64,000 nucleotides of DNA from Planctomycetota bacterium (GTDB lineage Bacteria; Planctomycetota; Phycisphaerae; Phycisphaerales; UBA1924). The stretch is from contig CAUJHH010000072.1 in the NCBI GenBank assembly GCA_963204725.1, forward strand, positions 1 through 64,000. Reading direction: 5' to 3'. The notes under the pieces were generated by a model. It saw nothing but the letters and a program-made list of their open reading frames with translations. It had not been told where the DNA came from and did no database searches. Shown here piece by piece: positions 1-64,000 of this stretch (within the stretch, counting starts at the first letter, position 1; every line of letters starts with the position of its first letter). A program made the translations under genes and the position numbers.

Positions 1-110
1 TGAGGTCACAGCAACCATGCAGCGACGATACAGGGCGATCGGCGCGATGCAAGGGGTGTGCGCGGAGTGGGGTGATTTGGGCGCACAAACAGGCCCACTC
101 TCGGCGAAGT

Positions 111-132
111 CACTGACATACGTCTGTCAGTG
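111..132. other. Perfect 8-bp inverted repeat
   Basis: CACTGACA at 111-118 is mirrored by TGTCAGTG at 125-132 with a six-base spacer. It lies in a gene-free stretch about 450 bases beyond the stop of icd. It could be an operator or a hairpin for a gene outside the window, but no promoter or start codon near it supports either use. Confidence 0.4.
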
Positions 133-300
133 AGGGGCGGAGGGGAAGCGAACGCGGAGGGCGCGGAGGAACGCGGAGAAGACGAAGAAGAGGATTCACC
201 ACAGAGGACAGAGGGGGGAGAAGCGGGCGATGGAGAAGAGGAGGCGCGGAGGGGAGAGAGTCGGGAGCCTCGGTCCGCTGCGGTTTCGCGATCGCATGAG
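130..300. repeat. Purine-rich low-complexity tract
   Basis: The plus strand here is almost entirely G and A, built from imperfect repeats of GCGGAGG/GCGGAGAA-like units with a short 'caccacagagga' segment in the middle. The strand asymmetry gives long arginine/glutamate-rich or proline/serine-rich open frames on both strands that have no protein-like character, so I do not call a gene. It looks like an intergenic repeat family rather than coding DNA. Confidence 0.5.
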
Positions 301-414
301 GGCGATCGCGAGGGGGAGAGCGCGGAGAGCGTCCGGCCAATGAATGACCGGGCTTGGAGGCAGGAGGAGCCGGGGGCGGTCCGCCCCGCTCCACCAAGGA
401 AGCGCTGCGCGTGG

Positions 415-520
415 ACTTTGCCAGCCCCTGCGGCGGGCCCTTCGGGCCGCGCCTTGGAGCTGGCAACCATCGCATGCCCGCTTCGCGGGCGGCGGAGATG
501 ATGCTTCGGGGGGCGAAGCG
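415..520 (-). other. Cluster of hairpins 3' of icd
   Basis: This gene-free stretch directly downstream of the icd stop (icd runs on the minus strand) holds three successive inverted repeats. The largest pairs 419-428 with 456-465 (nine Watson-Crick pairs and one wobble on the minus strand) and encloses an inner GGCCC/GGGCC hairpin around 436-448. The others are CCCGC/GCGGG near 479-491 and CTTCG/CGAAG near 504-520. Together they could form a structured 3' end or terminator region for icd. There is no T-run, so a classical intrinsic terminator is not shown. Confidence 0.4.
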
Positions 521-575
521 TTCACTCGCTGAGGCTCGTGGTTCTATGGCGAGCGAGGCTGGGCCATGCTGATGT

Positions 576-2063
576 TCACTGCCCCTGCGCGAGCGAGTAG
601 CCCTTCACGCCGTCGAAGGTGCGGAGGAGTTCGTAGGAGCAGACGGTGAACATCTCGGCGACCTTGTCCATGAGCGCGACGCAGCGGCTCTGGCCGAAGG
701 TGCCGGGGACGACGCCGTCCTTGAGTTCGAAGCGGACTCGGTAGTAATCGACGCACTCGGTGTAGACCGAGCCGGTGGGCCAGACCTGTGTGCCGCGGTT
801 GGAGATGACGGTGAGCTTGAAGGGTGTGTCGACGCAGGCTCTCTGCATCTCTTCGGCGAGCGCGAGGGGGCTGAGCGCGGTGTCGAGGTAGATGTCGCAG
901 CCGACGGGGTGGGTGACGAGGTTCTTGAAGGTGCGGATGACCTGTGGCCCGGTGGGCTTGGGGGCGCGGATGAAGCAGGTCTCGGAGGCGCTTGGCACCT
1001 CGACGGCGGGGACGGTCTTGGGCGTGTTGCCAAGGTTGTTCTTGATGGCATCGACGAAGGCCTGTGTGCCGACGGCGGGCGTTGAATTATCTCCGAAATC
1101 CCCCGTGTGGACGCCGGACTCGAGCGTTGTGAGGAGCGCGTTCTCGAGTGTGGCGGCCTCGCGACCCATGCAGACGTGGCGGAGCATCATGAGCCCGGAG
1201 AGGATGAGCGAGGTCGGGTTGGCGATCCCCTTGCCGGCGATGTCGGGAGCGGTGCCGTGGACGGCTTCGAAGATGGAGATGTGGTTGCCGATGTTGGCGC
1301 TCGGCGCGAAGCCGAGGCCGCCGACGAGTCCGGCGCAGAGATCGGAGACGATGTCGCCCTGGAGGTTGGGGAGCACGATCATCTGGTACTGCTGGGGACG
1401 GACGACAAGGTTCATGCAAAGGGCATCGACGATGACATCGCCGGCCTCGATCTCGGGGAAGTCCTTGGCGATGTGCTTGAAGCGATCGAGGAAGAGGCCG
1501 TCGGTCATCTTCATGATGTTGGCCTTGTGGCCGCAGTGGACTTTCTTCACGCCGAGTTTGCGGGCGGTCTGGAATGCGAAGCGGTGGACCTCATCGGAGC
1601 CGGGTGCGGAGATGAGGCGTTTGCACTGGATCATGTCGTTGGAGAGGCGGTGCTCGACGCCGCCGTAGGTGTCCTCGATGTTCTCGCGGACGACGGACAT
1701 ATCGATGTGGATGCCGGCCTTGGAGTAGGCGGTGTGGACGCCGGGGAGCGTCTTGAAGACGCGGAAGTTGGAGTGGGCGTTCCACATCTTGCGGGCGGTG
1801 ACGTTGATGGACTTGCCGCCGCCTCCGGTGGGGGTGCCCATGGGGCCCTTGAAAAGGATGCCGCAGTCCTCGACGGTACGGATGGCCTCGTCGGTCATGC
1901 CTCGGGTGTTGCCCTTGGCGAAAACTGAGGAGCCCATCTCGACGGGGACGAAGGCGAGGCGATCGAGAATGCCGGCCGCTTTGAAGAGGTCGAGGGTGGC
2001 GTTCATGATCTCGGGGCCGATGCCGTCACCGGGTGCGAGCGCGATCGTGAGGTGGGCGGACAT
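576..2063 (-). CDS. icd: Isocitrate dehydrogenase (long Thermus/Rickettsia type)
   Basis: Oxidative decarboxylation of isocitrate to 2-oxoglutarate in the TCA cycle, cytoplasmic. The 495-residue protein starts with the isopropylmalate/isocitrate dehydrogenase signature GDGIGPE at residues 12-18. It carries the cofactor and metal-binding region (NLQGDIVSDLCAGLVGGLG, then EAVHGTAPDIAGKGIANP) around residues 240-295. About 150 extra C-terminal residues match the long IDH form known from Thermus and Rickettsia rather than the 416-residue E. coli enzyme. The start is the ATG at 2063, just before SAHLTIALAPGDG; upstream in-frame sequence looks untranslated. Cofactor preference (NADP or NAD) cannot be read safely. 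It is a single-gene unit with hairpins after its stop. Confidence 0.93.
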   Translation of the reverse strand: MSAHLTIALAPGDGIGPEIMNATLDLFKAAGILDRLAFVPVEMGSSVFAKGNTRGMTDEAIRTVEDCGILFKGPMGTPTGGGGKSINVTARKMWNAHSNFRVFKTLPGVHTAYSKAGIHIDMSVVRENIEDTYGGVEHRLSNDMIQCKRLISAPGSDEVHRFAFQTARKLGVKKVHCGHKANIMKMTDGLFLDRFKHIAKDFPEIEAGDVIVDALCMNLVVRPQQYQMIVLPNLQGDIVSDLCAGLVGGLGFAPSANIGNHISIFEAVHGTAPDIAGKGIANPTSLILSGLMMLRHVCMGREAATLENALLTTLESGVHTGDFGDNSTPAVGTQAFVDAIKNNLGNTPKTVPAVEVPSASETCFIRAPKPTGPQVIRTFKNLVTHPVGCDIYLDTALSPLALAEEMQRACVDTPFKLTVISNRGTQVWPTGSVYTECVDYYRVRFELKDGVVPGTFGQSRCVALMDKVAEMFTVCSYELLRTFDGVKGYSLAQGQ

Positions 2064-2254
2064 TGCGCGTATCTCGTGTGGGGACAGGGCCTTGTGCGTC
2101 GGCCGCGTCCGGGTGCGATTGGAGAGGGCGGGGGGGAAAGGATAGACCCCGCGCCCCGGCACTGGAAGCATCGGCGATCATTGGGCGTGACTTATGGGGC
2201 GTGATGCGCAGTCGTCGGGGCGGGCGCGCGTCAGAAACCGGGTCCGGGATTGGA

Positions 2255-3505
2255 TCAGGGGTTGCGAAAGATGGCGATGCTCGCGGCGTGGGCATGGAAG
2301 TAGGCGTCGCGTCCGACGGGGCCGATCTCGCCGGAGGCGAAGAAGCCGGCAAGGGGGAGGTCGCGCGTGTCGGATGCGATGGCGGTGCCGCCCTTGGCGA
2401 GCGCTGCGCCGTCGGGCGTGGCGCGGAAGGCGCGCTGGATCGCGCCGACGTCGTGCGCGGCTGAGGGGAAGAGGCGTCGGCCTCGCATGTTGCAGGTGAA
2501 GACCATCGCGCCGGCGGGTCGTCCGTGGAGCTTCTGGCCGTCGAGGAGCATGGAGAGATCGCTGGAGGCGGTGTCGGCGTCGCGCACGTGGAGGCGGACG
2601 GTCTGTCCGATCTTGACGGTCTCGCTGACGGCGATCGCGCCGTGATCCTTGTCGGCGCCGACCATGGCGCGGATCAGGTAGTCGCCGACGCCGAATCGTT
2701 CTTTGTACTCGTCGACGACGCGGCCGAGCAGCAAGCCGCGCTTGAGCGCGTTGCGTTCGGACTCGTCGAGTTCGGCGAGCATTTCTTGAACGACCTGGAG
2801 CGCGGGTCGGGAGCCGAGCTCGAGGATGAGGTTGGCGCGGGCCTTGGTGATGACGAGGTTCGGCCCGATGGGTCGGCATCCCTGGGAGACGACGGCGTCG
2901 ACGCGGATGGGACCGGAGAAGGCGACGCCGACGCCGCCCCGGTCCATGACCCGATCGTCGAGGAGCATGACGTTGCCTCCTCCGTCGGGGCTTCGCGGGG
3001 CGGAGGCCATGCCTCCGATGATGGGGGCGCGTGGGTCTGTGCGTGCGGCGTTGAGCGCGGGGATGAGTCGGGAGACGGGGACGGAGTATGGATCGAGGAT
3101 TGCGACGATGGCGCGAAGGTCCGGGCTGTCGTCGATGACGCGGCGTACGGACTCGTTCTGGCGCTCGGCGTCCTGTTCGTTGTCGAGGATGAGGTCGTCG
3201 ACGAGGAAAGGGGAGACGCGCACGCCGGGGAGCCACATGGCCAGGAGCGCGACACCGGGCGCGCCCTCCAACTCGTGCGATGCGCCGAGGACGGATTCGG
3301 CGGTGGAGCCGACGAGGCGGGTCGGGTCGATCAGGCGATCAACGTGGGCGCCGATCTTTCGCATGGCCCAGGCGTGGTGGGAGGAGACGAAGAGGAAGGC
3401 GAGGTCGGGCGCGGAGCGGGGGATGTCGGCGGTGGAGAGGAGGCGCTCACAGGCGTGTGCCGCGGCGGTCAGCGGATCGGGCTCGGCGGAGACGCCGCTT
3501 GCCAT
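2255..3505 (-). CDS. FIST N- and C-domain sensory protein
   Basis: A 416-residue protein with FIST_N (about residues 25-200, 'LAFLFVSSHH..' to 'GGMASAP') and FIST_C (about 205-400, ending FFASGEIGPVGRDAYFHAHAASIAIFR). FIST domains are predicted small-ligand sensors, often for amino acids, and are normally linked to histidine kinases, chemoreceptors or diguanylate cyclases. Here the gene stands alone, divergent from a membrane protein gene 142 bases away, so its output partner is not visible. There is no signal peptide, so it should be cytoplasmic. The ATG at 3505 (ASGVSAEPDPLT) is chosen because upstream frame sequence is proline/serine-rich shadow coding. Confidence 0.82.
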   Translation of the reverse strand: MASGVSAEPDPLTAAAHACERLLSTADIPRSAPDLAFLFVSSHHAWAMRKIGAHVDRLIDPTRLVGSTAESVLGASHELEGAPGVALLAMWLPGVRVSPFLVDDLILDNEQDAERQNESVRRVIDDSPDLRAIVAILDPYSVPVSRLIPALNAARTDPRAPIIGGMASAPRSPDGGGNVMLLDDRVMDRGGVGVAFSGPIRVDAVVSQGCRPIGPNLVITKARANLILELGSRPALQVVQEMLAELDESERNALKRGLLLGRVVDEYKERFGVGDYLIRAMVGADKDHGAIAVSETVKIGQTVRLHVRDADTASSDLSMLLDGQKLHGRPAGAMVFTCNMRGRRLFPSAAHDVGAIQRAFRATPDGAALAKGGTAIASDTRDLPLAGFFASGEIGPVGRDAYFHAHAASIAIFRNP

Positions 3506-3647
3506 GATGACGCCGGATGGGAGGTGTGGAAGCACGCTGGAAGTACTGTACCGCGAGCTTGGGCCTTCGGATCGGATCCAGAGTGGCGATTGTCGCGGAT
3601 GGAGGGGTGTCGGGCGGATCTGGGCAGAGGGCGACAGGAGAATCCCG

Positions 3648-4193
3648 ATGTTGCCGCTGGTGATCTGGGTTGTGACGGGGGCGTTCGGCTTTCTGCGTGA
3701 AGTTCCGGGAACGCGGATGGTTGGTGAGGTGTGCGAGGGATGCGGGTACTCGCTGAGCGGGCTTCCGGAGCGGGGTGTCTGTCCGGAGTGCGGGGGTGGA
3801 TTCGATGGAAACGGCCCGGCGCGGAGGGTGGAGTGGGGGTGGCGGATTGTGGTTCTGCGGCCGTGGCTGCTCGCGTTCACGCTTGTGTGCGTGCTTGCAG
3901 CGGGCGTGTGGCCGGGGCTCACCAGCACGACTTTCATCGATTGGCTGGAGGCGAGAGCGTTGATCGCGCGTGGTTACCGCGCCGATGTGGCGTGGCGTGC
4001 GGCACGGATGCCGTCGTGGGGCGGAGCGTGCGGGGGAGGGCTCGAGTACACGCCGGCGGCGTATGTCGCGGCGTTCTTGCCGCTCGTCGGTCGGATGCCG
4101 GGGAGATGGGGTTGGCGCGTGGCGATCTCGTTGGCCGCGGTTGGTCTTGTCGGCGGCGCGATCGGGTGGTTGCGATTCTGGACGCTGGTGTAG
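3648..4193 (+). CDS. Membrane protein with N-terminal zinc ribbon
   Basis: A 181-residue protein of unknown function. It begins with a hydrophobic stretch (LPLVIWVVTGAFGF), followed by a four-cysteine ribbon CEGCGYSLSGLPERGVCPEC at about residues 27-46, a transmembrane segment (LLAFTLVCVLAAGVWPGL) and a C-terminal membrane segment (VAISLAAVGLVGGAIGW). The C..CGY..GL....CPECG motif is common at the start of membrane proteins in Phycisphaerae; another copy sits in the gene at 17111-17956. The start ATG has an AGGAG eight bases upstream. It is divergent from the FIST gene and convergent with the SH3-protein gene, seven bases apart. Confidence 0.75.
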   Translation: MLPLVIWVVTGAFGFLREVPGTRMVGEVCEGCGYSLSGLPERGVCPECGGGFDGNGPARRVEWGWRIVVLRPWLLAFTLVCVLAAGVWPGLTSTTFIDWLEARALIARGYRADVAWRAARMPSWGGACGGGLEYTPAAYVAAFLPLVGRMPGRWGWRVAISLAAVGLVGGAIGWLRFWTLV

Positions 4194-4200
4194 TGCGTGC

Positions 4201-5559
4201 TCAGTCGGCGCCGGGGAGTCGGGCGTCGGTGGGGACGTTGGCGAGAACCTCGACGCGCGAGGCCTCGATGGTGCGGAGTCCGGTGGTCGGATCGAGGAGG
4301 ATGTTGCCGACGACGCCGACGGTCTGGCCGATCTTGGTGTCGAGGTTGAGATCGGCCGTGGGCTTGATGTATCCGATGGTGCGGGTGGTGGGGCCGCCGA
4401 TGGACTGCACGCGGAGCATGCGTGGGAGGCGGGTGCCGTCGTAGAGCTCGCTGGTCGTGAGCCTGCCGGTGATGGTGTAGACACGATTCTGCTGGAGGTC
4501 GCTCAGCGCCTTCTGGGTTGCGTTGCTCGCGGAGTCGGCGGCGACGCGTCGCTCGTTGATGGCGTTGAGCTTGTTGCGCCAGTCGGCGCGGAGTTTCAGG
4601 ATCTCAATGCGCTGCTGGAGGCCGGCGCGGGCGAGGCGGTTTGTGGGCGTGTCGTCGATGCGGGCGAGGGCGGCTTCCATTTCGGCGCGAAGCTCGTCGA
4701 TCTCGGCCTCGGAGTCTGGCTGCGACTGCACGCGCTTGAATGCCTCGTCGAGCGCCTGGAGCGATCCGGCGGGGGCGGGCTGCGGCGCGACGGGCGTCAC
4801 GGGACTCTGCTCGATGACGATCGGGGCCTCGTCGGCGGGGCGCGCCGGAGGGGGCGTGCCGGTGCCGGTCGGCTCCTGCGTGAGTGAGATGGGCTCGGTG
4901 GTGGGCTGGGTCTCGGGCGTGGCAGTGGGGGTGGCCGGCGGCGTCGCGGCAGCGCTGGGCTCTGCGGCGGCGTTGGAGACGCCGGCGGCTGAGAGCTCCT
5001 CGGGCGTCGGGGTGCGGAGGTTCGCGCGGAGCAGGTACCCCCGTGCGCTCTCGGGCGCGGCGACCTTGTAGCCGGCGACTGCGTTGGTGGCGTTTCGGAC
5101 TGTTTCCATCGCGGTCAGCACCGTGCCGACCGGCAGGGCCTGGCCCTCGGTGAGAAGCGCCTTCCATGAACCATCAAGGCCGGCAACCGCGTTGGCGGCG
5201 TAGAGGCGGGATGACACGGTCAGGATCAGGGCGTCGGACTCATCACCCTGCTTGACCGATTCGGCCCGGACGTAAGCGCCGAGGCCGGCGGGGTATGCGA
5301 TGCGAGCCCAATCGGTGCTTTGGGCGTCGACGTGGACGACGGTTCCGGGCTGGAGCTCGGTGATCCGGTAGTAGCGTTGGGAATCGCCGGCGTGCATCAC
5401 GGCGGGCTTCTCGACAACCGCCCAGTAGGCGTCAACGGCCTTGACCTGCTGGGCTTCGGCTTCGAAAGAGACGAGAAGCAGGGTCGCGCCGGAGAGCACG
5501 GACGGGGCGACGAACGCTGTCATGGAGCAGGCGAGCGTCAGTGTGCGAGCGATTTTCAT
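4201..5559 (-). CDS. Exported SH3-like domain protein
   Basis: A 452-residue exported protein. Residues 1-36 form a signal peptide (hydrophobic SMTAFVAPSVLSGATLLLVSF, cut near AEAQ). Two SH3-like segments follow (about 45-110, 'YYRITELQPGTVVHVDAQSTDWARIAYP', and 115-185), then a low-complexity Pro/Thr/Ala linker (about 200-275), a charged helical region (about 285-350) and a C-terminal beta-rich domain (about 360-450, VYTITGRLTTSELYDG to IEASRVEVL). Bacterial SH3 domains bind peptidoglycan or surface peptides, so a periplasmic cell-wall role is likely but unproven. An AAGGA lies eight to nine bases before the ATG. The gene is divergent from the TolC-like gene. Confidence 0.75.
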   Translation of the reverse strand: MKIARTLTLACSMTAFVAPSVLSGATLLLVSFEAEAQQVKAVDAYWAVVEKPAVMHAGDSQRYYRITELQPGTVVHVDAQSTDWARIAYPAGLGAYVRAESVKQGDESDALILTVSSRLYAANAVAGLDGSWKALLTEGQALPVGTVLTAMETVRNATNAVAGYKVAAPESARGYLLRANLRTPTPEELSAAGVSNAAAEPSAAATPPATPTATPETQPTTEPISLTQEPTGTGTPPPARPADEAPIVIEQSPVTPVAPQPAPAGSLQALDEAFKRVQSQPDSEAEIDELRAEMEAALARIDDTPTNRLARAGLQQRIEILKLRADWRNKLNAINERRVAADSASNATQKALSDLQQNRVYTITGRLTTSELYDGTRLPRMLRVQSIGGPTTRTIGYIKPTADLNLDTKIGQTVGVVGNILLDPTTGLRTIEASRVEVLANVPTDARLPGAD

Positions 5560-5756
5560 GGGGCCGTTTCCTTCGAGCAATGGGCTGGTCACGCGGCGCG
5601 ACGATTGGGGCATCTGCCCCAGTGCGAGGGCGGCGGCGTGTGCAAGGGAATCGTATCGGCCAAAGGAGGGGAAGTTGAACATTGAGGGTGCGATGTGTGT
5701 GGGATTCGGTCGGGCATGTTGCCGAAGGGGTGATCCCGCGCTAACTTCTTCCTCGC

Positions 5757-7703
5757 ATGACCCCTCCAAAGCGAGTCGAGCGTCGGTTGCTCGTGGGCGT
5801 CGGTTTGATGAGCGCTGCCCTGGTGCTGTCGCTCTCGGCCGGCTGTGAGTCTCCCCTGCGGGCTTCGAGCGAGCGCGATCTGAAGCGATCGGTCGTCGAG
5901 AGCGTGCAGCGAGAGCTGGCGGAAGCGAAGCTGCATCCCGAGGCGCGAGAGACAACACGCGACGTCGGTGTGTCACGGCTGGACCTCAAGCCGGAGGTGC
6001 TCAAGACCTTGGACGAGATGGCCGGGCCGATGTCCTATGGCGGGCGGGAGCTGCCTCTGCCGGAGGATCTGACGGCGCACACGGCGAGAACGGTGACGGT
6101 CTCGCTGGAGCACTCGATTCGTTCGGCCGTGGACCGGAATCTTCAGGTGCAGTTCGCGCGGCTTGCGCCCGCTGTGAGCGGAGCGCAGTTGGTGGTTGCC
6201 GAGGCGGCGTTCGACTGGACGTTCTTCTCGAACCTTGAGTACAGCAACGTGGACGAGCCCCGCTCGCGCCAGTCGACGAGCGGGATCCTCACGGGTGTGA
6301 CCTCCGACCAGCGACAGGGTGTCACGAGCACCACGGGGCTTCGAAAGCCCCTGGAGACGGGCGGCTCGTTCCAGGTGCAGCAGGAACTGATCTACACGGA
6401 TGTGTCGACCCCGGGGCTTTCGGTCAGCCCGGACCCGTCGACGCAGCTTGGGGTGACGTTGCAGCTCGACCAGCCGCTGCTGCGCAACTTCGGCTCGGAC
6501 GTCGCGCTCGCGCAGGTCCGGCTGAATCGGAACGCGGAGCGTGAGTCGGTTTCGAGGCTGAAGCGAGACCTGATCACGACGGTGACTGACACGGAGCGGG
6601 CGTACTGGCAGCTCGTGCAGTCCAAGCGTGACCTTGAGATTCTCAAGCGGCTGCTTGAGCGCGGGGTCGAGGTTCGCGACCAGTTGGCGCAGCGTCGGAC
6701 GCTCGACGCCACGCCGGCGCAGATCGCTGACGCGACGGCGCGAGTGGAGCGTCGGCGTGCGGATCTCCTGCGCGGGCAGACCGCGCTGCGACGGGCGTCG
6801 GACCGGCTCAAGTCGCTGATGAATGATCCGGACCTGCCCGTGGGCGGCGAGGTGATCATCCTCCCTGCGGACTCGGCGCTCGACGCGCCGGTGACCTATT
6901 CGCTCGCCGACTCGATCCTGACGGCGATCGAGAAGCGCCCCGAGGTACAGCAGGCGATTCTTTCGATCGATGACACGTCGATCCGGCAGCGGGTGGCGGA
7001 GCAGAACCGGCTCCCGCAGCTTGATATGCGTCTGCAGACGCGGTTCCTCTCGCTCGAGGAGAACGCGGGGGACGCGTACGAGAACCTCGACGGGAGCTTC
7101 GTCGACTATCTGGTGGGGATGTTCTTTGAGCAGCAGATTGGCAATCGTGCGCCGGAGGCCGAGTTGCGTCGGCGTCGTCTGGAACGGATGCAGGCATCGA
7201 TCTCCTACCAGAACACGGTGCAGCAGGTGGTGCTCGAGGTCAAGAACGCGCTCGACAACATGTCGACGAACTACAAGCTGATCGAGCAGACGCGGACGAG
7301 CCGCTACGCGGCGAGCGAGGTGCTTCGCGCGCTGCTCGTTGAGAAGGAAACGATCCGCGGGTACACCGTGGAGCGGCTGGACCTTGAGCTCAATCGCCAG
7401 GAGTCGCTGGCGAACGCGGAGCGCGAGGAGGTCGCGGCCCTCATCGATTACAACGTCGCGCTCGCGGAGCTCGCGTCGGCGACCGGGACCGCGCTCGAGC
7501 GGAACCGGATCGAATTCAAGGTTGAGGATCCGCCGATGGAGGGGTGGCGGATTCCGCTGCTCGTCAAGGATCCGCGAAAGGGCGGCGAGGTGGGCTCGAC
7601 GGGCGGAGAACTGCCTCCGACACCCGCTGCCTCGCCGACTGGCGCGGAGCCGGCACCGGGTTCGACGCCTCCAGCGGATGCTCCGGCGTCGACGGACGGT
7701 TGA
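5757..7703 (+). CDS. TolC-family outer-membrane efflux lipoprotein
   Basis: A 648-residue outer-membrane channel subunit. The signal peptide ends in a lipobox (LSAGC, acyl cysteine at about residue 30). Two OEP repeats follow, with long coiled-coil helices (about 250-370, 'NRNAERESVSRLKRDLITTVTDTERAYWQLVQSKRDLEIL', and about 470-590) and beta-strand segments such as GVTLQLDQPLLRNFG typical of TolC-like proteins. The C-terminal 45 residues are Pro/Thr/Gly-rich. No membrane-fusion protein or pump gene is adjacent, so the transporter it serves is unknown. It is two bases upstream of the Sua5-type gene and probably co-transcribed with it. Confidence 0.88.
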   Translation: MTPPKRVERRLLVGVGLMSAALVLSLSAGCESPLRASSERDLKRSVVESVQRELAEAKLHPEARETTRDVGVSRLDLKPEVLKTLDEMAGPMSYGGRELPLPEDLTAHTARTVTVSLEHSIRSAVDRNLQVQFARLAPAVSGAQLVVAEAAFDWTFFSNLEYSNVDEPRSRQSTSGILTGVTSDQRQGVTSTTGLRKPLETGGSFQVQQELIYTDVSTPGLSVSPDPSTQLGVTLQLDQPLLRNFGSDVALAQVRLNRNAERESVSRLKRDLITTVTDTERAYWQLVQSKRDLEILKRLLERGVEVRDQLAQRRTLDATPAQIADATARVERRRADLLRGQTALRRASDRLKSLMNDPDLPVGGEVIILPADSALDAPVTYSLADSILTAIEKRPEVQQAILSIDDTSIRQRVAEQNRLPQLDMRLQTRFLSLEENAGDAYENLDGSFVDYLVGMFFEQQIGNRAPEAELRRRRLERMQASISYQNTVQQVVLEVKNALDNMSTNYKLIEQTRTSRYAASEVLRALLVEKETIRGYTVERLDLELNRQESLANAEREEVAALIDYNVALAELASATGTALERNRIEFKVEDPPMEGWRIPLLVKDPRKGGEVGSTGGELPPTPAASPTGAEPAPGSTPPADAPASTDG

Positions 7704-7705
7704 TC

Positions 7706-8704
7706 ATGAGCGCGGGTCCTGAAGAGATTGCAAGGGCGGTGCAACGGCTGCGGGCCGGGGGCCTCGTGGCGTTCCCGACCGAGACGGTGTACGGGCTCGG
7801 CGCGATCGCGCGGGATGAACGGGCGGTGGAGCGCGTCTTTCTGGTCAAGGGCCGCCCTGCGGCCAACCCTCTGATTGTGCACGTTTCCGGTGAGGAGATG
7901 GCCCGGACGCTGACCACTGCGTGGAGCGATCATGCTTCGGCCCTGGCGCGGGCGTTCTGGCCGGGGCCGCTGACGATGGTGGTGAGGCGGGCTCCGAGCG
8001 TGCCCGCGATTGTTGCGGGCGGCGGGGAGACGGTCGCGATCCGGTGTCCGGCGCATCCGCTGACGCTTGCGCTGATCGAGATGGTGGGCGAGGGGATTGT
8101 GGGGCCGAGTGCGAATCGGTCCGGGCACGTCTCCCCGACGAGCGCCGCACATGTCGAGGATGAGTTCGGGACCGAGATCCGGAACGGGGAGATGATGGTG
8201 CTCGATGGGGGCGCGTGCCGCGCGGGGATCGAGTCTACGGTGGTCTCGCTCGTCGGCAGCGAGGCGACGGTGCTTCGGCCGGGGGTGATCGGAGCGAGCG
8301 AGATCGCGAGCGTGCTTGGCGCGCGTGTGGGCTCGCGGAGCGGGAGCGAGTCCGTGTCCGACGGCGCGATGTCGAGCCCGGGGCGGATGGAGACCCATTA
8401 CGCGCCGCGTACGCGTGCGGTGATGCTTGAGCGTGCGGAGATCGCGCGTGTGGTGGGTGACTGCAACGTGCCGGTGGCGTTGATTGCGATCACGGGCGTG
8501 GGTGTGGCCGGGGTGCACCGGGTGATCGAGATCCCGAGGGATGCGATCGGGTATGCGTCGTCGCTGTATCGCGTGCTTCGCGAGGCGGATGCGTCGGGGG
8601 CGGGCCTGATTGTGATCGAGCGGCCGCCGGAAGGTGGCGAGGACGCGGAGATATGGACGGCGATCCACGACAGATTGCGGCGCGCGACAACGCCGCGTGC
8701 GTGA
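7706..8704 (+). CDS. ywlC: Sua5/YwlC-type L-threonylcarbamoyladenylate synthase
   Basis: Makes threonylcarbamoyl-AMP from threonine, bicarbonate and ATP, the first step of the t6A37 modification of ANN-decoding tRNAs. Residues 1-205 form the YrdC-like domain, with the conserved GGLVAFPTETVYGLG near residue 20, 'KGRPAANPL' and GPSANRSGHVSPTSA. Residues about 230-332 form the extra Sua5 domain entered through 'SPGRMETHYAPRT', so this is the long form (332 residues), not the short TsaC. The ATG at 7706 overlaps no upstream gene and begins SAGPEEIARAVQRLRAGG, the usual family start. Confidence 0.9.
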   Translation: MSAGPEEIARAVQRLRAGGLVAFPTETVYGLGAIARDERAVERVFLVKGRPAANPLIVHVSGEEMARTLTTAWSDHASALARAFWPGPLTMVVRRAPSVPAIVAGGGETVAIRCPAHPLTLALIEMVGEGIVGPSANRSGHVSPTSAAHVEDEFGTEIRNGEMMVLDGGACRAGIESTVVSLVGSEATVLRPGVIGASEIASVLGARVGSRSGSESVSDGAMSSPGRMETHYAPRTRAVMLERAEIARVVGDCNVPVALIAITGVGVAGVHRVIEIPRDAIGYASSLYRVLREADASGAGLIVIERPPEGGEDAEIWTAIHDRLRRATTPRA

Positions 8705-8746
8705 CGCGGCGCTGGTGATGATCGCGATGGGATTGTGACGCGGGGA

Positions 8747-9415
8747 TCAGATCGGGGCGGCGATTCCGAGGCCTCGGCGGAGGGTTGCGACCTGGCCTCC
8801 GTGCCAGCCCTCGTGCCATGCGGCCTTGACGGCGGCATCGAGCTTGGTCGTGAGGAAGCCCCCGGAGTCGCCGATGGAGGGAGAGGCGAGATCGGCGTCG
8901 GTGAGTGCGGCGAGGGCGCCGAGCAACGCCTGGAGCGCCGAATTGTAGTGTGAGCGGAGTTCGTCCAGGGGCGGGTACATCCCCGGATCGGTCGCCGGTG
9001 TGGACTTCATTCCGAAGAGGGCGTTGTAGGACTCGGGCATCTGCGGCATGGTTCCGGAGAGCGACGAGGCGAACCACGCGCGGCTGATCGCCTGGTGTCC
9101 GAGGGTCCAGGCGGTGTGGTTGTCCGCGCCCGCGAGCTGGGTCAGGGCGTGCTCATCGGGGATCGCGTTCAACTGATTGTCGGCGTAGGTGGCGGCGAAG
9201 CGGATCGAGGCGACGAGCTGGTCGACGGTGGCTCGGCCACCGGAAGATGGCGAGCCGGCGGCTTTCTTTCGGCGGGCGGCGGGCTTTCGGGTCGCCTTTG
9301 GGAGCGACTTTTTGACCCTCTTTGCTTTGACCTTCTTTGCCGGGGTCTTTCTTGGGGGCGTCTTCTTCGCTGGCGACTTCTTTGCGGGCTTTCTGCGGCT
9401 GGCCTTCTTGCTCAT
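8747..9415 (-). CDS. DinB-like protein with histone H1-like N-terminal tail
   Basis: A 222-residue protein with two parts. Residues 1-60 are a lysine/alanine/proline tail (repeats such as KKSPAKKTPPRKTPAKK) resembling histone H1 or AlgP-type tails. Residues about 65-222 form a four-helix DinB/DUF1993-like domain with candidate metal-ligand histidines in 'DNHTAWTLGHQA' and 'AAWHEGWHGGQVATLRR'. DinB-fold proteins are metal-dependent thiol transferases or of unknown function. The tail suggests binding to DNA or RNA (inference). Start chosen at the ATG of MSKKASRRK, with GGAG upstream. Confidence 0.78.
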   Translation of the reverse strand: MSKKASRRKPAKKSPAKKTPPRKTPAKKVKAKRVKKSLPKATRKPAARRKKAAGSPSSGGRATVDQLVASIRFAATYADNQLNAIPDEHALTQLAGADNHTAWTLGHQAISRAWFASSLSGTMPQMPESYNALFGMKSTPATDPGMYPPLDELRSHYNSALQALLGALAALTDADLASPSIGDSGGFLTTKLDAAVKAAWHEGWHGGQVATLRRGLGIAAPI

Positions 9416-9558
9416 TGGGAGTCTCCGTGGGGTGGCGCATGGTACCACTTTCGGCGCACGCAACGTGCTCTGATCGTGCCGGCGGTGGGTGGGCGCAGTG
9501 GATCAGATCCCACGGCGCGGGATGCGGAACGGGGATGGGGTGAGGAACCGGGGCGGGA

Positions 9559-11151
9559 TCATCCTTCGTCGTCGAAGAATGATTCGGCATCGTCGTTGGC
9601 GGTGTCCTCGGCGAGGAACTTGCGGACATCCTCGTCGGAGAGGGCCTCGGTATCGAGTTGCTGGACGATGGGCTCGGAGTGGTGCACCCGTCCTTGCAGG
9701 CCCTCGGTGGTGTGCATCTCTTCGCCGCGTTTGCGGCCCCGGACGAGGATGCGGATGGGGATCTCTTCGAAGGGGAGGGCATCGCGGAAGCGCCCGAGCA
9801 TGTAGCGGCGATAGTTGGCGTTGAAGAGCTGCGGCTGGTTGACGACCATGGCGATGGTCGGGGGGTGGATGCGGACCTGGGCGGCGTAGTAGACGCGGGC
9901 GATGGTGCCGAGTTTGGACGAGGGGCCGCGCTGGGTGAGGATGGTCTCGAGGAGGCGGTTGAGCTGCCCGGTGGGGATGCGCTGTCCTGCCTGCTCGAAG
10001 AGGTCGAAGGCGACCTTGATGGGCGCTTTGAGGTTGAGGCCGGTCTCGGTGGAGACGACAACGATGGGCGCGAAGGCGAGGCCGCGGAGTTCTTTCTCGA
10101 GGTAGGCGTGGTAGTCGCCGGTCGAGATCTCGCGTCCCTTGTCGTTGCGCCGGCCGGCGATGAGATCCCACTTGTTGACGATGATGACGCAGGGCTTGTA
10201 GGAGTTCTGGATGAGCATCGCCATCTGCTGGTCGACCTGCGAGATGGGCTCGGTGGCGTCGACGAGCATGAAGACGACGTCGGCGCGATCGATCGCTCGC
10301 TTGGCGCGGTCGTAGGCGTACCACTCGATGGGGCCGGTGAAGGACTTCTTCTTGCGGAGGCCCGCGGTGTCGATGAGCATCACGGACTTGTTGCCGGACT
10401 GGATCCGGACGTCGACGGCGTCGCGTGTGGTGCCGGCGATCTCGGAGACGATGACGCGGGGCACGCCCGCGAGGGCGTTGACGAGCGAGCTCTTGCCGGC
10501 GTTGCGCTTGCCGACAATCGCGATCTTCAGATCGACGAGCACCTCGTTGTTATCGCCTGGCTGGGCTTCGGGGAGCAGATCGAAGAGCTTCTCGCGCATC
10601 TCGCGCCGGAGGTAGTTGGTGCGCGCCGAGCAGAGGACCGGCTCGCCGAATCCGAGCGCGGAGAGCTCGAACGCGTGGGCCTCCCACTTGGGGCCGTCGG
10701 TCTTGGTGGCGACGATGTGGACGGGGACGACGTGGTTCTCGCGTTGGCGGTTGCCGAGGCGCTGTTCGCGGAGGAGGCGGGCGATGTGCTCGTCGAGGGG
10801 CGTGATGCCGGCCTGCGCGTCGATGCAGAAGAGGATGACATCTGCGGAGGAGATCGCTTCGGCGATCTGTCGCTCGATGTCCTTGGAGAGGGTCGAGAGG
10901 TCGGCACCGACCTCGTCGAAGCGTTCGCCCTCTGCGACATAGACGCCGAAGCCGCCCGTGTCGGTGAGTTCGACCGTGCGGTCGGGCTCTCCCTCGTGGT
11001 GGCTCGGGAGATCGATGAGGATGGAGACTCGGTCGCGCGTGACACCCGGGGAGTCATCGACGATGGAGATCTTGTTGCCGGCGAGCATGTTGAGCAGGGA
11101 GCTCTTGCCGACGTTGGGGCGACCGATGATGGCGATGCGTGGTACGGGCAT
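9559..11151 (-). CDS. der: Ribosome assembly GTPase Der (EngA)
   Basis: Double-GTPase that acts in maturation of the 50S ribosomal subunit. The first G domain starts at once (GRPNVGKSS, residues 10-18; DTGGFG; TKTD as the NKxD equivalent). The second has GKRNAGKSSLVNALAG, DTAGLRKKKSF and NKWD, and is followed by the KH-like domain (about 395-480, ending FRDALPFEEIPIRILVRGRKR). At 530 residues it is longer than the usual 440-490: about 50 acidic residues follow the KH domain (TEALSDEDVRKFLAEDTANDDAESFFDDEG). The ATG at 11151 is used; an in-frame ATG eight codons upstream is possible. Confidence 0.93.
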   Translation of the reverse strand: MPVPRIAIIGRPNVGKSSLLNMLAGNKISIVDDSPGVTRDRVSILIDLPSHHEGEPDRTVELTDTGGFGVYVAEGERFDEVGADLSTLSKDIERQIAEAISSADVILFCIDAQAGITPLDEHIARLLREQRLGNRQRENHVVPVHIVATKTDGPKWEAHAFELSALGFGEPVLCSARTNYLRREMREKLFDLLPEAQPGDNNEVLVDLKIAIVGKRNAGKSSLVNALAGVPRVIVSEIAGTTRDAVDVRIQSGNKSVMLIDTAGLRKKKSFTGPIEWYAYDRAKRAIDRADVVFMLVDATEPISQVDQQMAMLIQNSYKPCVIIVNKWDLIAGRRNDKGREISTGDYHAYLEKELRGLAFAPIVVVSTETGLNLKAPIKVAFDLFEQAGQRIPTGQLNRLLETILTQRGPSSKLGTIARVYYAAQVRIHPPTIAMVVNQPQLFNANYRRYMLGRFRDALPFEEIPIRILVRGRKRGEEMHTTEGLQGRVHHSEPIVQQLDTEALSDEDVRKFLAEDTANDDAESFFDDEG

Positions 11152-11355
11152 GGGAACCTGAATGATAGGGACCATGCCGAAGGGGGGCTTCGGGAGGAGG
11201 TCTGGCGGGGCTGGGGGCCTGTTTGGCGGGGTGGATCCGGGTGCGGGAAGAGGTGGGGAGCAAAATGAAAGCGAGCGTGCCGCCACGAGTTCGGCACGCC
11301 CGCAGAAGGGGCCTTTGGGATGTGATGCCCGGCGCGGGATGCGCTGGGCGAGCGA

Positions 11356-14300
11356 TCAGTCGCAGCACTCGATGCCGAAGGCGTCGAGGAAGTCGAGGAA
11401 GTCGAGGATGTCGACGATGCCATCGGCGTTGAAGTCCGCCGCGGGCGTCTCGGTGCCGAAGGCATCGAGGAAGTCGAGGAAGTCGAGGATGTCGACGAGC
11501 GTGTCGCCGTTGAAGTCGGCGAGACGGGGGTCCGGGAGATCACCGAGGATCACGACATCGTCGATGTTCCAGCCGGGGTAGGTGACGGAGCCGTCGGTGG
11601 TGCCCATGCCCCAGCGGACATAGAGCGTCGCGGCGTTGCTCGCGGCGGGAAGTGCGTACTCCTGATAGGTCCATGCGAGTTCGTTGAAGGAGCCGCCGAC
11701 GTGGTCCCAAAGGGTTGTCCACGTGCTGCCGTTGGTTGAGTATTGCAGATTCGCGTGGTCCCACGAGCTGCTCTCGATGCCGAGGCGACGCCAGAATCCG
11801 AGGCGGACGTTGGTGGCGGCGGAGGCGTCGATGGCCGAGGTGGTGAGGTACTGCACGGGGGTGAGGTTGTTGGGGTAGTCACCCGCGAGGTTGTAGCCGT
11901 AGACGTTGGTGCCGGTGTAGCCGGAGGTGGGATCGCCGCCGCCGGAGCCTCCACCGGAGGGGGTGCCGAATGCCCACTGTCCCATGGTCGTCCAACCGGG
12001 GTTGGTGTCCATCGGGAAGCTTGCGACTGTGCCCGCTGTGGAGATGGCGATGCTGACGGTTGCGGTGTTGGAATCGAGGCCGTCGTTGGCCTTGAAGGTG
12101 AAACTGGTGGAGCCGCTTGAGCCGTGGGGCGACTTGTAGAGGACGGTGTCGCCGCCAGCGGCGAGGGTGTAGGGAACCGAGAGGATTCCTGTGTTGGTTG
12201 TGGGATCCCAGAGCGCGCCGAAGGCGGGGAGGGACATGATGGTGTAGTCGAGTGCGCTGCCGACGCCGCTGGTCGCGTCGAGCACGATGGGCTCGAGCGT
12301 GCCGGGGGAGACGGTGATGCTGCCATCGCGGGCGCTCGGGGGACAGATCGGGCCGCTGGTGGCGATTCGGAGCGACCACGCGTTGAGGGTGCCCGTATCG
12401 ATGTTGGCGTTGTCTGAGACGGTGAGGGTCCAGGTGCCGGTCACGATCTCGCCGTTGAAGTCGGTGAGGGCGCCGGGTCCGTCGGGATCGAAGACGCCCT
12501 GGTCATAGGTCGCGACGATGTTGTCATCGCTGCTTCCCGTGCGATTGTGGAGGCGGACCGTGGTGCCCTCGGGCGAGGTCAGCTCAACGATGAGGTCGCC
12601 CTTGAATGTGTGGGTGATGTCCACGGAGACATCGACATCGCCGATGCAGTACGCGTCGGAGACGTTGGTGATGCTGTTGAAGGAGCTGAGGTCGGTGATG
12701 GGCTTGGGAACGTCGGTGGAGTGGTAGACGTAGCGGCCGACATCGAGCGTCACGGTGCGATCGACGCTGGTGCCGGTGGTGAGATTGAGGAAGTTGACCG
12801 AAGCGGAGTAGAGGCCCGCGCTCAGGGAGCCGGCGCTGGCGCCGATGCCGACGATGACGGAGGTGTTATCGCCAGTGCCGGAGAGATTCAGATTGAGGGT
12901 GCTGTTGGCGCCGTTGAGCGTGACCCACGGCTGATCCGTTGTCACGCGCACGGTGACGGGGGTCGGGCGTTCGCTGGTGACGGTGTAGGGCTGGTTCGCG
13001 GTGAAGGGACCGCCGATGGGACCGGAGGCGTTGAGGTTGTTTGCGGGCGTGACGCTGACGAGGGTCTGCCCGACCTCAACGGTGTGGATGGCGTTGACGG
13101 TGCGGGAGTTGGTGACATCGGTGAAGCCGATGTTGTCGTCGAAGGTGCCGCTCGGGAGGGAGTTGGCGAGTGAGGAGACGGTGGCCGTGACCATTACGTT
13201 GCCGCCGGCGGGGATGGAGCCGGTGAGGGTGGATGTTCCGCCATCGATCAGGATGTTGCCTGTCGGGAAGACCATCGCGACGGAGTAGTCGATCGGGTCG
13301 CCGGTCGGATTTGAGAGGGTGTAGACCACGGAGGCGGGGGTGAAGGGGCCACCGACAGCGCCGATGTGGGTCGTGTTGCCGGCGGGGCTGACCTGCAGGC
13401 CCAGGGGCGGAACGAATGAGGCGAAGGTTGTGGTCTTTGAGCTCTCCTCGAAGGTTGCGTTGCTATCGGAGAGGACGTTGGAGCGGACGCAGCCGCCGAC
13501 GCTGGTGAAGTCGGTGTTGCCACGGACCAGGATGCCCTCGACCTCGTAGGTGTTGAGGTTGATGACCATCGAACCGGAGTTGCCGCCGTAGGCGTCGAGA
13601 TTGGCATCGAAGAATCCGTCAGATCCGTTGTTGTCCTTGCAGACCGCGCCGCCGGCGATCTTTTTGGGAAGGACGACGGGGTGTCCGACCATGGCGAGCG
13701 GATCGCCGTTGGCGATTGTGCCCGAGCGGCGGATGGGGACGGGGTTGCGCCCTGTGACGGGGGCTCCGACACGAACGACGGAGTAATCGAACCCGCCGCC
13801 GAGGGCGTGGGTGATCTGGGTCGTTCCGAAGTAGACATCGCTTGCGGGGACGACCGTGGGGGAGGAGCCGCCGTTGGTGTCGATCTCGAAGTTGAAGACG
13901 AATGCGACGTTGGTCGCGCTGGTGACGCCGCCCGGGCCGACGCAGTGGCCGGCGGTGGCGATCAGGTCGGTGCCGACGAGGAAGCCGGAGCAGAAGCCGA
14001 CCTGGGGCTGGCCTCGGAAGGGTTCATCGGTGCAGAGGGTTCCGCCCTGGGAGAGCCACGGAGCGGTGTCGAGGGTGTAGGTGCCGTTGCCGTTGTCGGT
14101 GAGTTCGGAGGGGAAGACGACGACGCAGGCCGCCTCCGACATCGCGCGGAGGACCGGATCGCCTTCCTGCCAGACCTCGATGCGGTCGTCGGCGCCATAG
14201 ATCACGCGATCAGTGGAAACCGGAGAGCGGGTTTGTCCGTAGAACCAGTCAACCAGAGCGCGAGCCTCATGGACCGAACCGGGTTCCTTCATTCGAGCGT

Positions 14301-14421
14301 TCTGAACGGTCTTGTCGGGATGGACCTCACCGACGACCGACGACTGAACTTGTGCAGAAGCATGTGCCGTAGCGAGTCCCGCAAAAAGGACAGCCATCAG
14401 CGCGCGTGCGCCGTACTTCAT
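11356..14421 (-). CDS. Secreted trypsin-like protease with P-domain and GC-type dockerin
   Basis: A 1021-residue exported protein. Residues 1-24 are a signal peptide (…ATAHASAQ). A chymotrypsin-fold serine protease domain follows, with a visible triad: His159 (ATAGHC), Asp212 (GGGFDYSVV) and Ser282 (GGNSGS). Then come immunoglobulin-like repeats (about 335-550), a proprotein-convertase P-domain (about 555-680, DVSVDITHTFKGDLIVELTSP…), a carbohydrate-binding/MAM-like beta domain (about 795-945) and two calcium-loop dockerin repeats (DFNGDTLVDILDFLDFLDAF and DFNADGIVDILDFLDFLDAF). The dockerin repeats form the GC-type dockerin seen in Phycisphaerae secreted proteins. The ATG at 14421 has GGAG eight to nine bases upstream; an adjacent TTG gives one more residue. 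Confidence 0.88.
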   Translation of the reverse strand: MKYGARALMAVLFAGLATAHASAQVQSSVVGEVHPDKTVQNARMKEPGSVHEARALVDWFYGQTRSPVSTDRVIYGADDRIEVWQEGDPVLRAMSEAACVVVFPSELTDNGNGTYTLDTAPWLSQGGTLCTDEPFRGQPQVGFCSGFLVGTDLIATAGHCVGPGGVTSATNVAFVFNFEIDTNGGSSPTVVPASDVYFGTTQITHALGGGFDYSVVRVGAPVTGRNPVPIRRSGTIANGDPLAMVGHPVVLPKKIAGGAVCKDNNGSDGFFDANLDAYGGNSGSMVINLNTYEVEGILVRGNTDFTSVGGCVRSNVLSDSNATFEESSKTTTFASFVPPLGLQVSPAGNTTHIGAVGGPFTPASVVYTLSNPTGDPIDYSVAMVFPTGNILIDGGTSTLTGSIPAGGNVMVTATVSSLANSLPSGTFDDNIGFTDVTNSRTVNAIHTVEVGQTLVSVTPANNLNASGPIGGPFTANQPYTVTSERPTPVTVRVTTDQPWVTLNGANSTLNLNLSGTGDNTSVIVGIGASAGSLSAGLYSASVNFLNLTTGTSVDRTVTLDVGRYVYHSTDVPKPITDLSSFNSITNVSDAYCIGDVDVSVDITHTFKGDLIVELTSPEGTTVRLHNRTGSSDDNIVATYDQGVFDPDGPGALTDFNGEIVTGTWTLTVSDNANIDTGTLNAWSLRIATSGPICPPSARDGSITVSPGTLEPIVLDATSGVGSALDYTIMSLPAFGALWDPTTNTGILSVPYTLAAGGDTVLYKSPHGSSGSTSFTFKANDGLDSNTATVSIAISTAGTVASFPMDTNPGWTTMGQWAFGTPSGGGSGGGDPTSGYTGTNVYGYNLAGDYPNNLTPVQYLTTSAIDASAATNVRLGFWRRLGIESSSWDHANLQYSTNGSTWTTLWDHVGGSFNELAWTYQEYALPAASNAATLYVRWGMGTTDGSVTYPGWNIDDVVILGDLPDPRLADFNGDTLVDILDFLDFLDAFGTETPAADFNADGIVDILDFLDFLDAFGIECCD

Positions 14422-14701
14422 CAATCACACTCCGTTTCTCAGATCAATTAGGCTCAGGCGATACCACGAACGAATCGAAACCTCCAAGTACTCCCAGACG
14501 CCCCATCAAGACCCGGCAGACTCACGGTCACTCTCCAATGACTCGGCGCGTACGCGACCGCAGCGCGGCCGACGCACATCGAAGCACGGTCAAGGTACCG
14601 GAACGCGCCGGGCGACACAAGCGAACATTCACCATTCGTCTCGGACGTTTTGCACGATTACCGGACCATCGGTTGGCGTGTGCTACGCTGTGGTTGTGAG
14701 C

Positions 14702-15334
14702 ATGCCGAACCAGTCCAACCCGTCGTTTGCCGAGCAGACATTTTCCGACTTTCTTGCATCGATCGGTGCAAAGACGCCGACCCCGGGCGGGGGAGCCGTT
14801 GCATCGGCGGTCGGTGCGCTCGGTGCTGCGCTGGGGTCGATGGTGGTCTCGTATTCGGCGGGGAAGAAGTCGCTGGCGGCGCATCAGCCCGCGATCGAAG
14901 CTGGCGCGGCACAGCTTGAACGAGCGCGAGTGGTGCTCATCAAACTGGCCATCGCCGATATGGAGGCGTATGGCGCGTTGAACGCGCTGCAGAAGCTGCC
15001 GGATTCGGACCCGAAGCGTTCGGGGGCGTGGGCGGGCGCGGTCGCGGCTGCGGTCGGCGCGCCGAACGCGATGCTCGCGGCGGCGAACGACCTCTTGCGT
15101 CTGCTTGAGAAGCTCCGCCCGATCACCAACGAGTGGCTGAAGTCGGACCTCGCGATCGCGGCGGTGCTCGCCGAGGCGTGCGCTCGCTCTGCGGCATGGA
15201 ACGTGAGAATCAACCTGCCGCTTATCGCGGACGATGGCGAGCGAGCGCGGCTTGCAACCGGCACCGATCGCGCTGTCGCGGATGCGAGCGCGCGTTGTGA
15301 GGCGATCGAACTCGCGTGCGGCGGCGGGGGCTGA
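14702..15334 (+). CDS. Cyclodeaminase/cyclohydrolase family protein (FTCD_C-like)
   Basis: A 210-residue all-helical protein resembling the formiminotransferase-cyclodeaminase C-terminal domain and bacterial FchA. The signature is near the N-terminus (AKTPTPGGGAVASAVGALGAALGSMV). The family handles formimino- or methenyl-tetrahydrofolate, but many bacterial members have no proven substrate and no folate gene is adjacent. It sits five bases before two overlapping cysteine-cluster genes, suggesting one transcription unit, and is divergent from the trypsin-like protease. The ATG at 14702 is chosen; a GTG two codons upstream is possible. Confidence 0.82.
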   Translation: MPNQSNPSFAEQTFSDFLASIGAKTPTPGGGAVASAVGALGAALGSMVVSYSAGKKSLAAHQPAIEAGAAQLERARVVLIKLAIADMEAYGALNALQKLPDSDPKRSGAWAGAVAAAVGAPNAMLAAANDLLRLLEKLRPITNEWLKSDLAIAAVLAEACARSAAWNVRINLPLIADDGERARLATGTDRAVADASARCEAIELACGGGG

Positions 15335-15338
15335 GCCG

Positions 15339-15860
15339 ATGGCGAGCGACCATGCGTCGAGCGCGAGGGGCGCGGGGAACGGGAACGGGCCCGAGTGGTT
15401 CGATCGGCCGGACCCCGTTACGGGAGATGTCGGCCTGCGATTCACCTGCACGCAGTGTGGCAACTGTTGCTCGGGCCCGCCGGGGTACGTGATCATTGAC
15501 GATGTTGAGGCCGCCGCGCTCGCGCGCGAAGTTGGTGTGAGCGTCGAAGGGTTCCGCGAAACGTACTGCCAGAGCACGTTTCTTGGGCTGTCGCTGAGGG
15601 AGAAGGAATCGCCCGCGGGGTTCGACTGCGTCTTTCTGGATCGCGAGCGCGTGCCGGGGAAGGCGATCTGCTCGGTGTATGGAGCGAGGCCGGCACAGTG
15701 CCGCGCGTGGCCGTTCTGGCCCGCGCTCCTGCGCTCGTCCGAGGGTTGGAACCAGGGGAAGCGGACGTGTCCGGGCATGGGCAAGGGTGAACTGCATGCA
15801 CCCGCGGAGATCCGCATGGTGCGCGCGACGATCGAGGGGCGACTGGATCCGGCGCGATGA
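15339..15860 (+). CDS. YkgJ-family cysteine-cluster protein
   Basis: A 173-residue member of the YkgJ/Fli-like zinc- or iron-chelating family. The cluster CTQCGNCCSGPPGY lies at about residues 37-50, with further cysteines in 'ICSVYGARPAQCRAWPFWP' and 'RTCPGMGKGE', giving the usual CxxCxxCC…C…C pattern. The family probably binds a metal or an iron-sulfur centre; its role is not established. It begins four bases after the cyclodeaminase-like stop, and its stop overlaps the start of a second cysteine-cluster gene (ATGA), so translation is likely coupled. Confidence 0.82.
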   Translation: MASDHASSARGAGNGNGPEWFDRPDPVTGDVGLRFTCTQCGNCCSGPPGYVIIDDVEAAALAREVGVSVEGFRETYCQSTFLGLSLREKESPAGFDCVFLDRERVPGKAICSVYGARPAQCRAWPFWPALLRSSEGWNQGKRTCPGMGKGELHAPAEIRMVRATIEGRLDPAR

Positions 15861-16390
15861 GCGAAGAGGCGACACTGCGTGCCATGGCGGGGGAGTGGCT
15901 GCGCCAAGCGTGCGAGCCAGCGATCGTGTCGGAGCTTGAACGCATCTACGCGGATGTCGCGCGCGAGATCACCGAGCGCGGCCCGGCGTGCTGGGCTTCG
16001 GGCAGGTGCTGCAACTTCGAGAAGACGGGGCATCGGCTGTACACGACTGGGCTCGAGGCGGCGTACACGGTGGCGCGGCTGGGGACGCGCATGAAGGAGC
16101 CCGATCAGGAGCAGCGCGCCGGCCACGCTCGCGCGCACGCACTCACGATCATCGATGTCGAGCGGGCGAGGCAGGCCGGGGGGTGTCCGTTCCAAGAGCG
16201 GAACCTGTGCGGCGTGCACGCGATCAGGCCGTTTGGGTGCCGCGTGTATTTCTGCGACCGATCCGCGCAGGAGTGGCAGTTCGATCTCTCGGAGCGCGGG
16301 CTGACGGCGATCCGCGCGCTGCACGATCGCCACGAGATCGCGTACGCCTATGCGGATTGGCGCGTGCTGCTCGAGGCGATGGCGGGTTGA
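15857..16390 (+). CDS. Second cysteine-cluster (YkgJ-like) protein
   Basis: A 177-residue protein related in layout to its upstream neighbour. It has CWASGRCCNFEKTGHRLY near residues 45-60 and 'GGCPFQERNLCGVHAIRPFGCRVYFC' at about residues 114-139, i.e. a set of spaced cysteines that could hold a metal or Fe-S centre. It overlaps the preceding gene by four bases and ends two bases before the convergent DUF1801 gene. The two products may form a heteromeric complex (inference). Function unknown. Confidence 0.8.
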   Translation: MSEEATLRAMAGEWLRQACEPAIVSELERIYADVAREITERGPACWASGRCCNFEKTGHRLYTTGLEAAYTVARLGTRMKEPDQEQRAGHARAHALTIIDVERARQAGGCPFQERNLCGVHAIRPFGCRVYFCDRSAQEWQFDLSERGLTAIRALHDRHEIAYAYADWRVLLEAMAG

Positions 16391-16391
16391 G

Positions 16392-16985
16392 TCAGCGGCG
16401 TTTGGCGGCCTTCTTCGCTGTCTTCTTGGATGCCGCGCGAACGGTCGATCGCTTTGCGACTTTCTTCGCTTGTTCTTTGACGGGCCTGGCGGCAGCCTTC
16501 CTTGCTCCACGCTTGGCGGCCGCGGGCTTGCTTGTCGTGGCGAGGGCGCGGGTGTAGTGCGTGATGAAGTCCTTGGCGGAGACACGTCGCACGGCCTCGC
16601 CGATGACGTCGAGGGCGAGGTCTTCGAGTTTCTTGAAGCGGATGCAGCACTTGCCCATGTCGAGCTTCTTGCCCGTCTTGGCCCATGCCTCGCGGAACCA
16701 GCTTTCCTGTGATCCCTCGCCGTAGATGGTCATCAGGTAGACGGACATGTAGTTCTTCTGCGACGCGATGGCTGCGAAGGGCAGCCCCTGCTTGGGATCG
16801 CAGTGGTAGCCAGCGGGGAAGACGCGATGTGGGATCGCGTAGCCGATCATGCCGTAGCTCATCCCTTCCTCGATGTCTTTGTCGAGGTTCTTGCGAAGGA
16901 CCGCGCGGACGGCGGAGATCGCGGAGCGGCGGTCCTCGGGGATCTCGGCAAGGTACTGGTCGACGGTGGCGGCTTTGCTCTGCAT
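16392..16985 (-). CDS. DUF1801-domain protein with lysine-rich C-terminal tail
   Basis: A 197-residue protein. Residues about 1-140 form the YdhG/DUF1801 fold ('EEGMSYGMIGYAIP', 'PFAAIASQKNYMSVYLM', 'GKCCIRFKKLEDL'), a frataxin-like fold of unknown or iron-chaperone-like role. Residues about 150-197 are a basic tail of K/A/R repeats (RKAAARPVKEQAKKVAKR, KKTAKKAAKRR) like histone H1 tails. It is the second small protein in this window with such a tail; here it is at the C-terminus, while in the DinB-like protein it is N-terminal. The tandem 8-bp repeat lies just upstream. Confidence 0.8.
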   Translation of the reverse strand: MQSKAATVDQYLAEIPEDRRSAISAVRAVLRKNLDKDIEEGMSYGMIGYAIPHRVFPAGYHCDPKQGLPFAAIASQKNYMSVYLMTIYGEGSQESWFREAWAKTGKKLDMGKCCIRFKKLEDLALDVIGEAVRRVSAKDFITHYTRALATTSKPAAAKRGARKAAARPVKEQAKKVAKRSTVRAASKKTAKKAAKRR

Positions 16986-17042
16986 GGGGGGAGTGTACTG
17001 GAAGAGGGCAAGGGGGAATAGGCAACTGGCACAAAGTCATGG

Positions 17043-17106
17043 AGTCGCGAAGTCGCGAAGTCGCGAAGTCACGAAGTCACGAAGTCACGAAGTCACGGAG
17101 TCACGA
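17043..17106. repeat. Tandem 8-bp repeat, eight copies
   Basis: Eight head-to-tail copies of agtc(g/a)cga: the first three are agtcgcga, the next four agtcacga (one ends gg) and the last agtcacga. The array ends four bases before the stop codon of the minus-strand ribbon membrane protein and lies upstream of the DUF1801 gene. The 8-base period would shift frame if translated, so it is intergenic. There are no spacers, so it is not a CRISPR array. Confidence 0.9.
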
Positions 17107-17110
17107 AGTT

Positions 17111-17956
17111 TCAGGGCGTGGAGGCTGGATTCTGGGCCGCGCGCTCGCGGTTGGCGTGGCGGCAACGCCTGACGCCCAGCCAGACGAGGATCTCGAAGTG
17201 GAGGAGGCCGGCGAAGAGGCCGAGAAGACCGAGGAGGACCGTCACGAACGAGCCGGTGTTCGTGCCGATCACTGAGGCGACCACCCAGGGCACCCAGACG
17301 AGTATCGCGCCGGTTGTCCATCCGATGCAAGCGTGGCCGCAGACCGTGACGGCGACGGCGTGCGAGATCCGACGCTTGTGTACCCGTCCGTACGCGCGGA
17401 TGCCCGTTCGCTCGATCGCGGTCAGGATGGCGAGAATGATCGCCACCGTCAGCGTGGCGAGGGTGGCGATGACAATCGTGAATCCGATCTGCCTGAGGGA
17501 CGGAACAGCTGTGCTGCCGCCGCCCAAAGCGAGCCTCAGCAAGAGGTACGAGCTGATTGGGATCGCGACCAACGCGAACGCCGCATGCAAGATCAGGAGC
17601 GCCTCGAGCGAGCCCGAGGTGCGGGCATCGATCCGGACGCTGCGGTAGACCGCGCTCGGTCGGAGGAGCATTGCGCGATAGGTCGCGGCGAAACTCTGCG
17701 GCGTCGGCTTCTGCTGCCACGGGCTGCCCGGCCGCGACACCTGCGGCAGAGACTCTCCTATCGGCTTGCCGCACTCGGGGCAGGGGCCTGCCGGATCGAG
17801 CCCCTCGAGGACGTAGCCGCATCCTTCGCACAGCAGCGTGAACTCGTCGTGCGGATCGTGGCGCGTCGGCTCGATCGGGCTCTCGCGCGGTGCTTGGTTC
17901 GCAGGCATCTCCCCGCTCAGTTCTTGAATCGGCAGCGCGTCAGTTCGTCGGCGCAT
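17111..17956 (-). CDS. Membrane protein with zinc-ribbon N-terminus
   Basis: A 281-residue protein (265 if the internal ATG at 17908 is used). Residues about 42-65 hold LLCEGCGYVLEGLDPAGPCPECG, the same ribbon pattern as the protein at 3648-4193. Four to five transmembrane helices follow (for example ALVAIPISSYLLLRLAL, IVIATLATLTVAIILAIL, FVTVLLGLLGLFAGLLHF), so it resembles Yip1-type membrane proteins. Role unknown. The ATG at 17956 overlaps the upstream lipoprotein gene by 17 bases, suggesting coupling. It ends next to the tandem repeat. Confidence 0.72.
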   Translation of the reverse strand: MRRRTDALPIQELSGEMPANQAPRESPIEPTRHDPHDEFTLLCEGCGYVLEGLDPAGPCPECGKPIGESLPQVSRPGSPWQQKPTPQSFAATYRAMLLRPSAVYRSVRIDARTSGSLEALLILHAAFALVAIPISSYLLLRLALGGGSTAVPSLRQIGFTIVIATLATLTVAIILAILTAIERTGIRAYGRVHKRRISHAVAVTVCGHACIGWTTGAILVWVPWVVASVIGTNTGSFVTVLLGLLGLFAGLLHFEILVWLGVRRCRHANRERAAQNPASTP

Positions 17957-18833
17957 CGACGTCGATGATGTCCTTGACGCGATAGGTCTTCAGCACGGTG
18001 TCGATGTTGAATGCCGCGGGCCGGATGCGGTTGCGCCGGTTCTCGGGGCCTTGCAGGCGGACTCCGAGCCCGAAGTCGGAGCCCTCAAAGGTGACGTCGT
18101 ATTGCGTGGCGATCCGGGCCTTGGAGTCGGGCTCGCCGTCGATGGGGATGCGCTCCGGGCGGGTGATCTGGCTCTTGAGCGTGGTGCGTCCGTTGGCGTC
18201 GGTGATCTCGACGGCGTTGGGCTCATAGGTCTCGGGATCGACCCAGAGCAACTGGTTGCCGAAGCGGGCCCGCGTCAGGATTCCGAGGGACTTGCCATCG
18301 GTCGACCATCGCGTCGCGCCGTATCCCATCGGATCGACGGGGACAATGCCCAGCAGCGCGATGAGATCGAGCGGGTGGACGGGGATATCGAAATCGGCGA
18401 GGGCCTCGGGGGTCGCCTTGTCGTGTGTGCCGACGATCGCGGCACCGGCTTTGACGTCGATCCACCAGTAGCGGTCCGAATCGCAGCCGAGGTAGGCGTA
18501 GGTCTCGGAGAGCTTGTCGATGCGGAGCGCGACGCGGTCGGGAGCGATTGCCTGGAGGTGGCCGTCGAGCAGGTCCTCGGTCATCTTGCCTGAGTCTTGG
18601 TCGCGATAGCGGACGCGGAGGGCGACGGGTGACCAGAGGTGGTCGTAGCTCGCGACGAGCGTGTTGTACTGTGCCGCGGCGATGGCGTAGGTTGGGGCCG
18701 CGCCGCGTTTGACGGGCTTGTCGCCACGCGTGCCGGGCCCGGACTTGCAGCCGCTCAATGGCAGCGCGAGCGAGAGGGTGAGCGCGAGCGTGCAAGCGAG
18801 GGCGCGGGCGAGTGGATGGACTTTCGCGTGCAT
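17940..18833 (-). CDS. Exported lipoprotein of unknown function
   Basis: A 297-residue lipoprotein: signal peptide with LACTLALTLSLALPLSGC (acyl cysteine at about residue 28). A soluble domain follows, rich in beta strands ('VALRVRYRDQDSGKMTEDLLDGHLQAI', 'WWIDVKAGAAIVGTHD', 'LLWVDPETYEPNAVEITD'), a pattern reminiscent of LolA/LolB-like or outer-membrane lipoprotein-sorting folds; I did not establish homology. It has GGAG about ten bases before the ATG. It is followed by the overlapping ribbon membrane protein and preceded by an unknown 180-residue protein, and these may form an operon with the genes up to 19766. Confidence 0.75.
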   Translation of the reverse strand: MHAKVHPLARALACTLALTLSLALPLSGCKSGPGTRGDKPVKRGAAPTYAIAAAQYNTLVASYDHLWSPVALRVRYRDQDSGKMTEDLLDGHLQAIAPDRVALRIDKLSETYAYLGCDSDRYWWIDVKAGAAIVGTHDKATPEALADFDIPVHPLDLIALLGIVPVDPMGYGATRWSTDGKSLGILTRARFGNQLLWVDPETYEPNAVEITDANGRTTLKSQITRPERIPIDGEPDSKARIATQYDVTFEGSDFGLGVRLQGPENRRNRIRPAAFNIDTVLKTYRVKDIIDVDAPTN

Positions 18834-18865
18834 GGGTGCTTGCTCCGCGTGCGGAATGCGACGGC

Positions 18866-19408
18866 TCACGTGGCGACGGGCTCGTCGGTGGCCAGGATCG
18901 CGGAGAGTTGCTCGGTGGCGTCGGCGATCATGGTCTCGTCCATGCCGGGGTCGACGACCTCGACGACCTGCCCCGGCGTGTCGCCGACGGGCTTGAGGCG
19001 GACGGTGAGCGTGCCTCGCTTGGGTGAGCCCTCGACACGGAGGAGGCGCTTGCGGACGAGGATGAGGGCGAGGAGATAGCGGAAGGCGAGGCGCTTGGTT
19101 TCGGAGGCCTCGGCGAGTTGCATGAAGAGGTCGATGAGCTCGTCGTCGCCGATGAGTGCACGCTTCCGGGTGTTCGGGGGCGAGAGCGTGGCACGCCAAT
19201 GTCCAACCAAGGGTCCGGCGGGGCGTGCGCCGGAGATCCATGCGTCGCCGGAGTAATCGGAGCGGCGCATGAGTTCGGCGCCGGGACGATCGGGATCGGG
19301 CTCGATCCAGAGCGCGGCGATGTAGGACTCACCGACCTCGATGGGGTTGCCGGTGCCGGCGCACACGCCGCTGGCGCGCGAGATCTCGTAGCCGGGCGTC
19401 ATGCTCAT
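18866..19408 (-). CDS. Conserved-looking hypothetical protein
   Basis: A 180-residue soluble protein I do not recognise. It opens with 'GYEISRASGVCAGTGNPIEVGESYIAALW', a short Cys-containing beta segment, and has a helical middle ('DELIDLFMQLAEASETKRLAFRYLLALILVRKRLLRV'). No signal peptide or membrane segment is visible. It is 32 bases upstream of the lipoprotein gene and 46 bases downstream of another small unknown, all in the same direction, so a planctomycete-specific gene set is likely. Confidence 0.65.
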   Translation of the reverse strand: MSMTPGYEISRASGVCAGTGNPIEVGESYIAALWIEPDPDRPGAELMRRSDYSGDAWISGARPAGPLVGHWRATLSPPNTRKRALIGDDELIDLFMQLAEASETKRLAFRYLLALILVRKRLLRVEGSPKRGTLTVRLKPVGDTPGQVVEVVDPGMDETMIADATEQLSAILATDEPVAT

Positions 19409-19454
19409 GAGGGCAGTCTAGCCGTCGGGCGTGTGCGGGGTGGCGTGGCGGCGA

Positions 19455-19766
19455 TCAGCGGCAGGATGCGCGGAACATGCGTTGGGATGTGCCTCCAGGC
19501 GCGACACGGAAGGACATTGTCTTGGCGCACTTGGGGCATCGGGCGACGTAGGCGCTGCCTCCGGCGTCGCGATAGACGCGAACGTACTGGTTGGCGCAAT
19601 CGAAGTAGACGCCGATGGCGGGGCGTGACGTGGCAGGAGCGGGATCGGGAAGCGTCGCGCCTTCGGGGATGAACGTGTCGCCGTCCGAGGTCAGAGCGGG
19701 AGCGACCTGCGGCAGCGAGAAGGGATGTGCCTGGGGCTTGAATGTGGGGTGTGTGGCGTCGGACAT
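19455..19766 (-). CDS. Small zinc-ribbon-like hypothetical protein
   Basis: A 103-residue protein. The N-terminal half is Pro/Thr-rich; the C-terminal half has FDCANQYVRVYRDAGGSAY and ARCPKCAKTMSFRVAPGGT, giving a possible Cys4-type ribbon (Cys near residue 57, a CxxC near 77-80 and a last cysteine near the end). No function is assigned. It is the first gene of the minus-strand set running down to 17111. The lpxI gene diverges from it. Confidence 0.6.
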   Translation of the reverse strand: MSDATHPTFKPQAHPFSLPQVAPALTSDGDTFIPEGATLPDPAPATSRPAIGVYFDCANQYVRVYRDAGGSAYVARCPKCAKTMSFRVAPGGTSQRMFRASCR

Positions 19767-19922
19767 CCGACATTCTGTATCGGCCGGAATCGGGTCCGGA
19801 GATTCGTGGGGTATAGTCCTTCCAGAGTCCGAACTTGATCGTCGCCGGTGGGAACACTAGATTGAATGGCGTGAATCGGGCGATGGCGTCGTCCGGCGCG
19901 CTTCCGGCCAGGGCCGGGTGAG

Positions 19923-20822
19923 ATGTCAATCCAACTGATGTTGAGTCCGCTGACCATCCTTCCAGATCCACCTGCGCCGCCGACGGCGATCGGTCTGATC
20001 GCGGGCGGTGGGCAGTTGCCGGTGATCATCGCGCGGTCGTTGCGTGAGAAGGGTCACGCCGTCCACGGGCTCGGTCTGTGGAAGCAGTACGAGGCTGGGC
20101 TTCCCGAGATCTGCACATCGTTCCGCGATGTCGGGCTCTTGCGGGTCGGATCGTGGGCGCGGATCCTGGCCAAGCTGGGTGTCAAGCACGCGATCATGGT
20201 CGGTCGGGTCGACAAGGCCAAGTTGATGCACGATCCGCTCCGGATGGTGAAGAATATCCCGGATGTGCGGACACTTGTCGCCTGGTATCGGCACCTGCGT
20301 CACGACAGGCGGTCGCATGCTGTGCTCGGCGCGATCGCGGAGGAGCTCGATCGGTGCGGCGTCCAATTGCTCGATTCGACGTACCCGATTCCGTCGGAGC
20401 TGGCGACAGAGGGCGTGATGACGCGGACCCGTCCGACGGCGATGCAGGAGCAGGACATCGACTTTGTGTGGCCGATGCTGCGTGAGCTGCTGAGGCTGGA
20501 CATCGGCCAGGCGGTCTCTGTGCGGGAGCGGGATGTGATCGCGGTGGAGGCGGTCGAGGGCACGGACCGGATGATCGAGCGGACGGGGCAGTTGTGCCGC
20601 GCGAAGGGATGGACGATCTGCAAGGGCGCTCGTTCCGGGCACGACCGCAGGTCGGACGTGCCGACGATCGGGCCTCAGACGATCGAGAACCTGCACGCGG
20701 CGGGGGCGGGCTGCCTTGCGCTCGCGGCGGGGGATGTGATCATGATCAACAAGGCCGAGGTGATCGACCTCGCGGATGCCCGAGGGATTTCCATCGTGGG
20801 CGTGCCGGTGGCCAAGGCCTGA
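19923..20822 (+). CDS. lpxI: UDP-2,3-diacylglucosamine pyrophosphatase LpxI
   Basis: Hydrolyses UDP-2,3-diacylglucosamine to lipid X in lipid A biosynthesis, at the inner face of the inner membrane; it replaces LpxH in many bacteria. The 299-residue length fits the family. The N-terminal part (AIGLIAGGGQLPVIIARSLREKGH) and the C-terminal part ('VTRTRPTAMQEQDIDF', 'GRSGHDRRSDVPTIGPQTIENL', 'INKAEVIDLADARGISIVGV') follow the DUF1009/LpxI pattern. The last region carries the conserved aspartate/histidine cluster (HDRRSDVPTIG). No other lpx genes are adjacent. Its presence supports a lipid A-containing outer membrane. Confidence 0.9.
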   Translation: MSIQLMLSPLTILPDPPAPPTAIGLIAGGGQLPVIIARSLREKGHAVHGLGLWKQYEAGLPEICTSFRDVGLLRVGSWARILAKLGVKHAIMVGRVDKAKLMHDPLRMVKNIPDVRTLVAWYRHLRHDRRSHAVLGAIAEELDRCGVQLLDSTYPIPSELATEGVMTRTRPTAMQEQDIDFVWPMLRELLRLDIGQAVSVRERDVIAVEAVEGTDRMIERTGQLCRAKGWTICKGARSGHDRRSDVPTIGPQTIENLHAAGAGCLALAAGDVIMINKAEVIDLADARGISIVGVPVAKA

Positions 20823-20906
20823 GCCGGACCGGCGTTTGGCTCATGCGAGTGTGTGTGAAGGTACGATAAACCCGCGTTGCGATCGATCGCATCAGAGCGG
20901 AGTCGC

Positions 20907-21695
20907 GTGCCACCACTTCCGGAACACGAGCGTTACCTGTCACTCCCTGCCGGACGTCGGCTGCGCACGCTGACAGCGGCTTCTGGCGGGACCGGCGTCG
21001 TGGCGGTCGGTGCGATGGCGCTGACGCGATCGAGTATCCAGCTTGAGCATGTGGTGGAGGAGGAGGGCGTGCTCGAACTCTTCCACCCGTGGGGATGGTT
21101 GATGGTCGGCGCGCTCGCAGCGGTGGGGTGCGCGGGTTGGGGAGCAAGGGGCGGGACGCGCAGGGATGTCTGGTTCTGCTTCTGGATGGTGATGCTCTCG
21201 ACACTCGCCGGGTTCCGGGAACTCGACATGCACGTGGTGCTGAATCCTGACAACATCCACTATCTCGGGCTCGCGCCGGAAGACGCGGTCCACTTTCGCT
21301 CCGATTGGTGGACGAACCCGGAGACGAGTCTGCCCTTGCGGATCGCATGGGGACTTGTGGGGCTGATCGCGGCGACAGGATTCCTTTCGGCACTGGTGCT
21401 GGCGCGTGTGCGTTGGAAGCGGCTTGTGCTGAGGCTGGACGCGTTCGCGTGGACATTCGGCATCGGGTGCGGGTTCCTCGCGCTCGGGTATGTGGTCGAC
21501 GACATCATCCTCCGTCAATACGCGGAGACGCCCGCGTGGGGACACGATGTCGAAGAGGGCGCGGAGACGCTCGGGATCGCCATTATGGTCGTGTCGATGG
21601 CGCTGTTGTTGCGCGAGGGGCATCATTCGCGCGCGATCAGGCGCCTGAAGCCGACAGGCGCGAGCGGAGCCCCCGGCATCAGTGCAGGGGCTTGA
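20907..21695 (+). CDS. Multi-pass membrane protein, function unknown
   Basis: A 262-residue protein with about six transmembrane helices ('AASGGTGVVAVGAMAL', 'GWLMVGALAAVGCAGWGA', 'FWMVMLSTLAGF', 'IAWGLVGLIAATGFLSALVL', 'FGIGCGFLALGYVVDDIIL', 'ETLGIAIMVVSMALLL'). The loop 'HYLGLAPEDAVHFRSDWWTNPETSLPLRI' is distinctive. The start is taken as GTG at 20907 because GGAG lies five bases before it; a TTG ten codons upstream also fits the frame. Its 3' end overlaps the convergent exported-protein gene by 17 bases. Confidence 0.68.
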   Translation: MPPLPEHERYLSLPAGRRLRTLTAASGGTGVVAVGAMALTRSSIQLEHVVEEEGVLELFHPWGWLMVGALAAVGCAGWGARGGTRRDVWFCFWMVMLSTLAGFRELDMHVVLNPDNIHYLGLAPEDAVHFRSDWWTNPETSLPLRIAWGLVGLIAATGFLSALVLARVRWKRLVLRLDAFAWTFGIGCGFLALGYVVDDIILRQYAETPAWGHDVEEGAETLGIAIMVVSMALLLREGHHSRAIRRLKPTGASGAPGISAGA

Positions 21696-22788
21696 CGTTT
21701 CGACTGGTCTCGGCGATGTACATGAGAGGGAGCAGGTAGTTCCGGCCCTGGTGCTGGAACGCGCGCCCGCTGATATCGAAGATCGCGCCGTCGCCCGCTC
21801 GCGCTGCGGCGCGCTCGATCCCCTCTGTGGCAGCGCAGGGGAGCAGGATCATCGGGGCGTCGGACGAGCCGGAGGCGCCCGAGTCGAAGGCGATCGCCGC
21901 CTCGCCGCGTCCGGTGCGAATGAGGCGGGCCTTGCGGCGAGGAATCAGCGTGTCGTCTGCGACGGGCGGGGCGGAGTCGCTGCTCACATCGGATCGGTTG
22001 GCCGAGCTCGCGCCCCTGGGCGCGGTACGGAGCGACTCAAGGTCTCCGATCAGTTCCGAGATCTCGGGATCTGCGTCTGGCGGGTGATCGGTTGGCGCCG
22101 CATCCGCCGGCGAGGTCGTGGGCACTCGAGCGGGGCTGAGATCTTCCGTGAGGGAGAACGCGGTGGGGAGCAGGTAGTTCCGACCCTGGTAGACGGTCAC
22201 CTGACCGGAGAGGATGAAAGCGCCGATCACAACGACACGGCTCGAGCCCGCTGGGACGCGTTCGCCCGAGGCGCCGGCAGCGGACTCCATACGCCGGAGG
22301 GTCTCGCAGGGGAGGATCGCGACGGGCCGCTCTCTCGAGACGTCCGCGTTGGGAGCGAACGAGAAGATATAGGCGCCCCAATCGGTGACCATGAGCACGC
22401 CGCGCTTTCGGACGACGAACGCTCCTTCGGCCATGAGTGGGGGGCGAGGACCGTTTGGATCGATCGATGGAAGGCCGGCATCGACGGCTGCTTCGACGCT
22501 CGCCTCTGGCGAGGTGGGGGATGTTCTGACCTGCGAAGTGGGATAGAGGATCCGCGAGTGACCACGCTCGAGGAGTGAGTCGCGGGCGCTTTCGACGGAG
22601 TCATCGTTGAGCGCGGCATCGTCGGCCGGATCGCTGGTCGGCTTGGTCACGATCGGGGGTACGCCCGGCGATGAGGGAGGGGGCGTGGTGGGCTGCGCCT
22701 GGGCGTGCGCGAGCGGAAGCCCCGCCAAGAGCAGGATGCGAGCAAAGAAGGTGAGCGGGCGCGAGATCGATGTGGGGGTGGCATCCAT
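21679..22788 (-). CDS. Exported protein with duplicated ~90-residue module
   Basis: A 369-residue protein with an N-terminal signal peptide (ARILLLAGLPLAHAQAQ, cut near residue 32). Two similar modules follow. Each has a segment like RKRGVLMVTDWGAYIFSF / RKARLIRTGRGEAAIAF, then 'ILPCETLRRMES' / 'LLPCAATEGIERA', and ends YQGRNYLLPTAF / HQGRNYLLPLMY. The modules are separated by a Pro/Asp/Ala-rich linker. The repeated domain is probably periplasmic and beta-rich; I do not recognise it. The gene is transcribed away from the tRNA-Cys gene. Confidence 0.7.
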   Translation of the reverse strand: MDATPTSISRPLTFFARILLLAGLPLAHAQAQPTTPPPSSPGVPPIVTKPTSDPADDAALNDDSVESARDSLLERGHSRILYPTSQVRTSPTSPEASVEAAVDAGLPSIDPNGPRPPLMAEGAFVVRKRGVLMVTDWGAYIFSFAPNADVSRERPVAILPCETLRRMESAAGASGERVPAGSSRVVVIGAFILSGQVTVYQGRNYLLPTAFSLTEDLSPARVPTTSPADAAPTDHPPDADPEISELIGDLESLRTAPRGASSANRSDVSSDSAPPVADDTLIPRRKARLIRTGRGEAAIAFDSGASGSSDAPMILLPCAATEGIERAAARAGDGAIFDISGRAFQHQGRNYLLPLMYIAETSRNVKPLH

Positions 22789-22924
22789 GCGAACTCATCC
22801 TATCGGAACGGCGCGGGTGCCCGCGTGACAAGGGTTCGGGGAGGGTGGGCCCGCTCGAGCGTTTCTGGCGGGATCGAGCGAGGGATCGGGTGCTATTATC
22901 CGCCCGAATCGTGACCTTGCGCAC

Positions 22925-23007
22925 GGCCGCGTGCCAGAGTGGACAAATGGAGCGGATTGCAAATCCGTTGGCGAAAGCCTTCGTCGGTTCGAATCCGACC
23001 GCGGCCT
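22925..23007 (+). tRNA. trnC: tRNA-Cys (GCA) with extended variable region
   Basis: The acceptor stem pairs 22925-22931 (ggccgcg) with 23000-23006, and 23007 is U, the usual discriminator for Cys. The anticodon arm spans 22952-22968 with anticodon GCA at 22959-22961, and is nearly identical to the E. coli tRNA-Cys arm. The T arm pairs 22983-22987 with 22995-22999 around a TTCGAAT loop. The variable region at 22969-22982 is about 14 bases and can form ggc-gaaa-gcc. No CCA is encoded. Confidence 0.9.
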
Positions 23008-23092
23008 TTGGAGCGGGGGAGAGCCCCGTGTTGATCGAGTGTGGCATCCCGTCGCTCTGACGCGGACCACGTCAGGCTTCGACCGGACGCCA

Positions 23093-24172
23093 ATGGCCGA
23101 CGCTTCCCAAGATCTCAGTTCGATGCCCGAGCCGCGGACGCCCGAGGAGGTCCGCGAGGCGGCGGCACAGTTTTCGCGTGACGCGACGGCGGTGCGTGAG
23201 CAGATCGGGCGTGTGATCGTGGGGCAGGGTGAGGTCGTGGAGCAGGTGCTGATCTGCCTCTTCGCGGCGGGGCACGCGCTGCTGGAAGGCGTGCCGGGGA
23301 TCGGCAAGACGCTGCTGGTTCGGACGCTGGCGCAGTCGCTCTCCATGAAGCAGGGGCGCGTGCAGTTCACGCCGGACCTGATGCCGGCGGACATCACCGG
23401 CACGACGATCGTGGCCGAGGACGATCAAGGCGATGGTCGCGTGCGGCGTGAGTTCCGCTTCCAGCCCGGGCCGGTGTTCACGCAGATGCTCCTTGCCGAC
23501 GAGATCAATCGGGCGACACCCAAGACCCAGTCCGCGCTTCTGGAAGCGATGCAGGAGCGATCGGTGACGGTGGGGGGCGTGAGCCATCCGCTGCCGGAGC
23601 CATTTTTCGTCATGGCGACGCAGAACCCGCTGGAGCAGGAGGGGACGTACCCGCTTCCCGAGGCGCAGCTCGATCGGTTCTTCTTCAAGATCCAGGTCGG
23701 GTACTCGACTCGAGAGGAACTGGCAGAGATCCTGGAACGAACGGCGACGGGTGCGAGGGTTCATGCCGAGCCGGTGCTCGACACCGACCGGCTGCTCGCG
23801 CACCAGCGGCTGGTCCGGCGGGTGCCGATCGCGCCGAGCGTGCGTGACTACGCGGTGCGACTGGTGCTCGCCACGCACCCGAAGGGAAAGGCGTCGGGCC
23901 CGAGCGGCGGGCAGTACGCGACGCCGATGGTGAACCAGTTCGTGCGTCTCGGTGCGTCGCCACGCGCGGCGCAGTCGCTCGAACTCGGGGCAAAGGTTGT
24001 CGCGCTCCGTGAGGGCCGGGCCACGGTCTCGATCAGCGACATCCAGCGGGTCGCGCTGCCGGCTCTGCGTCACCGTCTCATCATGAACTTCGAGGCCGAG
24101 GCGGAGGGTGTGAGCGCGGACGCCGTCGTTGAGAACGCGGTCTCCACGCTGCCCGGCATGATGGACGGCTGA
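23093..24172 (+). CDS. MoxR-family AAA+ ATPase
   Basis: A 359-residue MoxR ATPase. Walker A is in LLEGVPGIGKTLLVRTLAQS (about residues 63-82), Walker B in 'MLLADEINRATPKTQSALLEAMQE' (about 132-155), sensor 1 in 'FFVMATQNPLEQEGTYPLPEAQLDRF', and the helical lid follows. MoxR proteins act as chaperones that activate metalloenzymes or partner proteins with von Willebrand or DUF58 domains. None is adjacent here, since the next gene is convergent, so the client is unknown. Start at the ATG of MADASQDLSSM; a second ATG ten codons later (PEPRTPEEVRE) is possible. Confidence 0.9.
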   Translation: MADASQDLSSMPEPRTPEEVREAAAQFSRDATAVREQIGRVIVGQGEVVEQVLICLFAAGHALLEGVPGIGKTLLVRTLAQSLSMKQGRVQFTPDLMPADITGTTIVAEDDQGDGRVRREFRFQPGPVFTQMLLADEINRATPKTQSALLEAMQERSVTVGGVSHPLPEPFFVMATQNPLEQEGTYPLPEAQLDRFFFKIQVGYSTREELAEILERTATGARVHAEPVLDTDRLLAHQRLVRRVPIAPSVRDYAVRLVLATHPKGKASGPSGGQYATPMVNQFVRLGASPRAAQSLELGAKVVALREGRATVSISDIQRVALPALRHRLIMNFEAEAEGVSADAVVENAVSTLPGMMDG

Positions 24173-24187
24173 TCGGTTCGCGCCCGA

Positions 24188-24982
24188 TCACATCAGCGAA
24201 CGCCCGCCATCGACCCGGATGACCTGGCCTGTGACGTATCGCGCCTCGAGCGCGAGCCAGCGAACGGCCTCGGCCGCATCTTCGGGGGTGCCGGCGCGTG
24301 CAAGCGGGACGCGAGCGAGATACGCCGCCTGCGCCGCCGCGTCGGACTCGTACCCTTCATCGGGCCACGCGACGACGCCGGGTGCGACGGCATTGACGCG
24401 CACGCGCGGGGCCAGGTCCCGGGCGAGTGTGCGAACCATCTCGTGGAGGGCGGCCTTTGACATCGCGTAGGCGGCAAACTCGCGCCGCGGGAGCCCGAGC
24501 GCGTGGATATCGAGCATCGCGACGATCGAGCCGCCGCCATCGAGCTTCGACGCAGAAAGCGACGGAGCGAGGGCTGCGCTCAGAAGGGCAGGCGCGCCGG
24601 CGTTGACAGCGTGAAAGCGGGCGATGTCCGATGCGCTGAGCGATGCCAGGGGAGTCGGTGCGTAGATCGAGGCGTTGTGAACGAGGACATCCAGGATTGG
24701 CAACGCGTTTGCAAGCTCGCAACTGGCTCGTTCCACGGCGCCGAGGTCCGAGAGATCGAGCGGCCAGAGCGCGGCCCAGCGCCCGAGCGCGTTGATTTCT
24801 GCGAGCGTTGCGGCTGCTTCGGATGCGCTGCCGTTGAAGTGGACAATCACGTCGCAGCCGGCGCGTGCCAGTTCCAGTGCGATCGCGCGACCGACCCGTC
24901 TGGCGGCACCCGTGACGAGCGCGAGCGGCGCAGCGGTCGTGCGACGCGCAGCCAGCTCACGGGAGAAGCTGCTGGTGGTCAC
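24188..24982 (-). CDS. Short-chain dehydrogenase/reductase, pteridine-reductase-like
   Basis: A 264-residue classical SDR. It has a cofactor motif in ALVTGAARRVGRAIALELARAG (the TGxxxRxG form typical of NADPH-dependent pteridine reductase and FolM-like proteins), LVHNASIY in place of NNAG, and the YAMSKAAL tyrosine-lysine pair. It ends 'TGQVIRVDGGRSLM'. The normal catalytic serine position is in 'GSIVAMLDIHALG', where Ser is replaced by Asp, as in pteridine reductases. Substrate unproven. The GTG start overlaps the stop of the upstream membrane-protein gene by four bases (GTGA). Confidence 0.83.
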   Translation of the reverse strand: MTTSSFSRELAARRTTAAPLALVTGAARRVGRAIALELARAGCDVIVHFNGSASEAAATLAEINALGRWAALWPLDLSDLGAVERASCELANALPILDVLVHNASIYAPTPLASLSASDIARFHAVNAGAPALLSAALAPSLSASKLDGGGSIVAMLDIHALGLPRREFAAYAMSKAALHEMVRTLARDLAPRVRVNAVAPGVVAWPDEGYESDAAAQAAYLARVPLARAGTPEDAAEAVRWLALEARYVTGQVIRVDGGRSLM

Positions 24983-25359
24983 GATTTGTCTCGCGGGTCG
25001 GTGCCTGAGACATCGGGGTCGCTCGGTCCGCCCGATTCTGCGCTCGGGCCTTCCGCGGGCGGATCGGAGTCAAAGGGACGGGGCTTGCGAGGGCGAGGGC
25101 GATTGGATTTCTCAAGTTCCCACGCGGTTGGTGTGCGTGCGCGTGCGCCCGCTTCCTTCCAGGGATCGACGATCGGGCCGGGGTGGCGTCGCTTCTTTCT
25201 CGGGCCGTGCGTGCGTCGATTCGCCATCGTGAGCCCGAGGGCGATCACGATGAGCGCCAACCCGATTCCGACGAGGATGATGAGCAGCCCGAAGCCGTCC
25301 CTGATCTGCGAGACGGGCTCCGTCGTGTGCTGGGCGAGGGTGGGCAAGACGCCGGGCAT
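24979..25359 (-). CDS. Single-pass membrane protein with basic/proline-rich tail
   Basis: A 126-residue protein with one transmembrane helix (GLLIILVGIGLALIVIALGLTM, about residues 24-45) and a hydrophilic, Arg/Lys- then Pro/Asp-rich C-terminal tail. Function unknown. It is translationally coupled to the SDR gene by a 4-base overlap. The pairing of a small membrane protein with an SDR has no obvious meaning from sequence alone. Confidence 0.62.
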   Translation of the reverse strand: MPGVLPTLAQHTTEPVSQIRDGFGLLIILVGIGLALIVIALGLTMANRRTHGPRKKRRHPGPIVDPWKEAGARARTPTAWELEKSNRPRPRKPRPFDSDPPAEGPSAESGGPSDPDVSGTDPRDKS

Positions 25360-25426
25360 GGCATCACTATAACCGGCGCATGGTCGCAGCGGGCTTGGAT
25401 CGTCCGATCATCGGCGGCGCGACGGG

Positions 25427-26053
25427 CTACAGCCCGAGTGTGGCGCGCGTGTGCGGCGTGGGGGGCCAGTTTCCGGCGGGATGGGCGGGCATCACATCCG
25501 AACGGAGCGGGAGGTCGGACGCGAGCATGGCCCGATCCCCGATGCGGACGATTCCGTCGGATCGGCCTTCGAGCGCGAGCAGTTCCACCAGCGTCCGGTC
25601 GTCGATGGTGATCACCTCGACACGTAGATCGAGCTGCCGAGTCGATACGGTGGAAACGATGCGATCGCCGAACGCACGGTCCGCGGTGGACACAACACTC
25701 GCGAAGCGCGGGGGAGCGGTCGTCGCCGGATCTATCACGGGGTTGGACGGCATCATCGGAGGGACGGAGCCTGGATGAACGTCCGAAGCGATCGGCGCTG
25801 GGACAAGAGGTGTGTGCGTCGTCCGGGGGCGGACTGCAAAGAGCGCGAGGAGCACGAGAAGCACCGGAGCTGAGTTGAACGCGACGCGTCGAACGACGCG
25901 AGTTCGTCGAATACCCGGAGCTTTCTGGAGCAGATCGGTGAGGATGGCGTCGCGGCGCGTGAGTCCGGAGCCGCTCAGTGTGGGCGAATCCGCGTCGGAG
26001 ACGAGGGCGTCGATCTCTGATCTGCGGTGGCGGTCGGGTGTGTGGCGGTTCAT
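25427..26053 (-). CDS. Probable membrane partner of the ECF sigma factor
   Basis: A 208-residue protein with a cytoplasmic N-terminus, one transmembrane helix (NSAPVLLVLLALFAV, about residues 60-74) and an extracytoplasmic domain of beta strands ('RQLDLRVEVITIDDRTLVELLALEG'). It starts inside the stop codon of the ECF sigma gene (ATGA overlap), the standard place for an anti-sigma factor. I do not see a clear zinc-binding anti-sigma HxxxCxxC motif, so the anti-sigma role is inferred from position and topology. Confidence 0.68.
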   Translation of the reverse strand: MNRHTPDRHRRSEIDALVSDADSPTLSGSGLTRRDAILTDLLQKAPGIRRTRVVRRVAFNSAPVLLVLLALFAVRPRTTHTPLVPAPIASDVHPGSVPPMMPSNPVIDPATTAPPRFASVVSTADRAFGDRIVSTVSTRQLDLRVEVITIDDRTLVELLALEGRSDGIVRIGDRAMLASDLPLRSDVMPAHPAGNWPPTPHTRATLGL

Positions 26054-26655
26054 TGTTCGCCTTCCTTGATGATCGAACGGAGGCGGTCGAGCGCACGGCG
26101 GATGCGGCCGTGTGCCGCGGGGCCGGAGAGGCCATGAGCGGCGCCGGCGCTTTCGAGCGTCGCGTCGTGTGCGAATCGAGAGGTGAGCAGGGCGCGATCG
26201 AGATCGTCAAGCTGTGCGAGCGCGGTGCGGAGAGACGCGATGCGATCGGGCTCGGGGCCTGGCTCGGGCTCGCGAACGGCGCGGGCACGCTCGCGTGTGC
26301 GTCGGCGGGCGTCGCGGCGGAGCCGATCGATCGTCGCGGAGATGACGCATCGCTTGAGGTAGAGATCGAGCTGCGCATCGGTCAGCGTCGGCTTGACCCC
26401 TTTGAGCAGCCTGAGCGTGGCATCGTGGACCACATCGAGGCAGAAGGACTCGTCGCGTCGGCTTGCCCGCATCGCGACCGCCATGGCGACCGGGAACTTC
26501 GCGTGATAGAAGTGCTCGATGGCCTCGGCGTCGCCTCTGCAGATCGCCCGGGCGCAACCATCGACCTCCCGGGCGGAGGGCCGGGAGGTCGGGCGATCAG
26601 CCGCGGGGTGCGGCGTGTGCTGCCGGAGTGGGGTTTGCAAGGCGATCGTGTCCAT
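26050..26655 (-). CDS. ECF-type RNA polymerase sigma factor
   Basis: A 201-residue sigma factor. Region 2 lies at about residues 40-105 ('IEHFYHAKFPVAMAVAMRASRRDESFCLDVVHDATLRLL') and region 4 at about 145-200 ('ALAQLDDLDRALLTSRFAHDATLESAGAAHGLSGPAAHGRIRRALDRLR', a helix-turn-helix). The order and size fit the ECF group. It would direct RNA polymerase to a small regulon. The start MDTIALQTPL is chosen because upstream frame is shadow coding of the preceding gene. The preceding exported-protein gene ends 34 bases upstream, so the three genes probably form one unit. Confidence 0.85.
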   Translation of the reverse strand: MDTIALQTPLRQHTPHPAADRPTSRPSAREVDGCARAICRGDAEAIEHFYHAKFPVAMAVAMRASRRDESFCLDVVHDATLRLLKGVKPTLTDAQLDLYLKRCVISATIDRLRRDARRRTRERARAVREPEPGPEPDRIASLRTALAQLDDLDRALLTSRFAHDATLESAGAAHGLSGPAAHGRIRRALDRLRSIIKEGEQ

Positions 26656-26689
26656 CGCTGCCGGATCGTATGGGCTCGGCCGAAACGAG

Positions 26690-27838
26690 TTACTTCGCGA
26701 GCAGGCCCTGGATCCGGAGCCAGTTCTCGATCGCGGCCAGCTGTGCGCTGGTGCCGGTGACGCTGAGGGCTTTGTCGGGACCGAGTTCGGCACCGGGAAT
26801 CGGGCTCATCGCCACGCAGATGGCCCGCGTCGCGTCGAGCGTCGCCTGGGCGCGACCGCTGGCGATCGCAAACGTCCGCACGGTGCTGGGTTCGGACGCT
26901 TCGGTGAGACGTGAGAGGCGTCGCTGCGCCTGGTCGAATCGCATATCGAGTTCGAGGCTCTCCTCGTCGAGTGCGTGGCGGCTGACTTCGATGCCCATCA
27001 ATTCCGACTTGGGCACCACGCCCTGCTCGATCAGCCGCTTCGTGTCTACGAGGCGTTGTTCGAGCAGCGTCCGCTTCTCATCCTGTAGACTCTTCCTGGC
27101 GTCGAGGTCTGCCAGCACCGCCTTGACATCCTCGATCTCGACCAGGCCTGGGCGCGCGAGCGAACGCCGATTGGCCATATCGCGTTCGAGGCCGCCGATC
27201 AGATTCTCCACGGCCTGGATCTGCTCCTTGTTCGCCTGCATGATGAGCGTGGATGTCTCCTTGTGGAGCATGACTCTCGGGCGGGTGCCCGTTGTGGCGT
27301 CCATTCCGAGAAGGAGTTCGATCGCGCCGAGGAGGGCATCCGCCGACATGTGCGCGCCAGGGGTTTGCTCGAGGAGTGAGGCCACTGGGAACGAGTAGAG
27401 ATAGGCCACCTCAGGCTTCGTGCCGCGCACCGGTCGAGCGGTGATGGCGTAGAGCGTCGAGCTGTCGTCGGCCTCGATGGATCGGGTTGAGAAGATGGGG
27501 ACGCCAGACTCATCGGTCAGCGTCTCGACGGCCCGCACCGCGACCGAGACCGAGACATTCGTCAGACGCATCGGGGGCATGGGGATGCCCTGAGCGTCGG
27601 GCGAGAGGGAGATGTTCGCGATGACGCCGGGAATCGAGCGGATGGCGTCGAAGTATTCCGCGACCGTGCCGCCGGGGAAGGAAAGGTTGAACTGGGGGTA
27701 GGACGGCGTGGTCCTTCCATCGGCATATTCGATGACCGCGACGGGTGCTCCTTGCTCTCGATCCAATGGCTGGGCGAGTGTCGGGAGGGCCGTGACGAGT
27801 CCGGCGAGTGTGACGAGCAGGAGGCGGGTGCGGATCAT
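26690..27838 (-). CDS. Exported protein with secretin-N-like and coiled-coil regions
   Basis: A 382-residue exported protein with a signal peptide (LLLVTLAGLVTALPTLAQ, cut near residue 20). Residues about 40-110 ('FPGGTVAEYFDAIRSIPGVIANISLSP') look like the STN/secretin N-domain fold. About 190-225 resembles a secretin ring-building module ('VMLHKETSTLIMQANKEQIQAVENLIGGL'). About 235-325 is a charged coiled coil ('DLDARKSLQDEKRTLLEQRL'). No secretin channel domain follows, so it is not a secretin itself. It probably belongs with the ECF sigma factor and membrane partner downstream; function unknown. Confidence 0.68.
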   Translation of the reverse strand: MIRTRLLLVTLAGLVTALPTLAQPLDREQGAPVAVIEYADGRTTPSYPQFNLSFPGGTVAEYFDAIRSIPGVIANISLSPDAQGIPMPPMRLTNVSVSVAVRAVETLTDESGVPIFSTRSIEADDSSTLYAITARPVRGTKPEVAYLYSFPVASLLEQTPGAHMSADALLGAIELLLGMDATTGTRPRVMLHKETSTLIMQANKEQIQAVENLIGGLERDMANRRSLARPGLVEIEDVKAVLADLDARKSLQDEKRTLLEQRLVDTKRLIEQGVVPKSELMGIEVSRHALDEESLELDMRFDQAQRRLSRLTEASEPSTVRTFAIASGRAQATLDATRAICVAMSPIPGAELGPDKALSVTGTSAQLAAIENWLRIQGLLAK

Positions 27839-27942
27839 GGGGCGGGCTCCGTTGTGGGGCGGTTCGTGTGTATGCGACCAAGACGCCACGGCCGGCCGTA
27901 GCTGGCGCGGATCGCCAAGAAAGTTTGGAAAGCTCATGAAAG

Positions 27943-27974
27943 CGGCGGCCCGCCCTTGAGTGGGCGAGCCGCCG
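27943..27974 (-). terminator. Terminator-like hairpin after the dockerin gene
   Basis: Twelve base pairs (27943-27955 with 27962-27974, one mismatch) enclose a six-base loop. It lies 57 bases past the stop of the minus-strand gene at 28032-29900, in the direction of transcription. It is followed by CTTTCATGAGC rather than a long T-run, so it may be a weak or Rho-assisted terminator. Confidence 0.55.
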
Positions 27975-28031
27975 ATGGTTCGGGAGTGAAGGTGCGTCCG
28001 CTCCCTGGGTTGTTGTTTGGAATCCGAGGGA

Positions 28032-29900
28032 TCAGCTGCAGCCGTTGCCGAAGTCATTGAGGAAGTCGAGCATGTCAAGGATGTCAACGAGGCCGTCGTT
28101 GTTGTAGTCGGCGTTGAGGCCGTCGATGCCGCAGGGGCCGGCCTCGCCCTGGCAGGGCTCGAAGGAGTTGAAGAAGTCGAGGAAGTCGAGGATGTCGACG
28201 TCTCCGTCCTGATTGAGATCCGGGACGCAATCGGGGACGGGGACGACGCCCTCGGGTTCGTAGCTGTCGTCCTGCCACTCGGGCAGCGAGAGTGTCCGGT
28301 CGTCGAGATTCGAGCGCGAGCGCGAGATCACGAGAGCGCGAGCCGCGGGCAGTCCGTTGAAGTCCGAGTCCGGGTCGAGCACCCAGGTCGGTGCGCCGGT
28401 GGGCGCCATGGTGCGCTTGTACTCTGCGATCGCGCTGCCGTTGATGAAGACGATATCGCCGGTGTCGGTGATCTTCATGGACTTTGGCTGGGTGCCGGGA
28501 GGGAGCGAGATCAGCGCGCTGGTCTGCAGTCGCGGCGAGCCGGGGATCGGCGTGATGTCGGCGATGGTGGGCGTGCCGGTGGAGGCGATGTACCAGTGTC
28601 CGGGCATGGTCGGGCTGGGCACGACGGAGCCGTCGCCGATGATCGTGATGCCGCCTGGCAGGGGCTCGTCGGCGAGCGTGCCCAGGGTCGACTGTGAGTA
28701 CCGGACGAGGCGATTGTTGGTGGAGACGGCGACGAGCTCATCGAGGGCGTCGTCATAGGCCATCGCGGCGATCGAGTTGACGGGAGTGATCGTCTTCAGC
28801 AGCACCGGGCTCGCACCCTGCACGTCGTACTTGCGGACGGAGCCGTCGCCATAGACGAAGAGCTCGCCAAAGCGGGAGGTCGTGATCTTGCAATTCGCGG
28901 TGCCGAGCGCGGGGAGGAGGAGCCCCCATTCGCCGGTGCCCATGTTGTACCTGTAGATGCGCTTCGTGTTGGTGATGAGCTGCGAGGTGACGATGTACGA
29001 CTCGATCCCCATGGGATGGAGTGCGATGTCCGCGACGAACTCGGACGCGCCCGGGCCCGCGGTGCTTCCTTGGTGGCCGGACTGGCCGAACAGAGAGAGG
29101 GGGCGGTGCAGCGTGACGGCGGTTCCGGAGGTGATGCTGCCGGTGAGCGCGATGAGCGGCTGCACAGAGTAGAGCTTGTCCATGTATCGGCGTGTGCTCG
29201 ACCCCGAGCCGAAGTCTGTCAGGCGGAGACGGGTGACGACGTCGCCGTCGTAGTTGAAGCTCTGCACGTCCGTGCGAGTCTCCTCGGTGCTAAAGGTCGA
29301 TTGCACGTCGAGGTCGCCGTCATCGGACGCGGGGTTGCGGATCCTGAATGTCGGCTCGTTGATGTTGACGCAGAGGTTTTTCAGACCGACGAGCGTGACG
29401 CAGTGGCCGCCGTCGCGGTAATAGGAGCCGCCCGACGGCTTGTAGTAGCCGTAGCACATGTTCGTGATGCCGGTGTTGAAGAGGATGAAGATCCAGGGGC
29501 CGGGGCAGTATCCGCCCCAGGAGCTGAGGGTGAACTTGTCCTCGTGCCAATCGTCGATGAAGTCGTTCCAGCCGTTCTTGGCGTCGGAGCCGCTGGTGCC
29601 GTCGTAGGGATCGGTGTCCATATAGACGCCCATGGCTTCGATGCGAGCGGTGACGTAGTTGTAGTTGCCCTGGCTCTGCCAGTTGCGCGGGCCGCTCATG
29701 ATCGAGCCGTAGCCGTAGTTGGCGATGTAGCCGCGGATGTTGGTGAAGGAGGTGGGCACACAGAAGTAGCCGCCGTTGTTGGGCAACGCGTCCCGTCGCT
29801 GGTCAAAGTCGGGAACGCCGTAGCGGTTGAGGGTGCACTGGCCGTGTGCCGCACCGGCGAGGGTTGCGATTGCGAGCGTCGTGAGCGCGAAGGTCTTCAT
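28032..29900 (-). CDS. Secreted papain-like-fold protein with GC-type dockerin
   Basis: A 622-residue exported protein with a signal peptide (ALTTLAIATLAGAAHGQ, residues 1-21). Residues about 25-180 look like a papain/C39-type peptidase fold: Cys47 in YFCVPTSF, His166 in GGHCVTLVG, plus a downstream Asn/Asp region. I infer a cysteine-peptidase-like domain; activity is not shown. Residues about 280-540 are repetitive beta strands, probably a propeller ('GELFVYGDGSVRKYDVQG', 'DELVAVSTNNRLVRYS'). The C-terminus has two dockerin-like repeats (DLNQDGDVDILDFLDFFNSF and DYNNDGLVDILDMLDFLNDF). An SD-like GAGGAA lies seven bases before the ATG. Confidence 0.8.
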   Translation of the reverse strand: MKTFALTTLAIATLAGAAHGQCTLNRYGVPDFDQRRDALPNNGGYFCVPTSFTNIRGYIANYGYGSIMSGPRNWQSQGNYNYVTARIEAMGVYMDTDPYDGTSGSDAKNGWNDFIDDWHEDKFTLSSWGGYCPGPWIFILFNTGITNMCYGYYKPSGGSYYRDGGHCVTLVGLKNLCVNINEPTFRIRNPASDDGDLDVQSTFSTEETRTDVQSFNYDGDVVTRLRLTDFGSGSSTRRYMDKLYSVQPLIALTGSITSGTAVTLHRPLSLFGQSGHQGSTAGPGASEFVADIALHPMGIESYIVTSQLITNTKRIYRYNMGTGEWGLLLPALGTANCKITTSRFGELFVYGDGSVRKYDVQGASPVLLKTITPVNSIAAMAYDDALDELVAVSTNNRLVRYSQSTLGTLADEPLPGGITIIGDGSVVPSPTMPGHWYIASTGTPTIADITPIPGSPRLQTSALISLPPGTQPKSMKITDTGDIVFINGSAIAEYKRTMAPTGAPTWVLDPDSDFNGLPAARALVISRSRSNLDDRTLSLPEWQDDSYEPEGVVPVPDCVPDLNQDGDVDILDFLDFFNSFEPCQGEAGPCGIDGLNADYNNDGLVDILDMLDFLNDFGNGCS

Positions 29901-29924
29901 GGTTGTTCCTCGTTGGGGCCCGGG

Positions 29925-29949
29925 GCCCGTGCCCTCCCAGGACACGGGC
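29925..29949 (-). promoter_or_regulatory. Leader hairpin upstream of the dockerin gene
   Basis: GCCCGTG (29925-29931) pairs with CACGGGC (29943-29949), with two further pairs inside after a mismatch. The hairpin sits about 25 bases upstream of the start codon at 29900 and just before the Shine-Dalgarno, so it would lie in the 5' leader of that mRNA. A regulatory role is possible but unproven. Confidence 0.4.
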
Positions 29950-30110
29950 CTACTCGGTCGGGCCGCTCTCCATTGAGGCGATCGGAGGTGGAATGCGCGC
30001 GTGGTGGCGAGATATTTTGGACTGCCTGGCGTGCCGGCGCGGGAAGGGCCATTTGTGGGGCGAGGATGAGGGCCCGCGGGGCTACGATCGCCCTTCGTTT
30101 GGAGTACCAC

Positions 30111-31230
30111 ATGCACTATGACGCCCACAAGAATGTGATCGAGGGCCTTGAGGCGCGGATCTTGACAATCCGCGACTCTCTTTAACTACGACTCCAAGAT
30201 GGCCCAGCTGAAGTCCCTTGAGGACCGCATGGGGTCGGAGGGGTTCTGGGACAAGCAGTCCGCCGCACAGAAGGTTGTCGGCGAGGTCAAGACCCTCCGG
30301 GCCCAGGTCGTCCCGCTGAGCGAGGCGATGGTCGCACTCGATGACGCCAAGGTCGGGTACGACATGGCGAAGGAGTCGGGCGACAAGGACCTTCTCGCCG
30401 AGGTCGATGAGGGGCTTTTCCAGCTCGGCACGAAGATGGAGCGGATCGAGCTCCAGTCGCTCTTCACCGGCAAGTACGACCCGGGCAACTGCTTCCTGAC
30501 GATCAACGCCGGCGTGGGCGGCACCGAGGCCAACGACTGGGCCGAGATGCTCCTGCGCATGTACATCTTCTATTGCGAGGGCATGGGCTGGACCATGGAA
30601 GAGGTCGACAAAGGCTTCGGTGCCGAGGTCGGGATCGACTCGGTCACCTATCACGTGAAGGGGCCTTACGCGTTCGGTTACCTGGCCTGCGAACGCGGCT
30701 CGCACCGGCTCGCCCGCGTCTCCCCCTTCAACGCCCAGGGCAAGCGACAGACATCGTTCGCCACCGTCGAGGTCATCCCGGAGATCGCCGAATCCGAGGT
30801 TGAGATCCCCGACAAGGAGGTCGAGATCGTCGCGTTCGTCCGTGCCTCCGGCCCCGGCGGCCAGAACGTCAACAAGGTTGCCTCCGCGGTGCGCGTCACC
30901 CACCTCCCGACGGGCATCCAGGTCACCGCATCGACCTATCGCGACCAACCGCAGAACCGGGCGCAGGCACTCGCCGTCCTACAGGCCAAGCTGCAGCTGA
31001 TGGAGGATGAACGGCGCGAGAAGGAGATCGCCTCCGCCTCCGGCGGCTCGCTCCAGCAAGGGTGGGGGACCCAGATTCGCTCGTATGTCTTCTATGACAA
31101 TCGGGTGAAAGACCACCGGACGAACTATGAAGAGACCGACTACGAGGCGGTGCTTCGTGGAGGGCTTCATCCGTTCATCGACTCGGAACTCAAGCGGCGA
31201 CGGGCGGAGAAGGAGCGGGTGGCCAAGTGA
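30111..31230 (+). CDS. prfB: Peptide chain release factor 2 (programmed +1 frameshift)
   Basis: Recognises UAA and UGA stop codons and releases the peptide. The first frame starts at ATG 30111 (SD GGAG six bases upstream) and reads 24 codons ending RDSL at an in-frame TAA (30183-30185). The second frame resumes as NYDSKMAQLKSLEDRMGSEGFWD after skipping the T at 30183, giving a 372-residue protein. Both diagnostic motifs are present: the SPF anticodon-mimic (RVSPFNAQGKRQTS) and the catalytic GGQ (ASGPGGQNVNKV). Without the shift the protein would lack its first helix. E. coli RF2 uses CUU-UGA-C; here the site is CTT-TAA-C, which RF2 can also read. Confidence 0.93.
30154..30186 (+). promoter_or_regulatory. 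prfB +1 frameshift site with upstream hairpin
   Basis: The slip site is CTT (30180-30182) followed by TAA C (30183-30186). A perfect 7-bp hairpin (30154-30160 with 30168-30174, loop cttgaca) sits five bases before the CTT. The AGGGGG Shine-Dalgarno-like stimulator found a few bases before the site in E. coli is not visible. Autoregulation works because low RF2 slows stop-codon recognition and favours the shift. Confidence 0.75.
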
Positions 31231-31245
31231 TCGGCGGGCGTTGCG

Positions 31246-32085
31246 ATGTATGACGCACCGGCGCTTGTCGCGGCGTTCCCCGTCGCGCTGCGGATGCGGG
31301 CGAAACTCGCCCGCGCAGGTGAGATCCCGCTCCTGCTCGCGCACCCGGATTGGGACTCCCCCGCGCCCACCGTCCTCTGGATGCACGGACGCACCGCGTA
31401 CAAGGAACTCGATCCCGGGCGCTATCTCCGCTGGATCCGAGCGGGGATCGCGGTCTGCGCGATCGACCTGCCGGGACACGGCGAGCGCCTGATCCCTGAG
31501 TATCAAACGCCCGCCCGGACCCTCGACATGCTGGAGCAGGCTGTTCGCGAGGTCGATGCCGTCGTCGAGTTCCTCGCCGATCCCGCCCACGATGGCGTGT
31601 TCGATCTCGAACGGCTCGCGATCGGCGGTATGTCCGCCGGCGGGATGACCGCGCTCCGTCGCCTCTGCGACGAGCATCTCTTCCGATGTGCCGCGATCGA
31701 GGGCACGACGGGAAACCTCGCGGGACTTTACAACCCGCCGCCGGGCAAGCCGGGCGATGCGCCACCATGGCCGGTCAGGCACGATCCGACGCGTGTCGCG
31801 GCTCTCGACGCCATGCAGAACCTCGGCGGCTTCAGGCCAATTCCGCTGCTGGCTCTCCATTCAGAAGCAGACCGCCTCGTTCCCGTGGGCATCCAGCGTC
31901 GATTCATCGAAACGCTGCGCGGCCATTACGTCACGCGCGGCTCCGACCCGGCCCTGATCGAGTTCGTCACCTGGCCGACGACCGGCGCGCCGGATGAGCA
32001 CGTCGGCTTCGGGCGCGTTTCGAACGATGCCAAGAACCTGCAGGCGGAGTTCTTCTCGCAACATCTCGGCTCTGCGACGGCTTGA
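31246..32085 (+). CDS. Alpha/beta-hydrolase
   Basis: A 279-residue cytoplasmic alpha/beta-hydrolase. The oxyanion region is VLWMHGRTAYKE (residues about 44-55) and the nucleophile elbow is IGGMSAGGMTA (Ser at about residue 129). The acid lies in 'LLALHSEADRLVP' (Asp at about 209) and the His in 'GAPDEHVGFGRV' (about 250). The fold is close to dienelactone-hydrolase and prolyl-oligopeptidase-type esterases; the substrate cannot be read. It begins 15 bases after prfB and is convergent with the unknown gene that follows. Confidence 0.82.
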   Translation: MYDAPALVAAFPVALRMRAKLARAGEIPLLLAHPDWDSPAPTVLWMHGRTAYKELDPGRYLRWIRAGIAVCAIDLPGHGERLIPEYQTPARTLDMLEQAVREVDAVVEFLADPAHDGVFDLERLAIGGMSAGGMTALRRLCDEHLFRCAAIEGTTGNLAGLYNPPPGKPGDAPPWPVRHDPTRVAALDAMQNLGGFRPIPLLALHSEADRLVPVGIQRRFIETLRGHYVTRGSDPALIEFVTWPTTGAPDEHVGFGRVSNDAKNLQAEFFSQHLGSATA

Positions 32086-32089
32086 CGTT

Positions 32090-32530
32090 TCAGGCCTCGA
32101 TCTTCGCCTCGAACGTGGAGCCGGTTGGAGGCGCGAAACCGGAGACAAGGACAAGCTCGATCGCGTACGCAACCTCTTCAAGCGTCGCACCCTCGATGTC
32201 GAAGAGCGCCGAGTCGCGTCTGTCGCATCGAGCCGCAAGGTCCTCGCGTCCCGCCGCCGTCAGCAGCGCGGGCAGGTCGATGTCGTCCCGATCGCAGAGA
32301 TTGACGATGCCGCCTGTCGAGTGCTGGACCACTCCAAGCTCTCGCCCGTTCGCATCGCGCACGCTGATCGAGAGCCATGCTCCCTCTCGAGCGGGAGGGC
32401 CCGCGAGGCGGCTGAGCCCCGCGTGGAGCAATTCCACCGATGTCGGAAATGCCTCGCTGGGCGCAATGCCTACCGGGCCCGCCGCGCCACCGCTCGATAC
32501 CGCCTTCTTGATCCGATCCATCCATCCCAT
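32090..32530 (-). CDS. Hypothetical protein
   Basis: A 146-residue soluble protein that I do not recognise. A hydrophilic N-terminus (GWMDRIKKAVSSGG) is followed by alternating beta strands and helices ('AWLSISVRDANGRELGVVQHSTGGIVNL', 'ATLEEVAYAIELVLVSGF'). There is no signal peptide or membrane segment. It is convergent with the alpha/beta-hydrolase and divergent from the MFS transporter gene, so it is a single-gene unit. Confidence 0.6.
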   Translation of the reverse strand: MGWMDRIKKAVSSGGAAGPVGIAPSEAFPTSVELLHAGLSRLAGPPAREGAWLSISVRDANGRELGVVQHSTGGIVNLCDRDDIDLPALLTAAGREDLAARCDRRDSALFDIEGATLEEVAYAIELVLVSGFAPPTGSTFEAKIEA

Positions 32531-32568
32531 CGCTATCCTCCCGCGGCCGCCGCCGCGTGGGAGACCGC

Positions 32569-33870
32569 ATGTCCATGCTTCGTGACATCCCGAATCGGCG
32601 CGAGGTGTGGGCCTGGGCGCTCTACGACCTCGCGAACCAGTCCTTCCAGTTGCTCATCAACACGCTCCTGTTCGCGATCTTTCTGCGCGAGGTCGTCGTC
32701 GATGATCCGGCGAACGGCACGCGCGCGTGGACCGCAATCTCCGCCGGATCGCTCCTGATCATCGTCATTCTTTCTCCGTTCCTTGGAGCATTGGCCGACC
32801 ATCGGCGTTGGAAGCGGGAACTCCTCCTTCTGTCCGGAGTGGTGTGCGGCGTGCTCACGGGCTCGCTCGCGCTGCTCGGCAAGGGGGATTTCGCGCTCGC
32901 CGCGGTCCTCTACATCATCGCGGCGGTCTCCTGCGGGCTCGGTGAGAACCTCCTCGGCTCGTTCCTCCCCCAGCTCTCGACGCCCGCGACGGTGGGGCGG
33001 GTCTCGGCCTTCGGGTGGACCATGTCCTACATCGGAGCCCTCGCGCTCCTTGTCATCGTCGCCGCCTGGACCATTCTTCTCGGTCGCTCCGAGCCATCGG
33101 AGGCGAGGCCTGTCTTCGTCTTTGCCGGCCTCTGGTTTGTTGTCGGGATCGTGCCCGCTTTCCTCTGGCTGCGCGAGCGAGAGCCGCCCGGAGCCGCCGA
33201 GCCCCTCCGATCGGCAACGCTGATCGGGTCGACCGTCGCCCGCCTCGCCCGCACCGTAAGAGAAGCCGGCCGATTCCGTCAGCTGGCCCGCTTTCTTGCC
33301 ATCTTCTTCGTCTACAGCATGGGCACCCAGTCTGTCATCTACTTCCTCGGCACACTCGGCGACGACATGGGGTTCAAGCTGCCCCAGCTCATCCTCTTCG
33401 CGCTGGTGCTCTCCATCGCCGCCGGGATCGCAGCCTTCGCTACCTCGAAGTTCCAGGACCGCCTCGGGCACACCCGCACGATCTCGATCTTCCTTGGGGT
33501 CTGGGTCGCTGGCGTAGGTGCGCTCTGTGGGGCGCAGCTCTTTACGCTCCCGCCCTGGCTCTTCTGGGGCGTGTCCGGGCTGCTTGGAATCGGGCTCGGC
33601 GGCATCGGGACGTCGAGCCGCGCGATGGTCGGTGCGTTCACGCCGCTCGACCGGGCGGCGGAGTTTTTCGGCCTGTGGGGGATGGTCTACAAGCTCTCGG
33701 GCGTGTGCGGCGTCGTGCTGTTCGGTGTCCTGTCAACGCTGCTGGACGATCTCTCGTCGTCGCGGGCGATCGCTCTGGGCGCGTTGGGGCTGTGCTTCGG
33801 CGCGGGCCTGCTGCTCGTTCGATCGGTAGTGAACGAGGAAGAGGGAATCGAGGTCGCGGGCAGGATGTAG
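32569..33870 (+). CDS. MFS transporter of the UMF1 (Atg22-like) family
   Basis: A 433-residue inner-membrane protein with about twelve transmembrane helices. The family signature EVWAWALYDLANQSFQLLINTLLFAIFL is at the N-terminus, and the loop 'LALIVLSPFLGALADHRRWKRELLL' carries the MFS GALAD(H)RR motif. UMF1-family members are thought to export amino acids or related solutes, but this one's substrate is unknown. The ATG at 32569 is chosen for the GGGAG five bases upstream; a GTG at 32557 is an alternative. Confidence 0.83.
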   Translation: MSMLRDIPNRREVWAWALYDLANQSFQLLINTLLFAIFLREVVVDDPANGTRAWTAISAGSLLIIVILSPFLGALADHRRWKRELLLLSGVVCGVLTGSLALLGKGDFALAAVLYIIAAVSCGLGENLLGSFLPQLSTPATVGRVSAFGWTMSYIGALALLVIVAAWTILLGRSEPSEARPVFVFAGLWFVVGIVPAFLWLREREPPGAAEPLRSATLIGSTVARLARTVREAGRFRQLARFLAIFFVYSMGTQSVIYFLGTLGDDMGFKLPQLILFALVLSIAAGIAAFATSKFQDRLGHTRTISIFLGVWVAGVGALCGAQLFTLPPWLFWGVSGLLGIGLGGIGTSSRAMVGAFTPLDRAAEFFGLWGMVYKLSGVCGVVLFGVLSTLLDDLSSSRAIALGALGLCFGAGLLLVRSVVNEEEGIEVAGRM

Positions 33871-33874
33871 GCGA

Positions 33875-34321
33875 TCACGAGCGTCTGCGCTTGCCAAGGC
33901 GTGCTCCGATCAGCACGCCCAGCGTTCCGATCACGGGATTCGACCACGCGACCCATGCGGGCGTCTCGGCCTTCATCATGGCGTCCATGTTCGGGACATC
34001 GCCTGTGCGCAGACCCGGATCGGGCTTCGCAACCATTCCTTGGCTGGCGGCACCGAGCACGCCCAGCACGATCACGACCGCGACGAGCGCGAATGCCGCA
34101 CGCTGGGACCTTGAGATCTTCGCACAGACAAAGCCCCCAACGACAGCTGCCAGCAGGCCGAGCGCGGTGCTGGCGACGATCCAGAGCATGGAGACGTCGT
34201 AGGTGCCCGGCTCGAAGGCCTTGTCGGCACCGATCGCGAGGTAGAGCCCGGTGAGCGTTCCGAAGACCAACACGCCGATCACCAGATAGCCAAGCACGAC
34301 CCCAAGGATTGATCTGAGCAT
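33875..34321 (-). CDS. Small multi-pass membrane protein
   Basis: A 148-residue protein with about four transmembrane helices ('ILGVVLGYLVIGVLVFGTLTGLYLA', 'LWIVASTALGLLAAVVGGFVCA', 'AAFALVAVVIVLGVLGAAS', 'WSNPVIGTLGVLIGARLG') and a basic C-terminal end (KRRRS). Function unknown. It is convergent with the MFS transporter five bases away, and divergent from the desaturase across a 350-base gap. Confidence 0.65.
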   Translation of the reverse strand: MLRSILGVVLGYLVIGVLVFGTLTGLYLAIGADKAFEPGTYDVSMLWIVASTALGLLAAVVGGFVCAKISRSQRAAFALVAVVIVLGVLGAASQGMVAKPDPGLRTGDVPNMDAMMKAETPAWVAWSNPVIGTLGVLIGARLGKRRRS

Positions 34322-34479
34322 GTGACACTCCCTTATTCGTGCGGTCCCTGCCTCGAGAAACGGTTCGGTGGCGATGCGGAAGAACCGGTGGTTGTTGGGC
34401 AGCGTATCAAATGGGTTGCAGGGTGCGCGGGGGTCCTGCGTTCGCCAGATCTCTTCCGGATCGGTGAATTGTGGCCCGT

Positions 34480-34565
34480 GGGTTCCGGCGCGAAAGCGTC
34501 GGAAGAGGCGGGCAGTTGAACCGGCCTAACCTGTCCGGTATCTTCACCCGCGAAATTGCGGGTCG
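34480..34565 (+). ncRNA. Candidate structured RNA in a 354-base gene-free gap
   Basis: No open frame in 34322-34675 looks coding. Inside it three hairpins follow one another: TTCCGGCGC/GCGTCGGAA with a GAAA loop (34483-34504), ACCGG/CCGGT (34520-34539), and ACCCGC/GCGGGT (34546-34563). The GAAA tetraloop on the plus strand suggests transcription towards the desaturase gene 110 bases on, so this could be its leader or an independent RNA. I recognise no riboswitch class. The rest of the gap shows nothing definite. Confidence 0.35.
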
Positions 34566-34675
34566 CGCCTGCGGCACCAATGGCCGAGATCGACATCCAG
34601 AAAGCTGGGTGAGCGATGCCGGAGCAGGCCGATAGATCGTTCGAACCCTAACGCGGAAAGCCGCACGTAGAGCGC

Positions 34676-35704
34676 ATGACACCACCCACGCTGGCCCCGA
34701 GCGCCCCGACCAATGCACCCGCCTCCATGCTGGAGGGAACCTCCGTCACGCTCCCGATCGATCCGACCGAGTTGCTTGTGGCGGGAACGAAGTTCGAGAA
34801 CACGGAGAGCGAGCACCTCGAGGACGCTGGACTCGCGGAACGGATCGCGACGTTCTTTGTCGTGACGCTCCCGGTGGCCGGCGTCGTCGTTTCCATCGTG
34901 CTTCTCTGGGGTGTCGCCTTCAATTGGGTGTATCTCGCCATCATGGCGGGCATGTATCTGGTTTCGGGCCTTGGTATCACCATCGGGTTCCACAGGTATT
35001 TCACGCACAAGTCGTTCGACACATCGAAGCCCGTGGCCGCGTTTCTCGGCATCGCGGGTTCTATGGCCGTTGAGGGCTCGCTGCTCGACTGGGCAGCGAC
35101 GCACCGCAGCCACCACCAGCACAGCGATGGCGATGGCGATCCGCACTCTCCCCACGCCTATGGCGGCGGATTCTGGGGCGTGCTCAGGGGCGCGTGGCAC
35201 TCGCATGTCGGCTGGTTTCTGTCGAATCGTCCGAAGCTTGAGAAGCGATACATCGTGGACCTCCTGAAGGATCCCATGATCCGGCGGGTCGATTCGCTCT
35301 TCCTGCTCTGGGTCGCGCTCGGCCTTGCCATCCCCGCGGTGCTGGGCGGCCTCTTGACGATGTCGTGGATGGGTGTGCTGCTCGGATTCCTATGGGGCGG
35401 ACTGGTGCGGGTCTTCCTCGTCCACCACGTGACGTGGAGCGTGAACTCGGTCTGCCACATCTGGGGCTCCAGGCCGTTCCGCAGCCACGACCACAGCCGC
35501 AACAACCCGATCTTCGGTGTGCTTGCGCTCGGCGAGGGCTGGCACAACAACCACCACGCCTTCCCGGCCTCGGCCCGTCACGGGCTGAAGTGGTGGCAGT
35601 TCGATATCAGCTACATCGTCATCAAGGCGATGTCGTACGTCGGGATCACGCGGAACGTGCGTGTGCCCTCTCGCGAGCGGATCAACGCCAAGCTCGCGGC
35701 GTAG
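34676..35704 (+). CDS. Acyl-CoA/fatty-acid desaturase
   Basis: A 342-residue membrane desaturase that introduces a double bond into acyl chains using O2 and a di-iron centre. The three histidine boxes are visible: HRYFTH (about residue 107), HRSHHQH (about 144) and HNNHHA (about 292). They are separated by hydrophobic helices ('IVLLWGVAFNWVYLAIMAGMYLVSGLGI', 'LFLLWVALGLAIPAVLGGLLTM'). It resembles the delta-9 acyl-CoA desaturase DesC type. The ATG at 34676 lacks a strong SD; an internal ATG at residue 18 exists, but the first 50 residues are poorly conserved in any case. Product likely adjusts membrane fluidity. Confidence 0.87.
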   Translation: MTPPTLAPSAPTNAPASMLEGTSVTLPIDPTELLVAGTKFENTESEHLEDAGLAERIATFFVVTLPVAGVVVSIVLLWGVAFNWVYLAIMAGMYLVSGLGITIGFHRYFTHKSFDTSKPVAAFLGIAGSMAVEGSLLDWAATHRSHHQHSDGDGDPHSPHAYGGGFWGVLRGAWHSHVGWFLSNRPKLEKRYIVDLLKDPMIRRVDSLFLLWVALGLAIPAVLGGLLTMSWMGVLLGFLWGGLVRVFLVHHVTWSVNSVCHIWGSRPFRSHDHSRNNPIFGVLALGEGWHNNHHAFPASARHGLKWWQFDISYIVIKAMSYVGITRNVRVPSRERINAKLAA

Positions 35705-35763
35705 GCCCCGTTCGCCCGGCACGACTGCTCCCACAATTTACGCGTGCCTCAACCTCGCTCACC

Positions 35764-37227
35764 TCAATCCGCGTTCGGCGTGTTCGCCGCCCCGTCGGGC
35801 GCTGGGTCGCGGAAGAAGATCGCGTACATCACGCCTGCTATCGCGATGCAGCCCACACCGATGATCGCCGCGCGTCGCAGCGTCGGATCGACGTACGAAC
35901 CGATCAGGATGCCCACCATGCCGATCACGAAGATCGCGGGAATGATCGGATAGAGCGGCACGCGATACGAGGCGGGAGCGGTTGGTTCGCCCTCGGGTGC
36001 AGGATTCCCGCGCAGTCTTTCGCGCAGCACGATGACGGCGGCTCCCGTGAGCACAAAGAACACCCCGTCGATGAACATCACACCGTTCAGCAGCCAATCC
36101 ACGCCCGCTGATCCCTTCGAGCCCGAGCCGAAGAGTACAAGCAGCGCCAGCACCGTCATCAGCCCGATCGCGGCGATCGGGGTGCCGTGCCGCGGGCTCA
36201 GGTGCCCGAATGGTCGGAAGAACTTGCCGTCGCGCGACATCGCGTACGCCAGGCGCGGCGCGGAGAGAAACTGAACGTTGAGCACGCCAAACGCGGAGAT
36301 CGCAACGGCAGCGGCGACCACGCGGGGCACGATCTGGCCCGCACCCTTGACGTTCACAAGCGCGGCTGCGACCGCATCGGATGCGACGGTCGTGCTCGCT
36401 GCGACACCGTCTACGCCGAGCAGGTGGAGGTACGCCCAGTTGACGAGCATGTACACCGTGATGACGACGAGAACGCCCCCGATGATGGCGCGCGGGAGCG
36501 TCCGGCGCGGCTCGCGAACCTCACCGGAAATCCAGAGGGCCTGCTGCCAGCCCCCGTAGGAGTAGAACGCGGGCACGAGCGCCGCGAGCACCGCGACAAC
36601 GGGAGAGAGCCTGGTCGCGTGCGGGGTATCTGTCGCGGCTCGGAGCGACTGCGTCGGCCAATCACCGAGCGAGAGAGCGAGCGCGCCGACCGCGACCAGT
36701 GTGAAGACCTTGGAGTAGACCGTGAGGTTCTGGATCCGGGATCCCCAGCGGGCGCCGAAGGCGTTTGCCGTGGCGAGCCCGATGATCATGACCGTCGACA
36801 TCGCGAGCATCAGCATGTTCTGGGCGTCGGTCACAGGGTGGCCGGTCGCCGCGACGTAGAAGTATCGCGAGCAGAGCAGCGCCATGATGCAGATCGACCC
36901 TGACTCGATCGCCGTCGTGTTGCAGAAGACGAAGAGGTACGCGGGGAATGGGCCGTAGGAATCACGCAGCACGCGATACTGCGCCCCGCTGTCGTGGTAG
37001 CGTCCGCCGAGCTCCGCGAACGCCATGGCGCCGCAGAGCGCGATGAACCCGCCGATGGCCCAGGCCAGCAGCGACAGCGAGCCACTCCCGGTCAGACGGG
37101 CCACGGTCGACGGTGTGAAGAAGATCCCGACGCCGATGATTGCCCCGATCACAACGCAAGCGGCGTCTCCCGTGCCGAGCACTCTCGGCGGCGCATCGGC
37201 ATGCAGGGCGGGATCTGGATCGTGCAT
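35764..37227 (-). CDS. APC-family amino-acid permease
   Basis: A 487-residue inner-membrane transporter with about twelve transmembrane helices. The first carries the APC signature GAIIGVGIFFTPSTVARLTG. Later segments include 'IMALLCSRYFYVAATG', 'FYSYGGWQQALWISGEVREPRRTLPRAIIGG' and 'VVAAAVAISAFGVLNVQFLSAPRLAYAMSRDGKFFRPFGHLSPRHGTP', typical of the amino-acid/polyamine/LAT group. Substrate unknown. The ATG at 37227 is chosen; a GTG ten codons upstream also fits. Confidence 0.85.
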   Translation of the reverse strand: MHDPDPALHADAPPRVLGTGDAACVVIGAIIGVGIFFTPSTVARLTGSGSLSLLAWAIGGFIALCGAMAFAELGGRYHDSGAQYRVLRDSYGPFPAYLFVFCNTTAIESGSICIMALLCSRYFYVAATGHPVTDAQNMLMLAMSTVMIIGLATANAFGARWGSRIQNLTVYSKVFTLVAVGALALSLGDWPTQSLRAATDTPHATRLSPVVAVLAALVPAFYSYGGWQQALWISGEVREPRRTLPRAIIGGVLVVITVYMLVNWAYLHLLGVDGVAASTTVASDAVAAALVNVKGAGQIVPRVVAAAVAISAFGVLNVQFLSAPRLAYAMSRDGKFFRPFGHLSPRHGTPIAAIGLMTVLALLVLFGSGSKGSAGVDWLLNGVMFIDGVFFVLTGAAVIVLRERLRGNPAPEGEPTAPASYRVPLYPIIPAIFVIGMVGILIGSYVDPTLRRAAIIGVGCIAIAGVMYAIFFRDPAPDGAANTPNAD

Positions 37228-37269
37228 GGGGGCGAGTGTACTGGCATGGGCCGTCACTCGCCCAATGAA

Positions 37270-37301
37270 GAACGCCGGTCGCCTCCCGGCGACCGGCGTT
37301 C
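37270..37301 (-). terminator. Strong hairpin after the PEP-CTERM gene
   Basis: A perfect 14-bp stem (37270-37283 with 37288-37301) with a four-base loop lies 29 bases after the stop of the minus-strand PEP-CTERM gene at 37330. It is followed by TTCTTCATT on that strand, a weak T-rich tail. Its placement suits transcription termination before the permease gene. Confidence 0.65.
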
Positions 37302-37329
37302 AAATTGAAGGATTCAGACCGAGGCCGGC

Positions 37330-38019
37330 TCACGCACGACGACGGCGACCGACGAGGCCCATCGCGCCCAGCAGGGCCAGTGACGAGGGGGCCGGGACAA
37401 CGATGTCCGTGAAGCCCGTGAGGACCGTCACGTCGTTGTCGCCGGACGACAGGAAGTCGACCGCGACCGTCAGCGTACCGAAGCCCGACAGGTCCGGACC
37501 GGCGACGGGGCCGGTGGCGAACGAGCCATAGGTGTGGAGCGAGCCGGCAGGGCCAGCGCCGAACGCGGCTGACGCACCGACATCAACGCCCAGGTCGGTC
37601 GGACCATCAACCCACGAGCGCTGGATCGTGCCGAAGCCGCCCGTGGTTGAGATGGAGACGCCGTTGCCGCGGAAGTCGGTCATGCCACCGACGATCGACG
37701 AGACGATCGTCGTCGCTCCGGCGTCAAGCGTGATCGGCATCGAGAACGTGAACGCGAACGTCGAGGCGGCGCCGAAGTCGGTCACGGCCAGGCCGTAAGC
37801 GATCGTCGCGCCCGCATCCCGGGGCGTCTCCAGCGCTTCGACGACGGTGTCGCCGAAGTTGTAGATCGCCGGAACGAGGCGGAACTGGCCATCGACCTCA
37901 AACGACTCGAGCTCATAGCTCGAGCCATCGATCAGGACGGAAGCCACAGGGCCGGCCGAAGCCAAGCCCGCCAAGGACGCAATGGCCGCGGTGGCGGCAA
38001 TGTATCGAGCGAAACGCAT
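37330..38019 (-). CDS. PEP-CTERM-like surface protein
   Basis: A 229-residue exported protein. It has a signal peptide (ARYIAATAAIASLAGLASA, cut near residue 22), a beta-rich body of low similarity, and a C-terminal sorting signal VPAPSSLALLGAMGLVGRRRRA: a Pro-containing motif, a hydrophobic helix and an arginine end. This is the VPAP variant common in planctomycetes, recognised by exosortase-type systems. The body shows no recognised enzyme motif. It has AGAGGAG about eight bases before the ATG and a strong hairpin after the stop. Confidence 0.8.
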   Translation of the reverse strand: MRFARYIAATAAIASLAGLASAGPVASVLIDGSSYELESFEVDGQFRLVPAIYNFGDTVVEALETPRDAGATIAYGLAVTDFGAASTFAFTFSMPITLDAGATTIVSSIVGGMTDFRGNGVSISTTGGFGTIQRSWVDGPTDLGVDVGASAAFGAGPAGSLHTYGSFATGPVAGPDLSGFGTLTVAVDFLSSGDNDVTVLTGFTDIVVPAPSSLALLGAMGLVGRRRRA

Positions 38020-38413
38020 GCTCTTTCTCCTCTTACCAGATGAACCCGCACTCGCGGGAGGGTCTCTCCACTCACGCTCTACGAGGCGTGTTGCCTAAAG
38101 ATGCCACAAAGTACTCTCAAATCAAGACTTATGATATTGTATTCGACTCGTTTTGGGTGGTTTTGCGGCGCGGTCAATACTCTCGGACGCATCACCCACG
38201 TTATCAGACGCCGTGTCGTCCTCTTTGGTCTGATAGCCAACGACGTGCCGCACGGGTGAGTCAACACGCGATCTGTCGGTCCGTGGTCAACTCGCATACT
38301 CAGATTCTGAAGTTCGATTCATGCGCGTCTCATCGTGCCGTCGCCCGCACGTGGTCTGATCTATTTCATGGCCGCGTCCGCGAACCGCGCGAGCGCCACA
38401 AGGGAGCCCCGAC
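38020..38413. promoter_or_regulatory. AT-rich upstream region of the PEP-CTERM gene
   Basis: No gene is seen in these 394 bases. About 38098-38170 is distinctly AT-rich against its surroundings and lies 80-150 bases upstream of the PEP-CTERM gene (minus strand). A TACAAT-like -10 element reads on the minus strand at 38136-38141, but no convincing -35 box is paired with it. The right half also carries the upstream region of the small Cys-rich gene at 38414. Confidence 0.4.
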
Positions 38414-38644
38414 ATGGCACCATGTGAGATCTGCGGCAACGAGTATGACCGCGCGATGGAGATTGTCCTCGACGGGCGTACCTTCCGCTTCGACAGCGTC
38501 GAGTGCACAATCCACAGACTGGCGCCCCGCTGCGGACATGGCTGCTGTCACGTCATCGGACTCGGTGTTCGCGCCGACGACTCCAGCTTCTGCTGCGATC
38601 ATTGCGTGCGTGAACATGACCCGGCACCGCCCGCTCGTCGATGA
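38414..38644 (+). CDS. Small cysteine-rich metal-binding protein
   Basis: A 76-residue protein with pairs of cysteines: 'PCEICGNEYDRAMEIVLDGRTFRFDSVECTIHRLAPRCGHGCCHVIGLGVRADDSSFCCDHC'. The layout (CxxCGNEYD…FDS.EC.IH.LAP.C.HC.C..IG.GV…FCC.HC) matches a widespread small family sometimes called prokaryotic metallothionein-like. It most likely binds zinc; the role is not known. A GGGAG lies eight to nine bases before the ATG. Confidence 0.75.
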   Translation: MAPCEICGNEYDRAMEIVLDGRTFRFDSVECTIHRLAPRCGHGCCHVIGLGVRADDSSFCCDHCVREHDPAPPARR

Positions 38645-39231
38645 TCCGTCGCGTCCCGCGCGATCGCCAAGCCCCGCAGTTCCTGATTCGCTCCGCCGGA
38701 CCCGATGCTTGTGGCGGCCCGACCCGCAGCGAACCGGACACTGGCAGTGGCGGAGCCGCGATCCTGCGGTACACTTCGTGAGCATCTTTCACGGGGATTG
38801 CTGTATGACTGCCATTGCCTGAACAACCTGTGCGCGTCCGCACGTGAGCCCAAGCAGTGGGCCCATGCTTGACGACAAGCCAAGTCCGGCACGACCGCCG
38901 TTCACGCCGCAAGCGCGCCTTAGGCCTTTACCGCTGTGACCGGGACTGGCGGCTCTGCGCACGGTTGTTCCAAGCCAAACCGAGCCATGCCCTGGCGTGC
39001 GAGTCTTCGCGCGTGCTGCCATCGCATGGATTCTCTCACATGCTCTGAGCGTTCCAGTCGCGAGCCCTCGCTCGTTGTTGCCGCCCACGATCCTGGAATC
39101 GTCCAGACTCGGCGCAACCGCGATCGATTCGGCTCTCAGCCAGACCGCTCGGGCCGTGGTGTGCTGCGCGCCTTTCTGGCGGCGCGGCCACGAGCCCGAG
39201 GACAAGAACCCGTATCCGGATACACGCACGA
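38645..39231. other. Gene-free stretch
   Basis: No supported gene lies in these 587 bases. The open frames present are short, change strand and lack family-like features. A perfect palindrome GTATCCGGATAC sits at 39212-39223, eight bases before the start of the RNHCP gene, and could be an operator. Nothing else stands out. Confidence 0.45.
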
Positions 39232-39585
39232 ATGTCTCGCAAATCCCAGTCCGATTCAGACTTCACTTGCATCGCCTGCTTGAACCGCGTCTCGCAAGCC
39301 ACATGGGGCACGAAGCATCGCAACCACTGTCCGGCGTGCCTCTGGTCGCGTCATGTCGACGAGGAGCCGGGCGACAGACGCTGCGCATGCCGCGAGCCGA
39401 TGGAACCCATCGCCATTGAGGTGCGCCAGGATGGCGAATGGGCCATTGTGCATCGGTGCGCGGGGTGCGACACGCTCCGCACCAACCGCATCGCTGGCGA
39501 CGACCACGAACTGGCGTTGCTCGGGCTTGCGCTGCGCCCCATCGCCAGCCCGGCATTCCCATTGGGAGATCTCGGAAGGAGATAG
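39232..39585 (+). CDS. RNHCP-domain zinc-ribbon protein
   Basis: A 117-residue protein with the RNHCP domain: FTCIACLNRVSQATWGTKHRNHCPACLWSRHVD, where two CxxC pairs would bind zinc and RNHCP gives the family its name. A second zinc-ribbon-like part follows (RCACREPMEPI, then HRCAGCDTLRTNRIAGDD). The family is small and of unknown role; nucleic-acid binding is plausible from the fold. It stands alone before the GNAT gene, 74 bases upstream of it. Confidence 0.75.
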   Translation: MSRKSQSDSDFTCIACLNRVSQATWGTKHRNHCPACLWSRHVDEEPGDRRCACREPMEPIAIEVRQDGEWAIVHRCAGCDTLRTNRIAGDDHELALLGLALRPIASPAFPLGDLGRR

Positions 39586-39659
39586 CTCCCGCCAATCGCC
39601 CACCCGTGCGCGGCGTCGGCTCGGACCACATGGCCGACCGACGCCGCTACGCTGTGGGC

Positions 39660-40172
39660 ATGGCCCAACTGAACATCAGACAGGCCCGTGTCGAGGACGC
39701 GGGGCTGATTCTTCAACTCGTGAAAGATCTCGCGAAGTACGAGCGGGATCCCGATGCCGTTGTGATGACCGAGGAACTCGTGCGAAAGCACATCTTCGGC
39801 ATTGGCCTCGCGCCGGGCGAACGCGGCCCGATCGCGGAGGCCCTGATCGGCGAGGTGGACGGTGTCGCGCAGGGGTGCGCGGTCTTCTTTCACAACTTCT
39901 CGACCTGGGCCGGACGCCCCGGGATCTACCTCGAGGACCTCTACGTGCGCCCGGCGGCACGCGGCGTCGGCCTCGGCAAGGCGCTCCTTGCGCATGTCGC
40001 ACACGTCGCGGTCGAACGCGGCTGCGCCCGCATGGATTGGCTCGTTATTGACTGGAACGAGCCCGCCATCGGGTTTTACAAGTCGCTTGGCGCGCGCTCG
40101 CTCAATGACTGGACCAATTTCCGGCTTGAGGACGATCATCTCCGGCGCGTTGCAGCATCGGCGCGGGTGTGA
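39660..40172 (+). CDS. GNAT acetyltransferase, diamine/SSAT-like
   Basis: A 170-residue acetyltransferase that resembles spermidine/spermine N1- or diamine acetyltransferase. The acetyl-CoA site is in 'YLEDLYVRPAARGVGLGKALLAHVAHVAV' (RxGxGxA pyrophosphate loop) and the C-terminal motif is 'WNEPAIGFYKSLGARSLNDWTNFRL'. Substrate not proven; polyamine or thialysine-like amines are likely by family. Start ATG at 39660 begins MAQLNIRQARVEDAGLI, the normal family N-terminus. It abuts the convergent ankyrin-like gene. Confidence 0.85.
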   Translation: MAQLNIRQARVEDAGLILQLVKDLAKYERDPDAVVMTEELVRKHIFGIGLAPGERGPIAEALIGEVDGVAQGCAVFFHNFSTWAGRPGIYLEDLYVRPAARGVGLGKALLAHVAHVAVERGCARMDWLVIDWNEPAIGFYKSLGARSLNDWTNFRLEDDHLRRVAASARV

Positions 40173-41015
40173 TCAGAACCGCTTCGCGGTGATCAGCGGG
40201 ACGGGCGCTGAGATCGCAAGGGAGCTCGCCGGAGCGCCGCCACCGGTCTCGGCAAACGAGAACGTGATCCGGACACTCGGCGCCCCTGCCGGATGGAACG
40301 TGTGATCTCCAAGGTGTGTCAGCCCGCGCCACGATCCGCCAACCGCGCCGAGCGAGAGCACCTGCTGCCGCTCCTGGAACAGCACTTCGAGAACTTGTGT
40401 GTCGCCCGGTCCGAATCGATATCGCCCGAGATATGTGCCCCGCATCGCCTCGTCCAGAGGCACGCTCGGATACGGCAGATCGGCGCCCTCGACCGTGGCG
40501 AGATACTCGGCGACCAGAGCCGCGCCATCTTTCCCCGCCCGCGCGTGATGCGCAAGATTGAATCCGTGCGGTCCGCGCGAGCGCTCAATGCCCGGTGTCG
40601 ACACGATGATGGCACGAACCGCATCGACGTTGCCCAGCATCGCGAGCGTGAAAATGTCCGGTCGCGCCCCGTGCTCCATCAGCATCGCTGCGATCTCTCG
40701 ATTGCCGACGTGCGAGGCGGCGCCGAGCGCGGTCTCCCAATCCCCGAAGCCCCAGTCCCACGTCGCGTTGGCGAGCTGCGGCCTCTCTTTCAGAAGCGCG
40801 GCCACGCGAGCCGCGTTGCCGTGCGATGCACCAACCGTTTCCTGGACGAGCGATCTGGGCTGCGAAGGAAAGTCGGACAGGTCCAGAGGATCTTCGGCGT
40901 GGCCACCCGCGATGACGCCGGACCCGGTCCCGGAGAGTGCTCTCGCATCGAGTGCAAGCCAGGCGAGCAGGACGGAAGATGCTCCGAGACAGGTGCGCCG
41001 CGAGATGACGGGCAT
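40173..41015 (-). CDS. Tat-exported ankyrin-repeat protein
   Basis: A 280-residue exported protein. The N-terminus (VISRRTCLGASSVLLAWLALDARA) has the twin-arginine pattern, so export by the Tat system is likely. About four ankyrin-like repeats follow ('GNAARVAALLKERPQLANATWDWGFGDWETALGAASHVGNREIAAMLMEHGARPDIFTLAMLGNVDAVRAIIVST', then 'NLAHHARAGKDGAALVAEYL'). The remaining C-terminal segment is a beta-rich domain. Ankyrin repeats mediate protein binding; the partner is unknown. The start ATG at 41015 is the first with a plausible signal. Confidence 0.75.
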   Translation of the reverse strand: MPVISRRTCLGASSVLLAWLALDARALSGTGSGVIAGGHAEDPLDLSDFPSQPRSLVQETVGASHGNAARVAALLKERPQLANATWDWGFGDWETALGAASHVGNREIAAMLMEHGARPDIFTLAMLGNVDAVRAIIVSTPGIERSRGPHGFNLAHHARAGKDGAALVAEYLATVEGADLPYPSVPLDEAMRGTYLGRYRFGPGDTQVLEVLFQERQQVLSLGAVGGSWRGLTHLGDHTFHPAGAPSVRITFSFAETGGGAPASSLAISAPVPLITAKRF

Positions 41016-41291
41016 GGGTGGGCTCCAAAGGCCATGAGTGGCTGGATGACGAGCCGGATTCGGGCGTGGTGGGCGATCCGGCGGGATCGTCCCCAATGAA
41101 TGTTTGTACTCGAACCTTCCGGGCGGGTTTCGGGTATTCATGATCAAGGGTGCCATCGCACCAGAGACGAGGACCGCGTATTTGTGCGAACACAAGCCGC
41201 CCGAGCGGCATCTGAACTATGACGTCCCGGCTGCGAGGGTGTTCCCTTGCGAGAATGATCGTGTTACCGTATTGATGAGGAGCGAACCACC

Positions 41292-42416
41292 GTGAAGCCG
41301 CCAACCCTTGCCCTGTTGCTCGCCGGTTCCGTCCTGATCTCCGGCATCGGAACACGCATGCTGCTTGGGAGCGCGTCGGCGTCTTCACGCGTGATGGGCG
41401 TGGTCGAAACCCTTGGCCCCATCGGGGCATCAGAGGACGGCATGAACGCAGAAACCGCAAGCGGCCCGCGCTACTCGCGATCGGGCAACGACATCACGCG
41501 ACTCGATGAGAATCAGATCACCGTGCTGGCCGCCAAGCTCACGCCCGAGGACGCGAAGGTCATCCTTAAGAAAGGCACTGAAGCTGCATTCTGTGGCAAT
41601 CTCCTCGACAACAAGATGGAGGGGACATATCTCTGCAAGCTCTGTGAGCTGCCGTTGTTCAGTTCGAGCGCGAAGTTCAACTCGGGCACCGGGTGGCCCT
41701 CCTTCTTCCAGCCCTTTGACAAGGACCATGTCCGCTACGAGAGGGACACGGCGTACGGCATGACGCGCGTTGAGATCATGTGCGAGCGTTGCGGCGGGCA
41801 CCTCGGCCACGTCTTCGACGATGGTCCCGCGCCCACCGGCCTCCGCTACTGCCTCAACTCGGCGTCACTCGACTTTGTCGAGAACGGCAAGGACCTCCCC
41901 GTGATGGCGCGGCCCGTCGCTGTCGAGAAGGCGTACTTTGCCGGCGGCTGCTTCTGGGGCGTCGAAGACCAGTTCCAGCAGATCCCCGGCGTCGTCAATG
42001 CCGTGAGCGGCTACCAGGGCGGCAAGGTCCAGTCGCCCACCTACAAGCAGGTTTGCTACGAGAACACGGGGCATGCCGAGGCGGTTGAGGTCTCGTTCGA
42101 TCCCGCACGCGTCTCGTACGCCGATCTCCTCAAATGGTTCTTCAAAGTGCACAACCCGACGACGCTGAACCGGCAGGGTCCCGACGTGGGCACGCAGTAC
42201 CGCTCTGCAATCTTCGCGACCGATCAGAAGCAACTCGACGAGGCGAACGCCTATATCGCGTCGCTCCAATCCTCCGAGAAGTACAAGAACCGCAGGATCG
42301 TGACCCAGGTCGCGCTCGTTTCTGAGGCGGGTCCGTTCTGGCCGGCGGAGGAGTACCACCAGGACTACCACGAGAAGCACGGAGGCACGTGTGCGCTCCC
42401 CAGCGACGATGAATGA
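41292..42416 (+). CDS. msrAB: Secreted MsrB-MsrA methionine sulfoxide reductase fusion
   Basis: A 374-residue bifunctional enzyme repairing oxidised methionine; MsrB reduces the R- and MsrA the S-sulfoxide. The N-terminus is a signal or anchor helix (LALLLAGSVLISGIGTRML), pointing to the periplasm. MsrB occupies about residues 65-200, with zinc pairs CKLC and CERC and the catalytic Cys in RYCLNSASLDF. MsrA occupies about 210-374, with the catalytic GCFWG and the C-terminal 'EYHQDYHEKHGG'. Domain order B-A differs from the common A-B fusion. The GTG start has AGGAG about nine bases upstream. Confidence 0.9.
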   Translation: MKPPTLALLLAGSVLISGIGTRMLLGSASASSRVMGVVETLGPIGASEDGMNAETASGPRYSRSGNDITRLDENQITVLAAKLTPEDAKVILKKGTEAAFCGNLLDNKMEGTYLCKLCELPLFSSSAKFNSGTGWPSFFQPFDKDHVRYERDTAYGMTRVEIMCERCGGHLGHVFDDGPAPTGLRYCLNSASLDFVENGKDLPVMARPVAVEKAYFAGGCFWGVEDQFQQIPGVVNAVSGYQGGKVQSPTYKQVCYENTGHAEAVEVSFDPARVSYADLLKWFFKVHNPTTLNRQGPDVGTQYRSAIFATDQKQLDEANAYIASLQSSEKYKNRRIVTQVALVSEAGPFWPAEEYHQDYHEKHGGTCALPSDDE

Positions 42417-42478
42417 TTGCTGACGGGTTGCCGCGCGAGAGATTCTGGTACGATGCTCGTGTCCGGAGGGAAGGGCCC

Positions 42479-43360
42479 ATGACGCGTGCGATCGGAATCA
42501 GATGTTTCGCCGTTGTGTTGGTGGCCGTTCAGGTGCTCGCCAGTGGGTGCGCCACGCTCGAATCCGCGCTCGCAGGCCTCGAGAAGCCCACGGCCCGCGT
42601 GGTAGGGGCGAACCTCAAGGGGATGTCGCTCGATGGCATCTCGATCGACTTCGATGTCGAGGTGAAGAACCCCTATCGCGTCGCGCTGCCGGTCGGCTCG
42701 CTCGACTACGCGCTCGCCAGCGAAGGCCGCCAGTTCCTGAGCGGCGCATCCGCCTCGCAGGGCTCGATCCCGGCCCGTGGCGTGAAGACCCTTAGAGCAC
42801 CCGTTACGGTCCGCTTCGGCGATCTCCTGAGCGCGTTGCAGACCGTTCGTCCCGGCAAGGTCATCCCCTACACAGCCGACCTCAGGCTCGGCCTCGACGT
42901 TCCCAACGAACTCGGCGGCCCCATCGTCGTGCCGATCAGCAAGGAGGGCTCGCTGCCGATCCCCGCGCCGCCGAGGATCGACGTGCGTGACGTCTCGTGG
43001 GACGAGATGAACTTTACGAGCGCCAAGGGCAAGGTCGTTCTCGGCATCACGAATCTCAACGAGTTCGAGGCCGCGCTCACCAAGCTCGACTACGCCCTCT
43101 CCCTCGGCGGCACGACTATTGCAAAGACGAAGGTCACAAAGCTCCCCAAGCTCGGCGCGGGCGAGACGGGCGAGATCACCCTCCCCATCAGCATCAAACC
43201 GATGGACCTCGGGCTCGCCGTCTTCAACATGCTCCAGGGAAGCGACACCAGCTACGCGCTCAAGGGATCGATGGGCGTCAAGACGCCCTTTGGTGGCTTC
43301 GATGTGCCCGTCGATCAGAGTGGAACGAGCCAGATGTCAAAGAGCCAGATGTCAAAGTAA
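42479..43360 (+). CDS. LEA14-like (WHy domain) lipoprotein
   Basis: A 293-residue lipoprotein with lipobox VLASGC (acyl cysteine at about residue 22) and two tandem WHy/LEA14-type beta domains: 'VGANLKGMSLDGISIDFDVEVKNPYRVALPVGSLDYALASEG' and 'VRDVSWDEMNFTSAKGKVVLGITNLNEFEAALTKLDYALSLGG'. LEA14-type proteins are linked to desiccation and stress, and here it would be exposed in the periplasm. The last ten residues are a duplicated SQMSK. A strong GGAGGG precedes the ATG. It is in the same direction as msrAB, 62 bases after it. Confidence 0.83.
   Translation: MTRAIGIRCFAVVLVAVQVLASGCATLESALAGLEKPTARVVGANLKGMSLDGISIDFDVEVKNPYRVALPVGSLDYALASEGRQFLSGASASQGSIPARGVKTLRAPVTVRFGDLLSALQTVRPGKVIPYTADLRLGLDVPNELGGPIVVPISKEGSLPIPAPPRIDVRDVSWDEMNFTSAKGKVVLGITNLNEFEAALTKLDYALSLGGTTIAKTKVTKLPKLGAGETGEITLPISIKPMDLGLAVFNMLQGSDTSYALKGSMGVKTPFGGFDVPVDQSGTSQMSKSQMSK
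43328..43357 (+). repeat. 15-bp tandem duplication in the LEA14-like gene
   Basis: The unit agccagatgtcaaag occurs twice in direct tandem at the very end of the coding sequence, adding SQMSK a second time to the C-terminus. Being a multiple of three it keeps frame. The exact identity of the copies suggests a recent duplication. Confidence 0.85.
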
Positions 43361-43361
43361 C

Positions 43362-44804
43362 TCACGGCTCGTCGAACCACGCGACGGCCCGATCGATCAC
43401 CGTATCGCGTGTCGCCCGCGGATCGAACGACGCCTCGATGTGCGGCTTCACGCCCACGCCTTCGATCACCCATCCGTTCGGCTCCATGTCCTCCCACGAG
43501 GGCAGCAGAAGCGTCACGCCGTTGCCAAGGTTGTGGGGCTTGGGATTCCCCGAACTCCCTCCGGAAGCCGCGCCCATCAACACCGCCTTTCCGCCGTGGC
43601 GCATCATCAGCAGGAACGACTCGTTCGACGAAAGACACGCCGGACCCTGCAAGACCACGATCCGGCCCCGAAAGAGCGGTGGGGGAGTATCGAGCGTGTT
43701 GCCATCTGCATCGACCAGCATCGCTGCCGCGCGGGGGTTGTCTCTCGCCTCTTCTGCCAACGGCTGCACGGCCCGCTCGTACGGCCGGGACCATCCGTCC
43801 GGTGGCGAGCCGTCGCGAGTCCGATTCCGCGAGTAAACAGACCGCCCCTGTGTGAACCTCGACGCGAACGCGCGAGCCGTCAACTCATCTCCCCCGCCAT
43901 TGATGCGCACGTCGATGATGATGCGCGTGATGCCGGCGCGGACCATCGCTGTCACCTCGTCGTGTGCCGGGCGCAGCGACTCTGTATCCCCTGACCACTC
44001 CCCGATCTCGATGTACCCGATCGCGTTCGGAGTGCCGGGATTGAAGACGCCGGTGACGGTGAACGGATTCAGTCGGCGCACGCCCGGCACCGTCGCCGCC
44101 AGTTTCTGGCCGTCAAAGTTCGGTGTGTACGACCGCTGGAACGTCCCGAACACAGCGTCGTTGACGCGCAGCCAGATATGCGGGTCTGCCGCCGCGCCGA
44201 GCATCAGTCCCGTCGCACGCGCAAACGCCGCGGGCGTCGTTGCGCCCTCGAGCTCCGCACGAGATCCTTCGAATGCGCCGTCCCAGTTCTTCATCACCCG
44301 ATCGCGATACGAGTACGCATCGTCGATCGCGCTCCGCATGGCGTCGATCGCCTCTCGGTTGGTCTCTGGCGTCATCGCCACACGCCGAACCGGCTCGACA
44401 CCCTCGGGCGCGGCCCGGAATGTCAGGGGCGTGATCTCCGCAGGCTCTCCGCCTACCGATCGAAAGTTCCGGGCGCTCGGGCAGTTGATCGACAGCGCAT
44501 AGACCCCACCCGGCGAGAGCTTCACCGGGATCGCCAGCACGCGGGGCGTCTCCCACGTCGGTTGGCCTGCGAGCGCCGGGAACGTCGGTCCGCCGCCACA
44601 GATCGATCGCCCGCCCTGCTCCATGTCCTGATCGAACGTGACGCGGATGTGCGTGAGTTTCGGATCAACGTCGATGTCGCCGTTGTCCGGCGACATGGCG
44701 ACCACCCGGGGCGGCTCGGCCCGGGCCGTGCCGACAAGGAGCGAAGACGAGCAGAGAGAGGCGACCAGCAGCCCGCGCCCGACGATGCGTGCAAGGGTTC
44801 GCAT
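43362..44804 (-). CDS. Secreted S41-family peptidase-like protein
   Basis: A 480-residue exported protein. It has a signal peptide (GLLVASLCSSSLLVGTARA), an Ig-like Big_5-type domain (about 28-130, 'PPRVVAMSPDNGDIDVDPKLTHIRVTFDQDM'), a helical linker, and an S41 (tail-specific protease/CtpA-like) fold at about 240-465. Strands include 'IGYIEIGEW', 'ITRIIIDVRINGGGD' and 'IVVLQGPACLSSNESFLLMM', where the serine in SSNE is the likely nucleophile. Lys in 'HGGKAVLMGAASGG' is a candidate base. Role unknown; a periplasmic peptidase is the best guess. Confidence 0.78.
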   Translation of the reverse strand: MRTLARIVGRGLLVASLCSSSLLVGTARAEPPRVVAMSPDNGDIDVDPKLTHIRVTFDQDMEQGGRSICGGGPTFPALAGQPTWETPRVLAIPVKLSPGGVYALSINCPSARNFRSVGGEPAEITPLTFRAAPEGVEPVRRVAMTPETNREAIDAMRSAIDDAYSYRDRVMKNWDGAFEGSRAELEGATTPAAFARATGLMLGAAADPHIWLRVNDAVFGTFQRSYTPNFDGQKLAATVPGVRRLNPFTVTGVFNPGTPNAIGYIEIGEWSGDTESLRPAHDEVTAMVRAGITRIIIDVRINGGGDELTARAFASRFTQGRSVYSRNRTRDGSPPDGWSRPYERAVQPLAEEARDNPRAAAMLVDADGNTLDTPPPLFRGRIVVLQGPACLSSNESFLLMMRHGGKAVLMGAASGGSSGNPKPHNLGNGVTLLLPSWEDMEPNGWVIEGVGVKPHIEASFDPRATRDTVIDRAVAWFDEP

Positions 44805-44889
44805 ACCGGATTGTTGGCGCACCGCCCGTTGTCCACCCGGCAGTCCTCGGCGCGGCTGCGCACCGTCGCCGGCGCGCGAATGATCCGAC

Positions 44890-45249
44890 ATGGCATGGAT
44901 CATCCTCGTCGTCGCTGGCCTGCTCGAAGTCGTCTGGGCGATCGGCATGAAGCAGAGCCACGGCTTCACGAGACTCTGGCCGAGCGTGTGGACGATCGTT
45001 GCCATGCTCGCCAGTTTCGGCCTCCTTGCCATGGCGATGAAGACGCTCCCGCTCGGTGTCTCATACACCGTCTGGGTCGGTATCGGCGCAGTCGGTTCCG
45101 TCATCGCAGGCGCCACGATCTTCGGCGAGCGGCTCAACGCCGCGCAGTTCGCCTGCGTCGCGATGATCGGCCTGGGAATCGTCGGTCTCAAGCTCACCGG
45201 CGCAGGCATCGCGAAGGGGGCCGGCGCGCCGGGCCTGATGGGGGAGTAA
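44890..45249 (+). CDS. sugE: SMR-family exporter (SugE/Gdx type)
   Basis: A 119-residue inner-membrane protein with four transmembrane helices. It carries Glu in 'LVVAGLLEVVWAIGMKQS' (the essential coupling glutamate of SMR proteins, about residue 13) and 'GFTRLWPSVWTIVAMLASFGLLAMAMK'. The SugE/Gdx branch exports guanidinium in exchange for protons; the family signature WAIGMKQSHGFTRLWPS supports this branch. No guanidine riboswitch is visible upstream. The start ATG at 44890 is 85 bases after the S41 gene's start, which runs the other way. Confidence 0.83.
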   Translation: MAWIILVVAGLLEVVWAIGMKQSHGFTRLWPSVWTIVAMLASFGLLAMAMKTLPLGVSYTVWVGIGAVGSVIAGATIFGERLNAAQFACVAMIGLGIVGLKLTGAGIAKGAGAPGLMGE

Positions 45250-45276
45250 CGCGTTGGGCAACTGGAAAAGGAGAAA

Positions 45277-45296
45277 CGCCGGGCGGGTGCCCGGCG
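45277..45296 (-). terminator. Intrinsic terminator of the second PEP-CTERM gene
   Basis: CGCCGGGC pairs with GCCCGGCG around a GGGT loop (on the minus strand ACCC), 8 bp, 52 bases past the stop of the gene at 45349. It is followed on the minus strand by TTTCTCCTTTTCC, a T-rich tail that suits an intrinsic terminator. Confidence 0.7.
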
Positions 45297-45348
45297 CTCT
45301 AGGTGTGTGGACAGCGAGGACCCGTCGCGGGTCTCCCCGATTCGAAGC

Positions 45349-46257
45349 TCAGCGCCTGCGGCGCGTCGCGATCAGACCGCCAGCGGCCAGCAGCGCGAGC
45401 GAGCCCGGCGCGGGAACATCACCCACGTACCCGGTGTAGGCCGGGAGGTGGATCTCGCCGTTCTGCGTGAAGTCCTCAACCGCCACGGAGCCGGCAATGA
45501 AGTTCCCGTTTGTCAGATGCGCATCGGGCGCGAGCACTGCTCCGAAGAGGGCGCGGTCGATGTTCAGCGTCTGCGCCTCGTAGAAGTTCCACAGAATGGT
45601 GGATGCGTTCGACGGGTTGAACCCGCCGAGAAAGTTGCCCTGGTTGTGCGTGATGCTCGTGCCCGAGACATTGATGATGACGCTCGTCGCGCCATTCATC
45701 GCGATGTCGAACTGCTGCACAAATCCGTTGCCGAAAAGCTGGTTGCCATCGACATTGAACACCGCGACGCCGTCCACGCCGGGCGTTGCCGAGAAGCTCA
45801 CCGGCGCGGGCGAGCTCGTCGGGATCGAAACCGTGTTTGTCGCGTCAAGCCCGGAGAGTGCGCCGGAGATACCAAGCACCTCCGCGCGCGCCGAGGCGAC
45901 AAGTGCCGCAGCGCCGGCGTCGTTGATCTGCACGCCTCCGCCGTTGAAGTCGAGCGTGCCGGTCCGCGAGCCCCCGAGACGGAGGTTGCCCGCCTCCATG
46001 TGCACATTGCCGCCGTTCAGGTTCCTGCCGACGATCAACACATCCGTGCCGAGGTGGCTCGGGCGATCGAGCATCGTGCCGTACTGCGAAGCGCCGGTGG
46101 TGAGGTCACGCCCCACCATCGTGCGCCCCTCAACCTCTTGCGTAGAGGTCAGGTCATTGAAGACAATGAGGTTCCATGTGGAAAGCACAGAATCGGCCTG
46201 TGCCGAAACGACAACCCCGCCCGCGCAGAGCGCGGCCAGAACATACTTGGTACGCAT
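45349..46257 (-). CDS. Choice-of-anchor A PEP-CTERM surface protein
   Basis: A 302-residue exported protein with a signal peptide (YVLAALCAGGVVVSAQA, cut near residue 20). The choice-of-anchor A domain follows: 'WNLIVFNDLTSTQEVEGRTMVGRDLTTG', then 'VQQFDIAMNGATSVIINVSGTSI' and 'ILWNFYEAQTLNIDRALFGAVLAPDA'. The C-terminal sorting signal is VPAPGSLALLAAGGLIATRRRR. These proteins are covalently attached or processed by exosortase-type systems and form extracellular or surface structures. The start ATG at 46257 is used, and the terminator hairpin above follows the stop. Confidence 0.82.
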   Translation of the reverse strand: MRTKYVLAALCAGGVVVSAQADSVLSTWNLIVFNDLTSTQEVEGRTMVGRDLTTGASQYGTMLDRPSHLGTDVLIVGRNLNGGNVHMEAGNLRLGGSRTGTLDFNGGGVQINDAGAAALVASARAEVLGISGALSGLDATNTVSIPTSSPAPVSFSATPGVDGVAVFNVDGNQLFGNGFVQQFDIAMNGATSVIINVSGTSITHNQGNFLGGFNPSNASTILWNFYEAQTLNIDRALFGAVLAPDAHLTNGNFIAGSVAVEDFTQNGEIHLPAYTGYVGDVPAPGSLALLAAGGLIATRRRR

Positions 46258-46377
46258 CGACAAACTCCTATGGTGAACGTCCGAGTCTCTCACTCGCTGG
46301 CGCATACCGCCGCGCCCGCGTCTCTCTGTCGGAATCATATAAGCAATGGGGATTGTGCGCCAACGTACCCGGCCAAA

Positions 46378-47013
46378 TCAGGGGATCTGACTGGTTATTG
46401 GCTGCAGCAGGGCGAGCCACTCCGCGTTCCCCGTGCCCTTGCCCTTCCTCTTGCCGCTCACCGCACCGCCAAGAACCGGCGACCGCGTGAGCGCGAGCGC
46501 ACGCGCTCCCCACTCCGGCATCTGGTCGGCAACCCGGCGCGCGATCGCCTCCGCCTCGGACTCATCGAGCACCGTCGGCGCGCTCGGGCGCTGTGAGCGA
46601 TCGCCGATCTCGTAGTGGGGCTTGATCAGGGACACGATCCGACCCATCGCACTCAACCACTTCATGGCTGCCGGAATGGCGAACTTCTGGCGCGTCCAGC
46701 CCAGATCCATCACCACAAGGTCCACGCCCCCCGCGCCCGCAACCTCCGCCGGAGGCACCGTGTGCAGCGCGTTCGATCGCTCCATCACGATCACCCGCGG
46801 ATCGTTCCGCAGCGACCACGCGAACTCGCCATAAGCGGTGTCCACGGCGTACACCCGTGATGCGCCGTGTTTCAGAAGACAATCGGTAAACCCACCCGTG
46901 CTCGCGCCAAGGTCGGCGCACACAAGCCCGGTCACATCGAGCAAGAACGTGCGCAGCGCATGCTCGAGCTTCAGTCCGCCGCGGCTGACGTATGGGCAGT
47001 CGGCGTCGGCCAT
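46378..47013 (-). CDS. TlyA-like rRNA methyltransferase lacking the S4 domain
   Basis: A 211-residue FtsJ/RrmJ-fold methyltransferase. 'SRGGLKLEHAL' starts the domain exactly as in TlyA (2'-O-methylation of 16S/23S rRNA) after its S4 domain, and the SAM-binding motif is 'VCADLGASTGGFTDCLLKHGA'. Catalytic-type positions include 'DLVVMDLGWTRQKFAIPA' and 'VSLIKPHYEIG'. TlyA proteins normally have an N-terminal S4 RNA-binding domain of about 60 residues, absent here: the ATG at 47013, with SD GAGG, begins DADCPYVSRGGLK. It follows obg by 13 bases and is probably co-transcribed with it. Confidence 0.82.
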   Translation of the reverse strand: MADADCPYVSRGGLKLEHALRTFLLDVTGLVCADLGASTGGFTDCLLKHGASRVYAVDTAYGEFAWSLRNDPRVIVMERSNALHTVPPAEVAGAGGVDLVVMDLGWTRQKFAIPAAMKWLSAMGRIVSLIKPHYEIGDRSQRPSAPTVLDESEAEAIARRVADQMPEWGARALALTRSPVLGGAVSGKRKGKGTGNAEWLALLQPITSQIP

Positions 47014-47026
47014 CTCACACCTCGGG

Positions 47027-48088
47027 TCAGGCGTGGCTCTCGTCTGCTGCCGGCGCCCAGTGCTCCGGACGCTCCAACCCCTTGGGATGGAGCATGTCCC
47101 ACAGCTTCTGCAGCAGATCGCGTGTGCCGAGCTTCGCCGCGCCCGAGAGCGGGACCACCTCGGTGTCACGCCCCAGCTTGAGTTTGAGCCGGAGTTCCTT
47201 GACCTTCGCCGTGCGCTCGCTCTCATCGGGGAGCAGGTCGAGCTTGTTGAGTGCGATGATCTCGGGCTTTTCGGCGAGCGCCGTGCTGTACTCGGCGAGC
47301 TCCGCGCGGATCGCCTTGTAGTTCTCCGCCGGCGACTTGCCGTTGTCCGGCATCACGTCCAGCAGGTGGACGAGCACGCGTGTCCGCTCGATGTGGCGAA
47401 GGAAGTCGTGGCCGAGCCCCGCACCACTCGCGGCACCCTCGATCAGCCCGGGAATGTCGGCGACGACAACCCGTCGCTCTGGATCGAGCTCCGCGATGCC
47501 GAGCTGGGGCGAGAGCGTTGTGAAGGGATAGTTCGCGATCTTCGGCGTTGCGCGCGTGAGCGCCGCCAGAAGTGTCGACTTGCCCGCGTTGGGCATCCCC
47601 ACCAGGCCGACATCCGCGATGAGCTTGAGCTCCATGCGGAGCGTGCGCTCCACTGCGGGCTCGCCCGGCTTGGCGTGCATCGGCGTCTGATAGGTCGATG
47701 TCTTGAAATGCTCGTTGCCGAATCCGCCGCGCCCGCCCTGGGCCACGATCACGCGTTCACCCGGCTTGAGGTCGCTGACCAGTTCGCCCGTGCTCTCATC
47801 GTAAACGAGCGTGCCGGGGGGGACGCGGATCACGCAGTCCTGACCGTTGGCGCCGTGCTGCTGCTTGTAGCGACCGGACTCCCCCTCTTCGGCTTCCCAG
47901 TGGTACTGACCGCGGAAGGTATAGAGCGTGTTGACGTTGTGGTCGCCCACGAACACAACCGAGCCGCCGTCGCCGCCGTCGCCGCCGTTTGGGCCGCCTT
48001 TGGGCTCGTACTTTGCGCGCCGGAAGGAGATGTGGCCGTCCCCGCCCTTGCCGGATTTGACTCGAATGATGGCACGATCGACGAACAT
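47027..48088 (-). CDS. obg: Ribosome-associated GTPase Obg
   Basis: A 353-residue GTPase that acts in 50S ribosome assembly and stress control. The N-terminal glycine-rich Obg fold runs from 'FVDRAIIRVKSGKGGDGHISFRR' to about residue 155. The G domain has GMPNAGKSTLLAALT (P-loop), DIPGLIEGAASGAGLGHDFLRH (switch II) and NKLD. There is no long OCT domain. The start ATG at 48088 is preceded by in-frame shadow sequence. It precedes the TlyA-like gene; neither rplU nor rpmA is next to it. Confidence 0.93.
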   Translation of the reverse strand: MFVDRAIIRVKSGKGGDGHISFRRAKYEPKGGPNGGDGGDGGSVVFVGDHNVNTLYTFRGQYHWEAEEGESGRYKQQHGANGQDCVIRVPPGTLVYDESTGELVSDLKPGERVIVAQGGRGGFGNEHFKTSTYQTPMHAKPGEPAVERTLRMELKLIADVGLVGMPNAGKSTLLAALTRATPKIANYPFTTLSPQLGIAELDPERRVVVADIPGLIEGAASGAGLGHDFLRHIERTRVLVHLLDVMPDNGKSPAENYKAIRAELAEYSTALAEKPEIIALNKLDLLPDESERTAKVKELRLKLKLGRDTEVVPLSGAAKLGTRDLLQKLWDMLHPKGLERPEHWAPAADESHA

Positions 48089-48157
48089 GGACCTTGACGA
48101 TAGGCCCACCGGCCGCAAAGTCCTGAACCGACCCCGGATTCCGCCGAACGAGGGGAC

Positions 48158-48571
48158 TCAGGCCGCCCGGTGGTACGCGCCAGAGGCGAATCGCCCGAGC
48201 AGGCGATCGCGATCGACGTTCGTGGCGAACTCGTCGATCAGCACACCCATGAAGACCGGTCCTGGGACGCCATCGTCGTCGGCCCACATCACGGTGCCCC
48301 GTGCCAGGACCTCCTCGATCGCCGCACCCCGGCTCTTGCCGGGCGGAAGCTTGATCTCGAGCACGATCGACGTGCCGGGTTCGATTGTCTCGTCCAGTTC
48401 CATGCGGACGCCGCCCTCGCTGATGTCGTAGGCGTGTCCAGACAGCGTCTCTCGCCGACCGGGCAGGCGAACCTGCACCTCGGTGTACGCAGGGGTGACC
48501 GAGAATCGCTCGAACTGGCGGCGGTTCTCTGCGCTGAGCTTGTGGAGGACTGGGTCCGTGTGGTCGGGCAT
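48158..48571 (-). CDS. PilZ-domain protein
   Basis: A 137-residue protein with a PilZ domain. The RxxxR region is 'NRRQFERFSVTPAYTEVQVRLPG' and the second motif, DISEGGVRMELD, matches (D/N)xSxxG of c-di-GMP binders. It ends 'VFMGVLIDEFATNVDRDRLLGRF'. It would act in the cytoplasm as a c-di-GMP effector; the target is unknown. The ATG at 48571 is chosen over a GTG at 48622. Confidence 0.82.
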   Translation of the reverse strand: MPDHTDPVLHKLSAENRRQFERFSVTPAYTEVQVRLPGRRETLSGHAYDISEGGVRMELDETIEPGTSIVLEIKLPPGKSRGAAIEEVLARGTVMWADDDGVPGPVFMGVLIDEFATNVDRDRLLGRFASGAYHRAA

Positions 48572-48666
48572 TGCACCGCTCCCGAATGGGGCTGTCAGGC
48601 CCCGACGAGAGTTATCGACCACGGCCAGATGCGACTTGATGGAGAGCCCGTGAAGTTGACCGAAAC

Positions 48667-49170
48667 TCAGGCCGAATCGGCCGATTCGCCCGGGTCCTCG
48701 GTGCCGGAAGGGGCCTTCTCAATCCCGTTGTGCACCACCAGATTGAGTGAGACCCGTGCGAGCGAAATGCCCAGTCGGTCCTGGAGCTCCGCCCGAAGGT
48801 CCGGCCCCAGTGCGTCGACGAGCCGGGATCCGAGATCATCCGGAACATCCATGACCCGCCCGTCCTCGAGCGCGACGTGGACGTGTTCCCGCATGTCAGC
48901 ATCGAATCGTGTGCCGCCGGAGGGACACGGGATGCGACGGGCCAGCCCCGTGCGGACGAAGGCTTCGAGCGTGTTGTACACGGTCGCGAGACTCAACCCC
49001 GGCTCCTGCTGCCGAACCAGGTCGAAGAGTTCCTCCGCAGTGGGGTGGCTCTTGGTCCTGAACAGCGACTCATACACCAACTCGCGCTGACGCGTGCAAC
49101 GAAGATTGCTGGAGCGCAGAACCTCGCGGGGGTCCTTGCTTTCTGGCGACTCGGTGGCGATCCGGCTCAT
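48667..49170 (-). CDS. Fur/PerR-family transcriptional regulator
   Basis: A 167-residue metal- or peroxide-sensing repressor. The winged helix is 'RCTRQRELVYESLFRTKSHPTAEELFDLVRQQEPGLSLATVYNTLEAFVRTGLARRIP', the standard Fur DNA-binding segment. The metal-site region 'GTRFDADMREHVHVALEDGRVMDVP' keeps the histidines. The CxxC pairs that hold structural zinc in Fur/PerR are absent, so this is a Cys-less variant. The ATG at 49170 is chosen. It lies between the PilZ gene and a GNAT gene, all on the minus strand. Confidence 0.83.
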   Translation of the reverse strand: MSRIATESPESKDPREVLRSSNLRCTRQRELVYESLFRTKSHPTAEELFDLVRQQEPGLSLATVYNTLEAFVRTGLARRIPCPSGGTRFDADMREHVHVALEDGRVMDVPDDLGSRLVDALGPDLRAELQDRLGISLARVSLNLVVHNGIEKAPSGTEDPGESADSA

Positions 49171-49240
49171 CGACTGGATCCTAGGCCGCGGCAGCTGCCA
49201 TCGTCTGGCGGCAAACCACAAGCGCAACACGCACAATGAC

Positions 49241-49729
49241 TTAAGCGACCTCTTCCTCTTCGTCCGGAGCCACGAGCGACATCTTCACATGCGGGATACC
49301 CGCCTCAACGAACTCATCGCCGTCCTTCGACCAACCGAGTTTCTCATAGAAACCCTTGGCGCCTCGCTGCGCGTGGCAGAACAACTCGCGCAGCCCGAGT
49401 TCACCAAATGCGCGGCACTCGACCTCCACCACCAGCCGCCGACCCAGGCCCTCGCCCTGACGCTGAGGGTCCACCGCCATCTGCATGAGCTTGCCGAGCC
49501 CTCGCTCGGGGTGATCCGGGAGCAGCAACGCGCATCCGATCACGCGCTCACCCGACGGATGGTCAAAGACCGCAACGAAATGCTCGAACCGATCCTCATA
49601 GCCCGGGAACAGATCGCGGAAGCGATGGATGTCAAGACCAAGCGGACGCAGCAGCACCTGCTCGCGCAACGCGACCGCCTGCGCATAGAGCGGGGCGACA
49701 CTCGGAGTGATGCGCTTGATTCGGATCAA
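49241..49729 (-). CDS. GNAT acetyltransferase
   Basis: A 162-residue N-acetyltransferase with the acetyl-CoA region 'GKLMQMAVDPQRQGEGLGRRLVVEVECRAF' (Q/RxGxGxx loop) and 'AQRGAKGFYEKLGWSKDGDEFVEAGIPHVKMSL', the ElaA/YjcF-type end. Substrate unknown. No ATG fits the N-terminus; a TTG at 49729 preceded by CCGGAGAG is the best start. It ends 70 bases before the Fur-family start. Confidence 0.78.
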   Translation of the reverse strand: MIRIKRITPSVAPLYAQAVALREQVLLRPLGLDIHRFRDLFPGYEDRFEHFVAVFDHPSGERVIGCALLLPDHPERGLGKLMQMAVDPQRQGEGLGRRLVVEVECRAFGELGLRELFCHAQRGAKGFYEKLGWSKDGDEFVEAGIPHVKMSLVAPDEEEEVA

Positions 49730-49858
49730 TGCAAGGCTCTCCGGTTCGGCAACAACGACAGATGCCCGACCCGCCGGACATCCTCGCCCAAGAATAGCAA
49801 TGATGGGTGGGGCCGAGGTGTGTGTGGAAGCGACGCGATCAAATGCTGCCGGCGACGC

Positions 49859-51097
49859 TCACCGATCCAGAAGCCGATAGAGCGGCTCATTGCCGCGTCG
49901 CTCGCGCCCCGCGACCTCGCTCGAAGAGACACCCGCCATCACCTGCCAGATGTCGGAGACCACCTCCGGTCGATGCAGGTATCCCCAGTGGTCAAACATT
50001 CGCTCCCTGACCGAGGTCTTCGACACACCAAGCACACGCGCCGCAGCCTCGATCGAGTCTCGATCCGGGATCACATCCAGAACGGCTGCCGCACGCTCGC
50101 GCGACGACGCACCCGGATCCACCGCCGGGCGCGGCCGATTGATCCCCGGCCGCAGCGATGTGCAGTCGACCACCACGGCCCGTGCCGGCAGGATATTGGT
50201 ATCCACCGACTGCGGTCCGTGCTGACCGAGACGCTTCACGCCAGGGTTCTTCACGGTCGACGAGTGACGCAGCGCATCGTCGCTGAAGTGGTTGTACACA
50301 TGGATGCGATCCGCGTACGTGGAGAGCTCATGCATCGGTTCGCCGGGATTGAGCGCGGTCCATTCGACATCGGCGTTGAGCAAGATGGCCTCTCCGAACA
50401 CGGGATGGCGCAGCAACTGCTCGCCAACGATCGACCGCATGAACTCACACAGCACCTGGTTGCCCATCGAGTGCGCCACAAGGTGGATCCGCTTCCCGCA
50501 GAGTTCCGGGCGTCCCCGCCGCTTCTCGGGATCGAAGAACTCGGCATAGAACCGCACCAGTTTCGAGAAGAGGCGAGCGAGCACCATCCCGGCTGGCGCC
50601 GCGATCTCCTGGTCCTTCCAGTAGCGATGGATCTTTCCCCACGACGGCCACGTGAAGTAGATGATCTGCGACGCGGGGGCGCAGGCGTTCTCGGCGTACA
50701 CCCTGGTCAGTCGGTGCAAGTGCACCAGCGCGTCCGGCCACGAGTAGTTGAACCCGTGGATGAAGAAGAGCACATCGCCGTGCCCCTCCGGCGCGGCGCA
50801 CATCGTGTCGTACAGCGACTTGAACATCTGCTGCGTCCCTGGCAGCGAGTCCGGGTCTGTCGCCCGCGCCAGCGAGTCGTAGCCCGGCTCGAACGTGTCC
50901 CTGACAAAGGACACGGCGCGATCGAGTTCGGCAGCGTCCGGCACCTCGGGCAGTCCCTCGGTCCGGAACGTGGCGACCCGGAACGTCTGGAGCGATTCAA
51001 GCCGCTCGCGTTGCGAATCGGTCACGACGACTCGCTCACGCCGGGACTTGGAATCGTGCTCGACTCTCCGATTGGTAATAATCCAGTGGGTGGGCAT
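49859..51097 (-). CDS. DUF900-like alpha/beta-hydrolase
   Basis: A 412-residue cytoplasmic hydrolase. The oxyanion region is 'GDVLFFIHGFNYSWPDALVHLHRL' (HGFN is typical of DUF900) and the nucleophile elbow is LVAHSMGNQV (Ser at about residue 209). The likely acid is in 'ILLNADVEWTALNPG', and a histidine is in 'YNHFSDDALRHSS'. The last 120 residues are an extension with a helical end. The start ATG at 51097 begins MPTHWIITNRRVE. Function unknown; lipase/esterase-like. Confidence 0.78.
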   Translation of the reverse strand: MPTHWIITNRRVEHDSKSRRERVVVTDSQRERLESLQTFRVATFRTEGLPEVPDAAELDRAVSFVRDTFEPGYDSLARATDPDSLPGTQQMFKSLYDTMCAAPEGHGDVLFFIHGFNYSWPDALVHLHRLTRVYAENACAPASQIIYFTWPSWGKIHRYWKDQEIAAPAGMVLARLFSKLVRFYAEFFDPEKRRGRPELCGKRIHLVAHSMGNQVLCEFMRSIVGEQLLRHPVFGEAILLNADVEWTALNPGEPMHELSTYADRIHVYNHFSDDALRHSSTVKNPGVKRLGQHGPQSVDTNILPARAVVVDCTSLRPGINRPRPAVDPGASSRERAAAVLDVIPDRDSIEAAARVLGVSKTSVRERMFDHWGYLHRPEVVSDIWQVMAGVSSSEVAGRERRGNEPLYRLLDR

Positions 51098-51348
51098 CGC
51101 GCTGGTCCTCCGGACGTCCGGGAGGCAATCCCGCACGCTCGCACCAGCGTAACTTCTCACGCCCTTATGTGGGGATTCGGATCCAGTTGCGACAGCCGGT
51201 CGATCGCTCACTCGGGGCTTGGGGGCTCGTCGCTCCGGCGGAACCCGCCTACCATCTCGGCCCCGATGCGGACCGGGAATCGAGCCGGGTGAGTCTTTCC
51301 TCTCCCGCCCCGAGTGCCGCGCGGCGTGTAAGTTCCGGAGTTGCAAGC

Positions 51349-51675
51349 ATGTACGCGATCATCGAAGAGTCGGGCGGCCAGCGCAAGGTGACCAAGGACG
51401 AGACCATCTGGGTCGACCTGATCAACAGCGGCGAGTGCAAACTCGGCGAGAAGATCACCTTCGACAAGGTTCTTGTGGTCGGTGACGTGGGCGGCTCCGC
51501 CAAGCTCGGCATGCCCTATGTTGCGGGCGCATCCGTCTCCGGCGAAGTCGTGGAGCCGATGGTGCAGGGCGACAAGCTCTACATCTTCAAGTTCCGCGCC
51601 AAGAAGGGTCACAGCCGCAAGACCGGCCACCGCCAGCGTTACACGAGCATTAAGATCACGTCGATCAACGGTTGA
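51349..51675 (+). CDS. rplU: 50S ribosomal protein L21
   Basis: A 108-residue L21: MYAIIEESGGQRKVTKDETIWVDLI at the start and 'KKGHSRKTGHRQRYTSIKITSI' at the end, the standard L21 signature. It binds 23S rRNA in the large subunit. The SD CCGGAG lies 8-9 bases before the ATG. In most bacteria rpmA (L27) and obg follow rplU; here a TPR-sulfotransferase gene follows instead and obg is 3 kb away on the other strand. Confidence 0.95.
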   Translation: MYAIIEESGGQRKVTKDETIWVDLINSGECKLGEKITFDKVLVVGDVGGSAKLGMPYVAGASVSGEVVEPMVQGDKLYIFKFRAKKGHSRKTGHRQRYTSIKITSING

Positions 51676-51696
51676 GCGGCGATCGCCGATGAAGAA

Positions 51697-51713
51697 GCCC
51701 GATCGGATCGGGC
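51697..51713 (+). terminator. Hairpin after rplU
   Basis: GCCCGA and TCGGGC (51697-51702 and 51708-51713) flank a five-base loop 21 bases after the rplU stop. A separate perfect palindrome CGGCGATCGCCG lies at 51677-51688 just before it. There is no T-run, so terminator function is tentative. Confidence 0.4.
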
Positions 51714-51758
51714 ACGCTGTGTCATGGCGACGCGCGATCCCCCTGAGGAGTTCCCGCG

Positions 51759-53222
51759 ATGCAGGCGCAGCTCGCAAAGTTGGCAGCCGAAGCCCAGAGC
51801 GCCGTCGAGCGTGCCGACTTCGGTCGCGCGATCAAGCCGCTCCAGGAACTCGCACGGGCCGTGCCCGGCGAGCCCGATCTGCACTTCAGGCTCGGCATGT
51901 GCCACGCCCACCTCGGGCAGCATGCCGAGGGGCGTGCATCGATCGATCGCGCCGTACGCCTCAAGCCCGATGAACCCAAGTTCTACTGCGGCCTCGCGTT
52001 CATCTCCCGCAGAGAAGGAAAGATCGCTAAGGCCCAGAAGGAGATGGATCGAGCGCTCGAGGCGAATCCGGCGCACGAGCCCTCGCTGAAACTCAAGGCC
52101 GAGTTGCTCTTCTTCGCCGATGACGCCGAAGGCGCGTGCCGCGTGATCGAAGAGGCGAACGCCGCCGGCGTTTCTTCCCCGATGCTCGATATCGCATTCG
52201 GGCTCTTCTGCGCCAGCATCGGTAAAGCGCAGGACGGGATCCGGCGGCTCGAGGCCGTCGTCGCCTCGCCCGATCTCGCGCCCCGGCCACGCGCAACCGC
52301 GCTCTTCCGGCTCGCGGCTCTCTATGACAAGGTCAAGCGGTTCGACGATGCCTGGGACGCCTACGTGCGCGCCAACTCGCTCGGACCGAAGCGCTTCAAT
52401 GCGCCGCTCAACAAGGCCTCTGCCGAGCGCATAATCGACACATGGACTCCGGATGTCGTGGCCCGCGCCCCCCGGGCACGCCGAGCTGGCGAGCGGCTCG
52501 TCTTCATTGTCGGCATGTCCCGCTCGGGCACCTCGCTCGTCGAACAGATCGTCGCCAGCCACCCAAAGGCCTACGGCGCGGGTGAGCTCCTCGACATGAT
52601 CATCATCGCCAACGAGCTGCGCCTCTCGGACTTCCCTGCAGCGGGCCAGGTCCACCACCCCGAGCGCCTCAGCCAGCTCGCTGTCGACGACGCCGCGCGC
52701 CGCTACCACGAGATGGCCTCGAAGCGTGCACCGGGTGCCGCGAAGTTCACCGACAAGAATCCCTTCAACTACCAGCACATCGGCCTGATCCACCTGATGT
52801 TCCCCGGGGCCAAGGTGATCTGGTGCAGGCGAAATCCCATCGATGTCTGCGTCTCAAACTACTTCCAGGACTTCGAGGACAGCATCCCCTTCGCATCCGA
52901 TCTCGGGCACCTCGCGCTCATGCACCGGCTGCACGAGCAGCTCATGCAGCACTGGCAGCGCCTCTTTTCCGGCATGATCATGGAACTCCACTACGACGAT
53001 CTCGTCGATCACCAGGAGGCCAAGACGCGCGACCTCCTCTCGTTCATCGGGCTCCCGTGGGACGAGCGATGCATGCGGTTTTATGAGTCTGACCGGATCA
53101 CCGTCACCGCGTCAAACGACCAGGTGCGCAAGCCTCTCTACAAGTCGTCGGGCCGATACTCGCCGTACGAGAAGCACCTCGCGCAGTTGCGCAAAGACCT
53201 CGGGCTTGCGCCCGCGGAGTGA
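51759..53222 (+). CDS. TPR-domain sulfotransferase (first of tandem pair)
   Basis: A 487-residue protein. About 230 residues of tetratricopeptide-type helices ('LQELARAVPGEPDLHFRLGMCHAHLGQHAEGRASIDRAVRLKP') precede a sulfotransferase domain at about 245-487. The domain has 5'-PSB motif 'RLVFIVGMSRSGTSLVEQIVASHP' (PAPS binding) and 3'-PB motif 'IWCRRNPIDVCVSNYFQDF'. It would transfer sulfate from PAPS to an unknown acceptor; protein or glycan sulfation is typical of planctomycetes. The next gene is a paralog. The SD GAGGAG lies before the ATG. Confidence 0.85.
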   Translation: MQAQLAKLAAEAQSAVERADFGRAIKPLQELARAVPGEPDLHFRLGMCHAHLGQHAEGRASIDRAVRLKPDEPKFYCGLAFISRREGKIAKAQKEMDRALEANPAHEPSLKLKAELLFFADDAEGACRVIEEANAAGVSSPMLDIAFGLFCASIGKAQDGIRRLEAVVASPDLAPRPRATALFRLAALYDKVKRFDDAWDAYVRANSLGPKRFNAPLNKASAERIIDTWTPDVVARAPRARRAGERLVFIVGMSRSGTSLVEQIVASHPKAYGAGELLDMIIIANELRLSDFPAAGQVHHPERLSQLAVDDAARRYHEMASKRAPGAAKFTDKNPFNYQHIGLIHLMFPGAKVIWCRRNPIDVCVSNYFQDFEDSIPFASDLGHLALMHRLHEQLMQHWQRLFSGMIMELHYDDLVDHQEAKTRDLLSFIGLPWDERCMRFYESDRITVTASNDQVRKPLYKSSGRYSPYEKHLAQLRKDLGLAPAE

Positions 53223-53231
53223 TCGACCCGC

Positions 53232-54728
53232 GTGATCGCCCGCACCGGAATGGGGCCAGGCATGTCCATGCAGTCGCCGCGACCCGGCGTGAACGAGGCG
53301 AGACTGGCGTTCGAGAGCGGCGATCCCCGCGCCACGATGAAGGCGGCGAGCGCCGCGCTCGCGGCCTCTCCCCGTGACCCGCAACTCCACTGGATGCTCG
53401 GCGCGTCGCTGCTCGTCCTGAATCGTCTCACGGAGGCCCGGGCGTCGCTCGAACGCGCCGACACACTCGCCCCGGGGCAGCCGGGTATCTGCTGCGCGCT
53501 CGCATCACTCGCGCGTCGCGAGGGCGATGTCCGCCAGGCGATCCGCCATGCCGATCGCGCGATCGGGGCCGCGCCCGGGCTCGATCTGGCCCTGCGCATG
53601 AAGTCCGAACTGCTGCACATGACCGGCGATTCGCTCGGCGCATGCCGCGTAGTGGACGAGGCGATCGCCCGTGGACTCGCGTCTGCCTCGCTGGAACTCG
53701 CCTTCGGCCTCGCGTGCGCCAGCGCGGATCGCGCGGCCGAAGGAGAGCGGCGGCTGCGCTCGCTGCTCGGCACGCCGGGCCTCTCTCCCCCGGTTGTCGC
53801 GACCGGATCGTTCCGGCTCGGGCATCTGCTCGACCGACTCGGGCGTCACGACGAGGCCTGGGCCGCGTTCGTCGATGCCAACCGCGCGCGGGCCCGACGA
53901 TTCGACATCACCCGCACGCTCGCATCGTTCGAGGGCATCATCCGAGGGTGGACGCCCGGCGCGATCGCCCGCACGCCCCGCTCACGACTCTCGGGCGAGC
54001 GATTCGTCTTCATTGTCGGCATGCCTCGCGCAGGCACCTCGCTCGTCGAGCAGATCGTCGCAAGCCATCCGAAGGCCTACGGCGGCGGCGAGCTCTCCGA
54101 TCTGATTCTCCTCTCCGCCGGGCTCGGACACTCGGACATGCCGGGCCTCGGACACGTCCATCACCCCGAGCAGCTGAAGCAGGGTGAAGTCGACGAGGCG
54201 GCACGCGCATACCAGCGCATGGCCGCCGCCCGCGGGCCGAACGCGACGCGCTTTACCGACAAGAACCCGCTCAACTTCCCGTGCATCGGCGTCGCACAGA
54301 CGCTCCTGCCGGGCAGCAAGGTGATCTGGTGTCGTCGAGACCCGCTCGATGTCTGCGTCTCGATCTACATGCAGGACTTCGAGCAGGGTCTCCCCTTCGC
54401 GACGGACCTGCGCCAGATCGCGGCGATGCACCGCGCGCACGAGCGAGTCATGCTCCATTGGAAGTCGGTCTATCCCGGCGCGGTGATGGAGCTGCACCAT
54501 GGGGAGCTCGTCGATCACCAGGAAGAAGTCACGCGTGAACTGCTTTCGTTCATCGGGCTCCCGTGGGACGAGCGGTGCCTGAAGTTCTATGAATCCGACC
54601 GGATCACCGTGACCGCATCGAACGACCAAGTCCGCCGACCCCTCTACAAGTCCACTGGCCGATACGCGCCATACCAGAAGCACCTTGCGCAGCTGCGTCT
54701 GGACCTGGGACTTCCCGCAACGCCATGA
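53232..54728 (+). CDS. TPR-domain sulfotransferase (second of tandem pair)
   Basis: A 498-residue paralog of the preceding protein with the same order: TPR helices (about 20-240), then the sulfotransferase domain. The PAPS 5'-PSB motif is in 'RFVFIVGMPRAGTSLVEQIVASHP' and the 3'-PB motif in 'IWCRRDPLDVCVSIYMQDF'. The last 75 residues ('GLPWDERCLKFYESDRITVTASNDQVRRPLYKSTGRYAPY') are almost identical to the upstream copy. The GTG at 53232 is used; ATGs at 53250, 53262 and 53268 are alternatives. Confidence 0.83.
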   Translation: MIARTGMGPGMSMQSPRPGVNEARLAFESGDPRATMKAASAALAASPRDPQLHWMLGASLLVLNRLTEARASLERADTLAPGQPGICCALASLARREGDVRQAIRHADRAIGAAPGLDLALRMKSELLHMTGDSLGACRVVDEAIARGLASASLELAFGLACASADRAAEGERRLRSLLGTPGLSPPVVATGSFRLGHLLDRLGRHDEAWAAFVDANRARARRFDITRTLASFEGIIRGWTPGAIARTPRSRLSGERFVFIVGMPRAGTSLVEQIVASHPKAYGGGELSDLILLSAGLGHSDMPGLGHVHHPEQLKQGEVDEAARAYQRMAAARGPNATRFTDKNPLNFPCIGVAQTLLPGSKVIWCRRDPLDVCVSIYMQDFEQGLPFATDLRQIAAMHRAHERVMLHWKSVYPGAVMELHHGELVDHQEEVTRELLSFIGLPWDERCLKFYESDRITVTASNDQVRRPLYKSTGRYAPYQKHLAQLRLDLGLPATP

Positions 54729-54737
54729 CGACGCGGC

Positions 54738-55259
54738 TCAAACCTTCACAAAGGTGTGCCGCTGCCGATCCTTGACGACGCCCGGGAACGCCAACGCCCG
54801 TCCGTGCGCGACGCAGTAGACCCCGGGGGTGAGCACGCCCACCGCAAAGATCGATTCGGTGAGATTCTGCAGCGCGTCCGAGCGGGTCATCTCGAAGGGT
54901 CGCATCGCGCCTGTCAGCACGATCGGCACCCGTGGCGATGCGATCCTCTCGTGCAGCCACTGCCCCGTTATCGTGAGCGTGTCGGTCCCGTGCAGGATCA
55001 CGATCCCGTCCGTGTCGAGCGTCGAGCCCGCATCCGCCCCGAACGTGCGCGCCGCGTCGACGATCCGCGTCCGATCTTCATCGGTGATGTCGAGCGAGTC
55101 CTTGCTCAGCAGCTCCACGATGTTGATCGTGATGTCCTCGAGGCGCAGGCGCCGCAGCATCCGTCGGACCAGCGAGCGGCGGTTGGCGAGGCCTCCCGTC
55201 TGCTCGTCATAGGTCTTCTCGATCGTGCCGCCGGTGGTGATGAGCGTGACGTGTCGCAT
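54738..55259 (-). CDS. Single-domain asparaginase-like protein
   Basis: A 173-residue protein equal to only the N-terminal domain of L-asparaginase (normally about 330 residues). Both catalytic threonine regions are present: 'VTLITTGGTIEKTYDE' (residues 4-19) and 'GIVILHGTDTLTITGQWL' (about 86-103), plus 'VPIVLTGAMRPFE'. Short asparaginase-domain proteins exist in several bacteria, and activity is unproven. It ends nine bases before the convergent sulfotransferase stop. Start ATG at 55259. Confidence 0.82.
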   Translation of the reverse strand: MRHVTLITTGGTIEKTYDEQTGGLANRRSLVRRMLRRLRLEDITINIVELLSKDSLDITDEDRTRIVDAARTFGADAGSTLDTDGIVILHGTDTLTITGQWLHERIASPRVPIVLTGAMRPFEMTRSDALQNLTESIFAVGVLTPGVYCVAHGRALAFPGVVKDRQRHTFVKV

Positions 55260-55290
55260 GGTGCGTTCGCGGGTGTTCCTGAGGAATCGA

Positions 55291-56046
55291 CTACCGGATC
55301 CTACCCGCAGAACCGAACTCGGAGCCGGGTGCGCCGCTGTCGGACGCCATCGCCCCGACCGCGACCGAACTCGGCGTCTTGTTCTCACTGGCCGCCCGCG
55401 CCGCCATGATCAGCCCCCGCTCGCCGAGATACCGGCGTGTCTGCGCCTCGAGGGTCGCGTCGCGCAGCCCCTTGGCCGCCCCGAACTGCCCCGGGTGGAT
55501 CTCCTGCTCGGTCAGTTCCGAGAGCTGCCGGATCGACAGCTGGAGCGAATCGACCGCGTATCGAGCATCGACCAGCCGCTTGATCTCCCGGATCTGTGCG
55601 AGGCCGGAGAGGGAGATCATCGCCTGCTTCAGTTTGCGGTGGCGACGCAGAAGCTTCGACTGCAGACGCAGATTGTCCGACGCGCGAACACCGAGATTGG
55701 CGAGCAGCTCCTGCGTCGACTCCGCGACCGGCTCGCTCTCCTGCACCATATCGAGCAGCGCGTACATCTCGTCGAGGTGGAACTCTCGCCGGCCGCCCTG
55801 CCAGACCCATACCGCGTGGTCGATGTCGTGCAGCATCGCCCATGCCATCCGCTGCGCCTCGTCGGCCAACTTCGCCCGCTCGATCAGCCAGTCCACCAAC
55901 GCAACCGTCAGCGAAAGTCCCAGGATCTCCGCCGCGAGATTCGGCAGCAGCTCGATGAGCGCGCTCCGGCCCTGAATGGCGACCGAAACACCGGTCGTGA
56001 TCAGGGCCACAACTGCCAGGATGCCCGCCAAAATCCAGCGATTCAT
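55291..56046 (-). CDS. Membrane protein, function unknown
   Basis: A 251-residue protein with two N-terminal transmembrane helices ('WILAGILAVVALITTGVSVA', about residues 4-23, and 'LPNLAAEILGLSLTVALVDWL', about 34-54) followed by a long helical cytoplasmic region ('SKLLRRHRKLKQAMISLSGLAQIREIKRL', 'SLQLSIRQLSELTEQE') that may form a coiled coil. The C-terminal 30 residues are Ser/Gly/Ala-rich. Function unknown. It runs in the same direction as the asparaginase-like gene 31 bases downstream, so the two may share a transcript. Confidence 0.65.
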   Translation of the reverse strand: MNRWILAGILAVVALITTGVSVAIQGRSALIELLPNLAAEILGLSLTVALVDWLIERAKLADEAQRMAWAMLHDIDHAVWVWQGGRREFHLDEMYALLDMVQESEPVAESTQELLANLGVRASDNLRLQSKLLRRHRKLKQAMISLSGLAQIREIKRLVDARYAVDSLQLSIRQLSELTEQEIHPGQFGAAKGLRDATLEAQTRRYLGERGLIMAARAASENKTPSSVAVGAMASDSGAPGSEFGSAGRIR

Positions 56047-56176
56047 CGACACACTCCCGTAGGCAACCGTCTCGCGCTCCACGCCATGTTCAAACAGAAG
56101 CCGCGCCGCTGCGGCACGCTCATGGTAACGTCTACGTCCGTGACTGTCCGCAACATCCCACCCGAATCGGCGATCT

Positions 56177-57319
56177 ATGTCGCTTGCCCCGCCGCTCGCC
56201 CCCCCGATAACGTCCCACATGCCCACCAAACTGCCCGAGATCAACGCCGACATCACGCGCGCCGAGACGCTCCCCGGCTGGGCCTATGGAGATCCCGAAC
56301 TCCACGCGCTCCAGCGCACCAGGGTCTTTGCTCGCTCGTGGCAGGCGCTCGCGCCGCTCGACGCCGTCCGCGTCCCCGGGTCGACGCTCCCCGCCACACT
56401 CCTCGAGGGGCTGCTCAACGAACCGCTCCTGGTCACCCGCGACCACGACGATCACCTCCACGTCCTCTCCAATGCCTGCACACACCGTGGCAATCTCGTC
56501 GTCGAGCGCGGCGGCGTCTGCTCGACGCTCCGATGCCGATACCACGGCCGCCGGTTCGAGCTCGACGGACGCTTCAAGCAGATGCCCGAGTTCGACCGCT
56601 GCAAGAACTTCCCCACCGAGCGCGACAACCTCCCGCGCGTCCGGTTCGGAACCTTCGCAAAGCTCATCTGGTGCTCGCTGGACCCGGCCTGCACATTCGA
56701 AGAGGCGATCGCCCCCATCAGGAACCGGCTCTCCTTCATGGATCTCGACGCGCTCACCGCCGAGCCGGCTCGCTCCCGCGACTACCTCGTCCACGCCAAC
56801 TGGGCTCTCTACTGCGACAACTACCTCGAGGGGCTGCACATCCCCTTTGTCCACGATTCGCTCAACGCCGCGCTCGACTACGGCTCATACGTCACCGAGC
56901 AGCACGCGTGGTGCAACCTGCAGGTCGGCGTCGCGTCAAAGGGCAGTGCGGACGAGTGCTTCGATCTGCCGCCGGACCACCCCGACCACGGCAAGCGCAT
57001 CGCGGCGTACTACTTCTGGCTCTTCCCGAACACCATGCTGAACTTCTATCCCTGGGGGCTCTCGGTCAACGTCGTCCGTCCGCTCGCTCCCGACCTCACC
57101 AAGGTCTCGTTCTCCGCCTACGTCGGCGATCGCTCGAAGCTCGATCGCGGAGCCGGCAGCTCCCTCGACCGCGTCGAGCGCGAGGACGAAGCCGTTGTCG
57201 AGGCGACCCAGAAGGGTGTCCGCTCTTCCCTCTACACGCGAGGCCGATACTCGCCGACCCGCGAGCAGTGCGTCCATCACTTCCACCGCCTGCTCGTTGA
57301 GTCGCTCAAGCCATCCTGA
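56177..57319 (+). CDS. Rieske non-heme iron oxygenase (alpha subunit-like)
   Basis: A 380-residue aromatic-ring-hydroxylating-type oxygenase. The Rieske [2Fe-2S] cluster ligands are Cys101/His103 (CTHRG) and Cys120/His123 (CRYHG). The mononuclear iron site is in 'CDNYLEGLHIPFVHDSLNAALDY' (2-His-1-carboxylate). No reductase, ferredoxin or beta-subunit gene is adjacent, so the substrate is unknown; glycine-betaine and choline-monooxygenase-like members have this size. The ATG at 56177 is used; the ATG at 56219 (PTKLPEINADI) is also possible. Confidence 0.85.
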   Translation: MSLAPPLAPPITSHMPTKLPEINADITRAETLPGWAYGDPELHALQRTRVFARSWQALAPLDAVRVPGSTLPATLLEGLLNEPLLVTRDHDDHLHVLSNACTHRGNLVVERGGVCSTLRCRYHGRRFELDGRFKQMPEFDRCKNFPTERDNLPRVRFGTFAKLIWCSLDPACTFEEAIAPIRNRLSFMDLDALTAEPARSRDYLVHANWALYCDNYLEGLHIPFVHDSLNAALDYGSYVTEQHAWCNLQVGVASKGSADECFDLPPDHPDHGKRIAAYYFWLFPNTMLNFYPWGLSVNVVRPLAPDLTKVSFSAYVGDRSKLDRGAGSSLDRVEREDEAVVEATQKGVRSSLYTRGRYSPTREQCVHHFHRLLVESLKPS

Positions 57320-57338
57320 CAAAAGGAGAGACGCCGCC

Positions 57339-57572
57339 ATGAAAGAGCGAAACGACGACGCCGGACGCAAGAACGTCATCTGCCCGAGATGCAACATCGC
57401 CAAGGTCTTTCTCGGCACCAAACGCTTCCACGAGGGGCGACGATGGGGGCTCCTCGGCGACCTCGGCGAGCTCTTCGTCAACAAGGAAACATTCGACGTC
57501 TACGCCTGCACCTCGTGCGGCTCGGTCGAGTTCTTCGTTGATGGAATCGGCGAGCACATGAGGCCCGCCTGA
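57339..57572 (+). CDS. Small zinc-ribbon protein
   Basis: A 77-residue protein with CPRC (residue about 15) and CTSC (about 58) pairs separated by 'FLGTKRFHEGRRWGLLGDLGELFVNKETFDVYACTSCGSVEFF'. This is a Cys4 zinc ribbon, and such proteins often bind nucleic acid. A strong AAAGGAGAG is before the ATG. It lies 20 bases after the Rieske gene in the same direction and 109 bases before the Pmp3 gene. Confidence 0.78.
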   Translation: MKERNDDAGRKNVICPRCNIAKVFLGTKRFHEGRRWGLLGDLGELFVNKETFDVYACTSCGSVEFFVDGIGEHMRPA

Positions 57573-57681
57573 GCATCCCCCTCGTTGGCGAGCGTGACCG
57601 ACCTCTGGTAGCATGCGACCCATCACCCTTCCATGATTCACGTGCGCCCGATGGAAGGACGACCAAGAGCGGAGATTCCCC

Positions 57682-57858
57682 ATGAGCGACCTTCAGACCA
57701 ACACACTCCTGATGGTCATCATCGCCATCCTGCTGCCGCCGCTGGCGGTCTTTCTCAAAAAGGGCGTCGGGCTTTCGCTGGTCATCAGCATCATTCTGAC
57801 GCTCCTCTTCTATCTGCCCGGACTGATCCACGCGCTTTACGTCGTTCTGAAGACCTGA
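57682..57858 (+). CDS. Pmp3/YqaE (UPF0057) small membrane protein
   Basis: A 58-residue hydrophobic protein that is not in a long frame but has a clear family pattern: two membrane helices, with 'ILLPPLAVFLKKGVGLSL' and 'ILTLLFYLPGLIHALYVV' near the end. The LPPLAVFLK.G and PG.IHALY motifs are characteristic of Pmp3/YqaE, small proteins of the plasma membrane linked to salt, cold and phosphatidylglycerol-related stress. The ATG has GGAG eight bases upstream. It precedes the methyltransferase gene by 35 bases. Confidence 0.82.
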   Translation: MSDLQTNTLLMVIIAILLPPLAVFLKKGVGLSLVISIILTLLFYLPGLIHALYVVLKT

Positions 57859-57893
57859 GTCGACCGAGGCCGCCGAACGAGGGGCCGTCCAAG

Positions 57894-58739
57894 ATGCCAC
57901 AAAGCAACTCCGGTCCGCGGCGCATCCTTCCCTGCGGCGTATTCGGGCCGCCCGAAACGCCTCCGCCGGCGAACGGAAGAATGCGCTGCCGCATCGTCCC
58001 TCGAATGGATGCGCCGGAAACGAATGCATCGATGTCCGACGGCGCCCAGGTTCCTCCGCAGATGCTCTGGCGGGGCTACGGCCCGACGCCCGAACGCTAC
58101 ATCGAGCTCGCAACCCGCCACACAGACGCGATGCTGCGAGTCCTCGACGACGCAAAGCTCTCCGAGTCAGATCCGCTCCGGGTCCTCGATTTCGGATGCG
58201 CCGCCGGTCCGATGCTCCGCATCATCCGGCAGCGCCGCCCGCGATGGGCGCTCTCCGGCTGCGATATCGACCCCCTTGCAATCGACTGGTGTCGCAGACA
58301 CCTGCATCCCTCGATCCGCTACTTCACGAATACGACCGCGCCGCACCTTCCGCTTCCGGATGCGTCGCTCGATCTCATCTACGCAGGCTCTGTCTTCACT
58401 CACATCGAGCACCTCGCCGACGCGTGGCTGCTCGAACTCGCGCGAACCCTCGTCCCCGGCGGCTGCCTTTACGCCACTATCCACGATCGTGCATTCATTC
58501 GCCACACGATCGCGAACGCGCCGGATTGGCGTTTGACCCGAAACATCCGGGACCATTTCTCCGACTCCGAGCTCGCCTCCGACTGGGCATGGCTCTCGAT
58601 GGGAACCGGTCCAAACGCGAACATCTTCTACGACCGTGACTATTTCCACCGTCTCGCATCTCCTGCGTTCGAGCCGATCGCGATCGTGGAGCGTGCATAC
58701 GGAGATCAGACCGCCATCGTGCTCCGACGCCTTCCGTGA
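57894..58739 (+). CDS. SAM-dependent methyltransferase
   Basis: A class I methyltransferase of up to 281 residues. The SAM motif is 'LRVLDFGCAAGPMLRIIRQRRP', followed by 'LSGCDIDPLAIDWCRRHL', 'LPLPDASLDLIYAGSVFTHIEHL' and 'ELARTLVPGGCLYATIHDRAF'. The substrate is unknown. The start is uncertain: ATG at 57894 has GAGGGG upstream, but the conserved region begins near MLWRGYGPTPERYIELATRH, so ATGs at 57981 or 58005 are also possible. The extra N-terminal part is Pro/Arg-rich. Confidence 0.8.
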   Translation: MPQSNSGPRRILPCGVFGPPETPPPANGRMRCRIVPRMDAPETNASMSDGAQVPPQMLWRGYGPTPERYIELATRHTDAMLRVLDDAKLSESDPLRVLDFGCAAGPMLRIIRQRRPRWALSGCDIDPLAIDWCRRHLHPSIRYFTNTTAPHLPLPDASLDLIYAGSVFTHIEHLADAWLLELARTLVPGGCLYATIHDRAFIRHTIANAPDWRLTRNIRDHFSDSELASDWAWLSMGTGPNANIFYDRDYFHRLASPAFEPIAIVERAYGDQTAIVLRRLP

Positions 58740-58859
58740 GCAGGGCTCGCGCAGTTCGAAGAGGCACTCTCCGCCACCGCTCCTTCAAAGTTCTCAAGAA
58801 TTGCGCGATCGATTCACGGGTTCATCCGTCGCCAGCATGCCAGCATGCGATGATTGTGC

Positions 58860-61616
58860 ATGCACACGCCCGATCCCTACGAACTCGTGACCGGCGCGCT
58901 CGACGAGGTTGCCTCCGGGCCCCACGCCGCCGCCCGCGATCTGGCCGGATCACTCGCCGCTCTCTGCGCCGGAGCGTCCGGTCCCGGCGCGAGCGATCGT
59001 GACCCAGCCGAAGCCCGACGACTCATCGGCGCGCGCACGACCAGCGATCTCCTCGCCATGATTCGCTACCTCACGGTGCGCTTCCACCTCCTGAACAACG
59101 CGGAGAAGGCCACCATCACGCGCATCAACAGGGAACGCGAGCTCGCCGAGACCTTCGAGCGTCCGCGCGCCGAGTCCATCGCCGAGGGGCTCCTCACCAT
59201 CGCCCGCGCCGGTCTCACCGCCGATCAGTCGCTCTCGCTCCTGAACAAGCTCGACATCCAGCCCACGCTGACCGCCCATCCGACCGAGTCCCGTCGGCGC
59301 AGCCTCCAGCTCATGCTCCGCGAGGTCTCGGAGCTCATCGGCACGAGCCAGAGCGATCGCGCCTCGCCGGTGCAGCGCCGCGCCGCCGAGTCGCGTCTCC
59401 GCCAGGTCGCCACCATGCTCCTCCTGACCGACGAAGTGCGGGCCCGCCGCCTGAGTGTGCTCGACGAGGTGCGCAACGGTCTCCACTTCCTCACGGGCTC
59501 CATCTGGGACTCGGTTCCGCTGCTCGCACGCGACCTTGTCGACGGCCTCCGGGGCATCCACGGCGACGCCGCAAGCCACATCACCATCGCGCACCTCCCC
59601 CCCCTGCTTCGCTACCGAACCTGGATCGGTGGCGACCGGGATGGCAATCCGCGCGTTACCAGCGACGCCACGCGCGAGGCCCTCGCCATGCTCGCCAGCT
59701 CCGCCCGCGCGAAGTTCGCGTTCGAGCTCGAACGCCTGCGTCAGGAGCTCAGCGTCTCCGACCGGCGCTGCCACGTTCCGAAGTCTCTCTGGGAGTCGAT
59801 CGCGCGGGACGCCGCCTTCGACGCGCCCGACGCCGACATCCGCTCCCACGCGAGCCACGAGCCCTTCCGCCTCCGCATCCTCCAGATCATGGCACGAGTG
59901 CGCCGCGATCCCTCGTACGCCGCCGGGCTGCTCATCTCCGACCTCGAGGAGATCGTCGAGTGCCTCCACGCCGTCGGTCTCGGCACCTGCGCCGACGAAG
60001 GGCCCCTCGCCACACTGATCTACCGCGTCCGCGTCTTCGGCCTCCATATGGCCAGCCTCGACATCCGCCAGCACTCGGCCGTCCACGAACGCGCCGTCGC
60101 CGAGCTGCTCCGTGTCAGCGCGGTCAGCGACTCCTACGAGTCGCTCGACGAATCCGCTCGCATGGCGGTCCTGCGCTCCGAACTCGCAAGCCCGAGGCCG
60201 CTCCTGCCGCCCGGCGCAACGCTCTCACCCGAGACCGCGGAGCTGATGGCCGTGCTCCGCGTCGTCGCCGAAGCGAAGGCGACCGAGCCCGATTCGGTGC
60301 AGGCGTACGTCGTCTCCATGACCCACGCACCCAGCGACCTGCTCGAGGTCCTGCTGCTCATGAAGGAAGTCGGCCTCTATCGATCCGGCACATCGCCGGA
60401 TGCTCCCGCCACCAGCGGCCTCGATGTCGTTCCACTGCTTGAGACGATCGATGATCTGAAGCGAGGTCCGGAACTGCTCGAGACACTCTTCGCCGAGCCC
60501 GCCTTCATGGCGCACCTCCGCGCCCGCGGCCGGAAGGAAACCTGCGACGCCACGCCATTCATCGAGATCATGCTCGGCTACTCCGACTCCAACAAGGACG
60601 GCGGCTTCCTCATGGCCAACGTCGCGCTCCGCGAAGCCCAGGAGAGCATCGGAAACGCCTGCGCCGGCCAGGGCGTCGCCTTCCGCCTCTTCCACGGTCG
60701 AGGCGGCACCGTCGGTCGTGGCGGCGGCCGCGCCAACCGCGCCATCCTCTCCATGCCCCTCCCCGCGCACAACGGACGCATCCGCTTCACCGAGCAGGGC
60801 GAGGTCATCTCCTTCCGCTACGGCGTCCCCGCCATCGCCAAGCGCCACCTTGAGCAGATCGTCAGCGCCATGATCGTCTCCGCCCAACAGGGAGGCGTCG
60901 TCGGCAAGGGAGCCGAGCCCTCGCGCCCCGACGGCGCGAGCGGTCTCATCGACAAGATGGCCGAACGCTCCATGCTCGCCTACCGCGCGCTCATCGAGGA
61001 CCCTCGGTTCTGGCCATGGTTCATGGCCGCCAGCCCTGTCCAGCACATCGGCGGCTTGCCGATCGCCTCCCGCCCCGTCGCCCGCACCGGGGGCGACCTC
61101 ACGTTCGACTCCCTCCGCGCCATCCCGTGGGTCTTCTCATGGATCCAGATGCGCTACCTCGCTCCTTCGTGGTACGGTCTCGGCGCCGCCTTCGATGCGA
61201 TGAGCCCCTCCGAACTCGCGTGGTGCCGCACGGCCTATCAGGAGTGGCCCTTCTTCCAGACCGTGATCGACAACGCGCAGCGCGAGATGGCCCGGGCCCG
61301 CCTTGAGACTTCACGCTTCTACGCGAAGGAGCACGAGCACGGCGAGGCCCTGCACGACCTGCTCGAGCGTGACTTCAACGCCGCCCGCGCCGCGATCCTC
61401 TCCATCACCGGCCAGTCCTACCTCCTGGAGAGCGAGCCCGTGATCGCCCGCGCCATCGACGCCCGCAACCCGTGGACGGATGTCCTGAATCTCGCGCAGG
61501 TCGAACTCCTCCGCCGCGCCCGCGACGAGTCCTCAACCGAAGACCCGGAGCAGCTCCAGCAGGCGATCTACGCCAGCATCAACGCCATCGCCGCCGCCAT
61601 GCAGTCCACCGGCTGA
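58860..61616 (+). CDS. ppc: Phosphoenolpyruvate carboxylase
   Basis: Makes oxaloacetate from phosphoenolpyruvate and bicarbonate, replenishing the TCA cycle. The 918-residue protein has the catalytic histidine motif LTAHPTESRRR (about residue 140), 'GGDRDGNPRVT' (about 260), the GYSDSNKDGG motif (about 575) and FHGRGGTVGRGGGR (about 615), all conserved in bacterial PEPC. The C-terminus ends MQSTG, close to the usual NTG. The ATG at 58860 is the first after a TTG, with a poor SD. Its 3' neighbour is the AT-rich HEPN island. Confidence 0.93.
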   Translation: MHTPDPYELVTGALDEVASGPHAAARDLAGSLAALCAGASGPGASDRDPAEARRLIGARTTSDLLAMIRYLTVRFHLLNNAEKATITRINRERELAETFERPRAESIAEGLLTIARAGLTADQSLSLLNKLDIQPTLTAHPTESRRRSLQLMLREVSELIGTSQSDRASPVQRRAAESRLRQVATMLLLTDEVRARRLSVLDEVRNGLHFLTGSIWDSVPLLARDLVDGLRGIHGDAASHITIAHLPPLLRYRTWIGGDRDGNPRVTSDATREALAMLASSARAKFAFELERLRQELSVSDRRCHVPKSLWESIARDAAFDAPDADIRSHASHEPFRLRILQIMARVRRDPSYAAGLLISDLEEIVECLHAVGLGTCADEGPLATLIYRVRVFGLHMASLDIRQHSAVHERAVAELLRVSAVSDSYESLDESARMAVLRSELASPRPLLPPGATLSPETAELMAVLRVVAEAKATEPDSVQAYVVSMTHAPSDLLEVLLLMKEVGLYRSGTSPDAPATSGLDVVPLLETIDDLKRGPELLETLFAEPAFMAHLRARGRKETCDATPFIEIMLGYSDSNKDGGFLMANVALREAQESIGNACAGQGVAFRLFHGRGGTVGRGGGRANRAILSMPLPAHNGRIRFTEQGEVISFRYGVPAIAKRHLEQIVSAMIVSAQQGGVVGKGAEPSRPDGASGLIDKMAERSMLAYRALIEDPRFWPWFMAASPVQHIGGLPIASRPVARTGGDLTFDSLRAIPWVFSWIQMRYLAPSWYGLGAAFDAMSPSELAWCRTAYQEWPFFQTVIDNAQREMARARLETSRFYAKEHEHGEALHDLLERDFNAARAAILSITGQSYLLESEPVIARAIDARNPWTDVLNLAQVELLRRARDESSTEDPEQLQQAIYASINAIAAAMQSTG

Positions 61617-61677
61617 TCGACGCGCGCAGGTGCACCTGACCGCTACGCGCACGTTCGACAGGGATGCGCACGAGCAG

Positions 61678-61704
61678 TTGGCATGCCGTGTTCTGTAGTA
61701 TAAT
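61678..61704 (+). promoter_or_regulatory. Sigma-70-like promoter of the AT-rich island
   Basis: TTGGCA at 61678-61683 and a perfect TATAAT at 61699-61704 are 15 bases apart, slightly short of the ideal 17 but convincing. They lie 100 bases upstream of the HEPN gene and mark the start of the AT-rich segment. Just before it, CAGGTGCACCTG at 61627-61638 is a perfect 12-base palindrome that could be an operator. Confidence 0.6.
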
Positions 61705-61804
61705 ACCGCGATGACAGCGCAACAGCCACAATGGATGCATGGCCTACGTGTTATAGCAAGTGTAGTATCTCTACGGAAATGATCATGAATCAGGATCGGA
61801 ATAA

Positions 61805-62767
61805 ATGATAAGTGTAATGTCAATAGACAGATGCATTGTTGATAAACATATCTCGCTGTTATACCCGAATATTATGCTCGCTGAGCCCGTTGTTGACGTG
61901 ATGGAGGGGATCAAAATCCGTCGGGCTACCGACGAAGAGGCAGTTCTCTTGCATCATGTGCTGCTACAACACACCGGGCTCTGCCATCACAAGTGGCTTG
62001 TAAGTGCATTGGAAGGCGCAGCCAATGAATGGATAGATGATGGCGTAAGCACCATTGTATGTAGCATGGAAATCGCGAAGCGATACTACGTATCGGACAT
62101 GCCACTCGTAGCAACCGAGAGCGCAACTACACGATATTCGCACCGTCTGCTCGAGGCGTCGTCTCTGGTTGGTAGAGCAGTTGAAACCCTGTTTGCAGTG
62201 CAAAACAATGGCAAACTAGTGATGGACCCATCGCTAGCATCGATTGATGCATATGCACAATTCGACAGGCGCCCATTCATTCGAGTCGATTCGGACTATG
62301 CCAAGCAAGTGCGGCATTTGCGTAGTTTGCTGGATAAGCATGTAACAAGGGATTCATTATTCAGTTATGCGATGTCGCTATGGTACAATCAGCGGCTTAT
62401 GCCTCGGGCGCACATGTGGTCACTCTTGAGCCACATATCCATCTTGGAGTTGCTGCTGTTTGAAGACTCCCGTGGTGCCGGAAGGATGGCTGAGATGGTC
62501 GCTTGCCGTGTAGATTTGTGGTCTGAGCGCATGAGGCAAGGTATTAGCTATGCGCAATTTGGTTGTTCGTCGAGCGAAGCATGGATGCATTTGTACAAGA
62601 TACGTAATGCTATTGCGCATGGCAAAATGATAGGTAACAAGAATCCAGATATTCTGAAAGTGGGACCAATGGAGCGGTGTGTGGAATTCGTGCAGGATGT
62701 GGTGCGCCGCATCCTGGTGCAGGGATTGGAGGAACCGCCGTTGTTGCTTGCTCTCAGGCGTTGCTAA
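61805..62767 (+). CDS. HEPN-domain protein on an AT-rich island
   Basis: A 320-residue protein whose C-terminal part carries the HEPN motif 'LYKIRNAIAHGK': Arg267 and His272 form the RxxxxH pair used by HEPN RNases, preceded by helices like 'LLSHISILELLLFEDSRGAGRMAEMVACRVDLWSERM'. This layout is closest to the ApeA-like HEPN class found in defence and toxin systems. The gene is strikingly AT-rich compared with everything around it, has its own promoter-like sequence and no adjacent antitoxin. Role is inferred. ATGs at 61817 and 61874 are alternative starts; AGGA precedes 61805. Confidence 0.72.
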   Translation: MISVMSIDRCIVDKHISLLYPNIMLAEPVVDVMEGIKIRRATDEEAVLLHHVLLQHTGLCHHKWLVSALEGAANEWIDDGVSTIVCSMEIAKRYYVSDMPLVATESATTRYSHRLLEASSLVGRAVETLFAVQNNGKLVMDPSLASIDAYAQFDRRPFIRVDSDYAKQVRHLRSLLDKHVTRDSLFSYAMSLWYNQRLMPRAHMWSLLSHISILELLLFEDSRGAGRMAEMVACRVDLWSERMRQGISYAQFGCSSSEAWMHLYKIRNAIAHGKMIGNKNPDILKVGPMERCVEFVQDVVRRILVQGLEEPPLLLALRRC

Positions 62768-62798
62768 CATTCAGTGTTGCCGAGTCGAAAGGGCCGCC

Positions 62799-64000
62799 AT
62801 GCTTAGTATATGTCTTACTGTATGCGTGCTCGCGTCCGCCGATCCCCCGCCCGCCCCCGTCGGCGCGCTCCCCACGGAGCCGCAGATCCGCTGGCACGAG
62901 CGCGAGTTCTGCGGCTTCATCCACTTCACCACCAACACCTTCACCGACAAGGAGTGGGGGTTCGGCGACGAAACCCCCGAGATCTTCGATCCCACCGCTC
63001 TCGACACAGACCAGTGGGCACGCGTAGCGAAAGCCGCGGGCATGACCGGCCTGATCCTCACCGCCAAGCACCACGACGGCTTCTGTCTCTGGCCCTCCGC
63101 ATTCACCGAGCACTCGGTCAAGGCCAGCCCCTGGAAGGGCGGCACAGGCGACGTGGTGGGGGACCTCGCCAAATCGTGCGCCGGACAGAAGATCGGCTTC
63201 GGTATCTACCTCTCCCCCTGGGACCGCAACCACGCCCGCTACGGCTCGCCCGAATATGTCGCGTACTACCGCGCCCAGCTCCAGGAACTCATCGAGACCT
63301 ACGGACCCGTCTTCGAGGTCTGGCACGACGGCGCGAACGGCGGCGACGGTTTCTACGGCGGAGCCCGCGAGAGCCGCACCATCGACAAGACCTCCTACTA
63401 CGGCTGGCCCGCGACGTGGAACCTCGTCCATCACCTCGCCCCCGACGCGATCATCTTCAGCGATGTCGGGCCCGGCTGCCGCTGGGTCGGCAACGAGCGG
63501 GGCATCAGCTCAGAGACCTCATGGCAGACCATCACCGTCGATGGCATGATGCCCGGCATGGACGTCAAGCGACTCGATACCGGCGACCCGGCGGGCACGC
63601 GCTGGATCGGTGTTGAGGCCGACGTCTCCATCCGCCCCGGCTGGTTCTACCACGCCTCAGAGGACGACAAGATCAAGACCCCCGAGCAACTCATCGAGAT
63701 CTGGTACGCCTCTGTCGGACGCGGCGCGAACCTCCTCCTGAACATCCCGCCCGACCGCCGAGGCCTCATCCACGAGCACGACGCCGCCTCGCTGACCGAG
63801 TTCCGCAGCATCCTCGACCAGACCTTCGACGAAGACCTCACGCAGGGCGCACACATCTCCTCGGAGCACGTGCGCTCCGCCGCCGACGCTCGCTACGGGC
63901 CCGCCAATCTCCTCGACCGCGACCCGGAGACCTACTGGACAACGCCCGACGGCATCACTTCCGCCTCCGTCGTCCTCGATCTTCCCGAGCCCCGCACGCT
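62799..64000 (+). CDS. GH29 alpha-L-fucosidase, 3' end missing
   Basis: At least 400 residues; the window ends before the stop. After a short signal-like start (LSICLTVCVLASADPPP) the glycoside hydrolase family 29 domain runs from 'IRWHEREFCGFIHFTTNTFTDKEWGFGDE'. It includes 'GLILTAKHHDGFCLWPSAFTEHSVK', 'FGIYLSPWDRNHARYGSPEY' and 'FEVWHDGANGGDGFYGG', where Asp in VWHDG is the likely nucleophile. A possible galactose-binding-like (F5/8) domain begins near the end ('ADARYGPANLLDRDPETYWTTPDG'). It releases fucose from glycans outside the cell; marine polysaccharide use is typical of planctomycetes. The start codon region is AT-rich like the HEPN island. Confidence 0.85.
   Translation, partial: MLSICLTVCVLASADPPPAPVGALPTEPQIRWHEREFCGFIHFTTNTFTDKEWGFGDETPEIFDPTALDTDQWARVAKAAGMTGLILTAKHHDGFCLWPSAFTEHSVKASPWKGGTGDVVGDLAKSCAGQKIGFGIYLSPWDRNHARYGSPEYVAYYRAQLQELIETYGPVFEVWHDGANGGDGFYGGARESRTIDKTSYYGWPATWNLVHHLAPDAIIFSDVGPGCRWVGNERGISSETSWQTITVDGMMPGMDVKRLDTGDPAGTRWIGVEADVSIRPGWFYHASEDDKIKTPEQLIEIWYASVGRGANLLLNIPPDRRGLIHEHDAASLTEFRSILDQTFDEDLTQGAHISSEHVRSAADARYGPANLLDRDPETYWTTPDGITSASVVLDLPEPRT

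Follow-up and report, generated by a model that had tools for sequence, protein, structure and literature searches.

A recently inserted, GC-poor gene between ppc and a fucosidase gene of a planctomycete encodes a new HEPN protein, probably an RNase of anti-phage or toxin type that acts alone

How did a solitary, GC-poor gene come to lie between a phosphoenolpyruvate carboxylase gene and an alpha-L-fucosidase-like gene in a planctomycete, and what might its product do? We analyzed the 64,000-nucleotide stretch of DNA that carries this locus, here called the window. A sequence-only reading had described an AT-rich island with its own promoter-like sequence and a gene for an ApeA-like HEPN protein, acting either alone or as the remnant of a larger acquired module. 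The locus is composed of the following features.

58854..61616, + strand: ppc (phosphoenolpyruvate carboxylase), upstream flank; name from the first sequence reading, orthologues 73% identical in the same-genus genomes G001 and G003
61678..61704, + strand: promoter-like TTGGCA-N15-TATAAT, second hexamer at 61699-61704; read directly, a consensus match only
61690..62798, no strand assigned: inserted AT-rich segment that separates ppc from the fucosidase gene; from the GC profile and the junction comparison with G001 and G003
61805-62767, + strand: HEPN gene, ATG start, 320 aa, intact open reading frame; homologues found
62799..64000, + strand: alpha-L-fucosidase-like gene, downstream flank, continuing past the window end; name from the first sequence reading, orthologues 75-77% identical in three same-genus genomes

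The AT-rich stretch sets in at about 61690 and ends near the fucosidase start at 62799. The coding sequence of the HEPN gene has a GC content of 49.4%, compared to 65.7% for the window. It is the GC minimum among all sliding segments of 963 bp (z = -8.3), and the next-lowest value, 60.4%, was found near 37854. Its codon use differs as well, as had been claimed from the letters: GC at codon positions 1/2/3 is 56/39/54% in the HEPN gene and 70/50/88% in ppc. These composition statistics were computed on the window and on two further 20-kb pieces of this genome.

The same junction was compared in related genomes. The gap between ppc and the fucosidase gene spans 1,182 bp in the window, where it holds the HEPN gene; in G001 and G003 the two genes adjoin each other with gaps of 38 and 65 bp and no HEPN gene between them. 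In the third same-genus genome (G002) the fucosidase gene has another upstream neighbor, and ppc was not found. A genome-wide search revealed no homologue of the HEPN gene in any of these three genomes, and hence these relatives do not keep the gene at this place with normal GC. Its foreign composition and the lack of the gene at the corresponding site of two sister species support acquisition of the segment. We conclude that this lineage recently acquired one foreign gene, which entered between two housekeeping-type genes, ppc and the fucosidase gene. Its exact ends are not readable because the short intergenic sequences of the sister species are too diverged. Target-site-type direct repeats were not seen around the island, and the short repeats that are present look like chance. 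An origin as an integron cassette was set aside by eye, since only 31 bp separate the stop codon from the next gene and no attC-like palindrome was seen. Elsewhere in the window, two adjacent and similar TPR-sulfotransferase-like genes (51759-53222 and 53232-54728) form a tandem duplication; the matching stretch of G002 (L032:3977-5449) carries a single copy.

The proposal of an own promoter held in part. The hexamers TTGGCA and TATAAT are indeed present, but the element was not listed by a consensus promoter scan, which requires a spacing of 16-18 nt and revealed no excess of promoters over shuffled sequences. The scan omits this element because its spacer is short, and a promoter function is therefore only plausible. 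The leader that follows (61705-61804) holds a small open reading frame of 23 aa (61711-61782) and another of 9 aa. The larger one starts 6 nt after the TATAAT hexamer in a frame different from that of the HEPN gene downstream, and is possibly a leader peptide or a chance occurrence. In the sister species an identical GCGCGGTACACTCCGCGCCATG block lies just before the fucosidase start (L030/L031 intergenic regions). In the window (62768-62798) no such block precedes the fucosidase ATG, so the insertion may have parted the fucosidase gene from its own promoter. We also considered the TATAAT-ATG stretch at 61695-61713 as an old fucosidase promoter that stayed behind on the upstream side of the insert and rejected it, since it aligned to the intergenic DNA of the sister species no better than shuffled sequences did.

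The encoded protein can be divided into two halves, with the following positions of interest.

61805..62281, + strand: N-terminal region, residues ~1-159; probable sensor or regulatory domain, no match to a known family
62282..62764, + strand: C-terminal HEPN domain, residues ~160-320; from AlphaFold of the aligned L039 domain and VIA-align to solved HEPN structures
62447..62449, + strand: codon of E215, an invariant acidic residue in the helix equivalent to HEPN helix 2; from the alignment and the L039 model
62603..62620, + strand: codons of R267-N-A-I-A-H272, the HEPN RX4H motif; R and H invariant in eight of eight members

Single-sequence searches against Pfam, NCBIfam, PHROGs, PADLOC and PDB sequences gave nothing significant. 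Below threshold, PF18735 (RiboL-PSP-HEPN) matched residues 246-303 only, with 16.9 bits and an E-value of 0.0062 (gathering cut-off 28.4). Further sub-threshold HEPN matches in Pfam and PADLOC were RTasHEPN (E 0.006) and CARF_HEPN (E 0.008 and 0.05). All weak profile matches of the window protein and of two homologues fell on the RX4H region. The RNAIAH motif is present as first read and is the sole RX4H in the protein. By chance at least one copy occurs in 67% of shuffles of the protein, about one being expected; what gives the motif its weight is solely its invariance across the eight family members. In the alignment of these eight, R267, H272, G273 and E215 are invariant, and the residue after the arginine is always N or S, polar as in the RX4-6H motif of the HEPN superfamily. 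The N-terminal region has conserved residues of its own, namely P28, A41 (within an IRRAT-like motif) and Y94.

The full-length window protein could not be modeled usefully (AlphaFold with six sequences, pLDDT 40). The C-terminal domain of the homologue at locus L039, modeled with the window domain in the alignment, reached a pLDDT of 84.4 and a pTM of 0.81 in the best model; two of five models were good and three poor. In this model R108 and H113 lie at the end of helix 97-112, and E54 lies in helix 44-57. The HEPN superfamily has RX4H at a helix end before a loop and an acidic residue in helix 2 (PMC3710099), and the positions in the model agree with this description. With Foldseek alone no match reached significance (best E 0.84), although HEPN toxins filled its first rows, and a BFVD fold search gave nothing significant either. 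Re-alignment of the Foldseek candidates to solved structures with VIA-align placed the HEPN toxins 8yuf, 4nqf, 8xdj, 5yep and 7ae2 and the Csm6 structure 6tug on top (Z 7.1-7.5). HEPN proteins and HEPN-type proteins associated with nucleotidyltransferases made up most of the first 23 rows, SUGP1 (8gxl) being the clear exception. Since a Z of about 7 can reflect a common helical-bundle arrangement, the assignment rests on fold, motif and helix position together. On the predicted fold of the homologue, in which the HEPN helices around RX4H do form, the invariant motif and its helix position, we regard the C-terminal half as securely assigned to the HEPN domains. The gene is thus a new, uncharacterized member of the HEPN superfamily, and in this respect the initial description was right.

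The ApeA-like label attached to the protein turned out differently. ApeA has a similar general plan, with an N-terminal domain and a C-terminal HEPN domain encoded by a single gene. However, neither PF18739 (HEPN_Apea) nor PF18862 (ApeA_NTD1) matched the window protein even at E 10; the same was true of its homologues (five in the case of PF18739), and a PF18739 profile search of the genome did not recover the HEPN gene. An ApeA-like protein from the same order (L061) clearly matches both models (PF18862, 5.6e-25). When compared by hhalign to two PF18739-positive proteins of Planctomycetota, the window protein scored a probability of 0.2%. The label therefore fails in the family sense, and we regard membership in the ApeA family proper as very improbable.

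The distribution of the family bears on what kind of gene this is. A homologue in Phycisphaera sp. isolate RI_212 matched over its full length (pairwise E 3e-5, 27% identity). This match seeded a profile, which found four more full-length members in other Planctomycetota genera (loci L037-L040). Among nearly 400 genomes sampled at class level and nearly 400 at phylum level, full-length members occurred in only five other genera. One Nostoc plasmid and one Rhodococcus opacus plasmid, both mobilizable, carry further full-length members, and no member was found in phage and viral contig collections. All full-length members measure 318-344 aa, and their identity to the window protein is only ~20%. 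At the homologue loci examined the genomic surroundings differ for every member and no neighbor recurs. Each sampled member is GC-poorer than most genes nearby (L045, 0.49 vs ~0.66; Nostoc plasmid, 0.31 vs ~0.44). Different surroundings, no recurrent neighbor and low GC together indicate that the family behaves as a rare accessory gene that travels alone. Several observations on single loci can be added. In the synteny check at the RI_212 homologue, the aconitase gene beside the S9 peptidase gene was not seen in relatives of RI_212. A Schlafen/AlbA_2-like gene (L047:8820-9878) lies 160 bp downstream of the homologue in G230 on the same strand, without repetition at other loci, and an orphan gene of 318 aa without Pfam match (L045:8950-9906) lies 44 bp downstream of the homologue in G207.

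That no partner gene is present, as had been stated, is correct: the HEPN gene is solitary at its locus, and so are its homologues. The lack of a partner, together with extra leader DNA that has only very small open reading frames, had left room for the view that the gene is a pseudogene or a leftover piece of a larger acquired module. Yet the reading frame of the window copy is open over the length usual in the family and keeps the conserved motifs of both the N- and the C-terminal part, and the full-length homologues are themselves solitary without a recurrent partner. Since the family members are full length, the window copy is not a fragment, and we give the remnant idea hardly any credence. 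The gene is intact and stands alone, and its role is probably in defense.

A solitary HEPN gene could also be the toxin of a toxin-antitoxin pair whose antitoxin has been lost, is unlinked, or consists of an RNA or a very small peptide in the 5' leader. Many HEPN proteins are toxins of such pairs (PMC3710099), the leader carries the 23-aa and 9-aa frames, and HEPN-MNT (HepT/MntA) structures, which share the HEPN fold and RX4H, are the best solved-structure matches. On the other hand, HEPN-MNT toxins are short, consist of a single domain and are linked to a nucleotidyltransferase antitoxin. Those in the fold list have ~130-147 residues and no 160-residue N-terminal domain. Neither a nucleotidyltransferase nor another antitoxin adjoins the window gene, none recurs at the homologues examined, and the neighbors are different in each genome. 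We therefore consider a toxin-antitoxin origin unlikely. The Nostoc member (WP_104902456.1, plasmid pNPM7) belongs to the same family by full-length alignment and has the motif RSCIAHG; unlike the window gene it is plasmid-borne, with a toxin-antitoxin-like pair (UPF0175/DUF3368) close by on the mobilizable element, and it is annotated by domain only.

A protein of similar plan has been studied elsewhere. Tha-1, a proven defense RNase of staphylococcal prophages, has 301 aa with a C-terminal HEPN domain at 184-296 (PMC11087260). Its motif is R265NSIMH270, the exchange H270A abolishes protection, and its N-terminal domain is not recognizable (PMC11087260). Tha-1 and Tha-2 share with the window protein a length of ~300 aa, an uncharacterized N-terminal half and a C-terminal HEPN domain with RNxIxH at nearly the same place (265-270 vs 267-272), but Tha is prophage-borne and has a known trigger, phage tail proteins. 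Kinship beyond the motif was not detectable by BLASTP (E 0.6) or hhalign, where the shallow profiles gave a probability of 1.6%, near that of shuffled controls. Kinship is thus not demonstrable, so the comparison speaks of how the protein may work and not of descent. Tha is the nearest functional model. A clearly homologous HEPN domain was found in a G802 protein (L060:5080-6042; hhalign probability 95-96%, E 6e-9) of the same size, whose gene is likewise solitary and GC-poor (0.51 vs 0.63). In this case, however, only the HEPN domain is common, and the N-terminal half has no detectable relation. In this other planctomycete the gene immediately follows a metH-like gene.

Taken together, the product of the window gene is probably an RNase of the anti-phage or toxin type that works alone and belongs to a rare family not studied so far. 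From the observed insertion, distribution and conservation and the modeled HEPN fold we infer that it is an intact foreign gene for a sensor-plus-HEPN protein, which would act as a self-contained, normally inactive defense RNase activated by a trigger; we assign this reading a probability of roughly 0.6. The N-terminal domain would sense a signal that probably comes from an invading phage or another mobile element. The HEPN domains would then act as a dimer, with E215, R267 and H272 as the putative active-site signature, and R267 and H272 would cleave RNA without a metal. Such cleavage would stop growth or kill the infected cell. A housekeeping or regulatory HEPN protein, involved in RNA processing or substrate binding and transferred by chance without a role in defense, is in our view a doubtful alternative. 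In its favor, HEPN proteins that serve as non-toxic binding domains are known (PMC3710099), and no defense island surrounds the gene. Nevertheless, an accessory gene is the better fit to the very patchy distribution, the carriage on plasmids and the insertion as a single gene, and the complete RX4H motif and the acidic residue are kept in all members.

Going beyond the defense RNase reading for this one gene, we propose more tentatively that the family might be a distinct one-gene anti-phage system. A new N-terminal sensor would directly control the HEPN RNase, and the gene would be spread thinly over Planctomycetota, Cyanobacteria and Actinomycetota, moving singly between housekeeping genes. 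None of the papers that our searches retrieved describes such a system in planctomycetes. HEPN RNases of the Tha type show that response to a phage and arrest of the cell can be combined in one protein. This Tha-like class would be broadened by a second family that has an equal layout, lacks a recognizable sequence relationship to it and has recently entered planctomycetes.
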